Positions 1 to 64,000 of a DNA stretch of 64,000 nucleotides are shown here, piece by piece. Origin of the DNA: Eubacterium sp. (GTDB taxonomy: Bacteria > Bacillota > Clostridia > Lachnospirales > Lachnospiraceae); assembly GCA_024684035.1 (NCBI GenBank), contig JAIKXQ010000038.1:28299-92298 (forward strand), read 5' to 3'. The translations under genes and the position numbers were made by a program. The stretch's first letter is position 1. Each line of letters begins with the position of its first letter. The notes under the pieces are model-generated. The model made no database searches and had not been told where the DNA came from. It worked only from the letters and a program-made list of their open reading frames with translations.

Positions 1-6
1 ATATAA

Positions 7-147
7 AAAGAATGTCGCAAGCGACATTCTCGCGCCGAGCGCGGATGCAACGCATCTACATATCGCGCGAGTGCGCATCCTGCGGAGCGTTCTGGTATAG
101 GGATTGCGAAGCAATTTCCTATACCAGAACAAAGTCCGCAAGCGGAC
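7..147. repeat. F1 composite palindromic repeat, long form (copy 1)
   Basis: Hairpins AATGTCGC-AA-GCGACATT (11-28), CTCGCGC/GCGCGAG (29-35/65-71), GTTCTGGTATAGG/CCTATACCAGAAC (89-101/118-130) with inner ATTGC/GCAAT, GTCCGC-AA-GCGGAC (134-147); first ~80 nt nearly identical to 30671-30795. Confidence 0.85.
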
Positions 148-230
148 CTCGCGCTTGATACAAGAGAAAATGGATGAGTGAACCCGCCACTCACCCATTT
201 TTCTCAAACATGAAATATAAGGAGGTTAGA

Positions 231-1652
231 TTATGATGCAGATGATGTAGCAGCTACGTCCTCTGCGGAATCTTCATGAGCCAGTTTCCACTGATCCGCC
301 CATCCTGTTACGAATGCCTCTTTGACTGCGTCCCAGTCTCCGGATCCGTCTGTGTATGCGGTAAGCGGAGCTACTACGTCTTTTCTCCAGTCGTCCACGT
401 TCGGTGTAGCGTTGAATGCCCATGCTACGGACTTGTTGTAGTTGTTTGCGCAAGCACTGAACTCGTTCTTCGGTGCGTAGTCATCTGTGAATGTATCGAA
501 AGGAGCGGAAAGTCCCATCGTCTCATTCATGGCTTTTCTTCCTGTGTCAGAAGTGATTACCCAGTTGAGGAAGTCCTCGGATGCCTTGATGTCCGCCTCG
601 GATGCTTTCGCATTGATTGCCCAGTGGTTCTCAGTACCTACGCAGAGACCCTGATTCTCATCATCTACGCCGAAGTAGATCGGGATCATAACCATCTCAT
701 CATTTGCTGTGAGATATCCGTTCTTTCCGTCTGCATCTTTGAGTGCGGAGAACTCCCAGTCACCGTTCTGATAGAAGACTGCCTGCTCCATACCGAACTC
801 CTGCTCTGCATTGTAGGTTCCGCCTGCGAGAGTCTTAGGATCAGCGCCGGAATCCTGTACGTACATATCCCAGACATTCTTGAACTGCTCAAGGTAGGTT
901 CCCTTGATCACTGCCTCACCGGCTGTAGGATCCTCAAGCTTGTCATCTACGAACTCGTAGTAGAGTGGAAGGTTTGCAAGGTGTCCGGAGAATCTCCAGG
1001 AAGATCCGTCATCCAGACCTGCAGATGTGAAAGCACCTTTAAGGTCATAGCCGAACTGGTTGTTGATGTCGTCCTTCTTCTGCTGGATGTCGTCAGCTAC
1101 TTTCTTCAGTGTATCGAAATCTTTGATGTCGTCGATGGATTTGATCACTGCTCCGTCCATGGTGCAGTAGTTATCCACGATGGTCTTGTTGACAATGATT
1201 CCGTATGCCTCGTAGCAGTTCGCGATACCTGCTGTCTTGCCGTTGTAGACAATGTCGAGAGAGTGATCGCTTACATGAGAGTAGAGATCTGTATCTTTGA
1301 GATCCATGGTGTAGTTATCCCATGTCTGGGCATCTGCGGAATTGCCGATGTTAAAGATGGTCGGTGCCTCGCTCTTTGCCATCTCGGACTGGAGTGTCGT
1401 CGCATACTGTCCGGCAGCGGCTGTCAGAACATTGACCTTTGTTCCGGTCTCCTCTGTATATGTCTTCGCCAGATCCTGCCATGCCTCATCGGCCTCCGGC
1501 TTGAAGTTGAGAAGGTATACACTTCCGTCACCGGAAGCTTCAGCCGGTGCTGATCCGGACGTCGCCTTCTCTGTAGTTGTGCTTCCACATCCTGCGATCA
1601 TGGAAGCTGCCATCGTTGTTCCCAGTACCAAACAAAGCACTTTCTTTTTCAT
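231..1652 (-). CDS. Extracellular solute-binding lipoprotein (sugar ABC transporter type)
   Basis: Lipobox signal MKKKVLCLVLGTTMAASMIAGCGS; SBP family 1-like sequence. Confidence 0.85.
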   Translation of the reverse strand: MKKKVLCLVLGTTMAASMIAGCGSTTTEKATSGSAPAEASGDGSVYLLNFKPEADEAWQDLAKTYTEETGTKVNVLTAAAGQYATTLQSEMAKSEAPTIFNIGNSADAQTWDNYTMDLKDTDLYSHVSDHSLDIVYNGKTAGIANCYEAYGIIVNKTIVDNYCTMDGAVIKSIDDIKDFDTLKKVADDIQQKKDDINNQFGYDLKGAFTSAGLDDGSSWRFSGHLANLPLYYEFVDDKLEDPTAGEAVIKGTYLEQFKNVWDMYVQDSGADPKTLAGGTYNAEQEFGMEQAVFYQNGDWEFSALKDADGKNGYLTANDEMVMIPIYFGVDDENQGLCVGTENHWAINAKASEADIKASEDFLNWVITSDTGRKAMNETMGLSAPFDTFTDDYAPKNEFSACANNYNKSVAWAFNATPNVDDWRKDVVAPLTAYTDGSGDWDAVKEAFVTGWADQWKLAHEDSAEDVAATSSAS

Positions 1653-1694
1653 TTCTTCTTCCTCCTGAATACGTTTTTCATACTGTTACATTGT

Positions 1695-1792
1695 TTGAAA
1701 TCGTTTTCGCAATATTCTCCCAATCCTTTTAAAATAAGTATTGGAAACGTTTTCTATGATCAGAGAATAACATTGATTGGAAACGTTTTCAA
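1695..1792. promoter_or_regulatory. Three LacI/CcpA-type operator (cre-like) sites
   Basis: TTGAAATCGTTTTCGC (1695-1710), TTGGAAACGTTTTCTA (1741-1756), TTGGAAACGTTTTCAA (1777-1792) upstream of the SBP gene. Confidence 0.7.
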
Positions 1793-1869
1793 GTACCCAA
1801 AAGCATCTTCGGCACATTAGGGAATTCAGGGTCATTTCTTTTGTGCAGAACTGATAAAACAGAAGGGTC

Positions 1870-1925
1870 TCCGAAAAAAAGAGAAGAGGGCGACTGTGTT
1901 GACAGCCATCCTCTTCTCTCTTTTG
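1870..1925 (-). terminator. Intrinsic terminator downstream of galM
   Basis: AGAGAAGAGG...ACAGCCATCCTCTTCTCT hairpin with T tract on the minus strand. Confidence 0.7.
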
Positions 1926-1941
1926 TAATATGCGTTTCTCT

Positions 1942-3006
1942 TTAATTCTTTTTGTGTGCCTCACTGATGCTCAGCTTATATACCGTCCTTGAAACAAAGT
2001 TCTCGCCGGCCTTCAGGAAGGGTCTTGCAAAGCTCTCTGTGTTGAGGGCGTTCGGCGCGAACTGTGTCTCAAGCGCAAAGCCGGTTCTCGGAGCGTAGGC
2101 ACTTCCGCCTCTTCCGGTCTGCTTCTGAATAAAGTTTCCGGAGTAGAACTGTACGCCGGGAAGATCGGTGAAGACTTCGAGAGTAACTCCGTTATCCTCT
2201 GACCAGGACTCGGCCACCTTCTTCACCTCCCCCTTATTCGCTGCCACCACATAGTTCTGATCATATCCGTGCGCCGTCTGAATCTGACTGTCGTCGGAAT
2301 CGATGTCTGCGCCGATGCTCTTCGGCGTATTGAAATCATAGGCCGTTCCTTTTACATCAAGGTAGGTTCCGAAGGGAATTCCCTGATCATTGATCGGCGT
2401 GATCTGATCTGCGGAAATATGCAGAATCTGGGAGCAGATATCTCCGTTGCCCTCACCATTGAGATTGAAATACACGTGGTTTGTCAGATTGCACACCGTA
2501 TCCTGATCGGATTTTCCACTGTAATCAATAGCAAGGGATCCGTCTTCGGACAGGGTATAGGTGACTGTCACCTCCAGATTTCCCGGGAATCCCTGATCCG
2601 TATCCGGGGAGAACAGTCCGAAAGTCACGCTGTTTTTCTCCTCATTGACAGCCTCCGTCTTCCAGAGTCTCTTTCCGTAGAGATCCGGTCCGCTGTGAAG
2701 GTTGTTTCCGTTTTCATTTGCTGTCATTTTGTACTCTTTTCCATTGATGAAAAAAGCAGCTCCCGCGCAACGGTTCGCGTTTCTTCCTACGGTTGCGCCG
2801 AAAGAATCTCCGCCGGCCTCATAGCCTGCCGCGTCATCGTAGCCGAGAACGATGTCCGTCTTTTTTCCGTTTTCGTCCGAAACGCTGAACGACACCAGTG
2901 TTGCGCCGAAATCTGTGACTGTCGCCTCGCAGGCACCCGCTGTCAATGTATAGAGAGAAGCCTCCCCTTTCGAAGTACTTCCGAAACTTCTTTTTGTTAC
3001 ACTCAT
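1942..3006 (-). CDS. galM: Aldose 1-epimerase (galactose mutarotase)
   Basis: GATVGRNANRCAGA, NLHSGPDLYGKRLW, NLTNHVYFNLNGEG motifs. Confidence 0.93.
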   Translation of the reverse strand: MSVTKRSFGSTSKGEASLYTLTAGACEATVTDFGATLVSFSVSDENGKKTDIVLGYDDAAGYEAGGDSFGATVGRNANRCAGAAFFINGKEYKMTANENGNNLHSGPDLYGKRLWKTEAVNEEKNSVTFGLFSPDTDQGFPGNLEVTVTYTLSEDGSLAIDYSGKSDQDTVCNLTNHVYFNLNGEGNGDICSQILHISADQITPINDQGIPFGTYLDVKGTAYDFNTPKSIGADIDSDDSQIQTAHGYDQNYVVAANKGEVKKVAESWSEDNGVTLEVFTDLPGVQFYSGNFIQKQTGRGGSAYAPRTGFALETQFAPNALNTESFARPFLKAGENFVSRTVYKLSISEAHKKN

Positions 3007-3180
3007 ATCTTCCTCCTCAAGCCCTCAGGGCTTTGTCTGATTTTGAATTTAGATGCTCTTATTCTATCATCTCCGATATCGGTCGTAAACGTTTTCGTTC
3101 CTGCGTCATTTTTTATTCAAATCAATTTGATTCAAATCATTCTGAATAAAAATGTTCTGAAAACCATAGATCTGCACGCA

Positions 3181-3385
3181 GGACGAAGATATGCACGCTC
3201 ACACGTCGTTTCGTCGTCAGCGCTGCGCCGCCTTTTTGTCGCCGATTCCGGAAAACTCGCGCACTTTTCAGCCTATTTATTCAAGTAATATTTGATGTGC
3301 GCTCAGACAGTCCTCCACCGGCGACGCTATGCTCGCGCTTCCTTCCTCAACTTCCTACTGTTCGCGTACATGTCTTCGCCCTGCG
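3181..3385. repeat. F2 intergenic repeat (copy a)
   Basis: CACACGTCGTTTCGTCGTCAGCGCTGCGCCGCCT ... CTATGCTCGCGCTTC shared with the other F2 copies. Confidence 0.6.
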
Positions 3386-3413
3386 TGCCGCAAATCTTAT
3401 AACACTTCATAGC

Positions 3414-3448
3414 AAAAGCCGATCGCAGTTATCCACGATCGGCTTTTT
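3414..3448. terminator. Bidirectional intrinsic terminator
   Basis: AAAAGCCGATCG...CGATCGGCTTTTT. Confidence 0.75.
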
Positions 3449-3456
3449 GTCAATTA

Positions 3457-3813
3457 TTATCGAACGACAAAATGTCTTCTCACAATCAGGAATCCATAGA
3501 AGAACCAGATATAGAAATACCATAGTACCAGAGTAATCGCCGGATATTCCATCGAGGCAAGTTTCATGATCACTGCGACGACAATGATAGCCAGCGAGAA
3601 CAGATGGATCCAGATGGTTTTCTCTTTCCGGTCTGTAATCAGATGCAGGATTGTCGCCGGCATGAAGGAATAGTCCATACAGATGACAAGTATTCCGACA
3701 AAGTCGTACCATTTCAGAGTCATGCCCTCGTAAAATACGCCGCAAATCGCAAGTGTAGTTGCGACAAATACTACGATATCTATAATGCCTGTGATCTTTC
3801 GAATTATTCCCAT
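3457..3813 (-). CDS. Small multi-spanning membrane protein, unknown function
   Basis: ORF 3457..3831; internal Met (MGIIRKITG) preceded by GAGGAGACA chosen as start; several hydrophobic segments. Confidence 0.65.
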   Translation of the reverse strand: MGIIRKITGIIDIVVFVATTLAICGVFYEGMTLKWYDFVGILVICMDYSFMPATILHLITDRKEKTIWIHLFSLAIIVVAVIMKLASMEYPAITLVLWYFYIWFFYGFLIVRRHFVVR

Positions 3814-3882
3814 TGTCTCCTCGCTCCTCATTTCTTCTTGCGGCTCCCGGGCAAATCATGCCCTTCTTTGAGTAATTTCAAC

Positions 3883-4407
3883 TCACGCCAGAATATAGTC
3901 AACGACCGGCTGAATGTATTTCACATCGGAGCTGTCGAAGGAGTGACCATAGGTCTCGCCCAATTCTCTCTGCTTCTCGTCCTTGCTCTTTTTCAGGGAG
4001 TTTGCGAATGCCTTCATCACGAGTCTGGACGGGAGATTCATTTTCTCATAGTTGATTCCTCCCTGACAGTAGAAGGTCTTGATGTAGGTGCGCTGCTCGT
4101 CGGTGAGAAGATTCTTCAGCGCTGTCTCTGCATGAGGATCGCCGACCGGACCGGCGCCTACCGCTACCACAGCAAGGTGTTTATCTTTCCAGTCCTTTGC
4201 CCGATCCAGGAACCAGTTTGCCTTTACAACTTTTCCGGCCATGAACCATCCGGCGTACACGATAGCCTCGTATGCGTCGAAGAAGCTGCTCTCCTTTTTC
4301 TGCACGTCTTTTACGTCAAACAAATCCGCGCTCATTCGCTCGGAAAGCCACCCGGCATATTTCTTTGTAAAGCCTGTCTGTGATGTATAGATTACCAATG
4401 TCTTCAT
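3883..4407 (-). CDS. Flavodoxin domain-containing protein
   Basis: MKTLVIYTSQTGFTKKYAGWLSERM FMN-binding loop. Confidence 0.85.
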   Translation of the reverse strand: MKTLVIYTSQTGFTKKYAGWLSERMSADLFDVKDVQKKESSFFDAYEAIVYAGWFMAGKVVKANWFLDRAKDWKDKHLAVVAVGAGPVGDPHAETALKNLLTDEQRTYIKTFYCQGGINYEKMNLPSRLVMKAFANSLKKSKDEKQRELGETYGHSFDSSDVKYIQPVVDYILA

Positions 4408-4518
4408 TCTCGCACACCCCTTTCAAAATCATTACTCGTTCTATCTTATTGTTCTTTATGATATATGCGCAGAAACAAATTGTCCATATCAAATTCCAGA
4501 TACGATTCCTTATCACCC

Positions 4519-4546
4519 AAAAAACCGCCGACCTTTCGGCCGACGG
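4519..4546 (-). terminator. Intrinsic terminator
   Basis: Minus strand CCGTCGGCC-GAAA-GGTCGGCGG-TTTTTT. Confidence 0.75.
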
Positions 4547-4644
4547 CAACATACGTTATGCACCTTTTCAGGTTTCCTTTTTATTATTATCCACGAACGT
4601 AGATTCGTCCCGTTGATTACGAGCGTCCATTTCTCCATCGATCC

Positions 4645-5898
4645 TCAGTCGTAGAGATTCGGAGCAATGGTATCGTCGTTCATATTGTCCGCATTGTACC
4701 AGTAACCGGCTGTGGGAACGTCTTCAAGGGTTGCCCCGTTGGCTGCGGCGGTCAGCGCATAGAGTGTATAGTATCCCATCATCAGAGGCGACTGGGTGAC
4801 AGCGCCGTAAAGCGTCCTGTCCGCGACAGCATTCTTGACTATGGAACCGGCGTCGAAGCCGACACCGATGACGTCTCCGTTTTCTGCATCGGTTCCGAGG
4901 ACAGAAAGACTGGCGTCTGCCGCAAGGATCCCTTCTGTTGCAGTCTGATTAGATCCGAAGATCGCGATAGTATCGTCTTTGGAAAGAATTGTTTGAGCCT
5001 CTGTGGCACAGAGTTCCACTGTAGTCTGTTCCGGAACCGAAACCTCGATGATGACATCTACGTCCCCTTTGTCAGCTCCCTCTACCGCGTTCACATAGAA
5101 CTCGTTTCCTTCTACGGCAACAGTCTTTCCGTCCTTCTGAAGCAACATGATCATCTCGTTGAGAAAACCGAGTCCTCTCTGCTGAATGTTCAGCGCGGAG
5201 GCATCCTGATTCACTTCGCCGATTCGTACCGTTCCCTTCGCTCCCGCAATCACATCCTTGATTGCTTCATACATATTGTCGGCGGCTGTAGCCCCTGCCG
5301 CGCCATTGTCCGTCGTCACCGTACACACGATGGAGCCGTCCGGAGCATCCGCAACGCCCGTATCAAAGGCAACCACCGGTATCTTCTGATCCGCGCAGTC
5401 CTGAAGAGAAGGAATGACTGCTGTTGTATCACAGGCTGCCAGTCCGATTCCCGCCGGTCTGGAGGCAATCGCTCTGTTGAGCATATTCACCTGATCCGCG
5501 ATATCGGAATCCGACTCCGGACCCTCGGCCTTATAGGTAACACCGAGCTCAGATGCGGCATAATCCATTCCCTTAATCGCCGCCTGCCAGTAGGTGGACT
5601 GGAAGGATTTCACAATCACAGGAAAATCATAAGCAGAATCCGCATTGATACCTTCGAACTGTACCGGAATATCCTCAGAGCCAGCCGCCCCGGATTCCTG
5701 AGAAACCGAACTTTCGTCTTCACTCCAGGAAAAAGCTTCCAGACTCTCTGCAGATTCCGTTCGACTTGATTCCTTTCCCCCGGATCCGGAAGAACCTCCC
5801 GTCCCGCATCCGGCCAAAAGTGAAGCAGTCATTGCTGTACTAAGTATAGCTGCCATTATTTTCTTCTTCATCTCCGCTTCCTCCTCGTCCACACACAT
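4645..5898 (-). CDS. Sugar ABC transporter substrate-binding lipoprotein (periplasmic binding protein/LacI fold)
   Basis: Lipobox MTASLLAGCGTG; FQSTYWQAAIKGMDYAA..., IFGSNQTATEGILAA; true start may be the internal MKKKIMAA. Confidence 0.85.
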   Translation of the reverse strand: MCVDEEEAEMKKKIMAAILSTAMTASLLAGCGTGGSSGSGGKESSRTESAESLEAFSWSEDESSVSQESGAAGSEDIPVQFEGINADSAYDFPVIVKSFQSTYWQAAIKGMDYAASELGVTYKAEGPESDSDIADQVNMLNRAIASRPAGIGLAACDTTAVIPSLQDCADQKIPVVAFDTGVADAPDGSIVCTVTTDNGAAGATAADNMYEAIKDVIAGAKGTVRIGEVNQDASALNIQQRGLGFLNEMIMLLQKDGKTVAVEGNEFYVNAVEGADKGDVDVIIEVSVPEQTTVELCATEAQTILSKDDTIAIFGSNQTATEGILAADASLSVLGTDAENGDVIGVGFDAGSIVKNAVADRTLYGAVTQSPLMMGYYTLYALTAAANGATLEDVPTAGYWYNADNMNDDTIAPNLYD

Positions 5899-5982
5899 TC
5901 AAACGTTTCACACTATTTTTATTATAAACTTTTCGGCGGAATATGCAACTCTACGTATACAAATCTGTAAAAACAGAAAAAA

Positions 5983-6007
5983 AGAGCACCGGCTTTCACC
6001 GATACTC
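5983..6007 (-). terminator. Intrinsic terminator at the low-coordinate flank of the IS element
   Basis: Minus strand GAGTATCGG-TGAAAG-CCGGTGCTC-TTTTTTTC, stem with two G-U pairs. Confidence 0.6.
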
Positions 6008-6108
6008 TCCCGTACGTGAAGCTTCACACGACTGAAGTCGCGTGCTTCCATACCCGTTTTTCTAAGATATGGACTCATTGACTACATATACGGTCTGGCA
6101 CCGAAGCA

Positions 6109-7449
6109 TCACACCGCAGCGTGAAGTTCTGCATCCAAACTAATGAGTGTAGACAATGTGCATGTGCTTCTATGCACGGCCTCTGGAACTTTTGCCAGAA
6201 GTCGCTGCCCATCCGTCGCCGGAAGGGACTTTATGATCTCACGAATAAAATATCTTGCTCCGATGTTATAGGAGGCATTTAAGTCACAGCTATACAGCTT
6301 TCCTGTTGGAAATTCGCACAGACCGTAGTTCCCTCGTGTCTTGCTGGACTCGTTTCCGCGTAAGACCCTGCCGGAGCCATCGAACGCAAATCTTGATGTT
6401 CCCCAGGCATTGACTCTTGCGATACGGATCCCGCACCTGTGTGCCTTGTCTGTTACCATAGACTGCACATAGCGGGCTTTCCACAGATGGAGTCTCATTT
6501 TCTTCGCGCCGTGCGTACGTCCGCCAAGATCAAGGTGCTCAAATACAATCGCATCCGCATGACATTCGACCGCCAGATCCATGATAAAGTGAGCTGTTTT
6601 TACTGCGATGTCATCATTCACACCGCAGACCAGCTTCCATTGTCTGGAAAGCTTCCGCACCCCGTGACGTTGTGATTTCTTTACACGATCGATCTTGCGC
6701 TTCAGAGAGTCGTATTCTCTCGCCAGGCGAAAAAAACGTCTGCCGAGGACCGTGCCATCTGCGCGCATGACCGAACATGTGCAGGCATTGTTTAACCCGA
6801 GATCAACAGCAAGAACAGTTTGATCAAACACTTCCGTATGGTTAAGTTCTGTTTTCTCCTCAAATGCAAAATCGAGAAACCACTGTTTCCCTCGTTTCTG
6901 CAACGTTGGTACACACTCTTTTCTGGAAACACAGTGTTTTTTGACATAGTCAACATCCGTCTTGCGAAGCGAAACCGAAATCCAGTCCCACGTATTGTGG
7001 TAGAAAACTTTGAGCTTTGCTTTATATTCATCCGTTCGTAGGAACATGTTCCCTTTATACATGGCAGGATAGATACATCCGGCCTTCGGAATGGAAGGTG
7101 CGCACCCTCTTTGTCCTGGATCAGCTGATTCCCACTTTTTCAGATTTGACTGATACGAGCTTACCTTTCCATATCCTTCCGCGATCGCAGCTCTTCTGAG
7201 GTAGGAGGGAAATTTATAGAACTCCATGCCAAAGTCGTACCGCACAACAGGTCGGTTTTTTGTCATCACACTGAAACCTTCCGCCAGCTGTACTGCTTGC
7301 TTCTGGTTGGAACACTGAGCAAATTGATCCCATTCGTTGAGGATGACTTGGATATAGAAATCCACAGCTCTGCGATACAAGCGGATCGTATCTTTGAAAA
7401 TGTGATTGTATTCCTTGATTTTCACGGAATACGTAGACATGATCTTCAT
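6109..7449 (-). CDS. tnpB: IS605 OrfB/TnpB-type RuvC-like protein (RNA-guided nuclease family)
   Basis: RuvC motifs VLAVDLGLNNA, IVFEHLDL, YSCDLNASYNIGARYF. Confidence 0.9.
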   Translation of the reverse strand: MKIMSTYSVKIKEYNHIFKDTIRLYRRAVDFYIQVILNEWDQFAQCSNQKQAVQLAEGFSVMTKNRPVVRYDFGMEFYKFPSYLRRAAIAEGYGKVSSYQSNLKKWESADPGQRGCAPSIPKAGCIYPAMYKGNMFLRTDEYKAKLKVFYHNTWDWISVSLRKTDVDYVKKHCVSRKECVPTLQKRGKQWFLDFAFEEKTELNHTEVFDQTVLAVDLGLNNACTCSVMRADGTVLGRRFFRLAREYDSLKRKIDRVKKSQRHGVRKLSRQWKLVCGVNDDIAVKTAHFIMDLAVECHADAIVFEHLDLGGRTHGAKKMRLHLWKARYVQSMVTDKAHRCGIRIARVNAWGTSRFAFDGSGRVLRGNESSKTRGNYGLCEFPTGKLYSCDLNASYNIGARYFIREIIKSLPATDGQRLLAKVPEAVHRSTCTLSTLISLDAELHAAV

Positions 7450-7470
7450 ATCGCAGAGCCTCCTTTCCCG

Positions 7471-7899
7471 TCAACGATCTTTCTGAGAATCTATGTACTG
7501 TTTAACTTGGTCAAAACTTCGGTCACTGACCGTTACAATACAGTAGGACGGATTCCACAGGTGTTCGCCCCAAAGCTGTTTTTTTAAATCCGGATGATTC
7601 ATGAACAACCATCTTGCAGTATTCCCTTTTAATATTTTGATCATATCGGATGGGAAAAACTGCGGTTTACAGTCAACAAGAAGATGAATGTGATCTGGCA
7701 TAACTTCCATGGCTATGATCGAAAAAGCGTATTCTTTCGCCATATGATTGAGATATCCTTTAATCTCCTCGTCGATCCCATGGACCAGAATTTTCTTTCT
7801 GTATTTCGTACACCACACAATATGATATTGCAGAGAATACACATATCCCCTACCATATGTAAGCTTTGAATCATTTGTATTAGAGATCACTTTATCCAT
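7471..7899 (-). CDS. tnpA: IS200/IS605 Y1-HUH transposase TnpA
   Basis: YHIVWCTKYRKKIL, MPDHIHLLVDC (HUH), QVKQYIDSQ. Confidence 0.93.
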   Translation of the reverse strand: MDKVISNTNDSKLTYGRGYVYSLQYHIVWCTKYRKKILVHGIDEEIKGYLNHMAKEYAFSIIAMEVMPDHIHLLVDCKPQFFPSDMIKILKGNTARWLFMNHPDLKKQLWGEHLWNPSYCIVTVSDRSFDQVKQYIDSQKDR

Positions 7900-7937
7900 A
7901 TAATTATGATACCATATGTAGACTAAAAATAAAAGAA

Positions 7938-7981
7938 GTGGCGGCTAACTCACGACTGAAGTCACGAGAATGCGCCGCCAC
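7938..7981. repeat. IS left-end imperfect palindrome
   Basis: GTGGCGGC ... CTCACGAC-TGAA-GTCACGAG ... GCCGCCAC. Confidence 0.8.
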
Positions 7982-7986
7982 ATTTT

Positions 7987-8289
7987 TCAATATCCCTTGA
8001 TATCAAAATAATACTCATGTTCTTCCACCGGAAGGCTCGTGCGGTCCACGTGCTCCACGCTGATCCAGTGTCCCTTGTTAACGCCCTGAATCAAACGGTA
8101 GATCTGCTCCAGTGTCCCCTGTGCCTCCATGACGACAGAGCCGTCCGACTCATTCATGACCCAGCCGGTTATTCCCAGATTGTCTGCCACCGTTTTCGCG
8201 CGGTATCGAAAACCGACGCCCTGCACACGGCCGCTGAAAACCAGCCGCTGCCGGATAATCTTATTCTCTCCGATATTCAAAGAAGTCAC
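7987..8289 (-). CDS. acyP: Acylphosphatase
   Basis: RLVFSGRVQGVGFRYRAKTVADNLGITGWVMNESDGSVVMEAQG. Confidence 0.95.
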   Translation of the reverse strand: MTSLNIGENKIIRQRLVFSGRVQGVGFRYRAKTVADNLGITGWVMNESDGSVVMEAQGTLEQIYRLIQGVNKGHWISVEHVDRTSLPVEEHEYYFDIKGY

Positions 8290-8292
8290 CTC

Positions 8293-10155
8293 TTACTTCT
8301 TTTGCTTTTTGTCTTTCTTGTCTTTTTCTTTTTTGTCCTTGGATTTCTGGTTTTTCTTCGCAGCCTTGGATTTCTTGCGCAGAGAAATCACCTCAGGAAG
8401 GACATACTTGTTCTGATATGCGTCGAACTCTTCCACAAATTCATTCTGCGTTCCGTCCTTAAGTTCATTGAGATATCCGTGGATCTCAAAGGAGGAGTTC
8501 TTAGTCTGGATGATGCAGACAGCCACGTTGGAGCAGTGATCGGACACTCTCTCCACATTGGTGATGTAATCCGTAAGAAGGATTCCAAGTTCCACGCGGC
8601 ATTCGCCGGCCTGGAGTCTGTCGATGTGTCGGTTCTTGATCTCCTTGGTAAGATCGTCGATCACCTCTTCCAGAGGCTCCACGTTTCTGGCGAGGACATC
8701 GTCATCACTCTCGAAACTATCGATGGTAAGGGAGAGGATCTCCTCCAGGGCAGCTTTGAGAACTTTGATCTCGCTCTGCGCCTTACTGGAGAACTTCAGT
8801 CCCTGCTTATTCATATCGCTGGCGAGCTGCGCCATATTGATGGCGTGGTCACCGATTCGCTCGAAGTCATTGATGCTGTGAAGCATCTCGGAAACAGCGT
8901 CGTTGTCTGCCTCCGTCATATCCTTGCTGGAAAGACGGATCAGGAAGGTATCCAGCTCATCCTCGAGATAGTCGAGCTGCTGCTCCATGGCAATGATCTT
9001 CTGCACCTCATTCTCGTCGAAATTCTCGAAGACACGGAGTGCCTTGATAAAGGACTTCTTCGCCAGATGTGCCATTGCCACCGTCTTGTCACGACACTGC
9101 TGTACTGCGAGACCGGGGGAAAGAAGAAGTCGTTCGTCCAGAAGTACGGATTTTCTCTCCTCCTCTTCTTCCTCCTCTTCCTGAACGCTGAACATTCTCT
9201 CGACCAGCACACAAAGTCTGTGGGAGAAGGGCAGAAGGATCAGGATGGTACCGATATTGAAAATTGTATGGAATACCGCGATCTGGAAAGCATTGATGTT
9301 CCGGCCGAAGATCGGCAGACTCACCGCATAGCGGGCAACCATGTAGGCAGCCAGCCAGATTATCGTTCCGAGGATCTTGATGAGTATGTGAAGCGTCGGC
9401 ACACGTTTCGCCTTCTTGCTGACACCGATACCGGAGAGGATCGCTGTCACGCAGGTTCCGATATTCGCACCCATGACAAGGGGAATCGCCATACCGAAAC
9501 TGATCTGTCCCGTGAGAGCCAGTGCCTGGAGTACACCGATGGCCGCAGCGGAAGACTGAATCACACCGGTGAAGGCTGTACCGATCAGAACACCCATGAA
9601 CGGATTGTCAAAGGCGATCAGGAAACTCTGGAACTCCGGCATATCCGCAAGCGGAGATACCGCGTCGGACATCAGCGTCATGCCGTACATAAGAACGGCA
9701 AAGCCAACCATAATCGTTCCGACGTCTTTCTTCTTCTGCTGTTTGCTTCCCATGATCAGGATCACGCCGAACATGGCAACCAGCGGCGAGAAGTTCTGAG
9801 GCTTGAGCATGGAAATCGCGAAATTCTCAGAAGAGAGTCCGTTCAGGGAAAGGATCCATGCCGTCAGTGTGGTTCCGATATCAGAACCCATGATCACATG
9901 TACGGTCTGACTGAACTCCATGATTCCGGAGTTTACGAGACCCACGAGCATAACTGTCAATGCCGAGGACGACTGAATCGCAATCGTGATTCCGGCGCCG
10001 AGTGCAAGACTCTTAAATGGATTCGATGTAAGCTTCTTGAGAACACTCTCAAGACGTCCGCCCGCCATCTTCTCCAGATAGTTTGACATGATGTTCATTC
10101 CAAAGAGAAAAAATGCCAGACCACCTATCATCGAAAACAAATTATAAATACTCAT
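8293..10155 (-). CDS. Na/Pi cotransporter family protein with PhoU-like C-terminal domain
   Basis: GLAFFLFGMNIMSNYLE, ITIAIQSSSALTVMLVG, MGSDIGTT, GVIQSSAAAIGV; start MSIYN preceded by GGAGG. Confidence 0.92.
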   Translation of the reverse strand: MSIYNLFSMIGGLAFFLFGMNIMSNYLEKMAGGRLESVLKKLTSNPFKSLALGAGITIAIQSSSALTVMLVGLVNSGIMEFSQTVHVIMGSDIGTTLTAWILSLNGLSSENFAISMLKPQNFSPLVAMFGVILIMGSKQQKKKDVGTIMVGFAVLMYGMTLMSDAVSPLADMPEFQSFLIAFDNPFMGVLIGTAFTGVIQSSAAAIGVLQALALTGQISFGMAIPLVMGANIGTCVTAILSGIGVSKKAKRVPTLHILIKILGTIIWLAAYMVARYAVSLPIFGRNINAFQIAVFHTIFNIGTILILLPFSHRLCVLVERMFSVQEEEEEEEERKSVLLDERLLLSPGLAVQQCRDKTVAMAHLAKKSFIKALRVFENFDENEVQKIIAMEQQLDYLEDELDTFLIRLSSKDMTEADNDAVSEMLHSINDFERIGDHAINMAQLASDMNKQGLKFSSKAQSEIKVLKAALEEILSLTIDSFESDDDVLARNVEPLEEVIDDLTKEIKNRHIDRLQAGECRVELGILLTDYITNVERVSDHCSNVAVCIIQTKNSSFEIHGYLNELKDGTQNEFVEEFDAYQNKYVLPEVISLRKKSKAAKKNQKSKDKKEKDKKDKKQKK

Positions 10156-10239
10156 TTTTTCCTCCAAAACGGAGGCCGCAGACGCGTCCCCCGTTTCATC
10201 AATTCTTTTGTTTAGTTGTGCGCGGTGCCCGGATCAGCA

Positions 10240-11388
10240 TCATTTGTCTTCCATTCCGTTGATCTGAACATCCAGAAGGTGCTCCTCCAGCTGAAGAGCA
10301 TGGATCTGCTCACCTATCCCGGCCGTCTGCAGATACGCGGCCGCCGCCTCATTGTCTGTCTTCAGGAATCCCTTCGTGAATGCGTCCGGAAGCATGAATT
10401 TCTTCTCGCCGGCAGCAAACTTCACCGTCAGCCGCTGTCCGTCCCGGGCTGTGATTTCACCATCCCCGAACCGGCTGTGCCGCACCGGAACTCCAGTCAG
10501 ATCCGGTTCTTTCATCGAAAGCTTCTTCTTCTCGAGATTCCGGATCTTTGTCCTGCAGCTGCGAAGCTGCATCTTCAAAAGCGCCTCCTCACGGTCTTTG
10601 GCCTCGTCCGCAGCAGATTTCTTACGTCTGCGCTTCTTCGGAGCCGCAGTTCTCTCATCGTAGAGCTCATAGTTGTGCGCACAATAGATGATATCGAAGG
10701 CGAGGATATGATTCTCACTGTCTACTTCCGTGACGGAACTATCGTCCGTCTCGTCCGCTTCCTCCTCCAGGCGGGCATCCACCTTCTTCAGCAGATCCTC
10801 CTGTTGAATCAGCTCCGTCGTCAGCTGATCACACATCCTGTAATAATTCGGAATACTGAGAAGTTCATTCTCGATGATCGGCTCCTCAAATCCCACATAT
10901 TCGGCAAAAGCCTTGGCCTCGTCCTCCCGAAACAGATAGTTATCCTCGGGATCCACAAAGCTCAGATAAAGAATAGCCGCGGTGATGTTCTGATGATATT
11001 TCCATTTCTCCGCGTCCACACTGCGAAGAAGATCATTCATCGTCCGGACAAAGACCTCCGCCTTTGTCTGCCTGACAGCATAATCCGATTCATCCGGAGC
11101 GAGCAGCGCGCGAAAAGCCTCTCTGACAGCGTCCTCGATCTCGGGGCCTTTGCTGCAGAGAAACGCAACTCCCTGGATCGGCTGGAAAGAAGCATCACTG
11201 ATCAGATTCTCCTCTCCCTCCATGGCTCTCTTGAACATCTCACCGAAATGCTCCGCATTCTGATCCCAGTATTTCTGAAAATTACTGATTACAGACCACT
11301 TGGCGATTTCATGTCTCTCTGTGTTATTCAGTGCTTCGTATCTCTCTGAATAATTATCGAATATCTTCTGCAGGCGATCGTTATCCAT
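10240..11388 (-). CDS. Conserved hypothetical protein with C-terminal PcrA/UvrD-type Tudor-like segment
   Basis: VPVRHSRFGDGEITARDGQRLTVKFAAGEKKFMLPDAF. Confidence 0.75.
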   Translation of the reverse strand: MDNDRLQKIFDNYSERYEALNNTERHEIAKWSVISNFQKYWDQNAEHFGEMFKRAMEGEENLISDASFQPIQGVAFLCSKGPEIEDAVREAFRALLAPDESDYAVRQTKAEVFVRTMNDLLRSVDAEKWKYHQNITAAILYLSFVDPEDNYLFREDEAKAFAEYVGFEEPIIENELLSIPNYYRMCDQLTTELIQQEDLLKKVDARLEEEADETDDSSVTEVDSENHILAFDIIYCAHNYELYDERTAAPKKRRRKKSAADEAKDREEALLKMQLRSCRTKIRNLEKKKLSMKEPDLTGVPVRHSRFGDGEITARDGQRLTVKFAAGEKKFMLPDAFTKGFLKTDNEAAAAYLQTAGIGEQIHALQLEEHLLDVQINGMEDK

Positions 11389-11648
11389 ACAAGCCTCCCG
11401 TTCTGTAAACCTTTCCTGTGCCGTCCTACAGCTGTTCTGTCCGCATCCTTCTTAACCATCACCCACCCGGTGAGTGATACGATCTGCCGGAAGAAAAAGC
11501 ATCTGCCACAAAAATTGTCACACTGGTTCAACCTATACCGAAAACCGTCACTATCCCTCTCAGTTTCAATTCTATAACCCACGGCCCATGACGTCAAGAA
11601 TTTATACCTGCAGCTTGTCGCCCAACCAACTTCCCCCTGTGAGCGCCG

Positions 11649-11700
11649 CAGAGCGTTTTGTCTCATAGAGAATGCGAAGCAATTTCCTATGAGACAAAGA
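11649..11700. repeat. F1 repeat, short form
   Basis: TTTGTCTCATAG/CTATGAGACAAA (11657-11668/11687-11698) with inner AATGCGAAGCAATT. Confidence 0.85.
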
Positions 11701-11721
11701 AGAGGAGCCATAGGCTCCCCC

Positions 11722-12537
11722 TCATCTCTCGGTTTCTGTTGAAAGCAGAATCCGGTCATTATTAAATTTTTCACCCGCGTTATCCGCGAATTTCCGGAGA
11801 AGATCATCCACCGTCATATGGGACCTCTCTTCTCCGCTGACATCGAAAACAATTCTTCCCGCGTCCATCATCAGCGTGCGGTTGCCAAGCTCAAGAGCCT
11901 GGTTCATATTGTGAGTGACCATCAGGCAGGTAATATTTCTTTCCTTTACAATCTGCTTTGTCAGCTCCAGCACCTTGGACGCTGTGGCCGGATCCAGAGC
12001 CGCCGTGTGCTCATCCAGAAGAAGCACCTTCGGTGTCACCATGGTTGCCATCAAAAGGGTCAGTGCCTGCCTCTGTCCTCCGGACAACAGCCCGACAGGA
12101 TTTTTCATCCGGTCTTCCAGCCCCATATCCAGCAGGGAGAGCTGCTCTCTGAAATACTTTCTCTCACGATTGCTGATCATGCTGAACACACCTTTTCTGT
12201 GGTTCGAAGCCCGCAGAAAAGCGATGGCCAGATTTTCCTCAATGGTCATGTGCGGAGCCGTTCCCATGAGCGGATCCTGAAAGAGCCGTCCGATGAATAC
12301 GCTTCTCTTGTGCTCCTCCATAAAGGTGATCTCCCGGCCGTCGAGAATCACGTTTCCCGCATCCGGAAAAAAGCTTCCCGCGATTGCATTAAACATGGTG
12401 GATTTTCCGGCTCCGTTGGAGCCTACCACCGTCGCGAAATCTCCATCGTTCATCCGGAGATTCAAATCTGTGAGCGCCTTTTTTTCATTTACCGTTCCGG
12501 CGTTGAATGTTTTTGCAATATGAATCAGTTCAAGCAT
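11722..12537 (-). CDS. ABC transporter ATP-binding protein (TrpXYP-type)
   Basis: GSNGAGKSTMFNAIAG, LLSGGQRQALTLLMAT, VLLLDEHTAALDP; start MLELIHIAK with GGAGG upstream. Confidence 0.9.
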   Translation of the reverse strand: MLELIHIAKTFNAGTVNEKKALTDLNLRMNDGDFATVVGSNGAGKSTMFNAIAGSFFPDAGNVILDGREITFMEEHKRSVFIGRLFQDPLMGTAPHMTIEENLAIAFLRASNHRKGVFSMISNRERKYFREQLSLLDMGLEDRMKNPVGLLSGGQRQALTLLMATMVTPKVLLLDEHTAALDPATASKVLELTKQIVKERNITCLMVTHNMNQALELGNRTLMMDAGRIVFDVSGEERSHMTVDDLLRKFADNAGEKFNNDRILLSTETER

Positions 12538-13501
12538 CTGCGGATCCTCCTTTTCCCATAATACCCGCCGCAGATCCCATGCTCTGCTGAAGCTGTCTGT
12601 GCTTGCGGAGTTTGAGAGCAACCAGCTGGCGGATTCTGGGAATCGTGAGGGCCAGGGCAACAATGGCCGCAGACACCAGTTTGAAAGCCTCTGTAGGAAT
12701 ATTCAGTCTGAGAGCCATGGACATGATCAGACGATAAAGAATCGAACCGATCACGACGCCGAAAATCCTCAGAAGCATACTTCCTTTCCGGAAAAAGACA
12801 TCTCCGATGACCAGCGAAGCCAGAGCGATGGTTACCATACCGGTTCCAAGGTTGATATCACTGGTTCCGTTAATCTGTCCAACCAGGGCTCCCGCCATTC
12901 CGGTCAGCGCATTGGAAAAAACAAGTCCACAGACAATCATCACTGCAGGATTGATGGATGAGGCTCTCACCATGGCCGGGCTGTCGCCGGTGGCACGGAT
13001 GGAGAGTCCAAGTCTTGTTCCAAGGAAGAGATGAATCCCTATACATACGAAGAAAAGAATCAGTGCCAGGAGGATCAGATTGCTCCACTGTTTCCAGACG
13101 CGGCCCTCCGACAGGGAGGCAAACATATCGAAGATCGTATCCGAACCGAAGATCGAGACATTGGAAGAGAAGCCCATCACCGCCAGATTGACAGTATAGA
13201 GTCCCGTATTCACGATAATTCCGGCGAGGATACTCTCGACGCCCAGTTTGGTCTGCAGGAATGCGGTGACAAAACCGGAGAGCATTCCGGCGGCCATTCC
13301 GAGAACAACAGCCAGAACCGGATGCCCAGAGATGGTGACCATAGCCCCCACCGCGCAGCCAAGGGTATAACAGCCGTCTGTGGAAAGATCACAGATATTC
13401 AATATGCTGAAACTGATAAACAATGACAGCGCAACCAGCGAATAAATGAGTCCAAGCTCAAGCGCCGTCTGTATGATCCCGATGGATAAAAAACCTGACA
13501 A
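12530..13501 (-). CDS. ABC transporter permease (TrpXYP-type)
   Basis: Multi-TM permease; overlaps the ATPase start by 8 bp. Confidence 0.88.
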   Translation of the reverse strand: MSGFLSIGIIQTALELGLIYSLVALSLFISFSILNICDLSTDGCYTLGCAVGAMVTISGHPVLAVVLGMAAGMLSGFVTAFLQTKLGVESILAGIIVNTGLYTVNLAVMGFSSNVSIFGSDTIFDMFASLSEGRVWKQWSNLILLALILFFVCIGIHLFLGTRLGLSIRATGDSPAMVRASSINPAVMIVCGLVFSNALTGMAGALVGQINGTSDINLGTGMVTIALASLVIGDVFFRKGSMLLRIFGVVIGSILYRLIMSMALRLNIPTEAFKLVSAAIVALALTIPRIRQLVALKLRKHRQLQQSMGSAAGIMGKGGSADA

Positions 13502-13535
13502 ATCCTATGTCCTCCTGATACATCATTCTTACTTT

Positions 13536-14633
13536 TTATTTCTCAAAACTCTTATCTGTTTTGATCGCACTTACCTCTGTACAGTAAGGCATAAATGCCT
13601 CCTGAATTTTTGTCATGTCCAGGCCCAGCTCTGTCACTACGTCAGTATTAACCTTTGCAATACCATTGTCGAAAGTCTTAACCGGTGTTGTGGCCGGATC
13701 TGCTCCGTTCACAAGAATGTCTGCAGCCATATCCGCAGTCTCTTTTCCGAGGTTTGCGTAGTCAACACCGTATCCGCAGAATGCTCCGTTCAGAGCGAAG
13801 GAGTCAGCGCCTGCGTAATGCTTGATTCCTGCCTTGATGAAGGACTTGTAGATCGCAAGCTCTGCTGTCATAACCGTGTTGTCTGTAGGTGTAAATACCA
13901 CATCGACCCCCTCTGCGATCATTGCATTTGCTGCATCTGTGATACCTGTTGTGTCTGTACCGGTCTTCTCGATATATTTCACACCCTTCTTGTCCAGATA
14001 TGCCTTTGCATCCTTGATGGCCTGCTCGGAAGCATCCTCACTGTTGGAATACAGAAGGCCGACATAATCGGTGTCCGGATCCTCTGCAAAAATCAGATCC
14101 ATGATCGCGTCTGTATTCAGCACGTCAGAAGTACCTGTGATATTTGCCCCCGGTGCGTCCATGGCTTTGACAAGCTGTGCGCCTACCGGATCGGAGCATG
14201 CAGCGAACACAATCGGAATCGGATCGTTCTTTGTGGCTGTCTGCATGATCTGCGCTGTCGGTGTCGCGATCGGAATGATCAGATCCACCTTGTCGCTGAT
14301 CAGCTGGGAAGCGATCTGCTGAAGAACGGTTCCGTCCGCCTGTCCGTTAAACGTGTAATCCTCATAGTCGAAGACAACACCGAGTTCTTTTGCCTTTGCG
14401 TCCAGCTCCTTCTCGATGTTCTGCTCAATCTGATTCAGAGAAGCATCGTCTACGAGCTGTACGATACCAACCTTGTATACCTTTCCTTCCTCTACGGAAG
14501 CGGCTGCGGAAGAAGCTTTGCTCTCCTCCTTGCCGGATGCAGACGAACTGCCGGTTGATCCACAGGCCGCCAGAGCGATTGTCATAGTTCCTGCCAGAAT
14601 TGCTGCTGCGATTTTCTTTGCTGTTTTTCTCAT
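13536..14633 (-). CDS. ABC transporter substrate-binding lipoprotein (TrpX/PF04392-like)
   Basis: Lipobox TIALAACGSTG; VYKVGIVQLVDDASLNQIEQNIEKELDAKAKELG. Confidence 0.9.
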   Translation of the reverse strand: MRKTAKKIAAAILAGTMTIALAACGSTGSSSASGKEESKASSAAASVEEGKVYKVGIVQLVDDASLNQIEQNIEKELDAKAKELGVVFDYEDYTFNGQADGTVLQQIASQLISDKVDLIIPIATPTAQIMQTATKNDPIPIVFAACSDPVGAQLVKAMDAPGANITGTSDVLNTDAIMDLIFAEDPDTDYVGLLYSNSEDASEQAIKDAKAYLDKKGVKYIEKTGTDTTGITDAANAMIAEGVDVVFTPTDNTVMTAELAIYKSFIKAGIKHYAGADSFALNGAFCGYGVDYANLGKETADMAADILVNGADPATTPVKTFDNGIAKVNTDVVTELGLDMTKIQEAFMPYCTEVSAIKTDKSFEK

Positions 14634-14699
14634 AATTACCTTCTTTCTCAGGTGCCCCTTACCTGTCGTAAAAATAGTCTGTGCGCAGTCAGCGGTTTC

Positions 14700-14965
14700 C
14701 AGGCATAAAAAAAAGCCTTTCCCCCATGGAACATGGGACAAAAGCCAAACTTCTGCGATACCACCCAAATTGACGTCTGCGACGCCCGCTCACTTACACA
14801 CCATCATGCGTACCCGATTGATAACGGATGGGTTCCCGTCGACATCTACTGAGCGAATGATATCCGCCGTTCAAGCCGCCCTCAGAAGTCCATTCATCAA
14901 AGACCTGTCTGCTGCAATCCCATCACCTGCAACTCTCTTAGAGACAGTGAATCAATGACTACTAC
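14700..14965 (-). promoter_or_regulatory. T-box leader, predicted tryptophan specifier (UGG)
   Basis: T-box core GGGTGGTATCGC (14755-14766), 15-bp terminator plus T7 (14706-14746), specifier GAA-TGG-AC (TGG at 14890-14892). Confidence 0.88.
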
Positions 14966-14987
14966 TCTTCCTCAAAGGTTTATACTG

Positions 14988-15016
14988 ATTATAATAAAAC
15001 GGCCTGCGGATGTCAA
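14988..15016 (-). promoter_or_regulatory. Consensus housekeeping promoter of the T-box operon
   Basis: TTGACA (15011-15016), 17-bp spacer, TATAAT (14988-14993). Confidence 0.85.
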
Positions 15017-15028
15017 CATCGCAGGCCG
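14996..15028 (-). terminator. punA intrinsic terminator overlapping the T-box promoter
   Basis: CGGCCTGCGATGT/ACATCCGCAGGCCG then TTTTATTAT on the minus strand. Confidence 0.75.
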
Positions 15029-15068
15029 CTTTCTTTTGAGTTTTTTGTCGTTTTTCCTGCCTTTCGGC

Positions 15069-15890
15069 TTACATTTTGCGGACAGCTTCCAGAAGGAGCT
15101 TTCTGAATTGCGGTGCCGCCTCATCGGCAGCCGCTGCCACTTCCTCATGGGACAGTTTCTTATGAGAGAGTCCCGCTGCCGCATTGGTGATACAGGAAAT
15201 CCCACAGACACGGAAGCCGCAGTGCACCGCCGCAATCGTCTCCACAGCCGTACTCATGCCGACCGCACAGCCCCCCAGCTCGCGGAACATCCGCACCTCC
15301 GCCGGTGTCTCATACTGAGGTCCGGGATTCTGAAGATAAACGCCTTCCCGAAGAGTGAACCCGCACTCTGCAGCGCTCTCCCGGATCAGCATGGACAATT
15401 CTTCGTCGTAAGCCGCACTCATATCCGGAAACCGGGTGCCAAGACTCGCCGGATTCGCTCCGCGAAGAGGAGATGGCACAAAGGTGGAAATCTGATCGGT
15501 GATCAGCATCAGATCCCCCGGCCGGTATTCTTCTCTGAGTCCTCCGGCCGCATTGGTGAGCACAAGAATGTCAGCTCCCATCTGCCGCATCAGACGAACC
15601 GGAAGAACCACTTCTTCCGGAGAATAGCCCTCGTAGAGATGTACACGCCCCTGCATGACCACAAGGGGTGTCTCCCCTGCATAGCCGAATACAAAGCGTC
15701 CCTCATGTCCGGCCACTGTGGATACCGGAAAGCCCGGGATATCTCTGTATTCAATCACGGCTTTCTGATCAATCTCTTCCACAAAATCTCCGAGTCCGGA
15801 GCCGAGCACGATCGCAACCCTCGGCCGGAACGGAATCCTGTCTTCCACCGCCTTCCGGCAATTTTCAAGTTTCACTTCTGTGTCTGTCAT
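15069..15890 (-). CDS. punA: Purine-nucleoside phosphorylase
   Basis: VAIVLGSGLGDFVEE, VVMQGRVHLYEGYSPEEVVLPVRLM, NAAGGLRE. Confidence 0.93.
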   Translation of the reverse strand: MTDTEVKLENCRKAVEDRIPFRPRVAIVLGSGLGDFVEEIDQKAVIEYRDIPGFPVSTVAGHEGRFVFGYAGETPLVVMQGRVHLYEGYSPEEVVLPVRLMRQMGADILVLTNAAGGLREEYRPGDLMLITDQISTFVPSPLRGANPASLGTRFPDMSAAYDEELSMLIRESAAECGFTLREGVYLQNPGPQYETPAEVRMFRELGGCAVGMSTAVETIAAVHCGFRVCGISCITNAAAGLSHKKLSHEEVAAAADEAAPQFRKLLLEAVRKM

Positions 15891-15954
15891 TCTCTGCCTC
15901 CTCTTGTTATTAAGAATCTGAGTGTATCGCCTTTACTCGTCGCGCGAACCAATA

Positions 15955-16225
15955 CGCGGAAGGGGACAAAGTCATACAGCGCGAACGATAGGATGCGAAG
16001 GTTCGAACAATTAGTTCGCGTAAGTTCCAGAGCATACGCGTTCACGCGTCGCTCTCGTCCTCAGCGCTCCGCCGCTTATTCAGGTGCTCCGCCAAAACTC
16101 GCGCACTTTGCATTAATGCCCTTCGGGCGATGTACAAAGTGCGCTCAAACATGTCTCCCGCACCTGTGCTATGCTCGCGCTTCGGTCTCCGCTTCCAAGC
16201 GTTCGCGCCGCATGACTCTGGTACT
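15955..16225. repeat. F2 intergenic repeat (copy b) with inverted tail at its start
   Basis: ACGCGTCGCTCTCGTCCTCAGCGCTCCGCCGC ... GCCCTTCGGGCGATGTACAAAG ... CTATGCTCGCGCTTC; 15955-15993 resembles 25455-25491. Confidence 0.65.
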
Positions 16226-16284
16226 TACGCTGGTTATGCATCCCCCCAAGAGAGATCAAAAGATAAAGTTGAAAGATCCGGCAC

Positions 16285-16758
16285 TCACGCAAGCAGTGCA
16301 TCCCTCATCATGATGATTGCGTTCTCCACCGGGCTCGTATAGTAATTTTTCCGGAGTCCTGTCCGAACGAAACCTGCATGCTCATACAGGCGGATGGCCG
16401 TTTCATTGCTCTCTCTCACTTCGAGAAAGATTCTCGTGATCCCGGCCGCGAGAGTACGGCGGATCAGTTCGTCCACCAGCAGCCGGCCGATTCCGGCTCT
16501 TCTGTATTCCTTCTGAACGGAGACGTTTGTGATGTCTCCCTCATCCGGGATTCCATAGGCGCCGATGTATCCGCAGATCTCCGTTTCCCCGGCTTCTGTA
16601 CTCTCGGCCACGAGGAAATATACTCCCTCTCTTTTCAGGAAATCGGAAAAACTCTTCCTGCTCCAGGGTGTGGAGAAATTCTCTTTCTCAATCTGTGCAA
16701 CCCGGTCCAGGTCTTCCTCGCACATCGGTCTGATCACGATCTGTTGTTCTTCGGACAT
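16285..16758 (-). CDS. rimI: Ribosomal protein S18-alanine N-acetyltransferase
   Basis: GNAT fold: ITNVSVQKEYRRAGIGRLLVDELIRR; next to tsaB/tsaE. Confidence 0.9.
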   Translation of the reverse strand: MSEEQQIVIRPMCEEDLDRVAQIEKENFSTPWSRKSFSDFLKREGVYFLVAESTEAGETEICGYIGAYGIPDEGDITNVSVQKEYRRAGIGRLLVDELIRRTLAAGITRIFLEVRESNETAIRLYEHAGFVRTGLRKNYYTSPVENAIIMMRDALLA

Positions 16759-16776
16759 ATCTTCTCCCTCGTATAG

Positions 16777-17553
16777 CTAGTCTTCGTAGCTGTCGCCTGC
16801 GCCGTAGTCCGCAGGGCGAAGTCTCGCCGACTTTTCTTCCATCTCGCGCATGGAACGTCCCTTTTCTGCCTGCTCCCGCTCAGCCTGGGACACTCTCAGG
16901 TATTCCGGACTGTGTTCTGCCGCAGACACGTACTTTCCTTCGCTGTAATAGACGCTTCCCAGCTCTGCCACCGCAGCGGCCCTCTGTCTGTTCAGGTGTC
17001 CCGGTGCCTCTGCCCAGGGAACCGTGAGGTTTTCCGACAGGTAACTGCGGTTCGGTTCCACGCCGTCTCCGAGAACAGTCACTTTCTCGCCGAGGGCATT
17101 CAGTTCCCGCACAAGTTCTTCCACAGAGACTGCACACTGTTCTTTTACAACTTCCAGCCGGTGATCCCGGAATCTGCAGATTCCGGTGTATACCTGGGCT
17201 CTTCTCGCATCCATCATGGGAACGATGAGTCCCTCTGTGTCAAAAAGGTTATTTGCCAGGCCGTAGATCGTCGGCACCTCAATGACGGGCTTGTCAAGGG
17301 CAAGCCCCAGCCCCTTGGCTGTCGCGGAACCGATACGGAGCCCCGTGAAGGAGCCGGGTCCTGCGGCAATGGCAATCGCATCGACGGATTCCAGTTCCAG
17401 GCCGATCATCTGAACGATGGTATCAAGCATGGGAAGGAGCGTCTGTGAGTGTGTCTTTTTGTAATTGACGGTATAATCCGCCACCAGCTGCCCATCTTCC
17501 ATAAGGGCAACAGACGCTGTCATCCCCGAGCTGTCCAGTGCAAGTATCTTCAT
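16777..17553 (-). CDS. tsaB: tRNA t6A biosynthesis protein TsaB
   Basis: MKILALDSSGMTASVAL, AAGPGSFTGLRIG. Confidence 0.93.
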   Translation of the reverse strand: MKILALDSSGMTASVALMEDGQLVADYTVNYKKTHSQTLLPMLDTIVQMIGLELESVDAIAIAAGPGSFTGLRIGSATAKGLGLALDKPVIEVPTIYGLANNLFDTEGLIVPMMDARRAQVYTGICRFRDHRLEVVKEQCAVSVEELVRELNALGEKVTVLGDGVEPNRSYLSENLTVPWAEAPGHLNRQRAAAVAELGSVYYSEGKYVSAAEHSPEYLRVSQAEREQAEKGRSMREMEEKSARLRPADYGAGDSYED

Positions 17554-17981
17554 TCTTTCATTCCCTCAACGCTAATCTCTCTGTAATCAAAACCTTTTTC
17601 CGGCACTTTCCGGATCCGGATGCGGATCACGTCTTCCGGAAGTAGTTCACGGATCATGTCCGCCCACTCGATCAGGCAGACTCCGTCTCCGTTAAAGTAC
17701 TCGTCGTAACCGATTTCTTCCATTTCTTCCGGCTCTTCAATCCGGTATACATCAAAGTGATACAGCGGCAACCGGCCGTCCGTGTATTCCTGCACGATTG
17801 TAAACGTGGGGCTGCTGACCGGCTCGGTAATTCCGAGTCCCTCTGCCAGACCCTTGGCAAATACAGTCTTACCAACGCCCAGATCTCCGTCCAGGGTAAA
17901 AATCTGCCCGGGCACTGCCTCCAGTCCAAGCTTTTGCGCAAAAGCAAAGGTCTCTTCCGGGCTGTTCGTCTCTATAATCAT
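17550..17981 (-). CDS. tsaE: tRNA t6A biosynthesis ATPase TsaE
   Basis: FTLDGDLGVGKTVFAKGLAEGLG, SPTFTIVQEY; start MIIETNSPEET after GAGAGAGGAA. Confidence 0.93.
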   Translation of the reverse strand: MIIETNSPEETFAFAQKLGLEAVPGQIFTLDGDLGVGKTVFAKGLAEGLGITEPVSSPTFTIVQEYTDGRLPLYHFDVYRIEEPEEMEEIGYDEYFNGDGVCLIEWADMIRELLPEDVIRIRIRKVPEKGFDYREISVEGMKE

Positions 17982-18176
17982 AGCTATTTCCTCTCTCTGA
18001 TCCCGTGTCCGCAAGCGTCCCATCCGAAGGAAGACAGAGCCATACACCTTCACACATGACTTTCCCTTCGGCACTCCGTTGCCTGATACAGGGACCAGAC
18101 GGCTCACGATAAACGGCTTTCATTTTATCATAAGTTCCTATATAATGACAGTAATCTTGACAAAGGAGGATTTCAA

Positions 18177-18695
18177 ATGTCAAATCCAATTGTAACAATC
18201 ACCATGGATAACGGCGATGTCATCAAGGCTGAGCTCTATCCGGAGATTGCACCGAATACTGTAAATAACTTCATCAGCCTGATCAAAAAGGGCTTTTACG
18301 ACGGCCTCACCTTCCACCGCATCATCGCCGGATTTATGATCCAGGGCGGAGATCCGGACGGAAACGGAACCGGCGGCCCGGGCTACTCCATCAAAGGCGA
18401 GTTCTCCGGAAACGGCCATAAAAACGATCTCTCCCACACACCGGGAGTTCTCTCCATGGCCCGTGCGATGAATCCGGACTCCGCAGGAAGTCAGTTCTTC
18501 ATTATGCACGCCGACGCAAACTACCTGGACGGCCAGTACGCCGGCTTCGGAAAAGTCATCGAGGGTATGGACGCAGTCAATAAGATTGCCGAGTCCGAGA
18601 CTGACTGGAACGACGCTCCGCTGTCTCCGGTTGTCATCCGCACCATGACCGTAGACACTCTGGGTGTTGAGTATCCGGAACCGGAGAAGTGCTGA
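18177..18695 (+). CDS. Cyclophilin-type peptidyl-prolyl cis-trans isomerase
   Basis: GLTFHRIIAGFMIQGGDP, SAGSQFFIMHAD. Confidence 0.95.
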   Translation: MSNPIVTITMDNGDVIKAELYPEIAPNTVNNFISLIKKGFYDGLTFHRIIAGFMIQGGDPDGNGTGGPGYSIKGEFSGNGHKNDLSHTPGVLSMARAMNPDSAGSQFFIMHADANYLDGQYAGFGKVIEGMDAVNKIAESETDWNDAPLSPVVIRTMTVDTLGVEYPEPEKC

Positions 18696-18697
18696 TC

Positions 18698-19363
18698 TCA
18701 CATAATGATTTCACCGTCGACTTCACAGTAATATGTGGAGTCGGCTTTTTTTATGTCCGCCCTGCCGGCTGTAGCCTCCGTGAGATCCCGGATGAGCCGG
18801 TCCGCATCCTGTGCCGGAAGAATGACGCGCATACTCACCTTGTCCAGATATTCCGAGGAGAGCACCGGCACACTCTGCTGCGCCAGAAGGTACTGAAGCT
18901 TCCCTACGTCTGTGTACTCCGCGCCGATCTCCAGAATCGTCCCGTAGATTTTCTCAGTCAGAACACTGTTGTCGATTCCGTCCCGGGCGGCCTGCGTGTA
19001 GGCGCGCACAAGACCTCCCGTCCCAAGAAGAACGCCTCCGAAATACCTGGTGACAACAACAGCCGCATTGGTGAGAGAAGCTCCGGTGAGCACATCCAGA
19101 ATGGGTCTTCCCGCAGTTCCCTGGGGTTCCCCGTCATCAGAGGCTCTCATCTGTTCACTCCTGCTTCCCAGTACATAGGCCGAGCAGTTATGTCTGGCAT
19201 CCCAGTATTTCTTCTTCATCTCATCGATGAAAGCCACTGCCTCTTCCTCTGTCTCCACATGTCTGACCGTGGCGATAAACACGGATTTTTTCTCCTCGTA
19301 CTTTCCCTCGCCTCCGGTATAAACCGTGCGGTAAGAGGGCGGCATGTTCTGTTCCTGTCCCAT
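18698..19363 (-). CDS. YigZ/IMPACT family protein
   Basis: DDGEPQGTAGRPILDVLTGASLTNAAVVVTRYFGGVLLGTGGLVRAY. Confidence 0.92.
   Translation of the reverse strand: MGQEQNMPPSYRTVYTGGEGKYEEKKSVFIATVRHVETEEEAVAFIDEMKKKYWDARHNCSAYVLGSRSEQMRASDDGEPQGTAGRPILDVLTGASLTNAAVVVTRYFGGVLLGTGGLVRAYTQAARDGIDNSVLTEKIYGTILEIGAEYTDVGKLQYLLAQQSVPVLSSEYLDKVSMRVILPAQDADRLIRDLTEATAGRADIKKADSTYYCEVDGEIIM
18713..18751 (+). terminator. Intrinsic terminator inside the yigZ 3' coding end
   Basis: GTCGACTTCACA/TGTGGAGTCGGC then TTTTTTT. Confidence 0.8.
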
Positions 19364-19537
19364 GGTTCCTCTGTCCTCCTGTTTTTTCCTATTCACAGGG
19401 TAACACAATTGGCGCTTTATTTCATCGCCCATTTTTGCTATAATAATGAGGATTTTAGTCTATTGCGGGTCTTCGTTTCCGAAGCATTTCCGAAGCGGAT
19501 TCCGAGGATCCTGTACAGGAGGTTTTTCGAAAAAATT

Positions 19538-22033
19538 ATGGACTTAAGTAAAAAGGGTATTCGAAAAGAAAGGGTGCAGCTTGAGTCAACCGCGCCCCGT
19601 ATGGGTAAGCGCTTCGGAGTCTCGCTGCTCCGGGTGCTCATGTATCTCCTGATCGCCATGGCGACCAGCGGCATCTGTCTGGCTGCAGGCTCGTATCAGG
19701 GTATGATCGATGACGCGCCGGACATCACGGACGCAAGCATCTCCCCGCTTGGATATGCTTCCTTCGTCTATGATTCCAGCGGCAACCAGATCCAGAAGCT
19801 CAGCTCGGTTGAGGGAAACCGTGTCTCCATGGATATCAAGAATATCCCGGAGAATATGCAGCATGCGATTGTAGCCATCGAGGATTCCCGATTCTACGAT
19901 CACAACGGTGTCGATCCCCACGGAATGATCCGTGCTTTCGCCGTCATGCTCTCCTCAAACTTCGCCGAGTCCGAGGGTGCTTCCACCATCACTCAGCAGC
20001 TTCTGAAGAACAACGTCTTCACCGAGTGGATGTATGAGTCCCGGATCCAGCGTATCAAACGTAAGATTCAGGAGCAGTACCTGGCGGTACAGCTCGAGAA
20101 GTCCCTGAAGGATTCCGGACAGAATCCCAAGGACGTGGTTCTGGAAAACTATCTGAACACCGTCAACTTCGGAAGCGGTGCCTACGGAATCCAGACCGCC
20201 GCCCAGACGTATTTCGGCAAAGACGCAAAGGCTCTGACGCTCTCTGAGTGTGCGGTACTGGCGGCAATTCCCCAGAACCCCAGCAAGTTCAATCCGAAAC
20301 TCTATCCGGAGAAGAACGCGCAGAGAATGAAAACCGTCCTCGACTACATGCTGACACAGGGTTATATCAGCCCGGAATCCTACAAGGACGCACTCAATGA
20401 CAATGTGTACGCCCGGATTCAGGAAAAAGAATCCGCTGTCGTCAACGACACCGAAGTATACTCCTACTTCATCGATGAGCTGATCAATCAGGTTAAACAC
20501 GATCTCATGACCCAGAAGGGCTACACCGAGGATCAGGCAACCAATGCCATCTACAACAGCGGTCTTCGCATCTACTCCACAGAGGACTCCTCCATCCAGA
20601 AGATCATGGAAGACGAATTCTCCAAGGCAGAGAACTTCCCTGCGGGCACGGAAGTGAACCTCGACTGGGCGCTCACCGTTGACAAAAAAGACGGAACCCG
20701 GGTGAACTACAGCCGTGAGATGCTGCAGCAGTATTATCAGGAAAACCTGAATCCGGATTTCAATCTGTATTTCGGTTCTCCGGATGAAGCCCAGCTCTAC
20801 ATTAACGATTACAAGTCCCACGTTGTGGAACCTGATGACACCGTGGTTGCAGAACGTACAGACTTCACACCGCAGCCCCAGGCCTGCATGACCGTCATCG
20901 ATCAGAAAAACGGCCATGTCGTCGGTATCATCGGCGGCCGCGGAAAGAAAACAGGAAGCCTTACACTGAACCGCGCGACCGGAGCCTATCGTCAGCCGGG
21001 ATCCACCTTCAAGATTCCGTCCACCTACGGTCCGGCACTGGATCAGGGCGTTGTCACTCTCGGAACCCCGGAAAACAGCAAAGATACCACGTATAAAGAT
21101 GGTATCGAGCAGGGTACCGGCGAACTTGATCAGGGAACGATGACCGTTCGTGAAGCCATCGTCCAGTCCAACAATGTCATTGCCATCAAGGTGATTCAGG
21201 CAATTACGCCGGCCACCGGTTTTGAGTACCTCAGCAAGCTTGGTTTCTCATCCCTCGTTGCAGATCCTGCATACGATGAATCCGAATCCCTGGCGCTGGG
21301 CGGCATCACCAACGGTGTCAACGACCTTGAGCTCACCGCCTGCTACGCGGCAATCGCAAACGGCGGCACCTACATCCGTCCTGTCTTCTACACCAAGGTT
21401 ACGGACAATAAGGGAAATGTGATTCTCGAGAACAACACGATGGCCAAACAGGTATTCAAACCCGGAACCGCATGGCTCCTCACCAATGCCATGCAGGATG
21501 TCGTGTCCAAGGGTACCGGCACCGGCTTCCAGCTGGATTCCGATATTCCTGTTGCAGGAAAAACAGGAACCGGCGACTCCGACGTGGATCTTCAGTTTGT
21601 GGGTTACACCCCTTATTACACTGCCGGTATCTGGGCAGGATATGATTCAAACAAGGAGCTCTCCGAGGAATGCCGCGGATACATCCACACCCTGTGGACA
21701 AGCGTAATGAACCGCATCCATGCCGGTCTTGACATGAAGAGCTTCCAGAAACCGGACAACATTGTACAGGCGACCATCTGCAACAAGAGCGGACTTCTGT
21801 CCGGCAACGGCTGTGAGGCCGTCAACGAATACTTCGAGAAATCCTCTGTTCCCACGGATACCTGTGTTCAGCACAAGCCGACACCGGCTCCGCAGCCGTC
21901 CATCACTCCTGAGGAAAAGGACAAAGAGAAAGAAAAGGAAAAGGAAAAAGAAGAAGAGGACAACAGTCAGCAACCGGATCCGGAAAATGACGAAGGTCTC
22001 TTCGATTACCCGGAGGATGCTTCCGGAGAATAA
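19538..22033 (+). CDS. Class A penicillin-binding protein (transglycosylase/transpeptidase)
   Basis: EDSRFYDHNGVDPHGMIRA, STITQQLLKN, RQPGSTFKIPSTY, GKTGTGDSD; start after AGGAGG. Confidence 0.95.
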   Translation: MDLSKKGIRKERVQLESTAPRMGKRFGVSLLRVLMYLLIAMATSGICLAAGSYQGMIDDAPDITDASISPLGYASFVYDSSGNQIQKLSSVEGNRVSMDIKNIPENMQHAIVAIEDSRFYDHNGVDPHGMIRAFAVMLSSNFAESEGASTITQQLLKNNVFTEWMYESRIQRIKRKIQEQYLAVQLEKSLKDSGQNPKDVVLENYLNTVNFGSGAYGIQTAAQTYFGKDAKALTLSECAVLAAIPQNPSKFNPKLYPEKNAQRMKTVLDYMLTQGYISPESYKDALNDNVYARIQEKESAVVNDTEVYSYFIDELINQVKHDLMTQKGYTEDQATNAIYNSGLRIYSTEDSSIQKIMEDEFSKAENFPAGTEVNLDWALTVDKKDGTRVNYSREMLQQYYQENLNPDFNLYFGSPDEAQLYINDYKSHVVEPDDTVVAERTDFTPQPQACMTVIDQKNGHVVGIIGGRGKKTGSLTLNRATGAYRQPGSTFKIPSTYGPALDQGVVTLGTPENSKDTTYKDGIEQGTGELDQGTMTVREAIVQSNNVIAIKVIQAITPATGFEYLSKLGFSSLVADPAYDESESLALGGITNGVNDLELTACYAAIANGGTYIRPVFYTKVTDNKGNVILENNTMAKQVFKPGTAWLLTNAMQDVVSKGTGTGFQLDSDIPVAGKTGTGDSDVDLQFVGYTPYYTAGIWAGYDSNKELSEECRGYIHTLWTSVMNRIHAGLDMKSFQKPDNIVQATICNKSGLLSGNGCEAVNEYFEKSSVPTDTCVQHKPTPAPQPSITPEEKDKEKEKEKEKEEEDNSQQPDPENDEGLFDYPEDASGE

Positions 22034-22055
22034 ATGCGAAATACATTTCTATGAG

Positions 22056-22107
22056 ATAGAAAACCGGCCGCAGGGCAGCACAGGCTCCCTGAAGCCGGTT
22101 TTTCTTT
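22056..22107 (+). terminator. Intrinsic terminator of the PBP gene
   Basis: AAAACCGGCCGCAGGG...CCCTGAAGCCGGTTTTTC. Confidence 0.75.
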
Positions 22108-22211
22108 ACCTCTGCCATGTTTTGCAACTCCTTTGATAGATTTTAAACTCATAGAATGCTATAATTAGAATCTGTGTTTCAGAAATCAATAGAAGAAATG
22201 AGGTAAGGTTT

Positions 22212-23588
22212 ATGACATTCACGTCGGGTCTGTTTTTAATCGGAATACTGCCTTTCTTTATCATCATCTACAATTGCTTTCGAACCCAAAAACCGGCTGC
22301 AAGAAAGACTCTGCTTTTTTTCATCAATGCCCTTTATCTCCTGTGGGGAGGAACGGGCTCCTTTCTGTTTCTCTGCGCCTTCTCTCTTGCAGTTTCTTTT
22401 CTCGCCTTCCTGACCTGCAAGTACAGAAATAAAGTCGTACTGGCGAGCTCGGTTCTTCTCACCGTTGCCCCCCTTCTGTTCTTCAAATATACCCGTTTTG
22501 TCATTGAGACCATCAACTCTCTGACAGGTTTTCATCTCACGGCGGCCTCGCTTTTTATTCCCACCGGCATTTCTTTTGTAACCTTTGAGGCGCTCTCGCT
22601 TCTGATTGACCTCTATAAAGGATCGGGAGACAAAGCTCCTTCCCCGTTCCACACCTGGCTGTATCTCTGCTTTTTTCCGACCGTCACCTCCGGCCCCATC
22701 ATTCAGTACAGTGAATTCGAGAAGGGACTTCTTAACCCGGGCGTGACAGAGGACTACACGACAGCCATCGAACGGATCGCCATCGGTCTCGCGAAAAAAA
22801 CGCTGGTGGCGGACAAGCTTTCGCTACTGGTCAATTACTATTTCGACGGCGTTGCGGTTGGCAGCAGCTACTCCTGTCCGGGTTTATGGATCGGCTCTAT
22901 CGCCTACACCCTGCAGTTATACTTTGATTTTTCCGGATACTCCGACATGGCCGTCGGTATCGGTCAACTGCTGGGCTTCCGGATCCGCGAGAATTTCAAC
23001 AAGCCCTATCAGGCCTACAGCATCTCCGATTTCTGGAAACGCTGGCACATCTCCCTGACCCGATGGTTCAGGGATTATATCTATATTCCTCTGGGAGGAA
23101 ACCGCTGTCCGACACACCGCCACCTCGCAAACATGCTGACGGTCTGGCTTCTGACCGGCATCTGGCACGGCGCCGACTGGTCCTTCCTCGTCTGGGGAAT
23201 CGGCTACTTCCTCCTTCTTGTATCCGAAAAATATCTGCCGCTGAAGTTTACCCGCACCCCGAATCCCGTCGGACGGATCTACACCCTGTTCTTCGTGAAC
23301 CTGCTCTGGGTTCCCTTCCGGGCCGGCAGCCTCGCAACTGCGGGAAAATACCTGGCAGGAATGTTCGGCGGAGGAAATCTGCAGCTGGAAAAAAAAGCTG
23401 TTCGCTTTCTTCCCCTGCTTACAGCCGCAATCCTTCTCTGTTTTCCCTGGGAGAAAATCTTCCGGAGATTCCGCTCCGTCAGAGTCTTCTCCGTGGCCAG
23501 AGGTTTTCTGTTCATCGCCCTTGTGTGCTGGGCCGTGTGCAGCACAACCAATGCAGCCTACGCCCCGTACATCTACGGAAACTTCTGA
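22212..23588 (+). CDS. MBOAT family O-acyltransferase (AlgI/DltB-like)
   Basis: ISDFWKRWHISLTRWFRDYIYIPLGG, LLTGIWHGADWSFLVWG. Confidence 0.93.
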   Translation: MTFTSGLFLIGILPFFIIIYNCFRTQKPAARKTLLFFINALYLLWGGTGSFLFLCAFSLAVSFLAFLTCKYRNKVVLASSVLLTVAPLLFFKYTRFVIETINSLTGFHLTAASLFIPTGISFVTFEALSLLIDLYKGSGDKAPSPFHTWLYLCFFPTVTSGPIIQYSEFEKGLLNPGVTEDYTTAIERIAIGLAKKTLVADKLSLLVNYYFDGVAVGSSYSCPGLWIGSIAYTLQLYFDFSGYSDMAVGIGQLLGFRIRENFNKPYQAYSISDFWKRWHISLTRWFRDYIYIPLGGNRCPTHRHLANMLTVWLLTGIWHGADWSFLVWGIGYFLLLVSEKYLPLKFTRTPNPVGRIYTLFFVNLLWVPFRAGSLATAGKYLAGMFGGGNLQLEKKAVRFLPLLTAAILLCFPWEKIFRRFRSVRVFSVARGFLFIALVCWAVCSTTNAAYAPYIYGNF

Positions 23589-23724
23589 TGTACGACGACG
23601 TCTTCTTGCCTCACGTAAAAGCAATGTTGAATCCACATTTCAAGCGCTGCGGAATATTATCTCCGAATGACAACCGTACAGCAACACTCCCGAAAAAAAC
23701 AGATCAGCAGGAGGAAAGAATCCT

Positions 23725-25113
23725 ATGAAAAAGAAATTCAGATTAAAAATGAAATGGCACGCAGCCGTCATCACCGGCCTTGTTCTTCTGCTTTCCGTCG
23801 CCTCCTGGGGACAGTTCAAGGACGGCATGACCTATTATCTTGCGCAGCATTTTGCAATTCAGACAGACGCCGCCACCCGATCTTCCGGTGAGAGCGCGCC
23901 GGCGCATTCCGTATCATCCTCCGACACAAAAGAACAACCGGCTTCGACAGGTCAGGAGGCCGCAGACACCGTTCCTGGCGACAAGGCAGCTGATCCCGCA
24001 CAGAGAAGCAACACTGCCGATATCGAATCAGACAACAAAACGGCAGACTCCCCGACAGCCGACAAGGCAGACAGTCCACAGCCGTCCACGCAGACCGGTA
24101 CTGCCGCAAATCAGGCACAAAACAGCTTGCTGGCCTCCACCTGTCATTCCATGGACCGCGCAGTCCTGAGAGTCGGCTCCTGGTGGTCCGTATACGCCAA
24201 TTACTATCTCAGCAGATTCGACGCTCTTACGACCTACTACGGAGTCGGCGAAATCTCCTCTTCCCAGGTTTTGGCCGGCTCGGACAACTGGCTGTTCTAC
24301 AAGAGCAAATCCGATGGAAATCCCATCGCCGATTTCGAGGGCACCAACAGCTTCACAAAACAGGAAACCGACCACATCGCCTCCCTGGCTCTCTCCGCAC
24401 AGGAGGAGGCACAGAAGAGGGGCATGAAATTCGCCATCCTGGTTGCCCCAAACAAAGAGAGCATCTATTGGGAAAACATGCCGAAAAACTACAGACACGC
24501 GGAGATCTCCCGGACAGACGGTCTGATAGAAAACCTTTCGGATCAGGGCGTCAACATCGTTTCCCCGAAGCAGGAAATGCTGGCCGGTCACAAAGACTCC
24601 CAGCTGTACTATCGCTATGATTCCCACTGGAATCAACTGGGAGGCTACATCGGCGTCAGAAATATCCTGTCCACCTGGAACATCTCCATGCCTTCTCTCG
24701 CGGATCGAAAAGTCCAGGCCGGCGAACTGAGAGATCAGCCCTATCCCTGCGTGCAGGATGACCTTGCGGGTCTGGCCGGGCTGGAGAGCGTTTTTACGGA
24801 TGAAAAAGAATATCACATCGACGGCTGTCCTGTCATCGATTGGAAAGCCTATAACCGGGAACAATACCGCAAAGAGATCTCACACATGTCAAACCCGGAG
24901 GCACCAAACAAAAAGAGCGTTTTTCTGGTAGGAGATTCCTACCGCTCCGCCATGCTTCCCGCCCTTGGCGAACAGTTCACCGATGTATATGTGATTCACC
25001 GTGATGTCTACCGGACAGGAATGATTGATGAGGTTCATCCAGACTACGTCATCGCAGAGTATGTTGAACGGTATTCGGACCGGATGCCGCTGCTCGCAGA
25101 GCTGTTCGGGTAG
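23725..25113 (+). CDS. DHHW/AlgX-like SGNH-type protein, putative polysaccharide O-acetylation partner
   Basis: GSDNWLFYKSKSDGNPIADFEGTNSF, YRYDSHWNQLGGYIGVRNI, VFLVGDSYRSAMLPAL. Confidence 0.82.
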   Translation: MKKKFRLKMKWHAAVITGLVLLLSVASWGQFKDGMTYYLAQHFAIQTDAATRSSGESAPAHSVSSSDTKEQPASTGQEAADTVPGDKAADPAQRSNTADIESDNKTADSPTADKADSPQPSTQTGTAANQAQNSLLASTCHSMDRAVLRVGSWWSVYANYYLSRFDALTTYYGVGEISSSQVLAGSDNWLFYKSKSDGNPIADFEGTNSFTKQETDHIASLALSAQEEAQKRGMKFAILVAPNKESIYWENMPKNYRHAEISRTDGLIENLSDQGVNIVSPKQEMLAGHKDSQLYYRYDSHWNQLGGYIGVRNILSTWNISMPSLADRKVQAGELRDQPYPCVQDDLAGLAGLESVFTDEKEYHIDGCPVIDWKAYNREQYRKEISHMSNPEAPNKKSVFLVGDSYRSAMLPALGEQFTDVYVIHRDVYRTGMIDEVHPDYVIAEYVERYSDRMPLLAELFG

Positions 25114-25132
25114 AGCCTATTCTAGATTTTTC

Positions 25133-25405
25133 TAACGCGGAAGGTGACAGAGTATACACGCGAACACGTCGCTCTCGTCCTCAACGCTCCGCCGCCTATT
25201 GCGGGGTGCTCCCGCAAAAAGCTCATCCGCTTTGTCTTATGCCCTTCGGGCGATGTACAAAGCGGTTTCAGACATTGCACGTCTACGCTCCGCTCCGGTC
25301 CGCGCTAAACGAACGTCCCCCCGGACGTTCAGCGCCGCACCCGCGCTATGCTCGCGCTTCGTCCTTCGCTTCCAAGTGTTCGCTTAGCATAACTCTGTCC
25401 CCTTC
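25133..25405. repeat. F2 intergenic repeat (copy c)
   Basis: ACGTCGCTCTCGTCCTCAACGCTCCGCCGCCTATT ... CGCTATGCTCGCGCTTC ... GTTCGCTTAGCATAACTCTG. Confidence 0.7.
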
Positions 25406-25435
25406 CGCTCACCCCCGATCGATCTTGAAAGTTGA

Positions 25436-25660
25436 GGTGAGCGAGCAGAATCGCGTAAAGGGCAAAGTCATACAGCACGAACGATAGGGCGATGAACGTC
25501 CAGGGGACGTTCGTTTAGCAAGGCGGGAAGTGCGAGCATAGCGCAGGTGCTGGAGGCATGAGAGCACAACGTGCTCGATTTTGCCGGAAGCAGCTGCAAA
25601 TAGGCGGCGGAGCGCTGACAATGAAGCGACGTGTGAGTGTGTATGCTTTGCCATTTACGC
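25436..25660. repeat. F2 intergenic repeat (copy d), inverted relative to copy c
   Basis: Reverse complement contains CACACGTCGCTTCATTGTCAGCGCTCCGCCGCCTATT ... GCGCTATGCTCGCACTTC ... ATCGTTCGTGCTGTATGACTTTG. Confidence 0.7.
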
Positions 25661-25680
25661 GAAATGTTATACCGAAACCG

Positions 25681-25719
25681 AAAAAGGATCGCAGGCAACG
25701 CCCGCGATCCTTTTTTGAC
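25681..25719. terminator. Intrinsic terminator between convergent genes
   Basis: AAAAAGGATCGC...GCGATCCTTTTTT. Confidence 0.75.
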
Positions 25720-25742
25720 CGTACATTCTTACGGATATGCTT

Positions 25743-26699
25743 TTACTCTTCTTCCTGCTGTTCTTTGCGCTTTCTGGAGAGGTTCTCCTGCACTCTCTTG
25801 TAGAGCTCCTGTGCGGCGTTGTATCCCATCTTTTTCTGACGATGGTTGACCGCAGCCGTCTCTACGATGACCGCCAGGTTACGTCCCGGACGGATCGGAA
25901 GTGAATGACACACTACCTTGTTTCCGAGGAATTCTGTGTGCTCTTCCTCCAGGCCGAGCCTGTCGTACACCTTATCCTTGTCCCACTCTTCAAGCTTGAT
26001 GACCAGATCGATGGAGTGGGTGTTCTCTACACTCTCGACACCGAACAGGGTCTTTACATCAATGATTCCGATTCCCCGAAGCTCGATGAAATGTCTCGTG
26101 ATATCCGGTGATGTACCTACCAGCGTTACGTCGCTGACTCTGCTGATCTGTACCACATCGTCGGTGATCAGACGGTGTCCACGCTTGATCAGCTCCAGCG
26201 CCGCCTCGGATTTACCGATACCACTCTCTCCCATGATCAGGACACCCTCGCCGTATACATCCACAAGTACGCCGTGAATGGAAATGGTCGGTGCCAGCTG
26301 TACACCCATCCAGCGGATGATCTCTGCGGTGAACGCGGAGGTTGTCTTCTCCGTCACAAAGGTCGGAACTTCGTATTTTCTCGCCAGTTCAAGAAGCACG
26401 CCGCTGGGTTCCATGGACGTTGTAAAAATAACGCAGGGAACTCCGGAGGAAATGAACTCCTCGTAGGCCTTCTTCTTGCTCTCCTCATCCATATGCTGCA
26501 GATAAGAAAACTCTACAAAACCGATGATCTGTACTCTCTCATGAGCAAAATGCTCGAAATATCCGGTCAGCTGAAGAGCCGGACGGTTGATTTCCGGAAC
26601 TGTGATCTTGTTCACGCGGAGGTCGATCTCCGGTGTCAGATTCTTCAGATCCATATCCTTCTCAAGTTTCTCCAGTGCAATATACTTCTGTGTCGTCAA
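25743..26699 (-). CDS. hprK: HPr kinase/phosphorylase
   Basis: GEGVLIMGESGIGKSEAALELIKRGHRLITDDVV, RGIGIIDVKTLFG; TTG start proposed after AAGGAG, the ORF extends to 26723. Confidence 0.95.
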   Translation of the reverse strand: MTTQKYIALEKLEKDMDLKNLTPEIDLRVNKITVPEINRPALQLTGYFEHFAHERVQIIGFVEFSYLQHMDEESKKKAYEEFISSGVPCVIFTTSMEPSGVLLELARKYEVPTFVTEKTTSAFTAEIIRWMGVQLAPTISIHGVLVDVYGEGVLIMGESGIGKSEAALELIKRGHRLITDDVVQISRVSDVTLVGTSPDITRHFIELRGIGIIDVKTLFGVESVENTHSIDLVIKLEEWDKDKVYDRLGLEEEHTEFLGNKVVCHSLPIRPGRNLAVIVETAAVNHRQKKMGYNAAQELYKRVQENLSRKRKEQQEEE

Positions 26700-26784
26700 G
26701 GTCTCTGTCTCCTTACTCACCACCCGCTCGGCGGTGCCGGTGCAATACTCATCGATTATTCTGCCTTGATTATAGCATCACCTG

Positions 26785-28644
26785 TTATTCTGTGTCACTT
26801 TCTTTTCCTTCCGCATGAAAAAAATCATAGACGCTCCGGGCGGCTCTCTCGTTCATGCTCGGAACCTTTGCCAGTGTCTCCACGTCAGCGTTCCGGATGG
26901 ATGCGAGATCCGGAAACGTGCGAATGAGATCCATCTTCCTGCGCTCTCCGATATTCGGAATATCATCCAGCACGGAGCGCACCTGCTCCTTACTTCGAAG
27001 AAGCCTGTGGTAGGTGATGGCGAAACGGTGTGTCTCATCCTGGATTCTGGTGATCAGATGGAAGCCCTCGGAATCCGTGGGAATGGGGATCTCCACATTG
27101 TTATAGTAAAGCCCCCTGGTTCTGTGCCTGTCATCCTTAACCATGCCGGCCACCGGCACATGTATTCCCAGTTTGTCCAGAACCTCCAGGGCTATATTCA
27201 CCTGTCCCCGGCCTCCGTCCATGAGGAGGAGATCCGGCAGTTTCTCGAAACCTGCATCTGCCTTGAGTCCCCTCTTAAACCGCCTGGTGAGTACTTCTTC
27301 CATGCTGGCGTAATCGTTGGGTCCCTCCACAGTCTTGATCCGGAACTTCCGGTAGTCTGCCTTCTTTGGACGACCGCCCTCATAGACAACCATGGAGCCC
27401 ACGGACTGATATCCGCTGATATTCGAGATATCGTAAGACTCGATCCTGCCCGGTGCCTCCATGCCCAGCCATTCTCCGATCTCTCCGATGGCACCAACGG
27501 TTTTCGCCACGTCCTTCTTGATTCTCTCCCTGTCCTGAGTCAGAATAATCGACGCGTTTCTTCTCGCCAGTTCCACCAGTTTTTCTTTCGATCCTCTCTG
27601 GGGCACCCGGATGTGTACTTTGGAATTCTTGTCATTCTTTTTTTCCGTGAGCCAGGCCTCCAGCACGTCCGTGTCACGGATGGGATCCGAGAGCATCAGC
27701 TCGTGTGGAATGAAGGGAGTTCCGGAATAGAACTGCTGGATAAAACTCTGCATCACGGAGCTTCTGTCCTCATCATCACCGACTTTGAGATAGAAGTGGT
27801 CACGACCGATGAGCCTTCCGTCGCGGACAAAGAAGACCTGTACGATGGCATCTCCACCGTCCTCCGCCAGGGCGAGGATATCCTGATCGTTTCCGCTGCC
27901 GTTGGCCATCTTCTGTCTCTCGCTGACCTTCTTCACACTCCGGATCAGATCCCGGAAGGCCGCCGCCTCCTCGAATTTCAGTTCTTCGGAGGCTTCCAGC
28001 ATTTTTTCCTCCAGATCCCGGAGCACCTTCTCTGTCTTTCCATTCAGAAAACGGATGGCCTCGTCGATCTGCGAGCGGTACTCCTCCTGAGAGATCCAGC
28101 CCTGACAGGGAGCCTTGCACTGATGGATATGATAGTACAGACAGGGCCGGTCTTTGCCGATATCCTCCGGAAGCCTCCGGGTACATGACCGGAGATGATA
28201 CAGCTTCCGGACAAGTTCAATGGTTTCCTTCGCTGCTGTGGCGTCCGGATAAGGTCCGAAGTACTGTGCCTTGTCCTTCTTCATTCTGTGCTGATAATTC
28301 ACCCTCGGAAACGCCTCCAGGGTGGTCACCTGAATGAAGGGATAGGACTTGTCGTCCATCAGCATGGTGTTGTATTTGGGCCGGTACTCCTTGATGAGAT
28401 TGCACTCGAGAACCAGCGCCTCTACCTCGGAATCCGTGACGATATATTCGAACCGGGTCACCTGCGGAACCATGGAGTAGATCTTCAGCCTCTTGTTTTT
28501 GCTGTTGGAAAAATACTGCCGCACCCGGTTCCTGAGCCGGACAGCCTTGCCCACATACATAACCTCGTCCTTGAGGCCGTGCATAATGTAAACCCCGGGC
28601 TTCTGGGGTAGTTTCTTCAGTTCTTCTTCAATATCAAATGCCAT
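26785..28644 (-). CDS. uvrC: Excinuclease ABC subunit C
   Basis: LPQKPGVYIMHGLKDEVMYVGKAVRLRNRVRQYF, LLLMDGGRGQV, IPNIGERRKMDL. Confidence 0.96.
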   Translation of the reverse strand: MAFDIEEELKKLPQKPGVYIMHGLKDEVMYVGKAVRLRNRVRQYFSNSKNKRLKIYSMVPQVTRFEYIVTDSEVEALVLECNLIKEYRPKYNTMLMDDKSYPFIQVTTLEAFPRVNYQHRMKKDKAQYFGPYPDATAAKETIELVRKLYHLRSCTRRLPEDIGKDRPCLYYHIHQCKAPCQGWISQEEYRSQIDEAIRFLNGKTEKVLRDLEEKMLEASEELKFEEAAAFRDLIRSVKKVSERQKMANGSGNDQDILALAEDGGDAIVQVFFVRDGRLIGRDHFYLKVGDDEDRSSVMQSFIQQFYSGTPFIPHELMLSDPIRDTDVLEAWLTEKKNDKNSKVHIRVPQRGSKEKLVELARRNASIILTQDRERIKKDVAKTVGAIGEIGEWLGMEAPGRIESYDISNISGYQSVGSMVVYEGGRPKKADYRKFRIKTVEGPNDYASMEEVLTRRFKRGLKADAGFEKLPDLLLMDGGRGQVNIALEVLDKLGIHVPVAGMVKDDRHRTRGLYYNNVEIPIPTDSEGFHLITRIQDETHRFAITYHRLLRSKEQVRSVLDDIPNIGERRKMDLIRTFPDLASIRNADVETLAKVPSMNERAARSVYDFFHAEGKESDTE

Positions 28645-28677
28645 CTGCACGTTTCCTCTCGTCAGTCACTTGCCGAC

Positions 28678-30531
28678 TCAGCGCTCATCGATCACCGCCT
28701 GCATGATCTCCATAAATTCTTTACCTGTGATTGTCTCCTGTAGAATCAGGTGTGCAGCAATCTTTTCCAGTACATCCCGATTGTCAGCAATCATAATCTT
28801 CGCCTTGTCATAGGCATCCGACAGCATTTTCATGATCTCACGGTCGATCTCTGCCGCAGTCTCCTCTCCGCAGTCCAGATAAGACTTTCCACCCAGGTAC
28901 TTGTCCTCCTGATGAGCCATGCTCATGAGACCGAATTTGTCCGACATGCCGTATTCCGTGATCATGGACCGGCAGATCTGCGTCGCCTTCTCGATGTCGT
29001 TGGACGCACCTGTGGTCACGTCGCCGAACACCAGCTCCTCCGCCGCACGTCCTCCAAGCAGTCCGATCACCATCTCCTCCAGTTCTTTTCTGGAATTGAG
29101 ATACTTCTCTTCCTCCGGAACCTGCATCACATAGCCGAGAGCTCCCATGGTTCTCGGAATGATCGTAATCTTCTTCACCGGCTCCGTGTGCTTCATCATT
29201 GCGTTTACCAGAGCATGTCCTACTTCATGGTAGGCAACAATTTTTCGCTCTTCCTGAGAAAGGATTCTCTCTTTCTTCTCCTGTCCCACCAGAACCACCT
29301 CAACAGCTTCCTGCAGATCCTTCTGGGATACAGCCTTTCGTCCGTTTTTTACCGCCAGAATCGCCGCCTCGTTCACCATATTGGCCAGCTCGGAACCGGA
29401 GGCTCCGGAGGTCGCAAGAGCGATCTCATTGAGATCCACGGTGTCATCCAGAAGCACATCTCCCGCGTGAACCTTCAGGATATTCGTACGACCTTTGAGG
29501 TCCGGCCGCTCCACGATGATACGGCGGTCAAACCGTCCGGGGCGGAGCAGTGCCGGATCCAGAACTTCCGGACGGTTGGTGGCTCCGATCACCAGAAGTC
29601 CCTTCGCACTGTCAAAACCGTCCATCTCCGCCAGCAGCTGATTCAAAGTCTGTTCCCGCTCGTCATTTCCCCCGTAGCGGGAGTCTCTGGTCTTTCCGAT
29701 GGCGTCGATCTCATCGATAAAAATAATGCAGGGTGCCTGTTTTTTCGCCTCTTCAAAAAGATCCCGGACTCTGGATGCGCCGACGCCCACAAACATCTCC
29801 ACAAATTCCGAACCGGAAAGGGAGAAAAAGGGCACATGCGCCTCGCCGGCCACTGCCTTTGCAAGTAGGGTCTTTCCCGTTCCGGGTGGTCCCACGAGAA
29901 GGGCTCCCTTCGGCAGTTTCGCTCCGATGGTGGTATATTTCTCCGGGGTGTGCAGAAAGTCCACTACTTCCTTCAGGGAATCTTTTGCCTCCTCTTCACC
30001 GGCCACATCGGCAAAGGTGATCCCCGTTTCTTTCTGCACATAGGTCTTTGCTCGGTTCTTGCCGACGCCCAGAGGGCCTCCGCCTTTGCCCATCATTTTC
30101 ATTATCATGATCATTCCGATAAACAGAACAATCAGAGGAAGAACGATACTGATGACCACAGACAGAATCTCTGATCCGATGCCCGCAGGGCTCTTGGAAT
30201 ACTCGATGCCCTTGCCTTTGAGCAACTCATTCAGTCCGTTTTCATCTCCAACCATCGTGACGGTGTAGGTTTTGTTTCTGTCTTTTTTCGTCGTGACAAG
30301 CAGTTTTCCTTCTTGAACCTTGACGGACTTCACTTCTTTTTTCTCCACCATGGAGACGAACTTGTTATATGTCCACTCGGGATTCTCAAAATGTTTTTTC
30401 ACCTTCCCGATGCCTGCCACAAGGATGCAGACGACAAGCAGGCACATGAGAACCACAAACAGCGGCTGTCTGTTATCTCCCGGTTTTCCACCGTTTCCGT
30501 TATCTATCTGATTCTGATTTTTCCGCTCCAT
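28678..30531 (-). CDS. ftsH: ATP-dependent zinc metalloprotease FtsH
   Basis: [48 protein letters not shown]. Confidence 0.97.
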
Positions 30532-30670
30532 AACAACTCCTCAACTTTTGAGTATATATCAGCAACAACAGCTGCGCGGCATTACGCAGCAGGGGGAACA
30601 GCATCTCTTAATGTCTATACTTTACCGCCTTTGTCCGCTCCGCGCAAATTCTCCGACATTAAATTTTAAA

Positions 30671-30795
30671 AAAGAATGTCGCTAGCGACATTCTCGCGCC
30701 GAGCGCGGATGCAACGCATCTACATATCGCGCGAGTGCGCATCCTGCGGAGCGTTTTGTCTCATAGGGAATGCGAAGCAATTTCCTATGAGAGTA
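30671..30795. repeat. F1 composite palindromic repeat, long form (copy 2)
   Basis: AATGTCGC-TA-GCGACATT ... TGTCTCATAGG/CCTATGAGA; compare 7-130. Confidence 0.88.
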
Positions 30796-30985
30796 TAAAG
30801 AGCCGACGGCCTTCCTTGACTCCCCCGACTGTCACCTGTAATCTCTTTCCCTTCCGGAAAACCTGTGATACACTTTCTATGTAATTTACAACGAAGTTAT
30901 CCACATCCGGCGACATTTTTTTGTGGAAAGCCGTAGTCCGAGCTTTCGCCATGCTTATACACTAATAAAAGGAAGGTACCCCACT

Positions 30986-31267
30986 ATGAGTGAAAACAAA
31001 AACAAATGGACTGCCAAAAGAATCGCTGCTCTTGCAGGCATCGTCCTTCTTCTTGGTATGTATGCATCTACGCTGATCTTTGCGCTGATGGGCGGTCCCA
31101 ACGCCCAGGCTCTTCTCATGGGCTCTATTTACTGCACCATTGCCGTTCCGATCCTTCTATACGGAATGTCCCTTGTAGCAAAAAGCCTCAAGGGAAAGGG
31201 TGTCCGCGAGGAGGATGAGGATCCCAAAACAGACGCCTCTTCCGACCGCGAATCCGGTTCCCGCTGA
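30986..31267 (+). CDS. Small membrane protein, unknown function
   Basis: MSENKNKWTAKRIAALAGIVLLLGMYASTLIFALMGG; two hydrophobic segments. Confidence 0.7.
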   Translation: MSENKNKWTAKRIAALAGIVLLLGMYASTLIFALMGGPNAQALLMGSIYCTIAVPILLYGMSLVAKSLKGKGVREEDEDPKTDASSDRESGSR

Positions 31268-31369
31268 TCGCAGCAATTCGCTTTCATATATTACCCACAG
31301 GCTGCCGCGCGACGCCTCTTCTCAGAGATCCGTTCCCGCAGCAGCCTGTTTTTTCTCTATCATTTTCAC

Positions 31370-32308
31370 TTACCGAATCTTCTCGATCACAATGTCGCCG
31401 GCGATCTTTTCCATATCTTCCATCCGGAAAAAACCTGTCCGGTCTGTCATCGCAGCAGCCGATGAAATGGCGCTTGCAAGCTTCAGACACTCCGGCATGG
31501 ACAGTCCTCTGGCAATTCCCACCGTAAAACCTCCGATCATGGAATCTCCGCAGCCAACCGTGTTCACTGCTTCCACTTGCGGAACCTGCGCCCGAAAGAC
31601 ACCTTCCTGACAGCTCATCAGGGAACCGGATGCTCCAAGAGAAATTACCACCACCGGTATCCCCATTTCATGAAGTTCATCCGCCGCACCGTAGATCTCT
31701 TCCCGGTTTCCGGGATTGAGCTTTTTCCCCACCAGCTGACCGATTTCGTCTATGTTCGGTTTGATCATAAACGGTCTGTAATGGATCCCCTCCCGGAGTG
31801 CCTCACCACTGGTATCAAGAATCACTTTTTTTCCGGTTTTTTCGCCAATCTCAAGCATTCTCCGGTACAGCTCCGGACTGCACCCCTTCGGCAGACTTCC
31901 GGAAACAGCCGCGATATCAGCCTCTCCGATCCGCTCCTCGAACTTTGCAATCAACGCATCCACCTTTGATTCAGAAACCGCGAAGCCGGGTTCCAGTACT
32001 TCTGTCTGAACTTTACGATCGTCATCCCAGATATTGACACAGGATCTGGTCTCGCCGTCACACCATACAAAGTCATCTTTCACTCCCTCAGCCTTGATCG
32101 TCTCCTGAATAAACTCACCGGAGTGGCCGCCGAGAAAACCGGTGGCCAACACCTCTTCCCCCGCTATGTGAGCGACACGTGCCACATTCAGTCCTTTTCC
32201 GCCTGCAGACATCTCTACGCTCTGCACGCGATTGACCTCCCCGACCTGAAGTCCCCTGACGATGTATCGCTTGTCTATTGCCGCATTGGCAGTCACTGTC
32301 AGAATCAT
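31370..32308 (-). CDS. 1-phosphofructokinase-family hexose kinase (PfkB)
   Basis: MILTVTANAAIDKRYIV, SAGGKGLNVARV, VNTVGCGDSMIGGF. Confidence 0.92.
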   Translation of the reverse strand: MILTVTANAAIDKRYIVRGLQVGEVNRVQSVEMSAGGKGLNVARVAHIAGEEVLATGFLGGHSGEFIQETIKAEGVKDDFVWCDGETRSCVNIWDDDRKVQTEVLEPGFAVSESKVDALIAKFEERIGEADIAAVSGSLPKGCSPELYRRMLEIGEKTGKKVILDTSGEALREGIHYRPFMIKPNIDEIGQLVGKKLNPGNREEIYGAADELHEMGIPVVVISLGASGSLMSCQEGVFRAQVPQVEAVNTVGCGDSMIGGFTVGIARGLSMPECLKLASAISSAAAMTDRTGFFRMEDMEKIAGDIVIEKIR

Positions 32309-32323
32309 ATCGTTCTCCTCTCC

Positions 32324-32362
32324 CAAAAACGCCCCGCTCCCCTTTGGGAGCAGGGCGTTTAT
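32324..32362 (-). terminator. Intrinsic terminator
   Basis: AAACGCCCTGCTCCC-AAAG-GGGAGCGGGGCGTTTTTG on minus strand. Confidence 0.8.
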
Positions 32363-32379
32363 TTATCCGAGAATCAGCC

Positions 32380-34509
32380 TCATTTTGTTTCTGATTCTTT
32401 ATCCTCTGCAATTTCTTCTTTTTCTTTCACTTCAGCATCCGCTTCTTCCGTAGTGTTCGAAGCTGCGTCTGCCTTCGTGCTCTGCGCTGTTTCAGAAGTT
32501 TCCTCCGGTTCCGTTTTCTCTTCCACGTCCTCCGGAATATCCTCGACCGCTTCCTTGTCGGTACTGCTTTCTTCTGCGCTTTCCTTCAGCTCTTCAGCGG
32601 CTTCCATCGCTGCCTTCTTCTCCTGATTCTTCTTCAGAAGAACAAAGGAACAGAGAAGACAGGACAGTACTCCGAGCATAACCACCCATTCCGAGGTCTT
32701 GCTCTCGTCACCGGTCTTTACCTGTGTCGCCTTTGAATTGGCGCTGGTCGGAGCGGCTGTGGGCGCGACTCCTTCTCCGGTGCTTCCGTCCGGATTCTTT
32801 CCGCGGGACGTACCCTCGTCAACCATGTTGACTTTGTCAGCCTGCTCTCCACCCACGATCAGCTTTCCGCTGCCATCTACGGAAAATTTAATATCCTCCG
32901 CGATCTTCAGTCCTTCCGGTGCGCTGTTCTCGTGAAGAATGTACTCACCTGACGCAAGATCGATTCTGCGAAGTTTTCCCATTGTGGTCTGCCAGTTGCG
33001 AAGCTCTTTTCCGCTGGGAAGAAGAATGGACAAATCCGCTCCCCCAACAGTCTCGCCGTTGCTGTTGACCTTATAGATGTCAATGGGAACCGTCTGCGCC
33101 TTCTGGAAGATCTCAACTTTATAGTACTGCCGCTCGACATTGTCTTTGTCCCTTGCTGTCACGCGCTTCACATCGTTTCCGCCGACCTTTACGGTACCGT
33201 CGGAGTCCACGGTGAAGGTGACCGCGTCACCGCTGTTGTATCCGTCGGGAACTGTCTTCGCCGCAACCGTGTAGCTTCCCGCAGGAAGATTTATGATTGC
33301 GTGAGCATTATTCTCTATGGTTGTCCAGTTCTCACTCTTGGTGCCCGACATTTCCAGCTTTGTTCCCGGAAGTACTTCCTCCGTGAAGTCGCTGTAGTTG
33401 AAGATGAGCACATTGCCCTTACCCTCACTGTTGGAGGCTCCGGTGAGCTCATCCTTGATGCTTTCCTTTGTGATCTCGTTCTTTTTGCTGCCGGTGCCCT
33501 TGAGAGTCTGCCTTGGCAGCCCATAGTTCAAAAGAACCTTTACCCTTGTGGGCTCTGTCTCGCCCGACACGGCCATGGCAGATGTACCAAGACTCTCCAC
33601 AAGGGAATTTCCCACCACACTGTCCATTGTGAACAGGGTTGTGATCCCGGAGGCGATGATGCGGCTCGCTTCATCCTCTGCACAGTCTCCCACGAGAGTG
33701 TCGTCCTGCTCTGCAGCGCGGATCACCTTGCCCGTGCCGCCTTCATCCGGTCCGATCACAATGAGAAAGCCGACATCCTCACGGAACTCGTTCGTTCCGG
33801 TCTCGCCTGCTGCTCCCTGTCCGTTGTCACCGGCCACTTCGTAATATCCTGTAAACTCGCCTTCGGAAGATTTCTCTTCGATCTTCTCAGAAGTGGTGTC
33901 CAGCTTCACCAGATATCTTCCGTAATCCAGCTGATGGAGCTGATCTGCCTTCATGGTGTAGACAGCAGTCTTCGTCTCCTCGTCCCAGGTCATGGTGTTG
34001 AAACGGTCAGAGTCCTTTACAAAGAGTTCTGCCACCGTATATTTCTGATCGTAGGCCGCCCTCTGTTCCGGCGTCACCGCCTGTGAAGCTTCTTCCTCCA
34101 CGTATTTCTCGATGACAAAACGGAAATCCCTGGCCATAGCCTCCGCCTCATTCTCAAGTCCGGACACGGAAAGACTGATCTCCAGTCCCTCTGTCACGCC
34201 GTCCTGCTCCGGAGGATTGGCTGTGCTCATACCGGTATTCTTGCCGGGAACGTCTTCCTCTGTATCCTGCGTCTCGTCATCTTTTTCACTGTCGTTGCCG
34301 CTTTCAGGCGATTGATTCCCGCCTTCCAGGACGATCTCCGAGCTGTTTATATCCTGACCTTCGGTCTGAGAATCATCTGACTGACCTGCTGAGGAGGATG
34401 AAGAAGATGTCTGGCTGACAGATTCTTCTGCCATTACCGATCCACAGCACAGACCGAGGATCAGCGTCACAGTGATCAATATCGTGAATAATTGACGTAT
34501 TTTTTTCAT
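32380..34509 (-). CDS. Secreted surface protein with SpaA/prealbumin-like domains and a KTGD-TM segment followed by an acidic tail
   Basis: MKKIRQLFTILITVTLILGLCCGSVMAEE; SYTVAAKTVPDGY, GEYILHENSAPEGL; VKTGDESKTSEWVVMLGVLSCLLCSFVLLKK. Confidence 0.78.
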   Translation of the reverse strand: MKKIRQLFTILITVTLILGLCCGSVMAEESVSQTSSSSSSAGQSDDSQTEGQDINSSEIVLEGGNQSPESGNDSEKDDETQDTEEDVPGKNTGMSTANPPEQDGVTEGLEISLSVSGLENEAEAMARDFRFVIEKYVEEEASQAVTPEQRAAYDQKYTVAELFVKDSDRFNTMTWDEETKTAVYTMKADQLHQLDYGRYLVKLDTTSEKIEEKSSEGEFTGYYEVAGDNGQGAAGETGTNEFREDVGFLIVIGPDEGGTGKVIRAAEQDDTLVGDCAEDEASRIIASGITTLFTMDSVVGNSLVESLGTSAMAVSGETEPTRVKVLLNYGLPRQTLKGTGSKKNEITKESIKDELTGASNSEGKGNVLIFNYSDFTEEVLPGTKLEMSGTKSENWTTIENNAHAIINLPAGSYTVAAKTVPDGYNSGDAVTFTVDSDGTVKVGGNDVKRVTARDKDNVERQYYKVEIFQKAQTVPIDIYKVNSNGETVGGADLSILLPSGKELRNWQTTMGKLRRIDLASGEYILHENSAPEGLKIAEDIKFSVDGSGKLIVGGEQADKVNMVDEGTSRGKNPDGSTGEGVAPTAAPTSANSKATQVKTGDESKTSEWVVMLGVLSCLLCSFVLLKKNQEKKAAMEAAEELKESAEESSTDKEAVEDIPEDVEEKTEPEETSETAQSTKADAASNTTEEADAEVKEKEEIAEDKESETK

Positions 34510-34660
34510 ATTATATTGTATTTCCCCCATAAATACTCTTGTGCAAAACAAGGCATTATTTCACGAAATATTTTAACACAACCGACAACTCCGCACAAGT
34601 TTCGGCGCGTTGTTTCACAATTCTGACACAGAATATATTCCGCAAGAGGAAAATCCCCCT

Positions 34661-34712
34661 CGGAGCGTTTTGTCTCATGGGAAATTCGGAGGAATTTCCT
34701 ATGAGATAAAAA
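34661..34712. repeat. F1 repeat, short form
   Basis: TTTTGTCTCATGGGAAATTC-GGAG-GAATTTCCTATGAGATAAAA. Confidence 0.8.
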
Positions 34713-34798
34713 AGCACGGACACCGGTCTTCTGTACCAATGCCCGTACTCTGTTGCTTTTGTCATCTCTCCGAATCGGAGCTCTCTTTACGATTCCAC

Positions 34799-35746
34799 TT
34801 ATGAATTGCGGAGATCATCCACCAGGGGACTGATCTGCTCAAGGATGTTACCCAGATCCTCGAAGATGAATCCCTTCTCGGTGATGTTGACACTCATGTT
34901 CTGAATATTCTCATCCACCTTGTCGTAGAAGACACGGGAGTCTGTGACGATATCCGTGATCTCCTTGATATTCGCTGTACTGGAAGCGAAGACACGGTTC
35001 ATATCCGCATCGTTCTTCTCAATCTGACTTGCCACGCTCCGGATGCTGTCTACTACATCCTCCGCGTTTGTGATCTGTGTCTGGGAATCGCCGATTGCAG
35101 TTCTCGTACTCTCAATGGATATCTTGAGTTTGTTGTTACTGCTGTTCAGCGCATCCATGCTGACCGAAATCTCATCAATCAGAATCTTGATATCGGCGGA
35201 GAGCTTATTGACCTGCTCCGCAACGACCGCGAAGGCTTTTCCCGCAGCTCCTGCTCTGGCGGCCTCAATGGAGGCATTCAGTGCCAGGAGGTTCGTCTGT
35301 GTCGCGATGGAATTGATCTCCTGAACCTTCTGCGAAATATCATTAAAGCCCACCTGGAATTCATCGAAGACCTTCTCCACACCGGAGATGTTCTTGTCAA
35401 CGACACCGGAACTGGATCTCACCTTGCCCATACTGGTGTGGGTGGCCTTTACCGTATCCTCCAGCTGACCGATGATGGTCTCGAACTTGTCCGTAATGAT
35501 TCTGATCTCATCGAACTGTGCCCGGAATTCCTCAACCGCAGCGGTAATTCCCTCGGATTTATGACTGACGGTATTGAAGGAATCATGAATGACATGCAGT
35601 CCGTCCGAAGTCTTCAGCTCCTCTGTCTGGAGAAGATCTTTCTGCTTCATCGCATAGGCACCGACGAGTTCGAGAGCCGCATATCCCTGCTCTACTTTAT
35701 CTTCTGTATTCGCAACCTCTGCATTTTTCTTTTTTAATCCAAACAT
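34799..35746 (-). CDS. Soluble methyl-accepting chemotaxis-like signalling protein
   Basis: IATQTNLLALNASIEAARAGAAGKAFAVVAEQVNKLS hairpin tip; no TM segment. Confidence 0.92.
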   Translation of the reverse strand: MFGLKKKNAEVANTEDKVEQGYAALELVGAYAMKQKDLLQTEELKTSDGLHVIHDSFNTVSHKSEGITAAVEEFRAQFDEIRIITDKFETIIGQLEDTVKATHTSMGKVRSSSGVVDKNISGVEKVFDEFQVGFNDISQKVQEINSIATQTNLLALNASIEAARAGAAGKAFAVVAEQVNKLSADIKILIDEISVSMDALNSSNNKLKISIESTRTAIGDSQTQITNAEDVVDSIRSVASQIEKNDADMNRVFASSTANIKEITDIVTDSRVFYDKVDENIQNMSVNITEKGFIFEDLGNILEQISPLVDDLRNS

Positions 35747-35760
35747 ATGCGCTCTCCTGA

Positions 35761-36852
35761 TTATTCAAATACAGCACAGACCATGGTCTGGTTTACATGC
35801 TGGTTGTTGAACTGTTCGCCTCCGCCGATACAGCCGACGGAAGTACCTACGCTTGCCAGATTCCCGAGAATCTCTCCGTATGTGTTCTCTTTTGTAAAAA
35901 GCAGATACCTGTATATGCAGTTAATCGAAAGCATCAGGGATATGTCGCCGCACTCCTCACTGATCTGCCTGCAGGTCTCCTTGTTGATACTCCTGTAATC
36001 CAAAAGTTTCAGCACGGAAATCGTATCATTGACGTTCAGCCGCTTGAACATCTTGATTCCACCGTTGGAGCTGAGTTCTCTCTGGGAGGAAATAAAAATC
36101 TGACGGCCGACGCTTCGTCCGAAGGGGTTGTCCAGGACGTTGTCGATGATTCTGTCCCTGGAGATTCCAAGCTCCTGGCTGTATACTTCGGCCGCCGGTC
36201 TTCCGTCCAGCTGCGTCAGCTCCTTCGTGGCCAGATCCACCTTTGTCACGATATGCTTCGTATCGTGGTACGGCCCGTAGATATTCTCTCTGTAGACCCG
36301 GATCTTTCCGGAAGTATTATGGATTACCAGATATGCGCAGGCGTCTGTATAAGTCTCGCCGTTGTAGGTGACGCGTCCCACCTCATTGGCGCCGTATCCG
36401 AAGACCGATCCTCCAACCAGAGGGACTCCTGTTCCGGAGAGAGCCACGTCGATGGTGGTGACCAGCCGCTCTTCATCATTTGTACAGAACTCGATAACAA
36501 TGGAATTATCTCTGGAAGCTCCTGTCTCCCGGAGCTTATCCGTCAGAACCGGAATATCCGTCACCGGATGGGAACTCAGGTTGCGGATAATGCCAGCTTT
36601 CACAATCGCGTCCGATCCGAATGCAACCAGAATCAAATGCTTATCCGAAGACTTGGTATTGAGATAGGTGGTTCCGCTGGTTCCGATCATCTCTGTATTC
36701 GGAAATCGCTCTCTCAGCAGTTCGGAAATCTCCGGCAATCGCTTGTAATCAGCCATGATCAGCAATCCATGAGGTGACGAAAAACCGGACGCCGCCTCTG
36801 CAACCGCCTGCCGGGCATCCGGATTACTGCTGTATCCAGTTTTTGTCTGCAT
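35761..36852 (-). CDS. FIST sensory-domain protein
   Basis: LLIMADYKRLPEISELLRERFPNTEMIGTSG; VPLVGGSVFGYG; FIST_N/FIST_C layout. Confidence 0.8.
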   Translation of the reverse strand: MQTKTGYSSNPDARQAVAEAASGFSSPHGLLIMADYKRLPEISELLRERFPNTEMIGTSGTTYLNTKSSDKHLILVAFGSDAIVKAGIIRNLSSHPVTDIPVLTDKLRETGASRDNSIVIEFCTNDEERLVTTIDVALSGTGVPLVGGSVFGYGANEVGRVTYNGETYTDACAYLVIHNTSGKIRVYRENIYGPYHDTKHIVTKVDLATKELTQLDGRPAAEVYSQELGISRDRIIDNVLDNPFGRSVGRQIFISSQRELSSNGGIKMFKRLNVNDTISVLKLLDYRSINKETCRQISEECGDISLMLSINCIYRYLLFTKENTYGEILGNLASVGTSVGCIGGGEQFNNQHVNQTMVCAVFE

Positions 36853-37020
36853 TGAATCATTCCTCCTGTTCCACGGTATCATCCTGCCCGTCCGCAAGAC
36901 GCCTATTCTTTGAATCTATCGTTCACGCCGTCACTACTCTCATTCGAGAAGCAAATGTCCGTATATTAATATATCGTTGTTTTTTAAACATTAATAAATT
37001 AAAAATATCCCCGTTCCAAA

Positions 37021-37062
37021 GAGCGTTTTGTCTCACAGGGATTGCGTAGCAGTATTCTATAA
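37021..37062. repeat. F1 repeat, degenerate copy
   Basis: GAGCGTTTTGTCTCACAGGGATTGCGTAGCAGTATTCTATAACA. Confidence 0.6.
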
Positions 37063-37193
37063 CACCTAACAAAGGGCATGGCACCCGAAAGTACCACGCC
37101 CCGTCAGTCCCTCCCACTCCTTTCGATGGAAAGTCTTTTCTTCGATAATTCATTCTTTTGGAGGAAGCTATGATCTTAATATTTTTTTTTTTG

Positions 37194-39320
37194 TCATCCG
37201 TAGCACAGGAACAGCCGGTCCATGGCGCTCTGCATTATTTTCAGGCTCTCTCCGCCGCCCATCTCCTTGTTCACCTTGTAAGCAATTTTTGCCTCGCTGT
37301 CCGCAGTCCCTTCAAAGCCGTTGACAATGATATCCACCAGCAGATTATTGCCGTCCTTCGACGGTGAAAAGCAGTCGTTCATATCCGGATAGATGTTCAG
37401 AAGATCCATCTCCTTACGCGTCAGCGGAAATGTGGTGGGGATCAGCGAATACCAGAGATTCTCTTCCTGTGACAATTCCGGATGTCTGACGACCCCGAGC
37501 GCAACGGCATTCTCAATGTTTGCCTCTCCTTCTTTGCCGGCATCCTCCATGCACTGATACTCCACCGCATGACTCTTCAGAATACCCAGCGTGGATCCGA
37601 GATAGCGCCGCGCATAATCGGTGAAATTCCCGTCTTTCTTCCATATCTCCTCATACAGCTCCGGGGAAATTTCCGGAATCTCCCTGCCTTCGTAAGAAAA
37701 CATCGCATAACTGCCGTCTTCCTTTTTCCTGATACATGCATCCGGTCCGTACGACATCAGAATCACTCCCTCGTCACTGTAGGCATAATCAATCAGCTTC
37801 AGAGCCGCACACAGCTTATCCCTGTCATCCGCTATTCCGTCTGCAGAAATCGCCCATCCGAATGACTTCGCACTCCGCCAGGACTCCGTGAAACGCATAA
37901 TTTTACTGCCGGTTCCGTCATACCACTTCGCGACAGGGGGAAGTACCGGCATATACTTCTCACCGGCGTCAGCCTGCAGCTTTGTACGGTTATATACCGT
38001 CTGCGTCTGATTGTAGTCGTAGTGCATGAATCCCATGTCCCTTTCCAGCATCTCGGCGCTGGTCATAGAAGTACCCTTCCGAAAGGATTCTGAAATCAGT
38101 CCCTCCAGCACCATATCATGCATACGCCCGAGAGCCTGATAGGTCTCCGGCTGCAGCCTTGCGTCTATGAGCTTCCCCGTCTTGCCAAAGTACAGATAAT
38201 CCTGCCGGGAATCCAGTCCCCGCACACCGAAGAGCAGCCCCGCCAGCCGGAACATATCACAGCGGCGCTGGTTGTTGGCATCCTCACGGGTAAAAATCCC
38301 CGCCACCTCTTCTGTCCCGTTCAGCGTCTGCGGATTTGCCTCGATACACCGGAGCAGCGCCACCAGCTCATCCGCATCCCACGCCGCATTCTGTCCAATG
38401 AACAGATCGGAACGTTTCGCTCCGTAATATCCTCCATAGGTCTCATCAATGTATTGGCGGAGCAGGTTTACGGCCTCTACACCGTTCATGCTCCCCCTTT
38501 GATTCATACTTTCTATGACATTCCCGAAAGCATCATAATTCTTGACAATCGTCTCTGTGCTCTTGCCGTCCGGCTTCACGACATCAATATCGTATTTTCC
38601 GCTCAGAGGCATATAGGGTTCATAATGCGGCTCCCCTGTTTTTCCGCAGGATTCCGCCGCAAACGCCCCATCCCCGTCCAGAAGCCGCTGCACCCAGTCA
38701 CTGCGCATCAGCGGCATACGCTCTATGTCGTCAATTCCGTCAAAATACGGTGCGAAATACACGGATCCCATATCTGTATTTCCGGTCACCGACAGCCGTA
38801 CCATATCGTATTCTTCAAGGTTTTCCCGGAAGGAAGGCATAAGATCCAGGTATTTCGAAAGATCCACCAGCTTCCCGGCTTCACCCAGAGCATGCAGCGA
38901 AGGCGCGTTCCCGACCACCAGATCCACCTCATCCAGGCGGCTCCTCCAATAAGCAAGCTCTTCCTCCACATTCTTTCCCCGATACTTGTCCTCGATTTTG
39001 AAATGAAGACGCTTCTCCACTTCCGCCCATGTCGGCTTGAGATCTCCCGGCTGATATACAGATCCGTCAAACAGCGTCACGCCGCCCTTTGCAGTTTCTT
39101 CATCGAAGCTCATTCCGGCCTTGGGAGAATTGTAACCGGTCGCCATACGAAGGACTGTGTCCCCCGGATAGCTGAGTTCCTCAGGAATCTGCGACTCCTC
39201 CGCCTCCGCCTCGGCTCCGGCGGGATGCGACATTGCCGGCTTCCTGTCCTCTTTCCCGGAAGAACAGCCGCAGAGCAGAACAGATATCAACAGAAATGTG
39301 ATCGTTTTTTTTCCTCTCAT
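37194..39320 (-). CDS. Large extracellular solute-binding lipoprotein
   Basis: Signal TITFLLISVLLCGCSSG; YARRYLGSTLGILKS and SBP-like architecture. Confidence 0.75.
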   Translation of the reverse strand: MRGKKTITFLLISVLLCGCSSGKEDRKPAMSHPAGAEAEAEESQIPEELSYPGDTVLRMATGYNSPKAGMSFDEETAKGGVTLFDGSVYQPGDLKPTWAEVEKRLHFKIEDKYRGKNVEEELAYWRSRLDEVDLVVGNAPSLHALGEAGKLVDLSKYLDLMPSFRENLEEYDMVRLSVTGNTDMGSVYFAPYFDGIDDIERMPLMRSDWVQRLLDGDGAFAAESCGKTGEPHYEPYMPLSGKYDIDVVKPDGKSTETIVKNYDAFGNVIESMNQRGSMNGVEAVNLLRQYIDETYGGYYGAKRSDLFIGQNAAWDADELVALLRCIEANPQTLNGTEEVAGIFTREDANNQRRCDMFRLAGLLFGVRGLDSRQDYLYFGKTGKLIDARLQPETYQALGRMHDMVLEGLISESFRKGTSMTSAEMLERDMGFMHYDYNQTQTVYNRTKLQADAGEKYMPVLPPVAKWYDGTGSKIMRFTESWRSAKSFGWAISADGIADDRDKLCAALKLIDYAYSDEGVILMSYGPDACIRKKEDGSYAMFSYEGREIPEISPELYEEIWKKDGNFTDYARRYLGSTLGILKSHAVEYQCMEDAGKEGEANIENAVALGVVRHPELSQEENLWYSLIPTTFPLTRKEMDLLNIYPDMNDCFSPSKDGNNLLVDIIVNGFEGTADSEAKIAYKVNKEMGGGESLKIMQSAMDRLFLCYG

Positions 39321-39368
39321 ATATTTTCTCCAGCCAGCTTATTGTGTCATGCAGGTTCCGATCTTCCG

Positions 39369-40142
39369 TCAGCTGTACAGATTTTCCCACTTCCTCGTCT
39401 CAAAAAAACGGTCCACCGATGTAATAATTGCGTCTCGCAGCTGAGATTTGAGCAGATATCCGTCCGGTTTCAGCCGCATGACACTCATCACACTCTCCCG
39501 ATCGTTCCGGCCGGTGAGAAAGATCACCGGAATATCCGCACAGTTCGGTTCACTGCGGATCATCTCCAGCACCTGCGGCCCCGACGTAACCGGCATGTCA
39601 TAATCCAGCAGAATCAGATCCGGCTTGTGTGATGCCAGATATGTGATCGCCTGCATTCCCGACTTTGTCGCCGTGACATGATATCTGGATCCGAACCAAC
39701 TCTGCATCGTCTGCAGGAACATCGTATCGTCATCCACAAGCAGTATCTGTCTCGCTGCCGCCTTTCCGTCCCCGGAATTTATCAGTGCCTGCATTTGCTG
39801 TGCGATATCCCTGACATTCGCGGGACGCGTAAAAACATACGAAATCAGTTTTTCCGGAACAGACTTCCGGATCTCGGCGATCTCCTGTTCATCTCCCATG
39901 ATGCAAAGCGGCTTATCTTCCCCGAAACAGATGTCTTTGAGATAAACCAGAAGATCGAGAGCCGTGTAGACATAATCACCCGCAAAGAGCATCAGCACGT
40001 CCGCACCTTTTATTTCCGAAGCGACTTTCTCCATTTCCGGTTCGACCGAAGACATCTCGATCTCCATTTCTCCGAGAAGTCTCTTCAGCGTATTCGCCAT
40101 CAGTGCATTGCCGTGATTAATCAGCAGCACCTTTCCTGCCAT
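39369..40142 (-). CDS. Response regulator with N-terminal pseudo-receiver-like region and C-terminal REC domain
   Basis: QILLVDDDTMFLQTMQSWF...LILLDYDMPVTSGPQVLEMI. Confidence 0.88.
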   Translation of the reverse strand: MAGKVLLINHGNALMANTLKRLLGEMEIEMSSVEPEMEKVASEIKGADVLMLFAGDYVYTALDLLVYLKDICFGEDKPLCIMGDEQEIAEIRKSVPEKLISYVFTRPANVRDIAQQMQALINSGDGKAAARQILLVDDDTMFLQTMQSWFGSRYHVTATKSGMQAITYLASHKPDLILLDYDMPVTSGPQVLEMIRSEPNCADIPVIFLTGRNDRESVMSVMRLKPDGYLLKSQLRDAIITSVDRFFETRKWENLYS

Positions 40143-40339
40143 CCTCGTGCCCTCCTATATCATTTTATGATTTAACGATTTGAAACGACACCTGCCGCTC
40201 TCGTTTTTGCACTTTCGTAATATATCGACAACAATTCCGACTCTTATACTTTCCGTCCGCCGTCCGTCCTCATTTCTCTCTTTTCAGCCTCACTCAGGTT
40301 GCCGGAATTTCACTGCGTGACGCAAACCGCCGGGCCTCA

Positions 40340-43300
40340 TCATTTCCCCGCATTTTCGCCGGATTGCAGTATTTCACCTACCTGTTCCCACTCAAAGGTC
40401 TCAATGGCATGCCTTACCTTCTCCACACGTTCGCGCTCTTCTTTGGGCAGCCGGTAGCCCGCCAGAAAATCAAAGACATAGCCCGCACTCTGGGCATCCA
40501 TACTGTCCGCAAAACCTATGAGCTCTCCGTAAGCCTCCTGCAGCTCGTCATCCGAAATCATCGGCAGCGATTCATCCTCCGGCTCCTGCTTCGACTCACA
40601 GAGCGGAGCAAGACCTTTACAGATTCCGCGGATCCCTGCCAGCAAATCGTTGATTTCCGCTCCGACAGCATCCGCATCTTCCGCTTTGCCCGCGTATTCC
40701 AGTTTCTCGGCGAGCGCCCCGACGGACTCTGCGCCGATTGCCCTCGACAGGCTCTTGATTGCATGAATCTTTACGGTTGTATTGCTCAGATCCCCCGCGT
40801 TCCACAAACCTTCAATCTCATCTGCAGAATCCGGCGCATTCTTTGCATAGATTTTCAGCGTATCCAGATAGCTTTCCGCCGAGCCGCAGTGCAAAAGTCC
40901 GCCGTCGATATCCAGTCCCTCCACGGCATGCAGCCACTCCGGAATCACCGCAGTCCCTGCTTCTCCGTCATTTGTGACAGCCTCCGCTTCCGTCTCCTTC
41001 GTGATGACCAGCTTATCTTCCGGAAGATACCGCATCATCATCTCCTCGAGCCTGCCGGCATCAATCGGCTTGGCCAGATAGTCATCAAATCCGGCCGCCA
41101 GATACTGCTCCCGTGCACCGGAGATCGCATTTGCCGTAAGGCAGACAGCAGGCGTCCCGAGATTCGGATTTCCACTCTGGGCACGAAGTTCCTGCAAGGT
41201 CTGTATGCCGTCCTTCTTCGGCATCATGTGATCCAGAAAGATCAAATCATACTTTTTCTGCGCAGTGAAGTCCAGACACTCATCGCCGCTCTCTGCGGTA
41301 TCAATGATTACCCCTGTGCGCTTCAGAAGACTCCGGAAAACTTCCAGATTCATCGGAGTATCATCAACCACAAGCACATTCGCATCCGGAGCGGTAAATT
41401 TCTCCCGGTATTTCTTTCTTCCCGCAACAAAAGCCTGAAAAGCCGCCTCATAGTCGCCCAGTTCATCCCATCTCACGACCTTCTGTTTCACGCGGAAGGA
41501 AAAGGTGGAGCCCTCCCCGTAGACACTCTTCACCACCAGGAAGCTTCCCATCATCTCCAGAAGCTTCTTCGTGATATTCATGCCGAGGCCGGTTCCCTCA
41601 ATGTTGCGGTTTCGCTTCTCCTCGATCCGCTCAAACTCAGAGAACAGCTTTTCCAGATCCTCCGGTTTGATCCCGATTCCCGTATCTGTAACCGATACCG
41701 ACATCCAGATTTCATCCGGTTCCCCGTCCACTTTTTCATATCCCATATGCAGGGTGACGCTGCCCTTCTCCGTATACTTCACTGCATTTGTGAGTATGTT
41801 GGTGATTACCTGTTTGATCCGGATTTCATCGCCGTAGAGAAGCTTCGGCATCTTCTCATCCAGCTCCAGAATGATTTGCAGTCCCTTCTTCTCCGCGCGG
41901 CTCTCTACCATACTGACAAGATCATTAATCACAGAGGACAGATCATACTCCACCGGCAGGATTTCCATCTTTCCCGCCTCAATCTTGGAGAAATCCAGAA
42001 TATCGTTAATCAGTCCCAGAAGTGTATTGCCGGCGGTCTTGATACTCTCGGCATACAGAAGAATATTTACATCCTCACATTCACGCAGAATCATTTCATC
42101 CATGCCCAGCACGGCATTGATCGGCGTACGGATCTCATGTGACATATTGGCAAGGAAATGCGACTTCGCCCGATTCGCCTCGTCCGCAGCCTCTTTTGCC
42201 TCCTCAATTCTCCGGTACTGGTCATTGATAATCTCATAGTAATTGGCGGACATCTTCAGTCCGAACGCCAGCGAGAAGATGAGAAAGCTGGACGAACACA
42301 ATATAACCCGGAACACAAAGTCTTTGATGTACTCATCCATATTCTGCATGGACACGTCCACGCCGGCATAAGCCACGCATTCTCCCTGCGCATTTCGAAT
42401 CGGCTGATACACCTTCATCATCCATCCGTCCAGGCCTTTACTTTCCACCGGTCTGATGTCTTCTCCCGCAAGCAGCCTTGAGAGATTCTCCTCCATGTCC
42501 GCGGCAAAAGGAACTACCGTTCCCGGCTCATGCGTCTGTCCGTCTTCCGACGCCTCGAATATCACATGACAACCATCCTCTTGAATCCTGTAGACATACA
42601 CCGATTCCAGGTACGGCGTATTGTCCCTGATTCCCTGCAAAACCGCTTTCACATCCGTATAGCTCTGCGCCCCGTAACCGGTCCGAAGATAGGTATCTAC
42701 CAGTCGCGAATCCACAGCATTTACAGCCTGATGTGCAGCTCCGATCGCCGCGTTCATCCGCTCTTTTCTCGCCGTCGACGTGTAAAGAGCGACACTGATC
42801 CATACACATACACATACCAGAGCGACCGCTTCCACACCGAGAATAACCAATAAGCGGTGGTGCTTTCTCCTGATATCCTGTTCATTCACTTCGTCTCTGT
42901 GAAAGTTGTCAATTTTTGCCCGGATACGATCCGGCACAAAATGCGCACAGCACACTCCCAGCAAAACAACGAAAAATTTGTCCGTAATATTGAGCAGCAG
43001 ATTCATGAGGATCAACGCCGGCAGCCTTCCCAGCACCGACTTCTCGACGGCCTGATCCAGATAAATGACAGAATCATAGTCCATTCGAATCACGGTATTC
43101 ATAGTAGTCACAACAATACCGCCGATCACTCCGCTGACCAGAGAAAGTGCAAGCGCCAGCAGCAGCCATCCGCCCCTTCGCCGAAGGATTTTCTTCGCAA
43201 TCAGATTCGAAGCCGCAATGGCCACACAAATATTGGACACCGAAAAATAGATCAGCACACGGTTCAGCGGAATACAGCAAATGCTGGAAACAAGTGCTGT

Positions 43301-43486
43301 AATAATCGCCGCAAGCGGATCGCAAATACATGCAACAAAAATAGTACCTGCCGTGTCCAGGAACAGCGGCAGGTTCAACCACTGATTAAGCGCACACAAC
43401 GATACATTCAACAAAATACCGCCGATAATAACAGAATTTCTCTCCAGTATTCCCCGATTAAAGTTCCATTTTTGCCATCTCTGCAT
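40340..43486 (-). CDS. Hybrid sensor histidine kinase (multi-TM N-terminus, extracytoplasmic sensor, HisKA, HATPase, REC, HPt)
   Basis: FLANMSHEIRTPINAVLGM, DTGIGIKPEDLEKLF, GTGLGMNITKKL, VLVVDDTPMN, VKIHAIKSLSRAIG. Confidence 0.93.
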   Translation of the reverse strand: MQRWQKWNFNRGILERNSVIIGGILLNVSLCALNQWLNLPLFLDTAGTIFVACICDPLAAIITALVSSICCIPLNRVLIYFSVSNICVAIAASNLIAKKILRRRGGWLLLALALSLVSGVIGGIVVTTMNTVIRMDYDSVIYLDQAVEKSVLGRLPALILMNLLLNITDKFFVVLLGVCCAHFVPDRIRAKIDNFHRDEVNEQDIRRKHHRLLVILGVEAVALVCVCVWISVALYTSTARKERMNAAIGAAHQAVNAVDSRLVDTYLRTGYGAQSYTDVKAVLQGIRDNTPYLESVYVYRIQEDGCHVIFEASEDGQTHEPGTVVPFAADMEENLSRLLAGEDIRPVESKGLDGWMMKVYQPIRNAQGECVAYAGVDVSMQNMDEYIKDFVFRVILCSSSFLIFSLAFGLKMSANYYEIINDQYRRIEEAKEAADEANRAKSHFLANMSHEIRTPINAVLGMDEMILRECEDVNILLYAESIKTAGNTLLGLINDILDFSKIEAGKMEILPVEYDLSSVINDLVSMVESRAEKKGLQIILELDEKMPKLLYGDEIRIKQVITNILTNAVKYTEKGSVTLHMGYEKVDGEPDEIWMSVSVTDTGIGIKPEDLEKLFSEFERIEEKRNRNIEGTGLGMNITKKLLEMMGSFLVVKSVYGEGSTFSFRVKQKVVRWDELGDYEAAFQAFVAGRKKYREKFTAPDANVLVVDDTPMNLEVFRSLLKRTGVIIDTAESGDECLDFTAQKKYDLIFLDHMMPKKDGIQTLQELRAQSGNPNLGTPAVCLTANAISGAREQYLAAGFDDYLAKPIDAGRLEEMMMRYLPEDKLVITKETEAEAVTNDGEAGTAVIPEWLHAVEGLDIDGGLLHCGSAESYLDTLKIYAKNAPDSADEIEGLWNAGDLSNTTVKIHAIKSLSRAIGAESVGALAEKLEYAGKAEDADAVGAEINDLLAGIRGICKGLAPLCESKQEPEDESLPMISDDELQEAYGELIGFADSMDAQSAGYVFDFLAGYRLPKEERERVEKVRHAIETFEWEQVGEILQSGENAGK

Positions 43487-43711
43487 AGAATCTCTCCTGC
43501 ATTGCACGCCAAACAATCTACGACTTCATTCTCCGTGTTCTATTCAGTTTTTCTTTCATTTGCATTATACCCAAGCAAAACAGTAGTGTTGTTTTGGTAT
43601 ATTTATTTCCATTATACTTCTGATTCCGGGAAATGACAAACAGGATATTAAACAGATTAAAGATCTTCCCTCCACCTGCAGAGCAGGTGGTTTTATTTTC
43701 ACTGTGACACA

Positions 43712-43758
43712 AAAAAACACAGCCGGGATCTTAGGTGATTCCAGACTGCGTTTTTTTC
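43712..43758 (-). terminator. Intrinsic terminator
   Basis: Minus strand AACGCAGTCTGGAATC...GATCCCGGCTGTGTTTTTTTG. Confidence 0.65.
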
Positions 43759-43776
43759 TCTTCTTTTCTTTGATTT

Positions 43777-44412
43777 TTACTTCTTCTCCGGCTCCGGTGC
43801 CTCTTCCTTCGCCGCCTTTGCTTTTCTGGTGAGATTCGGAAGCTTGTAGTCTCTGTCGAGCTGTTCCGCAAACCGTCCGAAGTTGTTCATGGTCTTGTCC
43901 ACTTTGAATTTCTTCCCTCCGGCGGGATTGAGAACCAGGCTGTTGCAGGTGATCATCCGATCGGAACCGTTTTTCTTGACGGTGCGGATGTCATCGAAAG
44001 TCGTCCTCTGCGCTTTTCCGAAAGACGGGTGCACATAGATCTGTTTTCCCTCCACAAGAAGTCGGAAACAAAGCGCACGTCTCGCCATGACAAAGAAAAT
44101 CACGGATGCTGCCACAACGACGCCGATCTCACAGATAAAAGCAACGGTCATCGCCTCGTCTTTTCCGGATGCCTTGCCGAAATAGCCGATCAGAAAGGAA
44201 AGACCCACACCGGCCAGCATGACGAACAGTCCTGTAAAAAAACCTGACGGCGCGTATTTCACAATGTAGTGCTCGGGATCCTCGTCCTTCGCAAGCTTTT
44301 TCTCGGTGGCTGTAAGCCCTCCGCCCATGGCGGAAATCGTAACGAGCAGTGCCAGAACCGCGCCGATTGCGAGGCCGCTCCACTCTACCAAAGCAATAAA
44401 TACAGTTGACAT
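43777..44412 (-). CDS. Conserved membrane protein, unknown function
   Basis: Several TM segments plus a PH-like tail (KQIYVHPSFGKAQRTTFDDIRTVKK). Confidence 0.7.
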   Translation of the reverse strand: MSTVFIALVEWSGLAIGAVLALLVTISAMGGGLTATEKKLAKDEDPEHYIVKYAPSGFFTGLFVMLAGVGLSFLIGYFGKASGKDEAMTVAFICEIGVVVAASVIFFVMARRALCFRLLVEGKQIYVHPSFGKAQRTTFDDIRTVKKNGSDRMITCNSLVLNPAGGKKFKVDKTMNNFGRFAEQLDRDYKLPNLTRKAKAAKEEAPEPEKK

Positions 44413-44567
44413 TCGTCCCCCTTTTAACCCTCTCTATCAGGTCATATATGAATTCATATGAATTTTATCATTGCGCCTTTTTGTTGTCAACGGAATCGGG
44501 ACTCCCGAAACCGGTGGCAAAAGTGCCGGATTCCGCATGAATACAAGCGATTCCGCCCTTCCCTATA

Positions 44568-44596
44568 TTGACATTACACAGGGAAACGTATATAAT
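44568..44596 (+). promoter_or_regulatory. Consensus promoter for greA-lysS
   Basis: TTGACA (44568-44573), 17-bp spacer, TATAAT (44591-44596). Confidence 0.88.
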
Positions 44597-44685
44597 ATGG
44601 CAATTGCGGAATCTGCTTTTTTTGCGGATCACGCATGTTAATTAGGAAGAGTAAAATTTGTGACAAGATCGCGGGGTAAATCAAT

Positions 44686-45171
44686 ATGGCAGAACCAAAG
44701 AAAACTATTATGACTTATGCCGGTCTGAAAGCGCTCGAGAGTGAACTCGAGGATCTTCAGGTCAACAAACGTAAAGAGATCGCTGAGAAGCTGAAAGAAG
44801 CCCGCGCACAGGGTGACCTTTCAGAGAATGCCGAGTATGATGCCGCTAAGGATGAGCAGGCTCAGATCGAGGCCCGCATCGAAGAGATCGAGAACATTCT
44901 TAAGAACGCCGATGTCGTTGTGGAAGAGGAAGCTGATTCCAACACCGTAAACGTAGGCTGCAAGATCAAAGTTCTCGACAAAACCTATGACGAAGAGCTT
45001 GAATTCCAGATCGTCGGCTCCACAGAGGCCAACAGTCTGAAGGGCAAGATCTCCAATGAGTCTCCGGTCGGCCGCGCACTTCTCGGTCATGAGATCGGCG
45101 ACGTGGTTACTATCGAGACACCGGCCGGTGACGAGCAGTACGAGATCCTTGTCATCGAACGCAACGTCTGA
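44686..45171 (+). CDS. greA: Transcription elongation factor GreA
   Basis: LKALESELEDLQVNKRKEIAEKLKEARAQGDLSENAEYDAAKDEQ. Confidence 0.96.
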   Translation: MAEPKKTIMTYAGLKALESELEDLQVNKRKEIAEKLKEARAQGDLSENAEYDAAKDEQAQIEARIEEIENILKNADVVVEEEADSNTVNVGCKIKVLDKTYDEELEFQIVGSTEANSLKGKISNESPVGRALLGHEIGDVVTIETPAGDEQYEILVIERNV

Positions 45172-45283
45172 GACATAGGATATACTTTATTCTGCAGACC
45201 GGGTTCATCCGTCCGTTCCGGCCGGGTGACCCGGTCACTTGCAGATAATCAAGACCGTGTAGGAAAAGAAAGAGGAGAAAAAA

Positions 45284-47227
45284 ATGGCTGAGCAGAACAA
45301 AAAACCTGAGCAGGATCTGAATCAGGTACTGAAAGTCCGCCGCGAGAAACTGGCAGAACTTCAGGCAGCAGGGAACGATCCCTTTGTAATCACAAAGTAC
45401 AACCAGACACATCACAGTCAGGAGATCAAAGACAACTTCGCAGATCTCGAGGAGAAGGATGTATCGATTGCCGGAAGAATCATGAGCAAACGCGTCATGG
45501 GTAAGGCATCTTTCTGCCACATCCAGGACAAACAGGGAATGATCCAGTGCTACGTTGCCCGTGACGCCCTGGGCGAGGATGAGTACAAGGCATTCAAGAA
45601 GATGGATATCGGTGATATCGTCGGAATCGAGGGCTTCGTTTTTGCCACAAAGACAGGTGAGACATCTGTTCACGCCAAAAAGATCACCCTTCTGTCCAAA
45701 TCTCTTCAGCCGCTCCCGGAGAAATTCCACGGTCTGGTAGATACCGATATCCGTTATCGCCAGAGATATGTGGATCTCATTATGAACCAGGAGGTTAAGG
45801 CAACCTTCATCAAACGTTCCGAGATCATCCGTGAAATCCGTAATTTCCTTGCAGGCCGTGACTTCATGGAAGTTGAGACACCGATGCTGGTAGACAATGC
45901 CGGCGGTGCCGCAGCAAGACCTTTCATCACACATTACAACGCCCTTGGCGAGGACAAGAAGCTCCGCATCTCTCTGGAGCTTTACCTGAAACGTCTGATC
46001 GTCGGCGGCCTTGAGCGTGTCTTCGAGATCGGCCGTGTATTCCGTAATGAGGGTCTCGACCAGAGACACAACCCGGAGTTCACACTGATGGAGCTGTACC
46101 AGGCATACACAGACTACAACGGCATGATGGAGCTGACAGAGAGCATGTTCCGTTACCTCGCCGAGAAAGTCTGCGGCACAACTACCATCCAGTACGAAGA
46201 TAAAGTCATCGACCTCGGAAAACCTTTCCGTCGCCTGACCATGGAGGACGCCATCAAAGAAGAGACCGGCATCGACTTCTCCACCATCGAGACAGACGAA
46301 GAGGCAAAAGCCCTTGCAAAAGAGAGGGGCATCGAGTATGAGGACCGCCACAAGAAGGGCGACATCGTAAACCTCTTCTTCGACGAGTTCTGCGAGGACA
46401 AGATGATCCAGCCTACCTTCATCATGGATCATCCCATCGAGATCTCTCCTCTTACAAAGAAAAAACCGGAGGATCCTTCCAAAGTTGAGCGTTTTGAGCT
46501 CTACATCAACGGTTGGGAGATGTGTAACGCTTATTCCGAGCTGAATGACCCGATCGACCAGCGCGAGCGTTTTGCCGCACAGGACGCTCTCTCCGAGCAG
46601 GGTGACGAGGAAGCTCAGCACACTGACGAGGACTTCCTGAACGCTCTGGAGATCGGTATGCCGCCTACAGGTGGTATCGGCTACGGTATCGACCGTCTCG
46701 TGATGCTCCTTACAAACAGCGCTGCCATCCGTGACGTCCTCCTCTTCCCGACGATGCGCAGCGGCAGCTCCGCAGGAAACAAGGACAAGAAGGAAGATGC
46801 TGCAGCAGAGGAGAAGACAGGTTTCTTCACTCCCAACGAGAAGATCGACTTCAGCAATGTGGCCATCGAACCTCTCTTCGAAGAGACCGTTGATTTCGAG
46901 ACTTTCAGCAAGTCAGATTTCCGTGCCGTTAAGGTAAAGGCCTGCCAGGCAGTACCGAAGTCCAAGAAGCTTCTTCAGTTCACACTGGATGACGGAAGCG
47001 GCACAGACAGAACCATCCTCTCCGGAATTCACGCGTTCTACGAGCCGGAAGAGCTGGTTGGAAAAACACTTGTTGCCATCACGAACCTGCCGCCGAGAGC
47101 TATGATGGGCATCGAGTCCTGTGGTATGCTTCTCTCCGCAGTGAACAACAAGAAGGACAGCGACGAGGAAGAGCTTCATCTGCTGATGATCGACAATCAT
47201 ATTCCTGCAGGTGCAAAACTGTACTGA
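45284..47227 (+). CDS. lysS: Lysyl-tRNA synthetase fused to a C-terminal tRNA-binding (Trbp111-like) domain
   Basis: Class II LysRS core (GRVFRNEGLDQRHNPEFTLMELY); C-terminal FSKSDFRAVKVKACQAVPKSKKLLQFTLDDGSGTDRTILSGI. Confidence 0.95.
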   Translation: MAEQNKKPEQDLNQVLKVRREKLAELQAAGNDPFVITKYNQTHHSQEIKDNFADLEEKDVSIAGRIMSKRVMGKASFCHIQDKQGMIQCYVARDALGEDEYKAFKKMDIGDIVGIEGFVFATKTGETSVHAKKITLLSKSLQPLPEKFHGLVDTDIRYRQRYVDLIMNQEVKATFIKRSEIIREIRNFLAGRDFMEVETPMLVDNAGGAAARPFITHYNALGEDKKLRISLELYLKRLIVGGLERVFEIGRVFRNEGLDQRHNPEFTLMELYQAYTDYNGMMELTESMFRYLAEKVCGTTTIQYEDKVIDLGKPFRRLTMEDAIKEETGIDFSTIETDEEAKALAKERGIEYEDRHKKGDIVNLFFDEFCEDKMIQPTFIMDHPIEISPLTKKKPEDPSKVERFELYINGWEMCNAYSELNDPIDQRERFAAQDALSEQGDEEAQHTDEDFLNALEIGMPPTGGIGYGIDRLVMLLTNSAAIRDVLLFPTMRSGSSAGNKDKKEDAAAEEKTGFFTPNEKIDFSNVAIEPLFEETVDFETFSKSDFRAVKVKACQAVPKSKKLLQFTLDDGSGTDRTILSGIHAFYEPEELVGKTLVAITNLPPRAMMGIESCGMLLSAVNNKKDSDEEELHLLMIDNHIPAGAKLY

Positions 47228-47254
47228 TCTTACCGTTTCGGTTTTGTCCTGAAT

Positions 47255-47304
47255 AAAAGAGACCGGAGCCTGTTCACATGAACAGGCTCCGGTCTCTTTT
47301 TGTA
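47255..47304 (+). terminator. lysS terminator, 22-bp perfect stem
   Basis: AAAAGAGACCGGAGCCTGTTCA-CA-TGAACAGGCTCCGGTCTCTTTT. Confidence 0.9.
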
Positions 47305-47331
47305 TTTCTTTATCTTGTCTTACGAAAAATC

Positions 47332-47409
47332 TTATGAAAGGAAGAGTTCCACGTCCAGATTGATTCTGTTTTATGGAAGGAAGGGTTCCCCGTCCAGATC
47401 AATTCTGTG
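47332..47409 (-). repeat. 39-bp imperfect tandem duplication spanning the cellulase stop codon
   Basis: HRIDLDGEPFLP* (47371-47409) then NRINLDVELFLS* (47332-47370). Confidence 0.85.
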
Positions 47410-49398
47410 ATAGCGAAGTCTCCTGCGCTCTGCTCCAGCCGGCGTAGGTGTTGGCCGGGGTGTAGATGTGGGCCGCTGAGTCACTGTAGGCTGCGGCGTG
47501 TTTGTCGGGCGCGGTGTAGCCGTAGGCCTGGGCGTTGCCGTGGGCTTTGGCGTAGGCGTCATTCCCTGATGGTCTCCCACAGGAATCAGTCTCCATCTTT
47601 GGCAGGGATGATTGTTCCACTGATACTGCTGCACATTTGCCCCGTTGTCTGTGTAAGCGTTGATGATCTCCACGCAGCTTCTGTCTCTGGAAGCTCTGGT
47701 CACAATCTCATAGGTTCCGTCCTGATTCGGCACAAACTTGAAGTACTGTGTACTCTGGCCGTTTTTGTAATCCAGATTGATATTGGATCCGTTGTTGCCG
47801 TCATTGACGTTGAGTACCAGACTGTTGCCGTCTCCCAGACGGGAGTAGATGTAATAGTAACCCCAGTTCACCTTTTTCACGATCCATGTCTGATTAATTC
47901 CCGGATTTGCTGTAGAAGCATCCCACTGCTGTACATTGATGCCACTCTGAACGTTCTGCCCTGCAGCATCCAGGTATTTCCCGGAGTTTACATTCTGAAT
48001 CATGTAGATCTTCGACTCATCAATTTCAGCGCCGACGTAGGTGCCGTCCTCATTTCTCTCGTGACCGTCCTGCGGTAACGGTGTGGGTGTAGCTGTCGGT
48101 CTCCAGGGCTGCGGCGTAGGCGTTGCTGTCGGTCTCCAGGGCTGCGGCGTAGGTGTAGCCGTCGGTCTCCAGGGCTGCGGTGTAGGCGTTGCTGTCGGTC
48201 TCGGCGTGTTTGTCGGTCTTGGTGTGTTTGTCGGTCTCGGCGTATTGGTCGGGTGATCCTTTGTTCCCTTTCCGTAACCGTTCCATGTGATGCCATAGTT
48301 CTTCAGCATAGCCTTGAGAACGTCCGGGTAATACCAGGACAGACCGTTTCTGTTGAGCATCTTGAAGTCGCCGCCGTCATCCCAGAGGAAGCACTTGATT
48401 CCTCTCTGAGCCGCGTTCTTTGTGTAGATGTCCGCCCATTTCACACGGGTACTTGTATTGCCTTTGTCAACAGCACCGAACTCACCGATGATCACCGGCA
48501 TGCCCAGAGATTTGAATCTGCTGACCGTTCTGTCCATGAATTCATAGACGTCGTAATCGCTTCCGTAATGTGTATCCGAGTACTCTTTAAAACAGAACTT
48601 GTAAGGTGTGTAGCAGTGTACTTCCGCGATCAGTTTGTTGGGAACCGAATCTGTCGGCTTCTTGAAGTTGTTAAGCTCACTGGTCTGAACAGCTGCCGCG
48701 TAGGTGTTTGTGATCAGGACACGTTTCGCGTTGTTGCCGCCGGATTTTCTGACTGTGTCAACGAAGAGCTGATTCAGCTTGTTGCACTCCTGATAGTTCT
48801 CGTAGGATGTGTCGTTCCAGTTGGAGCTGTTGTCAATGATCTCGTTGTAGCCCTCAAACAGAAGGTGCTCATCATAGTTTTTGAAATATGACGCTACCTG
48901 CTCCCAGATTTTCACAAACTTCTGCTCATTCTGGTATGCATTGCTGGTAGTTGCTTTCAACCATCCGTGAACACCGGTGTCATGGTGTACGTTGATGATG
49001 ACGTAGGTATCATTGTCAATGGCGTAATCAACCACCTCTTTGACCCTGGCGAGCCAGTTGGAGCGGATGTTTGTTCCCTCCATGTTGTGATACCAGGTGA
49101 CAGGAATACGGATTGCGTTGATACCGGTCTCTTTTACCTTGTCGATCATGGCTTTCGTAGCCGGCGGGTTGCCCCAGAGTCTCTCGTAGGCCTGCGGAGA
49201 TCCCTTGTATCCGCCGGCTTTCTCCTCGAAACAATCCAGGTCATTTCCCAGGTTCCATCCGAAATCAATGGCGTCCACGACTTCCTGAGCCGTGACGTCT
49301 CTCATGGATGCCGCAGACACCGATTCCGTTCGAATACCTGCAAGCATGGTTGCCACCATTACCAGAATAAGTAACAGTGAAAATCTTCGTTTTCTCAT
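47371..49398 (-). CDS. Secreted GH5 cellulase with ricin-type lectin domain and Pro/Thr-rich linkers
   Basis: DAIDFGWNLGNDLDC, LLFEGYNEI, PVIIGEFGAVDKGN; SGKYLDAAGQNVQSGINVQQWDAS; signal MRKRRFSLLLILVMVATMLAG. Confidence 0.93.
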   Translation of the reverse strand: MRKRRFSLLLILVMVATMLAGIRTESVSAASMRDVTAQEVVDAIDFGWNLGNDLDCFEEKAGGYKGSPQAYERLWGNPPATKAMIDKVKETGINAIRIPVTWYHNMEGTNIRSNWLARVKEVVDYAIDNDTYVIINVHHDTGVHGWLKATTSNAYQNEQKFVKIWEQVASYFKNYDEHLLFEGYNEIIDNSSNWNDTSYENYQECNKLNQLFVDTVRKSGGNNAKRVLITNTYAAAVQTSELNNFKKPTDSVPNKLIAEVHCYTPYKFCFKEYSDTHYGSDYDVYEFMDRTVSRFKSLGMPVIIGEFGAVDKGNTSTRVKWADIYTKNAAQRGIKCFLWDDGGDFKMLNRNGLSWYYPDVLKAMLKNYGITWNGYGKGTKDHPTNTPRPTNTPRPTNTPRPTATPTPQPWRPTATPTPQPWRPTATPTPQPWRPTATPTPLPQDGHERNEDGTYVGAEIDESKIYMIQNVNSGKYLDAAGQNVQSGINVQQWDASTANPGINQTWIVKKVNWGYYYIYSRLGDGNSLVLNVNDGNNGSNINLDYKNGQSTQYFKFVPNQDGTYEIVTRASRDRSCVEIINAYTDNGANVQQYQWNNHPCQRWRLIPVGDHQGMTPTPKPTATPRPTATPRPTNTPQPTVTQRPTSTPRPTPTPAGAERRRLRYHRIDLDGEPFLP
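48095..48193 (-). repeat. Three 33-bp tandem repeats encoding TATPTPQPWRP
   Basis: Units begin at 48095, 48128 and 48161 (gtcggtctccagggctgcgg...). Confidence 0.9.
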
Positions 49399-49805
49399 CT
49401 TTTCTTGTAAAAACCTCCATAAAATTTTTTTTACGAACACTTATTTTGTCAACTTTATCATATTCTATATATTATCTGATTTCTCATTTTATAATTGGAA
49501 AAATCACAGATTGTTGCAATCTGCGCAATATTATCAGATAAGAAAGGTTATTATCTGACATAAAAAGCATGATTTTAACGCTGCGGTTGTCTTTTTTTCT
49601 CAAAAAAGGTATAATGCGCAAGTCTAATCTATGAACAGATAAAACGTAATTTTTATTACACAGAAACATGTCCGGATGCCCCGGATCATCGGATCATACA
49701 GATCAGACAGTTCCTTATAGCGGTCGAAAAATAACTCGACGTATGCGACGAGTTATTTAAAAACCGTTATACTAGAAAACTGCGTACACAAAAAGGACAG
49801 GCAGC

Positions 49806-50519
49806 ATGCATACAGAACATCCGCTCCTCTCAAAGGAGCTCATTCGTCAGCTTGAAAACGAAATACCAACCCTCACGCTGGAAATCCGCGCCCTCTATCA
49901 AAAGCTTGATCAGAAACTGAATCTGAAAGGCGCACTGGTTCCCATCACCTTCGGCTTTGAAACCGAGACCCTGGGCTCCTATACGCCGGCCGGTGAGGGT
50001 ATAGAGGAACAGTTTCACTTCTCTCTTCTCTTCGCCGGATACATGGACGCCGTGAAGATCACCAGAGAAGACCGGACGGATCTCTTTCTTCACGAATATG
50101 CCCACTACATGCAGTACAACATGGAGATTCCTAAAGAGCACACCTGGAAGCCCGGAAAGCACGGGAGCGCGTGGAAATACTGCTGTTCTCTCATCGGAGC
50201 CGCGCCGAGTGAATACTACCGTTTCAACAAGGGCCGTGAAAAACACGACTATAAAAAGGAGCTGCGGAATCCCTGGTCGGATCCCAACGCGGCTCTTCGC
50301 GACATCCGGCGCAGAGAGCGGGAATACCAGAACAGCAGGAACAGTACCGTGCGTTTCTCTGTGGGGGACGTCATCACACACCCGGATTTTGGCGAGGGAA
50401 TCGTCACAGACGTCACCCGTCTGGAATCCTCGGTCCGCCTGACCATTCAGTTTGCGGACCGGATCCGGAAAATCGACCAGAAATGGCTCCTCCGCAGCGC
50501 TTACAAAAAGCCTCAGTGA
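49806..50519 (+). CDS. Putative HExxH zinc metallopeptidase with C-terminal Tudor-like segment
   Basis: LFLHEYAHYMQYNME; VGDVITHPDFGEGIVTDVTRLESSVRLTIQFADRIRKID. Confidence 0.72.
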   Translation: MHTEHPLLSKELIRQLENEIPTLTLEIRALYQKLDQKLNLKGALVPITFGFETETLGSYTPAGEGIEEQFHFSLLFAGYMDAVKITREDRTDLFLHEYAHYMQYNMEIPKEHTWKPGKHGSAWKYCCSLIGAAPSEYYRFNKGREKHDYKKELRNPWSDPNAALRDIRRREREYQNSRNSTVRFSVGDVITHPDFGEGIVTDVTRLESSVRLTIQFADRIRKIDQKWLLRSAYKKPQ

Positions 50520-50593
50520 ACTTGTCATTTCCTCTGTTTTTCTTTAAAATAGAAGCTATTCGACAGCATTTTTTCAATCGGAGGTTTTTTCTT

Positions 50594-50938
50594 ATGGAAC
50601 AACAGCAACGGGATGAACTCGTCCGCCGCAAGAAGCATCTGGAGGACGAGTCTTACATTGTTTCAAAAAAATTATTCAAACAGGAGTACAATCTGGCACT
50701 GATGCGCGGCGTGAGTATTCTCTCACTGGTGCTCATCATCCTCTTTGGTACTCTGACCATTTTTAATCCCTGGTGTCTGAAGGTCGTGCTCACCGCAGCC
50801 ATCATCGGCATCATCTTCTTTATCTGTTCCATCTTCTACAAGAAGCGTCTCATGCGCGGCCGTATTACACGGGAGGAACTGCGCCAGCAGTACTCTTCTG
50901 TGTGCCGTCAGCTCGACGCGTCCGACGCCAACAGCTGA
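50594..50938 (+). CDS. Small membrane protein, unknown function
   Basis: MEQQQRDELVRRKKHLEDES; two adjacent TM segments; SD GGAGG. Confidence 0.7.
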   Translation: MEQQQRDELVRRKKHLEDESYIVSKKLFKQEYNLALMRGVSILSLVLIILFGTLTIFNPWCLKVVLTAAIIGIIFFICSIFYKKRLMRGRITREELRQQYSSVCRQLDASDANS

Positions 50939-51003
50939 GGCGAACAATGAAGATTCTTTACTGACGGCCGGAAATACGTTTACAATCCGTTAAGGAGAAG
51001 CTC

Positions 51004-52590
51004 ATGAACAAATCCAACAATGACACAGATTCCATTTACATCGCAGAATATAATGCAGGTCTCACGGTTTCATCCACACCTTCCTCTACAGGGTACGGCA
51101 ATGCTCAGGTGGATCCGGAAGAGGAACACCTGAATTATTATCAGCGCATGCAGCGGGAGAAGCAGCGTGCCGAAGGAAAACTCCCCGCCGGGAATTCTGT
51201 GAAGTATAAGACTGCTCCCGAGAAGAAAAAGCGGGATCCCCTGGATGATACCTGCCGGCGCGAGGACCCGGAGCTGATGGAGGACGACGATCTCGATTAC
51301 TGTGATCCGGGCGACACCTACGACTTCGGACTCTTCTCTCCCAAAAAGCAGAAGAAGAAAACGGACGACATCCGGAAGAATCGCCGGAAAGACCCGGATG
51401 ATCGGGACGAACGCCCACGCAAGAAGAAGAAAAAGCGCAAACTGCGCCGCATCATTCTGAGCGTCCTTCTTGTATTCGCAGGACTTTTCGCCGCCTTCAT
51501 GCTCTTCCTGCTCGTGGCCTTCAACCGGCTGAACCGGACAGATCCGGTGGCTGACGCCAAGGCCGACGAGGTTACTAGAGCAGCGGGCATAACCCCTTAT
51601 CACGAGGCAGGGGTCATGAACATTCTTCTGATCGGTCAGGACGCGAGAAACGGAGAGACCCAGACCAGGTCTGACTCCATGATCATCGCCAGCCTGAATG
51701 TGAAGAAACATCAGATCACCCTCACCTCTCTGATGAGAGATATGTACGTACCCATCTCCGGCTATGAGGCCAACAAGCTGAACGCCGCCTTTGCCTACGG
51801 CGGCATGGAGACCATCGACGAGACCATTCAGGAACAGTTCGGCATCGACATCGACGGAAACGCCGTCGTTGACTTCAACGGCTTCCTGGAGGCTCTGACC
51901 TCCGTCGGTGATCTTTCCATCGACCTCTCCTACGAAGAAGCCGACTATCTGAATCAGAATCCTGCTCTCGGAGAAAACAATGACCGCATCGAGGGTGTCA
52001 CCTGGGATCTGTCCCCCGGCGTCAACTCACTGACTCCGAAACAGGCTCTCGCCTACAGCCGTATGCGTTACGTGGGAAATTCCGACTGGGATCGTGTCAA
52101 CAGACAGAAGAAAGTAATCCAGGCCGCCTTCTCGAAGGTAAAGCACAACCCCTTCAAGCTGATGCAGGTGATGAACGAGGCTGCGCCAAGTATCACCACC
52201 GATATGACCAACGGCTACCTCTACCGCGCCTTCTTCTACGCCCTCTTCTGCGGAACGGAGATGAAGACCCACACCATCCCCGGTGACGGCGAATTCACCG
52301 CTGATACCGTAGACGGGATGTCCGTACTGATGCCGGATCTGCCGGCCTGCAGACAGTCTCTGATCAATATCATCTACGGAGACGGAACTGCGGACACCGT
52401 GGATACCACTACTTCACCGGCACAGACCAACGACGATAACTATGGAGGAAACGGAGGCGAGGACACCGGAAATTCTCCTGTGGAGGGAGATTACGACGGC
52501 GACGGCTATCCGGATTCCTGGGGCGACAACATCGATCAGGAGGACGCCGACGGCGACGGTATCCCGGATGTCTGGGGAAATTCCTGGTAA
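51004..52590 (+). CDS. LytR-CpsA-Psr (LCP) family protein with acidic Asp/Gly C-terminal repeats
   Basis: MNILLIGQDARNGETQTRSDSMIIASLN, SLMRDMYVPISGY, ALAYSRMRYVGNSDWDRVNRQ. Confidence 0.93.
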   Translation: MNKSNNDTDSIYIAEYNAGLTVSSTPSSTGYGNAQVDPEEEHLNYYQRMQREKQRAEGKLPAGNSVKYKTAPEKKKRDPLDDTCRREDPELMEDDDLDYCDPGDTYDFGLFSPKKQKKKTDDIRKNRRKDPDDRDERPRKKKKKRKLRRIILSVLLVFAGLFAAFMLFLLVAFNRLNRTDPVADAKADEVTRAAGITPYHEAGVMNILLIGQDARNGETQTRSDSMIIASLNVKKHQITLTSLMRDMYVPISGYEANKLNAAFAYGGMETIDETIQEQFGIDIDGNAVVDFNGFLEALTSVGDLSIDLSYEEADYLNQNPALGENNDRIEGVTWDLSPGVNSLTPKQALAYSRMRYVGNSDWDRVNRQKKVIQAAFSKVKHNPFKLMQVMNEAAPSITTDMTNGYLYRAFFYALFCGTEMKTHTIPGDGEFTADTVDGMSVLMPDLPACRQSLINIIYGDGTADTVDTTTSPAQTNDDNYGGNGGEDTGNSPVEGDYDGDGYPDSWGDNIDQEDADGDGIPDVWGNSW

Positions 52591-52707
52591 ACACCGGAAT
52601 TCAAACAAATAATCCTTTGCAGATATCCGGTTCGGTCACATAAAAACACAAAAATCTGATACCGGACAGGTCACAAAAGCCAACCAAACTGTGTTGCAAA
52701 AATATCA

Positions 52708-52748
52708 TAATCCTGCGGTTCCGCCAAAGCCGGTTCCGCAGGATTATT
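52708..52748 (+). terminator. Intrinsic terminator downstream of the LCP gene
   Basis: ATAATCCTGCGG...CCGCAGGATTATTTT. Confidence 0.75.
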
Positions 52749-52802
52749 TTAATGTCCATTTCCAAAAATCCGCATAAAATAAAGGAATATGCCATCCCGA
52801 TA

Positions 52803-52956
52803 TCGAAATCGTTTTCTTTTCAAGCACAAACGTTTTCGTGTCCAAAGTGTTATTATTTAACATGTATCGTTTACATATTGTTCATTTTTAGCTCAAACTA
52901 TAGTCATAAATCTATTGTATATTCAAATTGTACTAAACAAGAAGCAAACGCTTTAA
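52803..52956. promoter_or_regulatory. Cluster of LacI/CcpA-type operator-like motifs without an obvious gene
   Basis: TCGAAATCGTTTTCT, CACAAACGTTTTCGTG, ATGTATCGTTTACAT, AGCAAACGCTTTAAA. Confidence 0.45.
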
Positions 52957-53004
52957 ACTTTTTCATATCGCCGGTCTTCGGATCGGTAACTCCCCCCTCA
53001 TAGA

Positions 53005-53035
53005 AAAGCCGAATCGGATCATCCGATTCGGCTTT
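53005..53035 (+). terminator. Intrinsic terminator preceding an F1 repeat
   Basis: AAAAGCCGAATCGGATCATCCGATTCGGCTTTTTG. Confidence 0.8.
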
Positions 53036-53101
53036 TTGTTTTGTCTCGTGGAAGATTCGGAGGAATTTTCTATTGAGAGAACAAAGTCCGCAAGCGGACT
53101 T
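53034..53101. repeat. F1 repeat, divergent copy with GTCCGC hairpin module
   Basis: TTTTGTCTCGTGGAAGATTCGGAGGAATTTTCTATTGAGAGAACAAA + GTCCGCAAGCGGAC (53086-53099). Confidence 0.75.
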
Positions 53102-53175
53102 CGACTCCCCCATCCCCTCAATCCTGAGGGGAGCACAGCAGGACGAAAGGCGCGCGAGCAGAATCGCGAAGCGAT

Positions 53176-53256
53176 CTTCCCATCTGCGAGCTGCGCATCT
53201 AAGCGGAGCGTTTTGTCTCATAGGGAATGCGAAGCAATTCTCTATGAGACAAAAAC
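53176..53256. repeat. F1 repeat, medium form
   Basis: CTTCCCATCTGCGAGCTGCGCATCTAAGCGGAGCGTTTTGTCTCATAGGGAATGCGAAGCAATTCTCTATGAGACAAAA. Confidence 0.85.
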
Positions 53257-53310
53257 CGGGTGCGGTCCGGACAACAGCTTCCTGCTGTCCGAACCGCACC
53301 CGGTATCTTC
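53252..53310 (-). terminator. Aminotransferase intrinsic terminator
   Basis: Minus strand ACCGGGTGCGGTTCGGACAGC...GCTGTTGTCCGGACCGCACCCGGTTTTTG. Confidence 0.88.
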
Positions 53311-53332
53311 GTTGATTCTATGTATGCACTTC

Positions 53333-54619
53333 TTACATCTCTTCATAAATCTTCTGTGCGCTTACAAGTTTTGTGCACAGAGTGAAGAGTGTTGCCGCGA
53401 TCTTGAGATCTGCCAGAGACGGATAAGTGGGCGCGATACGAATGTTGGAATCCTTCGGATCCTTTCCGTATGGCCATGTAGCGCCTGCTCCTGTCATCAC
53501 TACGCCTGCTTTCTTGCAGTAGGCAACAATATCCTTTGCACAGCCCTCCAGAGCATCAAAGCTGATGAAGTATCCGCCCTTCGGTACTGTCCAGCTTCCT
53601 ACTCCAAGCTCACCGAGGTTCTCCTGAAGAATATCTTCAACCATCTCGAATTTCGGACGGATGATATCTGCATGCTTTCTCATATGCTCAATCATGCCGT
53701 GAATGTCGCCGAAGAAGCGAACGTGACGAAGCTGGTTTACCTTGTCATGTCCGATGGTCTGACGGGTCATGGTCTTTACGATGTCAGCCATATTGTTCGG
53801 GGATGTGGCCATGGCAGCGATTCCGCTTCCAGGGAAAGTGATCTTGGAAGTGGAAGCAAATTTATATACGAGATCCGGATTTCCTGCTCTTTTACATTCC
53901 GCAAGAATCTCGATCAGGTAATCCTGTCTGTCGTCGTACAGGTGATGAATTCCGTACGCGTTATCCCAGAAGATACGGAAGTCCTTGGCTGCCGGTTTCA
54001 ATCTGGCGAAACGTCTGACTACATCATCGGAATAGGAAATACCGGACGGATTCGCATATTTCGGAACACACCAGATACCCTTGATTGCATCGTCCTCGGA
54101 TACGAGTTTCTCTACCATATCCATATCCGGGCCGTTTTCATCGGTGGGAACCGGAATCATCTCAAAGCCGAAGTACTCTGTGATGCCGAAGTGACGGTCA
54201 TATCCCGGAACCGGGCAGAGCCATTTCACCTTGTCGAGTTTGCACCAGGGTTTGTTGCCCATGATTCCGTGGGTGTACGCCCGCGCGATGGTATCATACA
54301 TTACGTTCAGAGAAGAGTTTCCGTAGATGATAATATCATCCGGGTTGTTTTCCATCATGTCACCGATCAGAACCTTTGCCTCCTGAATACCGGTCAGAAC
54401 ACCATAATTCCGGCAGTCCGTTCCGTCTTCACACATCAGATCCGCATCGGAGTTGAGCGCATCCATAAGCCCCATGGAAAGGTCAAGCTGCTCTTTGCAT
54501 GGTTTGCCGCGGCTCATATTCAGGTTGAGTTCCATTCCCTGATACTTCCTGTACTCCGCTCTCAGCTGCTCGATCTCGGATGCAAGTTCTTCTTTGCTCA
54601 TTTCCCTGTATGGTTTCAT
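53333..54619 (-). CDS. Class I/II aminotransferase (aspartate aminotransferase-like, PF12897 type)
   Basis: NLNMSRGKPCKEQLDLS, YGNSSLNVMYDTI, WCPVPGYDRH/CVPKYANPSGI, FASTSKITFPGSGIA. Confidence 0.9.
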   Translation of the reverse strand: MKPYREMSKEELASEIEQLRAEYRKYQGMELNLNMSRGKPCKEQLDLSMGLMDALNSDADLMCEDGTDCRNYGVLTGIQEAKVLIGDMMENNPDDIIIYGNSSLNVMYDTIARAYTHGIMGNKPWCKLDKVKWLCPVPGYDRHFGITEYFGFEMIPVPTDENGPDMDMVEKLVSEDDAIKGIWCVPKYANPSGISYSDDVVRRFARLKPAAKDFRIFWDNAYGIHHLYDDRQDYLIEILAECKRAGNPDLVYKFASTSKITFPGSGIAAMATSPNNMADIVKTMTRQTIGHDKVNQLRHVRFFGDIHGMIEHMRKHADIIRPKFEMVEDILQENLGELGVGSWTVPKGGYFISFDALEGCAKDIVAYCKKAGVVMTGAGATWPYGKDPKDSNIRIAPTYPSLADLKIAATLFTLCTKLVSAQKIYEEM

Positions 54620-54892
54620 CTGAATCTCCTCTCACAATTCCTCTATCTGTACGCTTTCCATCCAAGCCGATATTCATCTGCGAATGAACGCGAAAAAATA
54701 TCAATTTTAGATGGCTATATGTAATTAATCTGTACAGCTAGCAACTACTTAACTTTCAGTATCTTCAGTGTACCATACTTTTGCAAGCAAAGCATTACTA
54801 ACTTGCAAAATTATCCATTTTCATCATATGTGTGCCTTTGAAATGCATATTTGCTATTGCTGATATGCATTTTGCATATTATTCCGAATATT

Positions 54893-55768
54893 TCAGCGAA
54901 TCATCAGACAGGCAGCCATGTTTCCGCGCCTTCCACCGGAAGCCCGATGGGAAAAGAGCGCGGCCGGATTACAACAGGTGCACAGATCCGTCACCGAGAT
55001 GTTGCCGGCGGGAATCCCTGCCTCCTCCAGCACAATCCGGTTTGTCTGCCACAGATCCAGCTGGGCGTGTCCTTCTCTTCCGGGTGTCAGAATCTCCTTC
55101 TCATGTCCCCTGAATTCTTCTGCAAAAATATCCGCAACCTCCGAACTGACCTCATAGCAATACCTGCAGATGGAGGGTCCCACAGCCGCGATCAGATCCT
55201 CCGGTCTCGTGCCGTAGGTTTCCTGCATCAGCTGTACGACCTTTGCACCGATCCTTCCCACAGTTCCTCTCCAGCCGGAATGGGCGCCTCCGATCGCCCG
55301 GTGAACCGGATCCACAAACAAAACCGGCACGCAGTCCGCCACGAAGATTGAGAGCACCAGATCCGGCACATTGGTAACCAGTCCGTCCACGTCGTGATAG
55401 TCCCGCGCTCTCACAAGTCCTTTTCCGGCGTCCTCTTCCGTCACCACCCGTACATTCGTCGTGTGGGTCTGATCCGTCAGTACGAACCGCTCCGGGCTCG
55501 TGCCGAGTTCCCCCGCTAGAATCCGGAAATTCTCCTGTACATTCTCCTCCCGGTCTCCACGGGTAAGACCGAGGTTCATGGAAGCCAGATGCTCCATCCC
55601 CGCTTCCCGGCCACTGACGCCGCCATATCGGGTGGTAAAACAGTGACTCACAAAGTCCACGGCCTCCAGCGCGGGAAAACGCAGAACCGGCGACTGCGTC
55701 CCCGAGAGAACCGGCAGGTTTGCCTCACCCTTTCGCCTCCACTCTGTCTGTATCTCTGTCCATTTCAT
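54893..55768 (-). CDS. pgeF: Peptidoglycan editing factor PgeF (laccase-domain, YfiH/YlmD family)
   Basis: VLTDQTHTTNV, FVADCVPVLFVDPVHRAIGGAHSGWRGTVGRI, CCNPAALFSHR. Confidence 0.93.
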   Translation of the reverse strand: MKWTEIQTEWRRKGEANLPVLSGTQSPVLRFPALEAVDFVSHCFTTRYGGVSGREAGMEHLASMNLGLTRGDREENVQENFRILAGELGTSPERFVLTDQTHTTNVRVVTEEDAGKGLVRARDYHDVDGLVTNVPDLVLSIFVADCVPVLFVDPVHRAIGGAHSGWRGTVGRIGAKVVQLMQETYGTRPEDLIAAVGPSICRYCYEVSSEVADIFAEEFRGHEKEILTPGREGHAQLDLWQTNRIVLEEAGIPAGNISVTDLCTCCNPAALFSHRASGGRRGNMAACLMIR

Positions 55769-55816
55769 TCATTTTTCCTCACATTTTTTACTATAAAAAT
55801 CACCAAAGTTGCTCGA

Positions 55817-55895
55817 CTTCCCATCTGCGAGCTGCGCATCTAAGCGGAGCGTTTTGTCTCATAGGGAATGCGAAGCAATTTCCTATGAGATAAAA
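55817..55895. repeat. F1 repeat, medium form
   Basis: CTTCCCATCTGCGAGCTGCGCATCTAAGCGGAGCGTTTTGTCTCATAGGGAATGCGAAGCAATTTCCTATGAGATAAAA. Confidence 0.88.
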
Positions 55896-55948
55896 AAATC
55901 TGCCGCACAAAAGCTTCCACGGAAACTCCGACTCGTGCGGCAGACCAA
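55892..55948 (-). terminator. hcp intrinsic terminator
   Basis: Minus strand TCTGCCGCACGAGTC...TTTTGTGCGGCAGATTTTTT. Confidence 0.8.
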
Positions 55949-55960
55949 TCCTTCGATTTA

Positions 55961-57811
55961 TTAACCTGCGTTGTTCAATTCGTCATTCAGCACGTCCAGC
56001 ATATCGTAGACATCCAGTCCGTGGGTCATGCAGGCCTCCTCCAGTGTCTCCACCTGGGATACGCCGCAGCTGATGCAGTGAAGTCCGCAGCTCATCATAA
56101 CATCCACCAGCTGAGGATACTGCTGAACAATATCTGCCACGATCATGTCCGGGCGGATCAGCTGATCGGAGCCGCCAAGCATCGCGTCGATGTCTTCCTG
56201 TACCGTCTTGATCCCGGCGATGCCGAAATATTTGACCAGAACGTTTGCCACGTTGGCAGAGAGGAACGCCGGCATGGTGGGTCCCAGATGGATGTGTTTC
56301 ACATCCAGATAGAGCAGGGCGAGAAGAACGATGATGTCCTTCTGACCATGCCATGCAAGGTTGTACACGAGCGGGAGCTGATTGATATTCTCGTATCCGA
56401 AAACCTCTTTGAGCTTGAGAGCAATCTGCACGATGGAATAAGTATCGCTGCACTGTCCCGCATCCAGCATCCTGGGAAGACCGTTGATCTCTCCCAGATC
56501 CAGTTTATTGTATCTGTACTTCGCGCTGCCCGCGGTGAGGATGACCGTATCTTTGGGCAGGGCTTTCGCAAAATCGGTGTAGTAGCTTCTTGTCTTCGCT
56601 CTCCCGTCGCTGCCGGCCATGACGATAAACTTGCTGATTTCCCCGCTCTTCACAGCTTCGACGATCTTGTCGGTCAGCGAGAACACCTGCTCGCGTCCGT
56701 AACCGCCGACAATCTCTCCGGACTCGAGTTCCTTTGGAGCCTCACATTTCTTCGCAAGTTCAATCAGCGCCGAGAAATCTTTCTTTCCGTTCTCATCTGC
56801 TTCGATATGTACACAGCCCGGATAACCGGCACAGCCCGTGGTAAACAGACGGTCTTTGTAGGAATCCTTCGGAGGAATGATTCCCTCGCCAGTCACAAGC
56901 ACCGGACCGTTGAAACTCTCAAATTCCTCTTTCTGCTTCCACCAGGCATTTCCGTAGTTTCCGATCAGATTGTCATAGTTGCGGAACTTCGGATAGTACT
57001 GAGCCGGGAGCATCTCGCCGTGGGTATATACGTCCACACCGGTGCCCTGTGTCTGCTCCAGAAGCATCTCCAGATCTCTCAGATCCTGACCGGACACAAG
57101 GATCGCCGGCCTTGTTCCCACGCCGGTCTTCACACTTGTGATCTGCGGATTTCCGTAGGCGCCTGTATTTGCCCGATCCAGAAGATCCATCACACGAACA
57201 CCGTAACGTCCTGTCTCCATCACAAGAGCAAGAAGATTGCCGCCGGTCAGACTGTCATCCAGCATCTGTCCAAGGGCTCTCTGAATAAACATATCAATGT
57301 CCTGATCTTCACTGCCAAGAGCATTCGCATGATAAAGATACGCTGCCAGTCCTTTGATTCCATATACGATCAGCTCACGGAAACTGCGGATGTCCTCATC
57401 CCTTGTGGCAAGCACGCCGACTGCCGCTGCTTTTTCCTCATAGTCAGCTTCTGTACCTGTCCATGACGCCGCCTCCGGAAGCTCCTGTTTCTTCTCTGTC
57501 ATGGCGAGAAGGCGGTTCTTTTCCCGAAGGGTCTCGCTGATCCGGCTCGCAAGCACGTCTTTATCAAAATTTGCGTTTGTGACCGTAGCGTAAAGATTCG
57601 CCGTCACGAGATGATTGATCGTCTCCGGAATATCTTTCTTTTCTCTGCGAAGCTGTGTGGCAACCGCGGAGAGTCCCTTTGTCACCCAGATCAGAAGATC
57701 CTGCATGGCTGCAACATCCGGTTTCTTCCCGCACATACCGACTCTGCCGCACCCGCTGCCTGCCATCGTCTCCTGACACTGGTAGCAAAACAATTCATTT
57801 TTATTTTCCAT
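55961..57811 (-). CDS. hcp: Hydroxylamine reductase (hybrid-cluster protein)
   Basis: [49 protein letters not shown]. Confidence 0.95.
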
Positions 57812-58014
57812 CTGGTATTCCTCCATGTTCCAAATTGCCCTATTGATTGTCAGTATAACAGAAAGACGTTACCGAAGTAAAGCGCTGCGCCCGGAGCTCC
57901 ATGATTCATTGAATCCAACCGATAAAAATGCTATACTGTTCTTATCAACCTTGCGTGACAGACTGGTTTCGTCTTTTTATTTATAAAGCTATTTATTGAT
58001 AAAGGAGGTACGGT

Positions 58015-58398
58015 ATGGCAACGGATGATTCAAATTTCACAGAGACAATCCGAAAGATCTTTCTGGCAGGCGTCGGCGCCATCGCCACCAGCGCGGAGAA
58101 AAGCAAAGACCTCATCGATAAACTTGTCGAGAAGGGCGAGCTCACTACCCAGCAGGGAAAGATCCTGAATCAGGAACTCAAACATAAGATCAACGAAACG
58201 ACAGATGATCTCCGAACCAAGGCGGCGAACGTCATAGCCCCGAACAGAAAAGAACCGGAGGAAACGTCCTCTTCCACGGAGGAGGAACCCCGGATTTCTG
58301 ACGAGGAACTGACCGATCTGGTGGACTCACTTACACCGGAGCAGCTCAAGACTCTCCGCGTCCAGCTGGATGCGCGGAGCGCAGTGGATGATCAGTAA
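58015..58398 (+). CDS. Phasin-like small protein upstream of ubiB
   Basis: TETIRKIFLAGVGAIATSAEKSKDLIDKLVEKGELTTQQGK. Confidence 0.8.
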   Translation: MATDDSNFTETIRKIFLAGVGAIATSAEKSKDLIDKLVEKGELTTQQGKILNQELKHKINETTDDLRTKAANVIAPNRKEPEETSSSTEEEPRISDEELTDLVDSLTPEQLKTLRVQLDARSAVDDQ

Positions 58399-58412
58399 CT
58401 ATCGGACTCCGC

Positions 58413-58476
58413 AAGGAGCTGCGGCACATCCTACATCTTCCCCAACGGAAATGCACTGTGCCACAGCTCCTTTTTT
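58413..58476 (+). terminator. Intrinsic terminator between the phasin-like gene and ubiB
   Basis: AAGGAGCTGCGGCAC...GTGCCACAGCTCCTTTTTT. Confidence 0.75.
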
Positions 58477-58489
58477 AAAAGGATCAGCG

Positions 58490-60097
58490 ATGATGAAGAA
58501 AAAAACGACACCCTGCGGCCGTGCCGGAGACAGTGCCTCCCGCCTTCATGAAATCACGGAAATACTTAAGAGAAATAAGGTGCTCTCCGGAGTGACGCCG
58601 GAGAAGCTCCGTGTCATCACCGAAGAGCTGGGGCCCACCTACATCAAGATCGGCCAGATCATGTCTCTGCACTCCGACATACTCCCAAAAGAATACTGCG
58701 ATGAATTGATGAAGCTCAATTCAGATGTGACACCTATGCCCTTTTCGGATGTCGTCGATGTCATCGAAGAAGCCTACGGTTCCTCCTGGAATGAGATTTT
58801 TTCCTTCCTGGATCCCCAGCCGCTGGGGGCCGCCTCCATCGCCCAGGTTCACCGTGCCACCCTGCAGAACGGCGACGAGGTCATCGTCAAGGTTCAGCGA
58901 AAAGATATCTACAACACCATGGCCAGGGATATCCGCCTGCTTCACCACGCAGCCCGACTCCTTCCGCCGGTGGGCGGTTTCAAAAACCTGGTGGATCTGA
59001 ACCAGGTACTGGAGGAAATGTGGCGGGTAGCTCAGGAGGAGATGAACTTCCTGAAGGAAGCGGACAATATCGAAGAATTCACCCTCTGCAACCGGGGAAT
59101 CAACTTCATCGGTTTCCCAAGGCTCTACCGGGAGTACACCACCAGTCAGGTTCTTGTGCAGGAGTACATCGACGGCTACTCCATCAGCGAGAAGGAAGCC
59201 CTCACCGATGCCGGCTATGATCTGCCGGAGATCGGCGCCAAGCTCGTAGACAACTACATCAAGCAGGTCATGGAGGACGGCTTTTTTCACGCGGATCCCC
59301 ATCCCGGCAACATCCGTGTCCGGGACGGCAAGATCATCTGGATTGACATGGGCATGATGGGCCGCCTGACCCATTCCGACCGCCGGCTGCTGGGTGAGGC
59401 CATCCGTGGCATCGCCAACCACGACACCATGCGGGTAGAAAAAGCAGTTCTGGCTCTGGCCGATTTCACGAGGACGCCTGACCGCGATCGCCTCTATGGA
59501 GATATCAGCGATATTCTCGCGAAATACGGAGACACAGACATCAGTGACGTGGACATCGCCTCCTTCGTCCAGGACATCATGGAGGCCATGAAAGCCAATC
59601 ACATCCGCATGCCCCACGGCCTGTCCATGCTCGCCAGAAGTCTCGCCCACATCGAGGGAGTCCTGGCTGACATAAGCCCTGAAATCAACATGGTCGAAAT
59701 CGCGAAGACCCGCATGATGTCCGAGTACATCGACCACTTCAATCTGAAGGATGAACTCACCCGAACCGGCAGTCATCTGTACCGGGTGGCACAGAAGACA
59801 ATCGCCATCCCGGAACTCCTGGAGCAGATCCTGAAGGAATACGCCAACGGACAGAGCCACGTGAACATGGAACTTCGAAGTTCCACCCGCCTCGCCTGGC
59901 TTCTGCGAAAGCTTGTCCAGAACATCGTCATCGGCATGTGGGTCATGGCGCTCCTGATCTCTTCCAGTATCATCTGCACCACCGGTCTGAAGCCACGGGT
60001 CTTCGGCATGCCCTTCCTGGGTTTTGCCGGCTACGCCATCGCCATCGGCATCGTCCTCTATCTGGTGACAAGGCACTTTATCACAAGGCCAAGGTAA
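58490..60097 (+). CDS. ABC1/UbiB-family atypical kinase
   Basis: LGPTYIKIGQIMSLHSDILPKEYCDEL, PLGAASIAQVHRATLQNGDEVIVKVQ, FFHADPHPGNI. Confidence 0.93.
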   Translation: MMKKKTTPCGRAGDSASRLHEITEILKRNKVLSGVTPEKLRVITEELGPTYIKIGQIMSLHSDILPKEYCDELMKLNSDVTPMPFSDVVDVIEEAYGSSWNEIFSFLDPQPLGAASIAQVHRATLQNGDEVIVKVQRKDIYNTMARDIRLLHHAARLLPPVGGFKNLVDLNQVLEEMWRVAQEEMNFLKEADNIEEFTLCNRGINFIGFPRLYREYTTSQVLVQEYIDGYSISEKEALTDAGYDLPEIGAKLVDNYIKQVMEDGFFHADPHPGNIRVRDGKIIWIDMGMMGRLTHSDRRLLGEAIRGIANHDTMRVEKAVLALADFTRTPDRDRLYGDISDILAKYGDTDISDVDIASFVQDIMEAMKANHIRMPHGLSMLARSLAHIEGVLADISPEINMVEIAKTRMMSEYIDHFNLKDELTRTGSHLYRVAQKTIAIPELLEQILKEYANGQSHVNMELRSSTRLAWLLRKLVQNIVIGMWVMALLISSSIICTTGLKPRVFGMPFLGFAGYAIAIGIVLYLVTRHFITRPR

Positions 60098-60116
60098 ACA
60101 CCTCCGGTGATTCAAA

Positions 60117-60168
60117 CACAAAAAGCCCGGAAACAGCGCCTGCAGGCATTGTTTCCGGGCTTTCTTTA
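60117..60168. terminator. Bidirectional terminator between convergent ubiB and arcC
   Basis: AAAAGCCCGGAAACA...TGTTTCCGGGCTTTCTTT. Confidence 0.85.
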
Positions 60169-61101
60169 TGCACTTGTGATGATTGTTCCCACGCTTCCTT
60201 CGAAGCCTTCTTTTGCTTTCTCGAAGGAGGTAATGACAGCTCTCTTGCCGCCGTTTCGAAGGAAGTCCACAGCTGCCTGGATCTTCGGAAGCATGGTGCC
60301 GTATCCGAATTCACCTGCATTCATATAGGCCTCGGCCTGATCTACGGTGATGGTTCCGATGGGCTGTTCGTGATCGGTTCCGTGAGCGATCTTTGCGTTC
60401 TCCACGCTGGTGAGGATGATCAGCTCATCTGCACGAAGCTGTTCCGCAAGTTTGCCGCTCACCAGGTCTTTCTCGATAACTGCACTGGCGCCGCGAAGCT
60501 CCGATCCCTGTTCCATAACCGGAATTCCACCGCCGCCTCCGGCGATGACAACCTGGCCGGCGTCCAGAAGAAGCTGGATTGTGTCGATCTCGATGATCTC
60601 CTGCGGCTTCGGAGATGCGATGATTCTGCGGAAGCCCTCCTCTGTCTTTGTGACAAAGTTACCTTTCTCCTCTTCCATCTTCGCCTCTTCATCTGTGAGT
60701 ACACGGCCGATGACTTTGACCGGCTCGTAAAGTGACTCATCGTAAGGATCAACCGTCACCTGTGTGAGAACGGTCGCCACCGGTTTGTAGATTCCTCTGC
60801 GCACCAGCTCTGCGCGAAGTGAATTCTGAATATCATATCCGATATACCCCTGGCTCATGGCAGAGCAGACGGACATGGGCGCGCCGGTGTAATCACTGTG
60901 TACCTTTGCGAACTCGTTCAACGCTGTGTGGATCATTCCGACCTGCGCACCGTTACTATGAGTGATCACAACGCCGGCGCCTGCGGAGATCAGATCCGCC
61001 ACTGCTACAACGGCCTTGTTTACAGCCTCTTTCTGCTCCGGGATTGTGGTTCCCAGTGCTGTATGTCCAAGTGCTACGACTACTTTTTTCTTCTGCAGCA
61101 T
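60166..61101 (-). CDS. arcC: Carbamate kinase
   Basis: VVVALGHTALG, THSNGAQVGMI, VIAGGGGGIPV, SFEKAKEGFEGSVGTII. Confidence 0.93.
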   Translation of the reverse strand: MLQKKKVVVALGHTALGTTIPEQKEAVNKAVVAVADLISAGAGVVITHSNGAQVGMIHTALNEFAKVHSDYTGAPMSVCSAMSQGYIGYDIQNSLRAELVRRGIYKPVATVLTQVTVDPYDESLYEPVKVIGRVLTDEEAKMEEEKGNFVTKTEEGFRRIIASPKPQEIIEIDTIQLLLDAGQVVIAGGGGGIPVMEQGSELRGASAVIEKDLVSGKLAEQLRADELIILTSVENAKIAHGTDHEQPIGTITVDQAEAYMNAGEFGYGTMLPKIQAAVDFLRNGGKRAVITSFEKAKEGFEGSVGTIITSA

Positions 61102-61217
61102 CTTCTGTATTCCTCCCTGTTCACTTTCCATTACTCACGGAAGATTCTTCCGTCCTTATAGGAAAAAGAGTGACGCTCGCCCGAGCCTCTCGTCCTTTTC
61201 TCAGATACATAGATTAT

Positions 61218-61267
61218 AGCACAAGAAAGCTGTCGAATGATCATAAATCAAAACGACAGCTTTCTTT
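61218..61267 (-). terminator. glyS intrinsic terminator
   Basis: Minus strand AAAGAAAGCTGTCG...CGACAGCTTTCTT. Confidence 0.7.
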
Positions 61268-61282
61268 ATCGATCAGAATAGA

Positions 61283-62677
61283 TTAGAAATCAAATTTTCC
61301 CTCGAACCACTTCTCGAGATCCTCGATCTTCACGCGCTCCTGCTCCATAGTGTCACGGTTACGGATGGTAACTGCGTGATCCTCTTCGGAATCGAAGTCG
61401 TAGGTGATACAGAACGGTGTTCCGATCTCATCCTGACGGCGGTATCTCTTACCAATAGCTCCGCGGTCGTCGTACTCACAGTTGAACTTGGAGGAAAGCA
61501 TATCGAATACTTTCTCAGCAGACTCACCAAGCTTCTTGGAGAGCGGAAGTACGGCAGCCTTTACCGGTGCCAATGCCGGATGGAAGTGCATAACGGTACG
61601 AACGTCGTTCTTCTCGGCATCCAGAACTTCCTCGTCATAGGCTGCGCAGAGGAAGGCAAGAACTACACGGTCTGCACCGAGAGAAGGCTCGATTACGTAA
61701 GGGATGTACTTCTCATTCTTTGAATCATCGAAGTATGTCATATCCTGGCCGGATACTTCCTGATGACGGCCGAGGTCGTAATCTGTACGGTCGGCAACGC
61801 CCCAGAGCTCGCCCCAGCCGAACGGGAAGAGGAACTCAAAGTCCGTAGTCGCCTTGGAATAGAAGGCCAGTTCTTCCTTCGAATGGTCGCGCAGACGGAG
61901 ATTTTCTTCCTTGATGCCTAGGGACAGCAGCCAGTCCCGGCAGAAGCCGCGCCAATAGCTGAACCACTCCAGGTCTTCCCCGGGCTTACAGAAAAACTCC
62001 AGCTCCATCTGCTCAAATTCACGGATGCGGAAAATAAAGTTGCCGGGGGTGATTTCGTTGCGGAAGGATTTGCCAATCTGACCGACGCCCATCGGCAGCT
62101 TCTTCCTGGTAGTGCGGACGATGGACTTGAAGTTGACGAAAATGCCCTGGGCAGTTTCAGGCCGCAGGTAAATCTCGTTGGAGGAATCTTCGGTCACGCC
62201 CTGATGGGTCTTGAACATCAGGTTGAACTTGCGGATGCCGGTAAAATCCTTCTTGCCGCAGGTCGGGCAGACGATGTCGTGCTCGGCGATAAAGGTTTCG
62301 TACTGCTCGTTGGTCCAGCCGTCCGCCTGGATTTCTTCGCCGTGGGCCTTGCCGTAATCCTCGATCAGCTTGTCGGCGCGGAAGCGGGCTTTACAGGCCT
62401 TGCAGTCCATCAGCGGGTCGTTGAAGGTGCCGACGTGTCCGCTGGCTACCCAGACCTGACGGTTCATCAGGATAGCGCTGTCCAGCCCGACGTTGTATTT
62501 GCTCTCCTGGACGAATTTCTTCCACCAGGCTTTTTTGACGTTGTTTTTGAACTCGACGCCCAGCGGGCCGTAGTCCCAGGCGTTCGCCAGGCCGCCGTAA
62601 ATCTCGCTGCCGGGATAGACAAAGCCGCGGTTCTTGCACAGGGCCACCAGCTTGTCCATGGTCAGTTTGTCGCTCAT
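61283..62677 (-). CDS. glyS: Glycyl-tRNA synthetase (single-chain class II)
   Basis: [68 protein letters not shown]. Confidence 0.96.
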
Positions 62678-62721
62678 AAACCAAATTCCTCCTTCAGGTC
62701 TCCGAATAAATAACCTTCTGT

Positions 62722-62750
62722 ATCTTATGATTTTTGCCCTGTTTTGTCAA
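62722..62750 (-). promoter_or_regulatory. Putative glyS promoter
   Basis: TTGACA, 17-bp spacer, TAAGAT on minus strand. Confidence 0.65.
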
Positions 62751-62796
62751 GATATATCCACCACTTTCAGACTGTTCAAAAGCCTGTACAGGAATA

Positions 62797-62834
62797 AAAA
62801 AGCGATGACCCGTTTTTCCCGGACCATCGCTGGC
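62797..62834 (-). terminator. Intrinsic terminator of the SH3-repeat gene
   Basis: Minus strand AGCGATGGTCCGGG-AAAAA-CGGGTCATCGCTTTTTT. Confidence 0.8.
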
Positions 62835-62850
62835 AGGCTCTATAAAAGGA

Positions 62851-64000
62851 TCAGCCCTGTTCAATCCTGTCTGTGGAGACCCGGACCGCGTCCGCAGGAA
62901 CAAATCCGCGCACGATGACGCCGTTGTACATCGTTTCCACATAGGCCCACTGGCCGTTCAAATTGAGCGTTGCCAGCAGGGTGACGGTATCGCCGGAGTT
63001 GAGCATCAGGAGGGCGTCGGTCTGTTCCATCGGGTCACTGGTCACCGCGGTGCGGCAGGATGCCATCACCTGCTGAGTGCCAAAGGCAATGGATGCCATG
63101 CTAGGCAGAGTGCCCTGGAGCTGGAACGCGTTCAGATAGCCGACACGGGTCATCTTGTCCTGGTTGCGGTACATTACCAGCAGCCACTGGCCGTCAAAAC
63201 CGGCCGCATAGATGCTTTCCGTCAGAGTCACCTGGGCGGTGCCGCTGTCGGCACGCAGGCTTTCCGTGTTCGGCGCGGTGTAAACCGGCAGAGTCTGACC
63301 CACGCTCAGGCTGCAGGTGGTAAAGCAGAGACTGGCAGGCTGGGCTGCAGGGGCGGGAAGGCTGGCAGCTTCAGGGCTGTAGCTTCCGGCATCGGGAAAG
63401 TATGTCTGACCCGGTGCGGTGTCTCCCAGGGCTTTCCCAAAGTCACCGGCAGAACCGCTCATTCCGTAAGACGGATCGGCGTATCCGGAGGAAGGAGTGT
63501 TATATCCGTAGCTCGTATCCGGCATCACGCTCCCGCAGGAAGGACCGGCCGGAGGATTCTCGGTAATAATGGTTGTGGATTTGTTGGAATAGTCGTAATA
63601 ATTGATACCGCCGCTTTTGCCCACCATACCGGTGCCGCAGCCGGAAGAAGGATATGAATACGTGCAGGCAGTGACCAGATCAGCCCGGATATAGCCTACG
63701 CCGCCGTAAAAGCGGACCTGATACCAGTATACGCCGCACTGGCAGACGATGCCGTACACATAGACCGTGGTTCCGCGGCACACCTGGGTGATGACAGATC
63801 CATTGGGGGTGACCCGCACGTTGACGGCGTTCATGTTGGTATAGCCGGTAAAGCTGGCCGTACAGGTATAGGGCGTCACAGGCCCATAACCAGCACAGCC
63901 GACGGTGGTGATCAGGTCGGAGCGGACCCAGCCGGTGAAACCGCCGGAAAGCACCTGATACCAGACAGTGCCGCTTCCGTCAGAAACAGCGCAGAGCAGC
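62851..64000 (-). CDS. SH3b-repeat secreted-type protein, partial (5' end beyond window)
   Basis: VNVRVTPNGSVITQVCRGTTVYVYGIVCQCGVYWYQVRFYGGVGYIRADLV repeats; frame stays open through 64000 (DGSGTVWYQVLSGGFTGWVRSDL), so the listed Met at 63954 is likely internal. Confidence 0.82.
   Translation of the reverse strand, partial: LLCAVSDGSGTVWYQVLSGGFTGWVRSDLITTVGCAGYGPVTPYTCTASFTGYTNMNAVNVRVTPNGSVITQVCRGTTVYVYGIVCQCGVYWYQVRFYGGVGYIRADLVTACTYSYPSSGCGTGMVGKSGGINYYDYSNKSTTIITENPPAGPSCGSVMPDTSYGYNTPSSGYADPSYGMSGSAGDFGKALGDTAPGQTYFPDAGSYSPEAASLPAPAAQPASLCFTTCSLSVGQTLPVYTAPNTESLRADSGTAQVTLTESIYAAGFDGQWLLVMYRNQDKMTRVGYLNAFQLQGTLPSMASIAFGTQQVMASCRTAVTSDPMEQTDALLMLNSGDTVTLLATLNLNGQWAYVETMYNGVIVRGFVPADAVRVSTDRIEQG

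Follow-up and report, generated by a model that had tools for sequence, protein, structure and literature searches.

We find that a palindrome of about 44 nt, here named F1, abuts intrinsic terminators throughout a draft genome of Eubacterium sp. (Lachnospiraceae), and that it does so by one fixed end. F1 is likely the terminal hairpin of a small mobile repeat without genes of its own, which inserts with a fixed orientation just 3′ of the T tract of a terminator, leaves this terminator intact and produces no visible target duplication.

F1 was recognised in a stretch of 64,000 nucleotides (the window), in which its sequence is TTTTGTCTCATAGGGAATGCGAAGCAATTTCCTATGAGACAAAA, mostly with the box GCGGAGCG ahead of it. 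Two copies are found between the convergent genes for a LytR-CpsA-Psr protein (plus strand) and an aspartate aminotransferase (minus strand). Read from 53004 to 53304, the DNA carries the plus-strand terminator, an F1 copy, the element body with its small hairpins, the GCGGAGCG box, the other F1 copy and the minus-strand terminator (Table 1). Both copies adjoin the T tract of a terminator, as the first-pass annotation of this DNA had described for 53005-53310. It had also reported the same layout at 11649, 34661, 37021 and 55817. All four sites are real, with a strong hairpin at 55817-55948 and weaker ones at the other three. The gap of ~50 bp noted at 89-210 is borne out, a second small hairpin and about 50 nt lying between F1 and the terminator. 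The copy that had been listed at 30671 as lacking an obvious terminator indeed has no hairpin on its right-hand side.

Besides F1, the window holds a second interspersed repeat family, CTATGCTCGCGCTTC..TCCGCTTCCAAGCGTTCGC, at 3191-3347, 15956-16220 and 25148-25644, in direct and inverted copies and unrelated to F1 in sequence. Tandem repeats of 18 and 33 nt are found in a coding region (47430-48243, within the minus-strand ORF 47371-49440), and a T-box leader is found at 14731-14984 on the minus strand (Rfam RF00230, 99.1 bits).

Table 1. F1 copies, element parts and adjoining terminators in the window (window coordinates; energies in kcal/mol)
Feature	Position	Strand	Remark
F1 variant, arms GTTCTGGTATAGG/CCTATACCAGAAC, internal type	89-130	+	followed by AAAGTCCGCAAGCGGAC hairpin
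F1 copy	11656-11699	+	moderate minus-strand hairpin beyond, -9.1
F1 copy, exception without terminator	30754-30797	+	right side only -3.3
F1 copy	34668-34711	+	moderate minus-strand hairpin beyond, -9.3
Decayed F1 copy	37026-37069	+	followed by minus-strand hairpin, -10.8
Intrinsic terminator of LytR-CpsA-Psr gene (51004-52590)	53004-53037	+	stem about 53004-53036, then T tract
F1 copy, left end of full-length element, diverged	53039-53085	+	directly after T tract
Second hairpin of element, AAGTCCGCAAGCGGACTT	53084-53101	+	
Element body, further small hairpins (CCCCTC..GAGGGG; GAATCGCGAAGCGATCTTC; GCGAGCTGCGC)	53102-53202	+	
GCGGAGCG box	53203-53210	+	ahead of F1 in most copies
F1 copy, right end	53211-53254	+	outer end, read on minus strand, adjoins T tract (T5) of minus-strand terminator
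Intrinsic terminator of aspartate aminotransferase gene (53333-54619, minus strand)	53255-53304	-	stem 53304-53255
F1 copy	55852-55895	+	adjoins strong minus-strand terminator (about 55898-55944)

A pattern search of the 3.08-Mb draft genome gave 95 F1 matches and none with the reversed pattern, and a covariance model built from 18 copies found at least 147, with up to 150 candidates scored per genome. We examined 151 copies together with the surrounding stretches, using as the terminator criterion a hairpin of -10 kcal/mol or better that starts no more than 16 nt from the F1 end. A strong hairpin is found beside one fixed F1 end in 71.5% of these copies, compared to 16.4% of 1500 random intergenic positions, 19.3% of 1500 positions that face a gene and lie no more than 150 nt from its 3′ end, and 11.1% of shuffled F1 flanks. 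Fisher p values for the first two comparisons (about 1e-44 and 1e-38) are to be taken as a guide only, F1 copies being related by descent, although the terminators themselves differ per locus. The genome-wide enrichment on which the first-pass annotation had staked its proposal is thus present. T-runs alone do not account for the association: an A-run of three or more is present in 136 copies, and a strong hairpin adjoins it in 68% of them; for intergenic T-runs, the share is 11% at a length of 4, 19% at 5, 15% at 6 and 17% at 7 or longer. The same arrangement is seen in [Eubacterium] cellulosolvens LD2006 (G010), a member of the same genus, for which 75% of 75 copies have a hairpin at -10 kcal/mol or better.

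The end involved is the one away from the GCGGAGCG box. It runs into an A tract that is followed by a hairpin. On the opposite strand, these form a stem with its T tract, which we read as the intrinsic terminator of the facing gene. In 112 of 143 cases, this gene is encoded on the minus strand relative to F1. Roughly 20 to 25% of the copies lack a strong adjoining hairpin. Several of them run into a second repeat module, AACAAAGTCCGC, and F1 is therefore internal in these copies.

The element itself contains no open reading frame. Its length ranges from 67 to 177 bp with a median of 174 where the far end can be recognised; a solo copy measures about 45 bp, and an element with F1 at both ends about 220 bp. 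By body type, the 151 copies comprise 65 with the long body A, 17 with body B, 6 with the short AAGTCCGCAAGCGGAGCG, 29 with the box only and 34 solo copies. In 13 copies, there is a far hairpin AAAAAGAATGTCGC..GCGACATTCT, which is terminator-like when read in the sense of the neighbouring gene.

Comparison of loci indicates which part of the arrangement is old and which is added. Terminator stems vary from locus to locus while F1 and the body recur, and for orthologous genes in G010 and in the F1-free genome G008 the terminators are mostly there, without F1. Empty sites with an intact terminator include those seen when L051:3743 is compared to L337, L018 to L341 and L005 to L193. For example, the occupied site at L051:3743 reads ...GGCTGTTTTTTCGTCTCATAGG...GATGCGCAGCCCGCAG/AACACAGAATGAACATATTTTCATCAA and its G010 counterpart (L337) ...GGCTGCCTTTTTGTGTGGCAGGACACAGAATGCACATACTTTCATCAA; this short empty sequence could be what is left of an earlier F1. 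At L018, a solo F1 and ten extra bases stand between TTTTTTTA and TGTTTATCGG, and the G010 counterpart (L341) has TTTTTTTTG followed by TGTTTACCG. No target site duplication is visible at the empty sites L337 and L341. Together with the enrichment and the fixed orientation, the varied terminators and the F1-less orthologous terminators lend good support to targeted insertion after terminators, as had been proposed from the window.

The sites also show signs of loss and replacement. In G010, decayed F1-like relics are found at L339 and L349 and a different F1 subfamily at L351. The G010 orthologue of the 55852-55895 site has the terminator, with no more than a decayed F1-like relic at some distance beyond it, and no F1 was seen in the G008 orthologue of this site. 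Pairs of sites with 98% identical flanks can hold different F1 subfamilies, which points to fast turnover at one terminator. Solo F1 copies probably arise by recombination between two F1 ends: at L016, a solo F1 is found between two convergent terminators in the source genome and F1-body-F1 in G010, as expected if the body was lost by recombination between two F1 copies, the reverse order being also possible.

Presence of F1 is patchy. The covariance model found at least 148 copies in G010 and 12 and 36 copies in two other genera, and none in the 14 other congeners, that is, in 14 of the 16 genus members searched. Of 200 genera sampled from the family, 32 contain the core pattern ATAGGAAATN{3,12}ATTTCCTAT; its reversed control gives single hits in four genomes. 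Across these other genera the layout is shared: stem, T tract, F1, A tract, CTCCG box and a body resembling GGATGCGCA. At loci from 30 genera, F1 is flanked on one or both sides by a strong hairpin in 80% of cases, compared to 22% for randomly chosen and mostly coding positions of these loci. F1 was not found in phages, plasmids or IMG/VR contigs.

The outer arms of F1 vary between genera yet remain complementary, with 28 different outer 5-mers over 30 genera. Outer-arm positions 1 to 5 are paired in 27, 25, 25, 25 and 20 loci, respectively, compared to permutation means of 7.8, 10.0, 9.6, 17.7 and 10.1; none of 2000 permutations reached the observed pairing. Judged by this predicted pairing, the F1 hairpin is kept across genera through matched changes while its sequence changes. 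Genome G018 displays similar changes within one genome. Its dominant arm is ATACG, and some copies carry matched two-sided changes beside near-identical bodies while others carry single-sided changes. At two G018 loci, the far arm mirrors interruptions of the T tract on the near side of F1 (TTTCTTTTGCACA/TGTGCAAAAGAAA at L290 and TTTTGTTATACGG/CCGTATAACAAAAG at L309). Three causes remain for the matched arm changes, namely quasi-palindrome correction, selection acting on the hairpin and inverted copying upon insertion.

Quasi-palindrome correction, a template switch during replication known from other bacteria, is tentatively a possible source of the complementarity of the arms. The matched double changes beside near-identical G018 bodies are consistent with it, including the mirrored T-tract interruptions at L290 and L309; nonetheless, single-sided changes persist in several G018 copies (L292, L300 and L305). 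Such correction concerns the arms only, is silent on the terminator position and is compatible with insertion behind terminators.

Selection on the hairpin leads to a different reading, in which F1 would be a cis-acting RNA or DNA device maintained behind terminators, where it would block read-through, protect or trim mRNA 3′ ends or insulate convergent genes. The first-pass annotation had offered an alternative of this kind, a role in 3′-end processing or termination backup. Matched arm changes could indeed mirror selection for a function, the hairpin being conserved through such changes across 30 genera, and the terminator-like far hairpin of 13 copies would bring a second stop. When the strand antisense to the terminator gene is considered, there are 196 G.T wobbles compared to 63 A.C mismatches; this bias is suggestive only, and we rejected it as proof of RNA function, since a few inherited positions dominate it. 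Against such a device stand the absence of F1 from 14 of the 16 genus members searched and its patchy presence elsewhere, the presence of decayed relics and the exchange of one subfamily for another at a given site, and the fact that terminators as a class work without F1 in relatives. We therefore consider a cis-acting device unlikely.

Inverted copying at insertion would involve a gene-less element that recognises the stem-loop of the terminator and base-pairs with the T tract through its A-rich arm, the few target nucleotides behind the T tract being copied in inverted form into the far arm by fold-back synthesis. This copying would explain why the arms vary by copy in some genomes yet stay complementary, even where the T tract is interrupted and the far arm mirrors the interruption. 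We rejected an inverted copy of the target T tract as a general rule for the source genome, in which the far arm hardly varies (GAGACAAAA), in contrast to the T-tract side; it may still apply to G018. Overall, fold-back copying appears improbable to us.

Retention at harmless sites only could mimic targeting in part, but it is very doubtful that F1 inserts widely and merely survives behind terminators: such a filter applies to any intergenic insertion in a compact genome and would accommodate the minority of copies elsewhere, some of them near gene starts, but would not predict abutment within a few nt or a fixed orientation, and only 11-19% is reached by intergenic T-runs and by positions up to 150 nt from gene 3′ ends.

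We return to insertion of a mobile repeat behind existing terminators. An element without genes would be moved by an enzyme acting in trans, and two kinds of candidates were considered. Y1 transposases (PF01797) occur in both F1-bearing and F1-free genomes, and none was found in G142, which has F1-type cores and a genome completeness of 97%; Y1 was rejected as the mobiliser since its presence does not track F1. In the source genome, the stretches fetched around Y1 genes hold no F1 match other than the distant copies of the window itself. This genome also encodes two divergent Y1 proteins of lower score (L037 and L038, at G000:C116:29653-29955 and G000:C119:42488-42829), which might be RAYT-like and whose fetched surroundings contain no F1. 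Reverse transcriptases (PF00078) are found in 16 of 19 F1-bearing compared to 7 of 14 F1-free genomes tested, a weak tracking that is suggestive at most; the source genome has only a PF00078 fragment at a contig end. Among neighbouring genes, we found no repeated family resembling a transposase but only small clusters, in a draft assembly which is fragmented and from which full copies may be missing.

To our knowledge, one class of group II introns has been the main example of insertion aimed at terminators. A group IIC intron docks on a DNA stem-loop, and its EBS1 (A184, A185, A186, G187) pairs with IBS1 (dT35, dT34, dT33, dC32) of the target (PMC10190682). Like F1, these introns insert just 3′ of a stem-loop and T-rich stretch, in one orientation and without target duplication (PMC10190682), and pairing of the target with A-rich element sequence is plausible in both. 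By analogy, the terminator stem-loop plus T tract would be recognised by the insertion machinery and the A tract beside F1 may pair with the T tract of the target, as EBS1 does with the T-rich IBS1. A new copy would then be placed right behind the T tract of a terminator already present, with a fixed orientation and with this terminator left intact.

The comparison with group IIC introns, first drawn from the window, is apt as a mode of targeting: in G010, a group II intron is itself inserted just behind a terminator (L328, around 700-760, GGCAGAGATCGAAATCTCTGCCGTTTGTTTACA/GTGCG). F1 differs from these introns in having no intron RNA domains and no ORF, in consisting of about 45-220 bp of small hairpins and in its copy number of at least 147. 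Rfam gave no group II match in the window or the element region, whereas the real introns of relatives do match, and no relevant bacterial family at gathering or relaxed thresholds. Accordingly, we rejected F1 as a group II intron itself, the domains D1-D4 and D5/D6 being absent.

By form, F1 is closer to the small palindromic repeats. REP and REPIN sequences, associated with RAYT (Y1) proteins, are likewise short, palindromic and intergenic, with high copy number, fixed orientation and no target duplication. In contrast to them, F1 abuts the T tracts of terminators, was not seen flanking the Y1 genes of the source genome and is not tracked by Y1. IS200/IS605 elements and their non-autonomous derivatives (PATEs) have hairpin ends and insert 3′ of a fixed short sequence without target duplication, and F1 resembles them in these three respects. 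The window has an IS605-type pair of its own (6109-7899, minus strand), in which a Y1 transposase (PF01797, E 1.4e-42) is accompanied by a TnpB/OrfB-like protein whose PF01385 match falls slightly short of the threshold. A strong hairpin with a T-rich stretch lies upstream of this pair, around 7930-7985, so this IS605 may also stand behind a terminator. We found no link between F1 and the window's IS605 copy, though the two may be related; the G010 copy of this IS605 is colinear through the flanks and therefore does not reveal its ends.

RUP-like MITEs carry terminal inverted repeats and target duplications, a combination not seen in F1. We know of no tendency of BOX, RUP or SPRITE to abut terminators. 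These pneumococcal repeats resemble F1 in being modular and interspersed, built of small stem-loops and present in many copies (PMC3049150). F1 is thus REP- or MITE-like by form and group IIC-like by targeting, and matches the full definition of neither. Among open-access papers, our literature search found no description of a small terminator-aimed repeat in Lachnospiraceae.

In a compact genome, intrinsic terminators are among the few places where added DNA breaks neither a gene nor an operon. A small repeat aimed at them means that group IIC introns are not alone in using this strategy. In these genomes, the mobile repeat will be picked up by terminator predictors and by searches for RNA motifs. 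With over a hundred natural insertion sites per genome, F1 also offers material for studying how a stem-loop plus T tract is recognised, and F1-type elements may account for a good share of the intergenic repeats in Lachnospiraceae.
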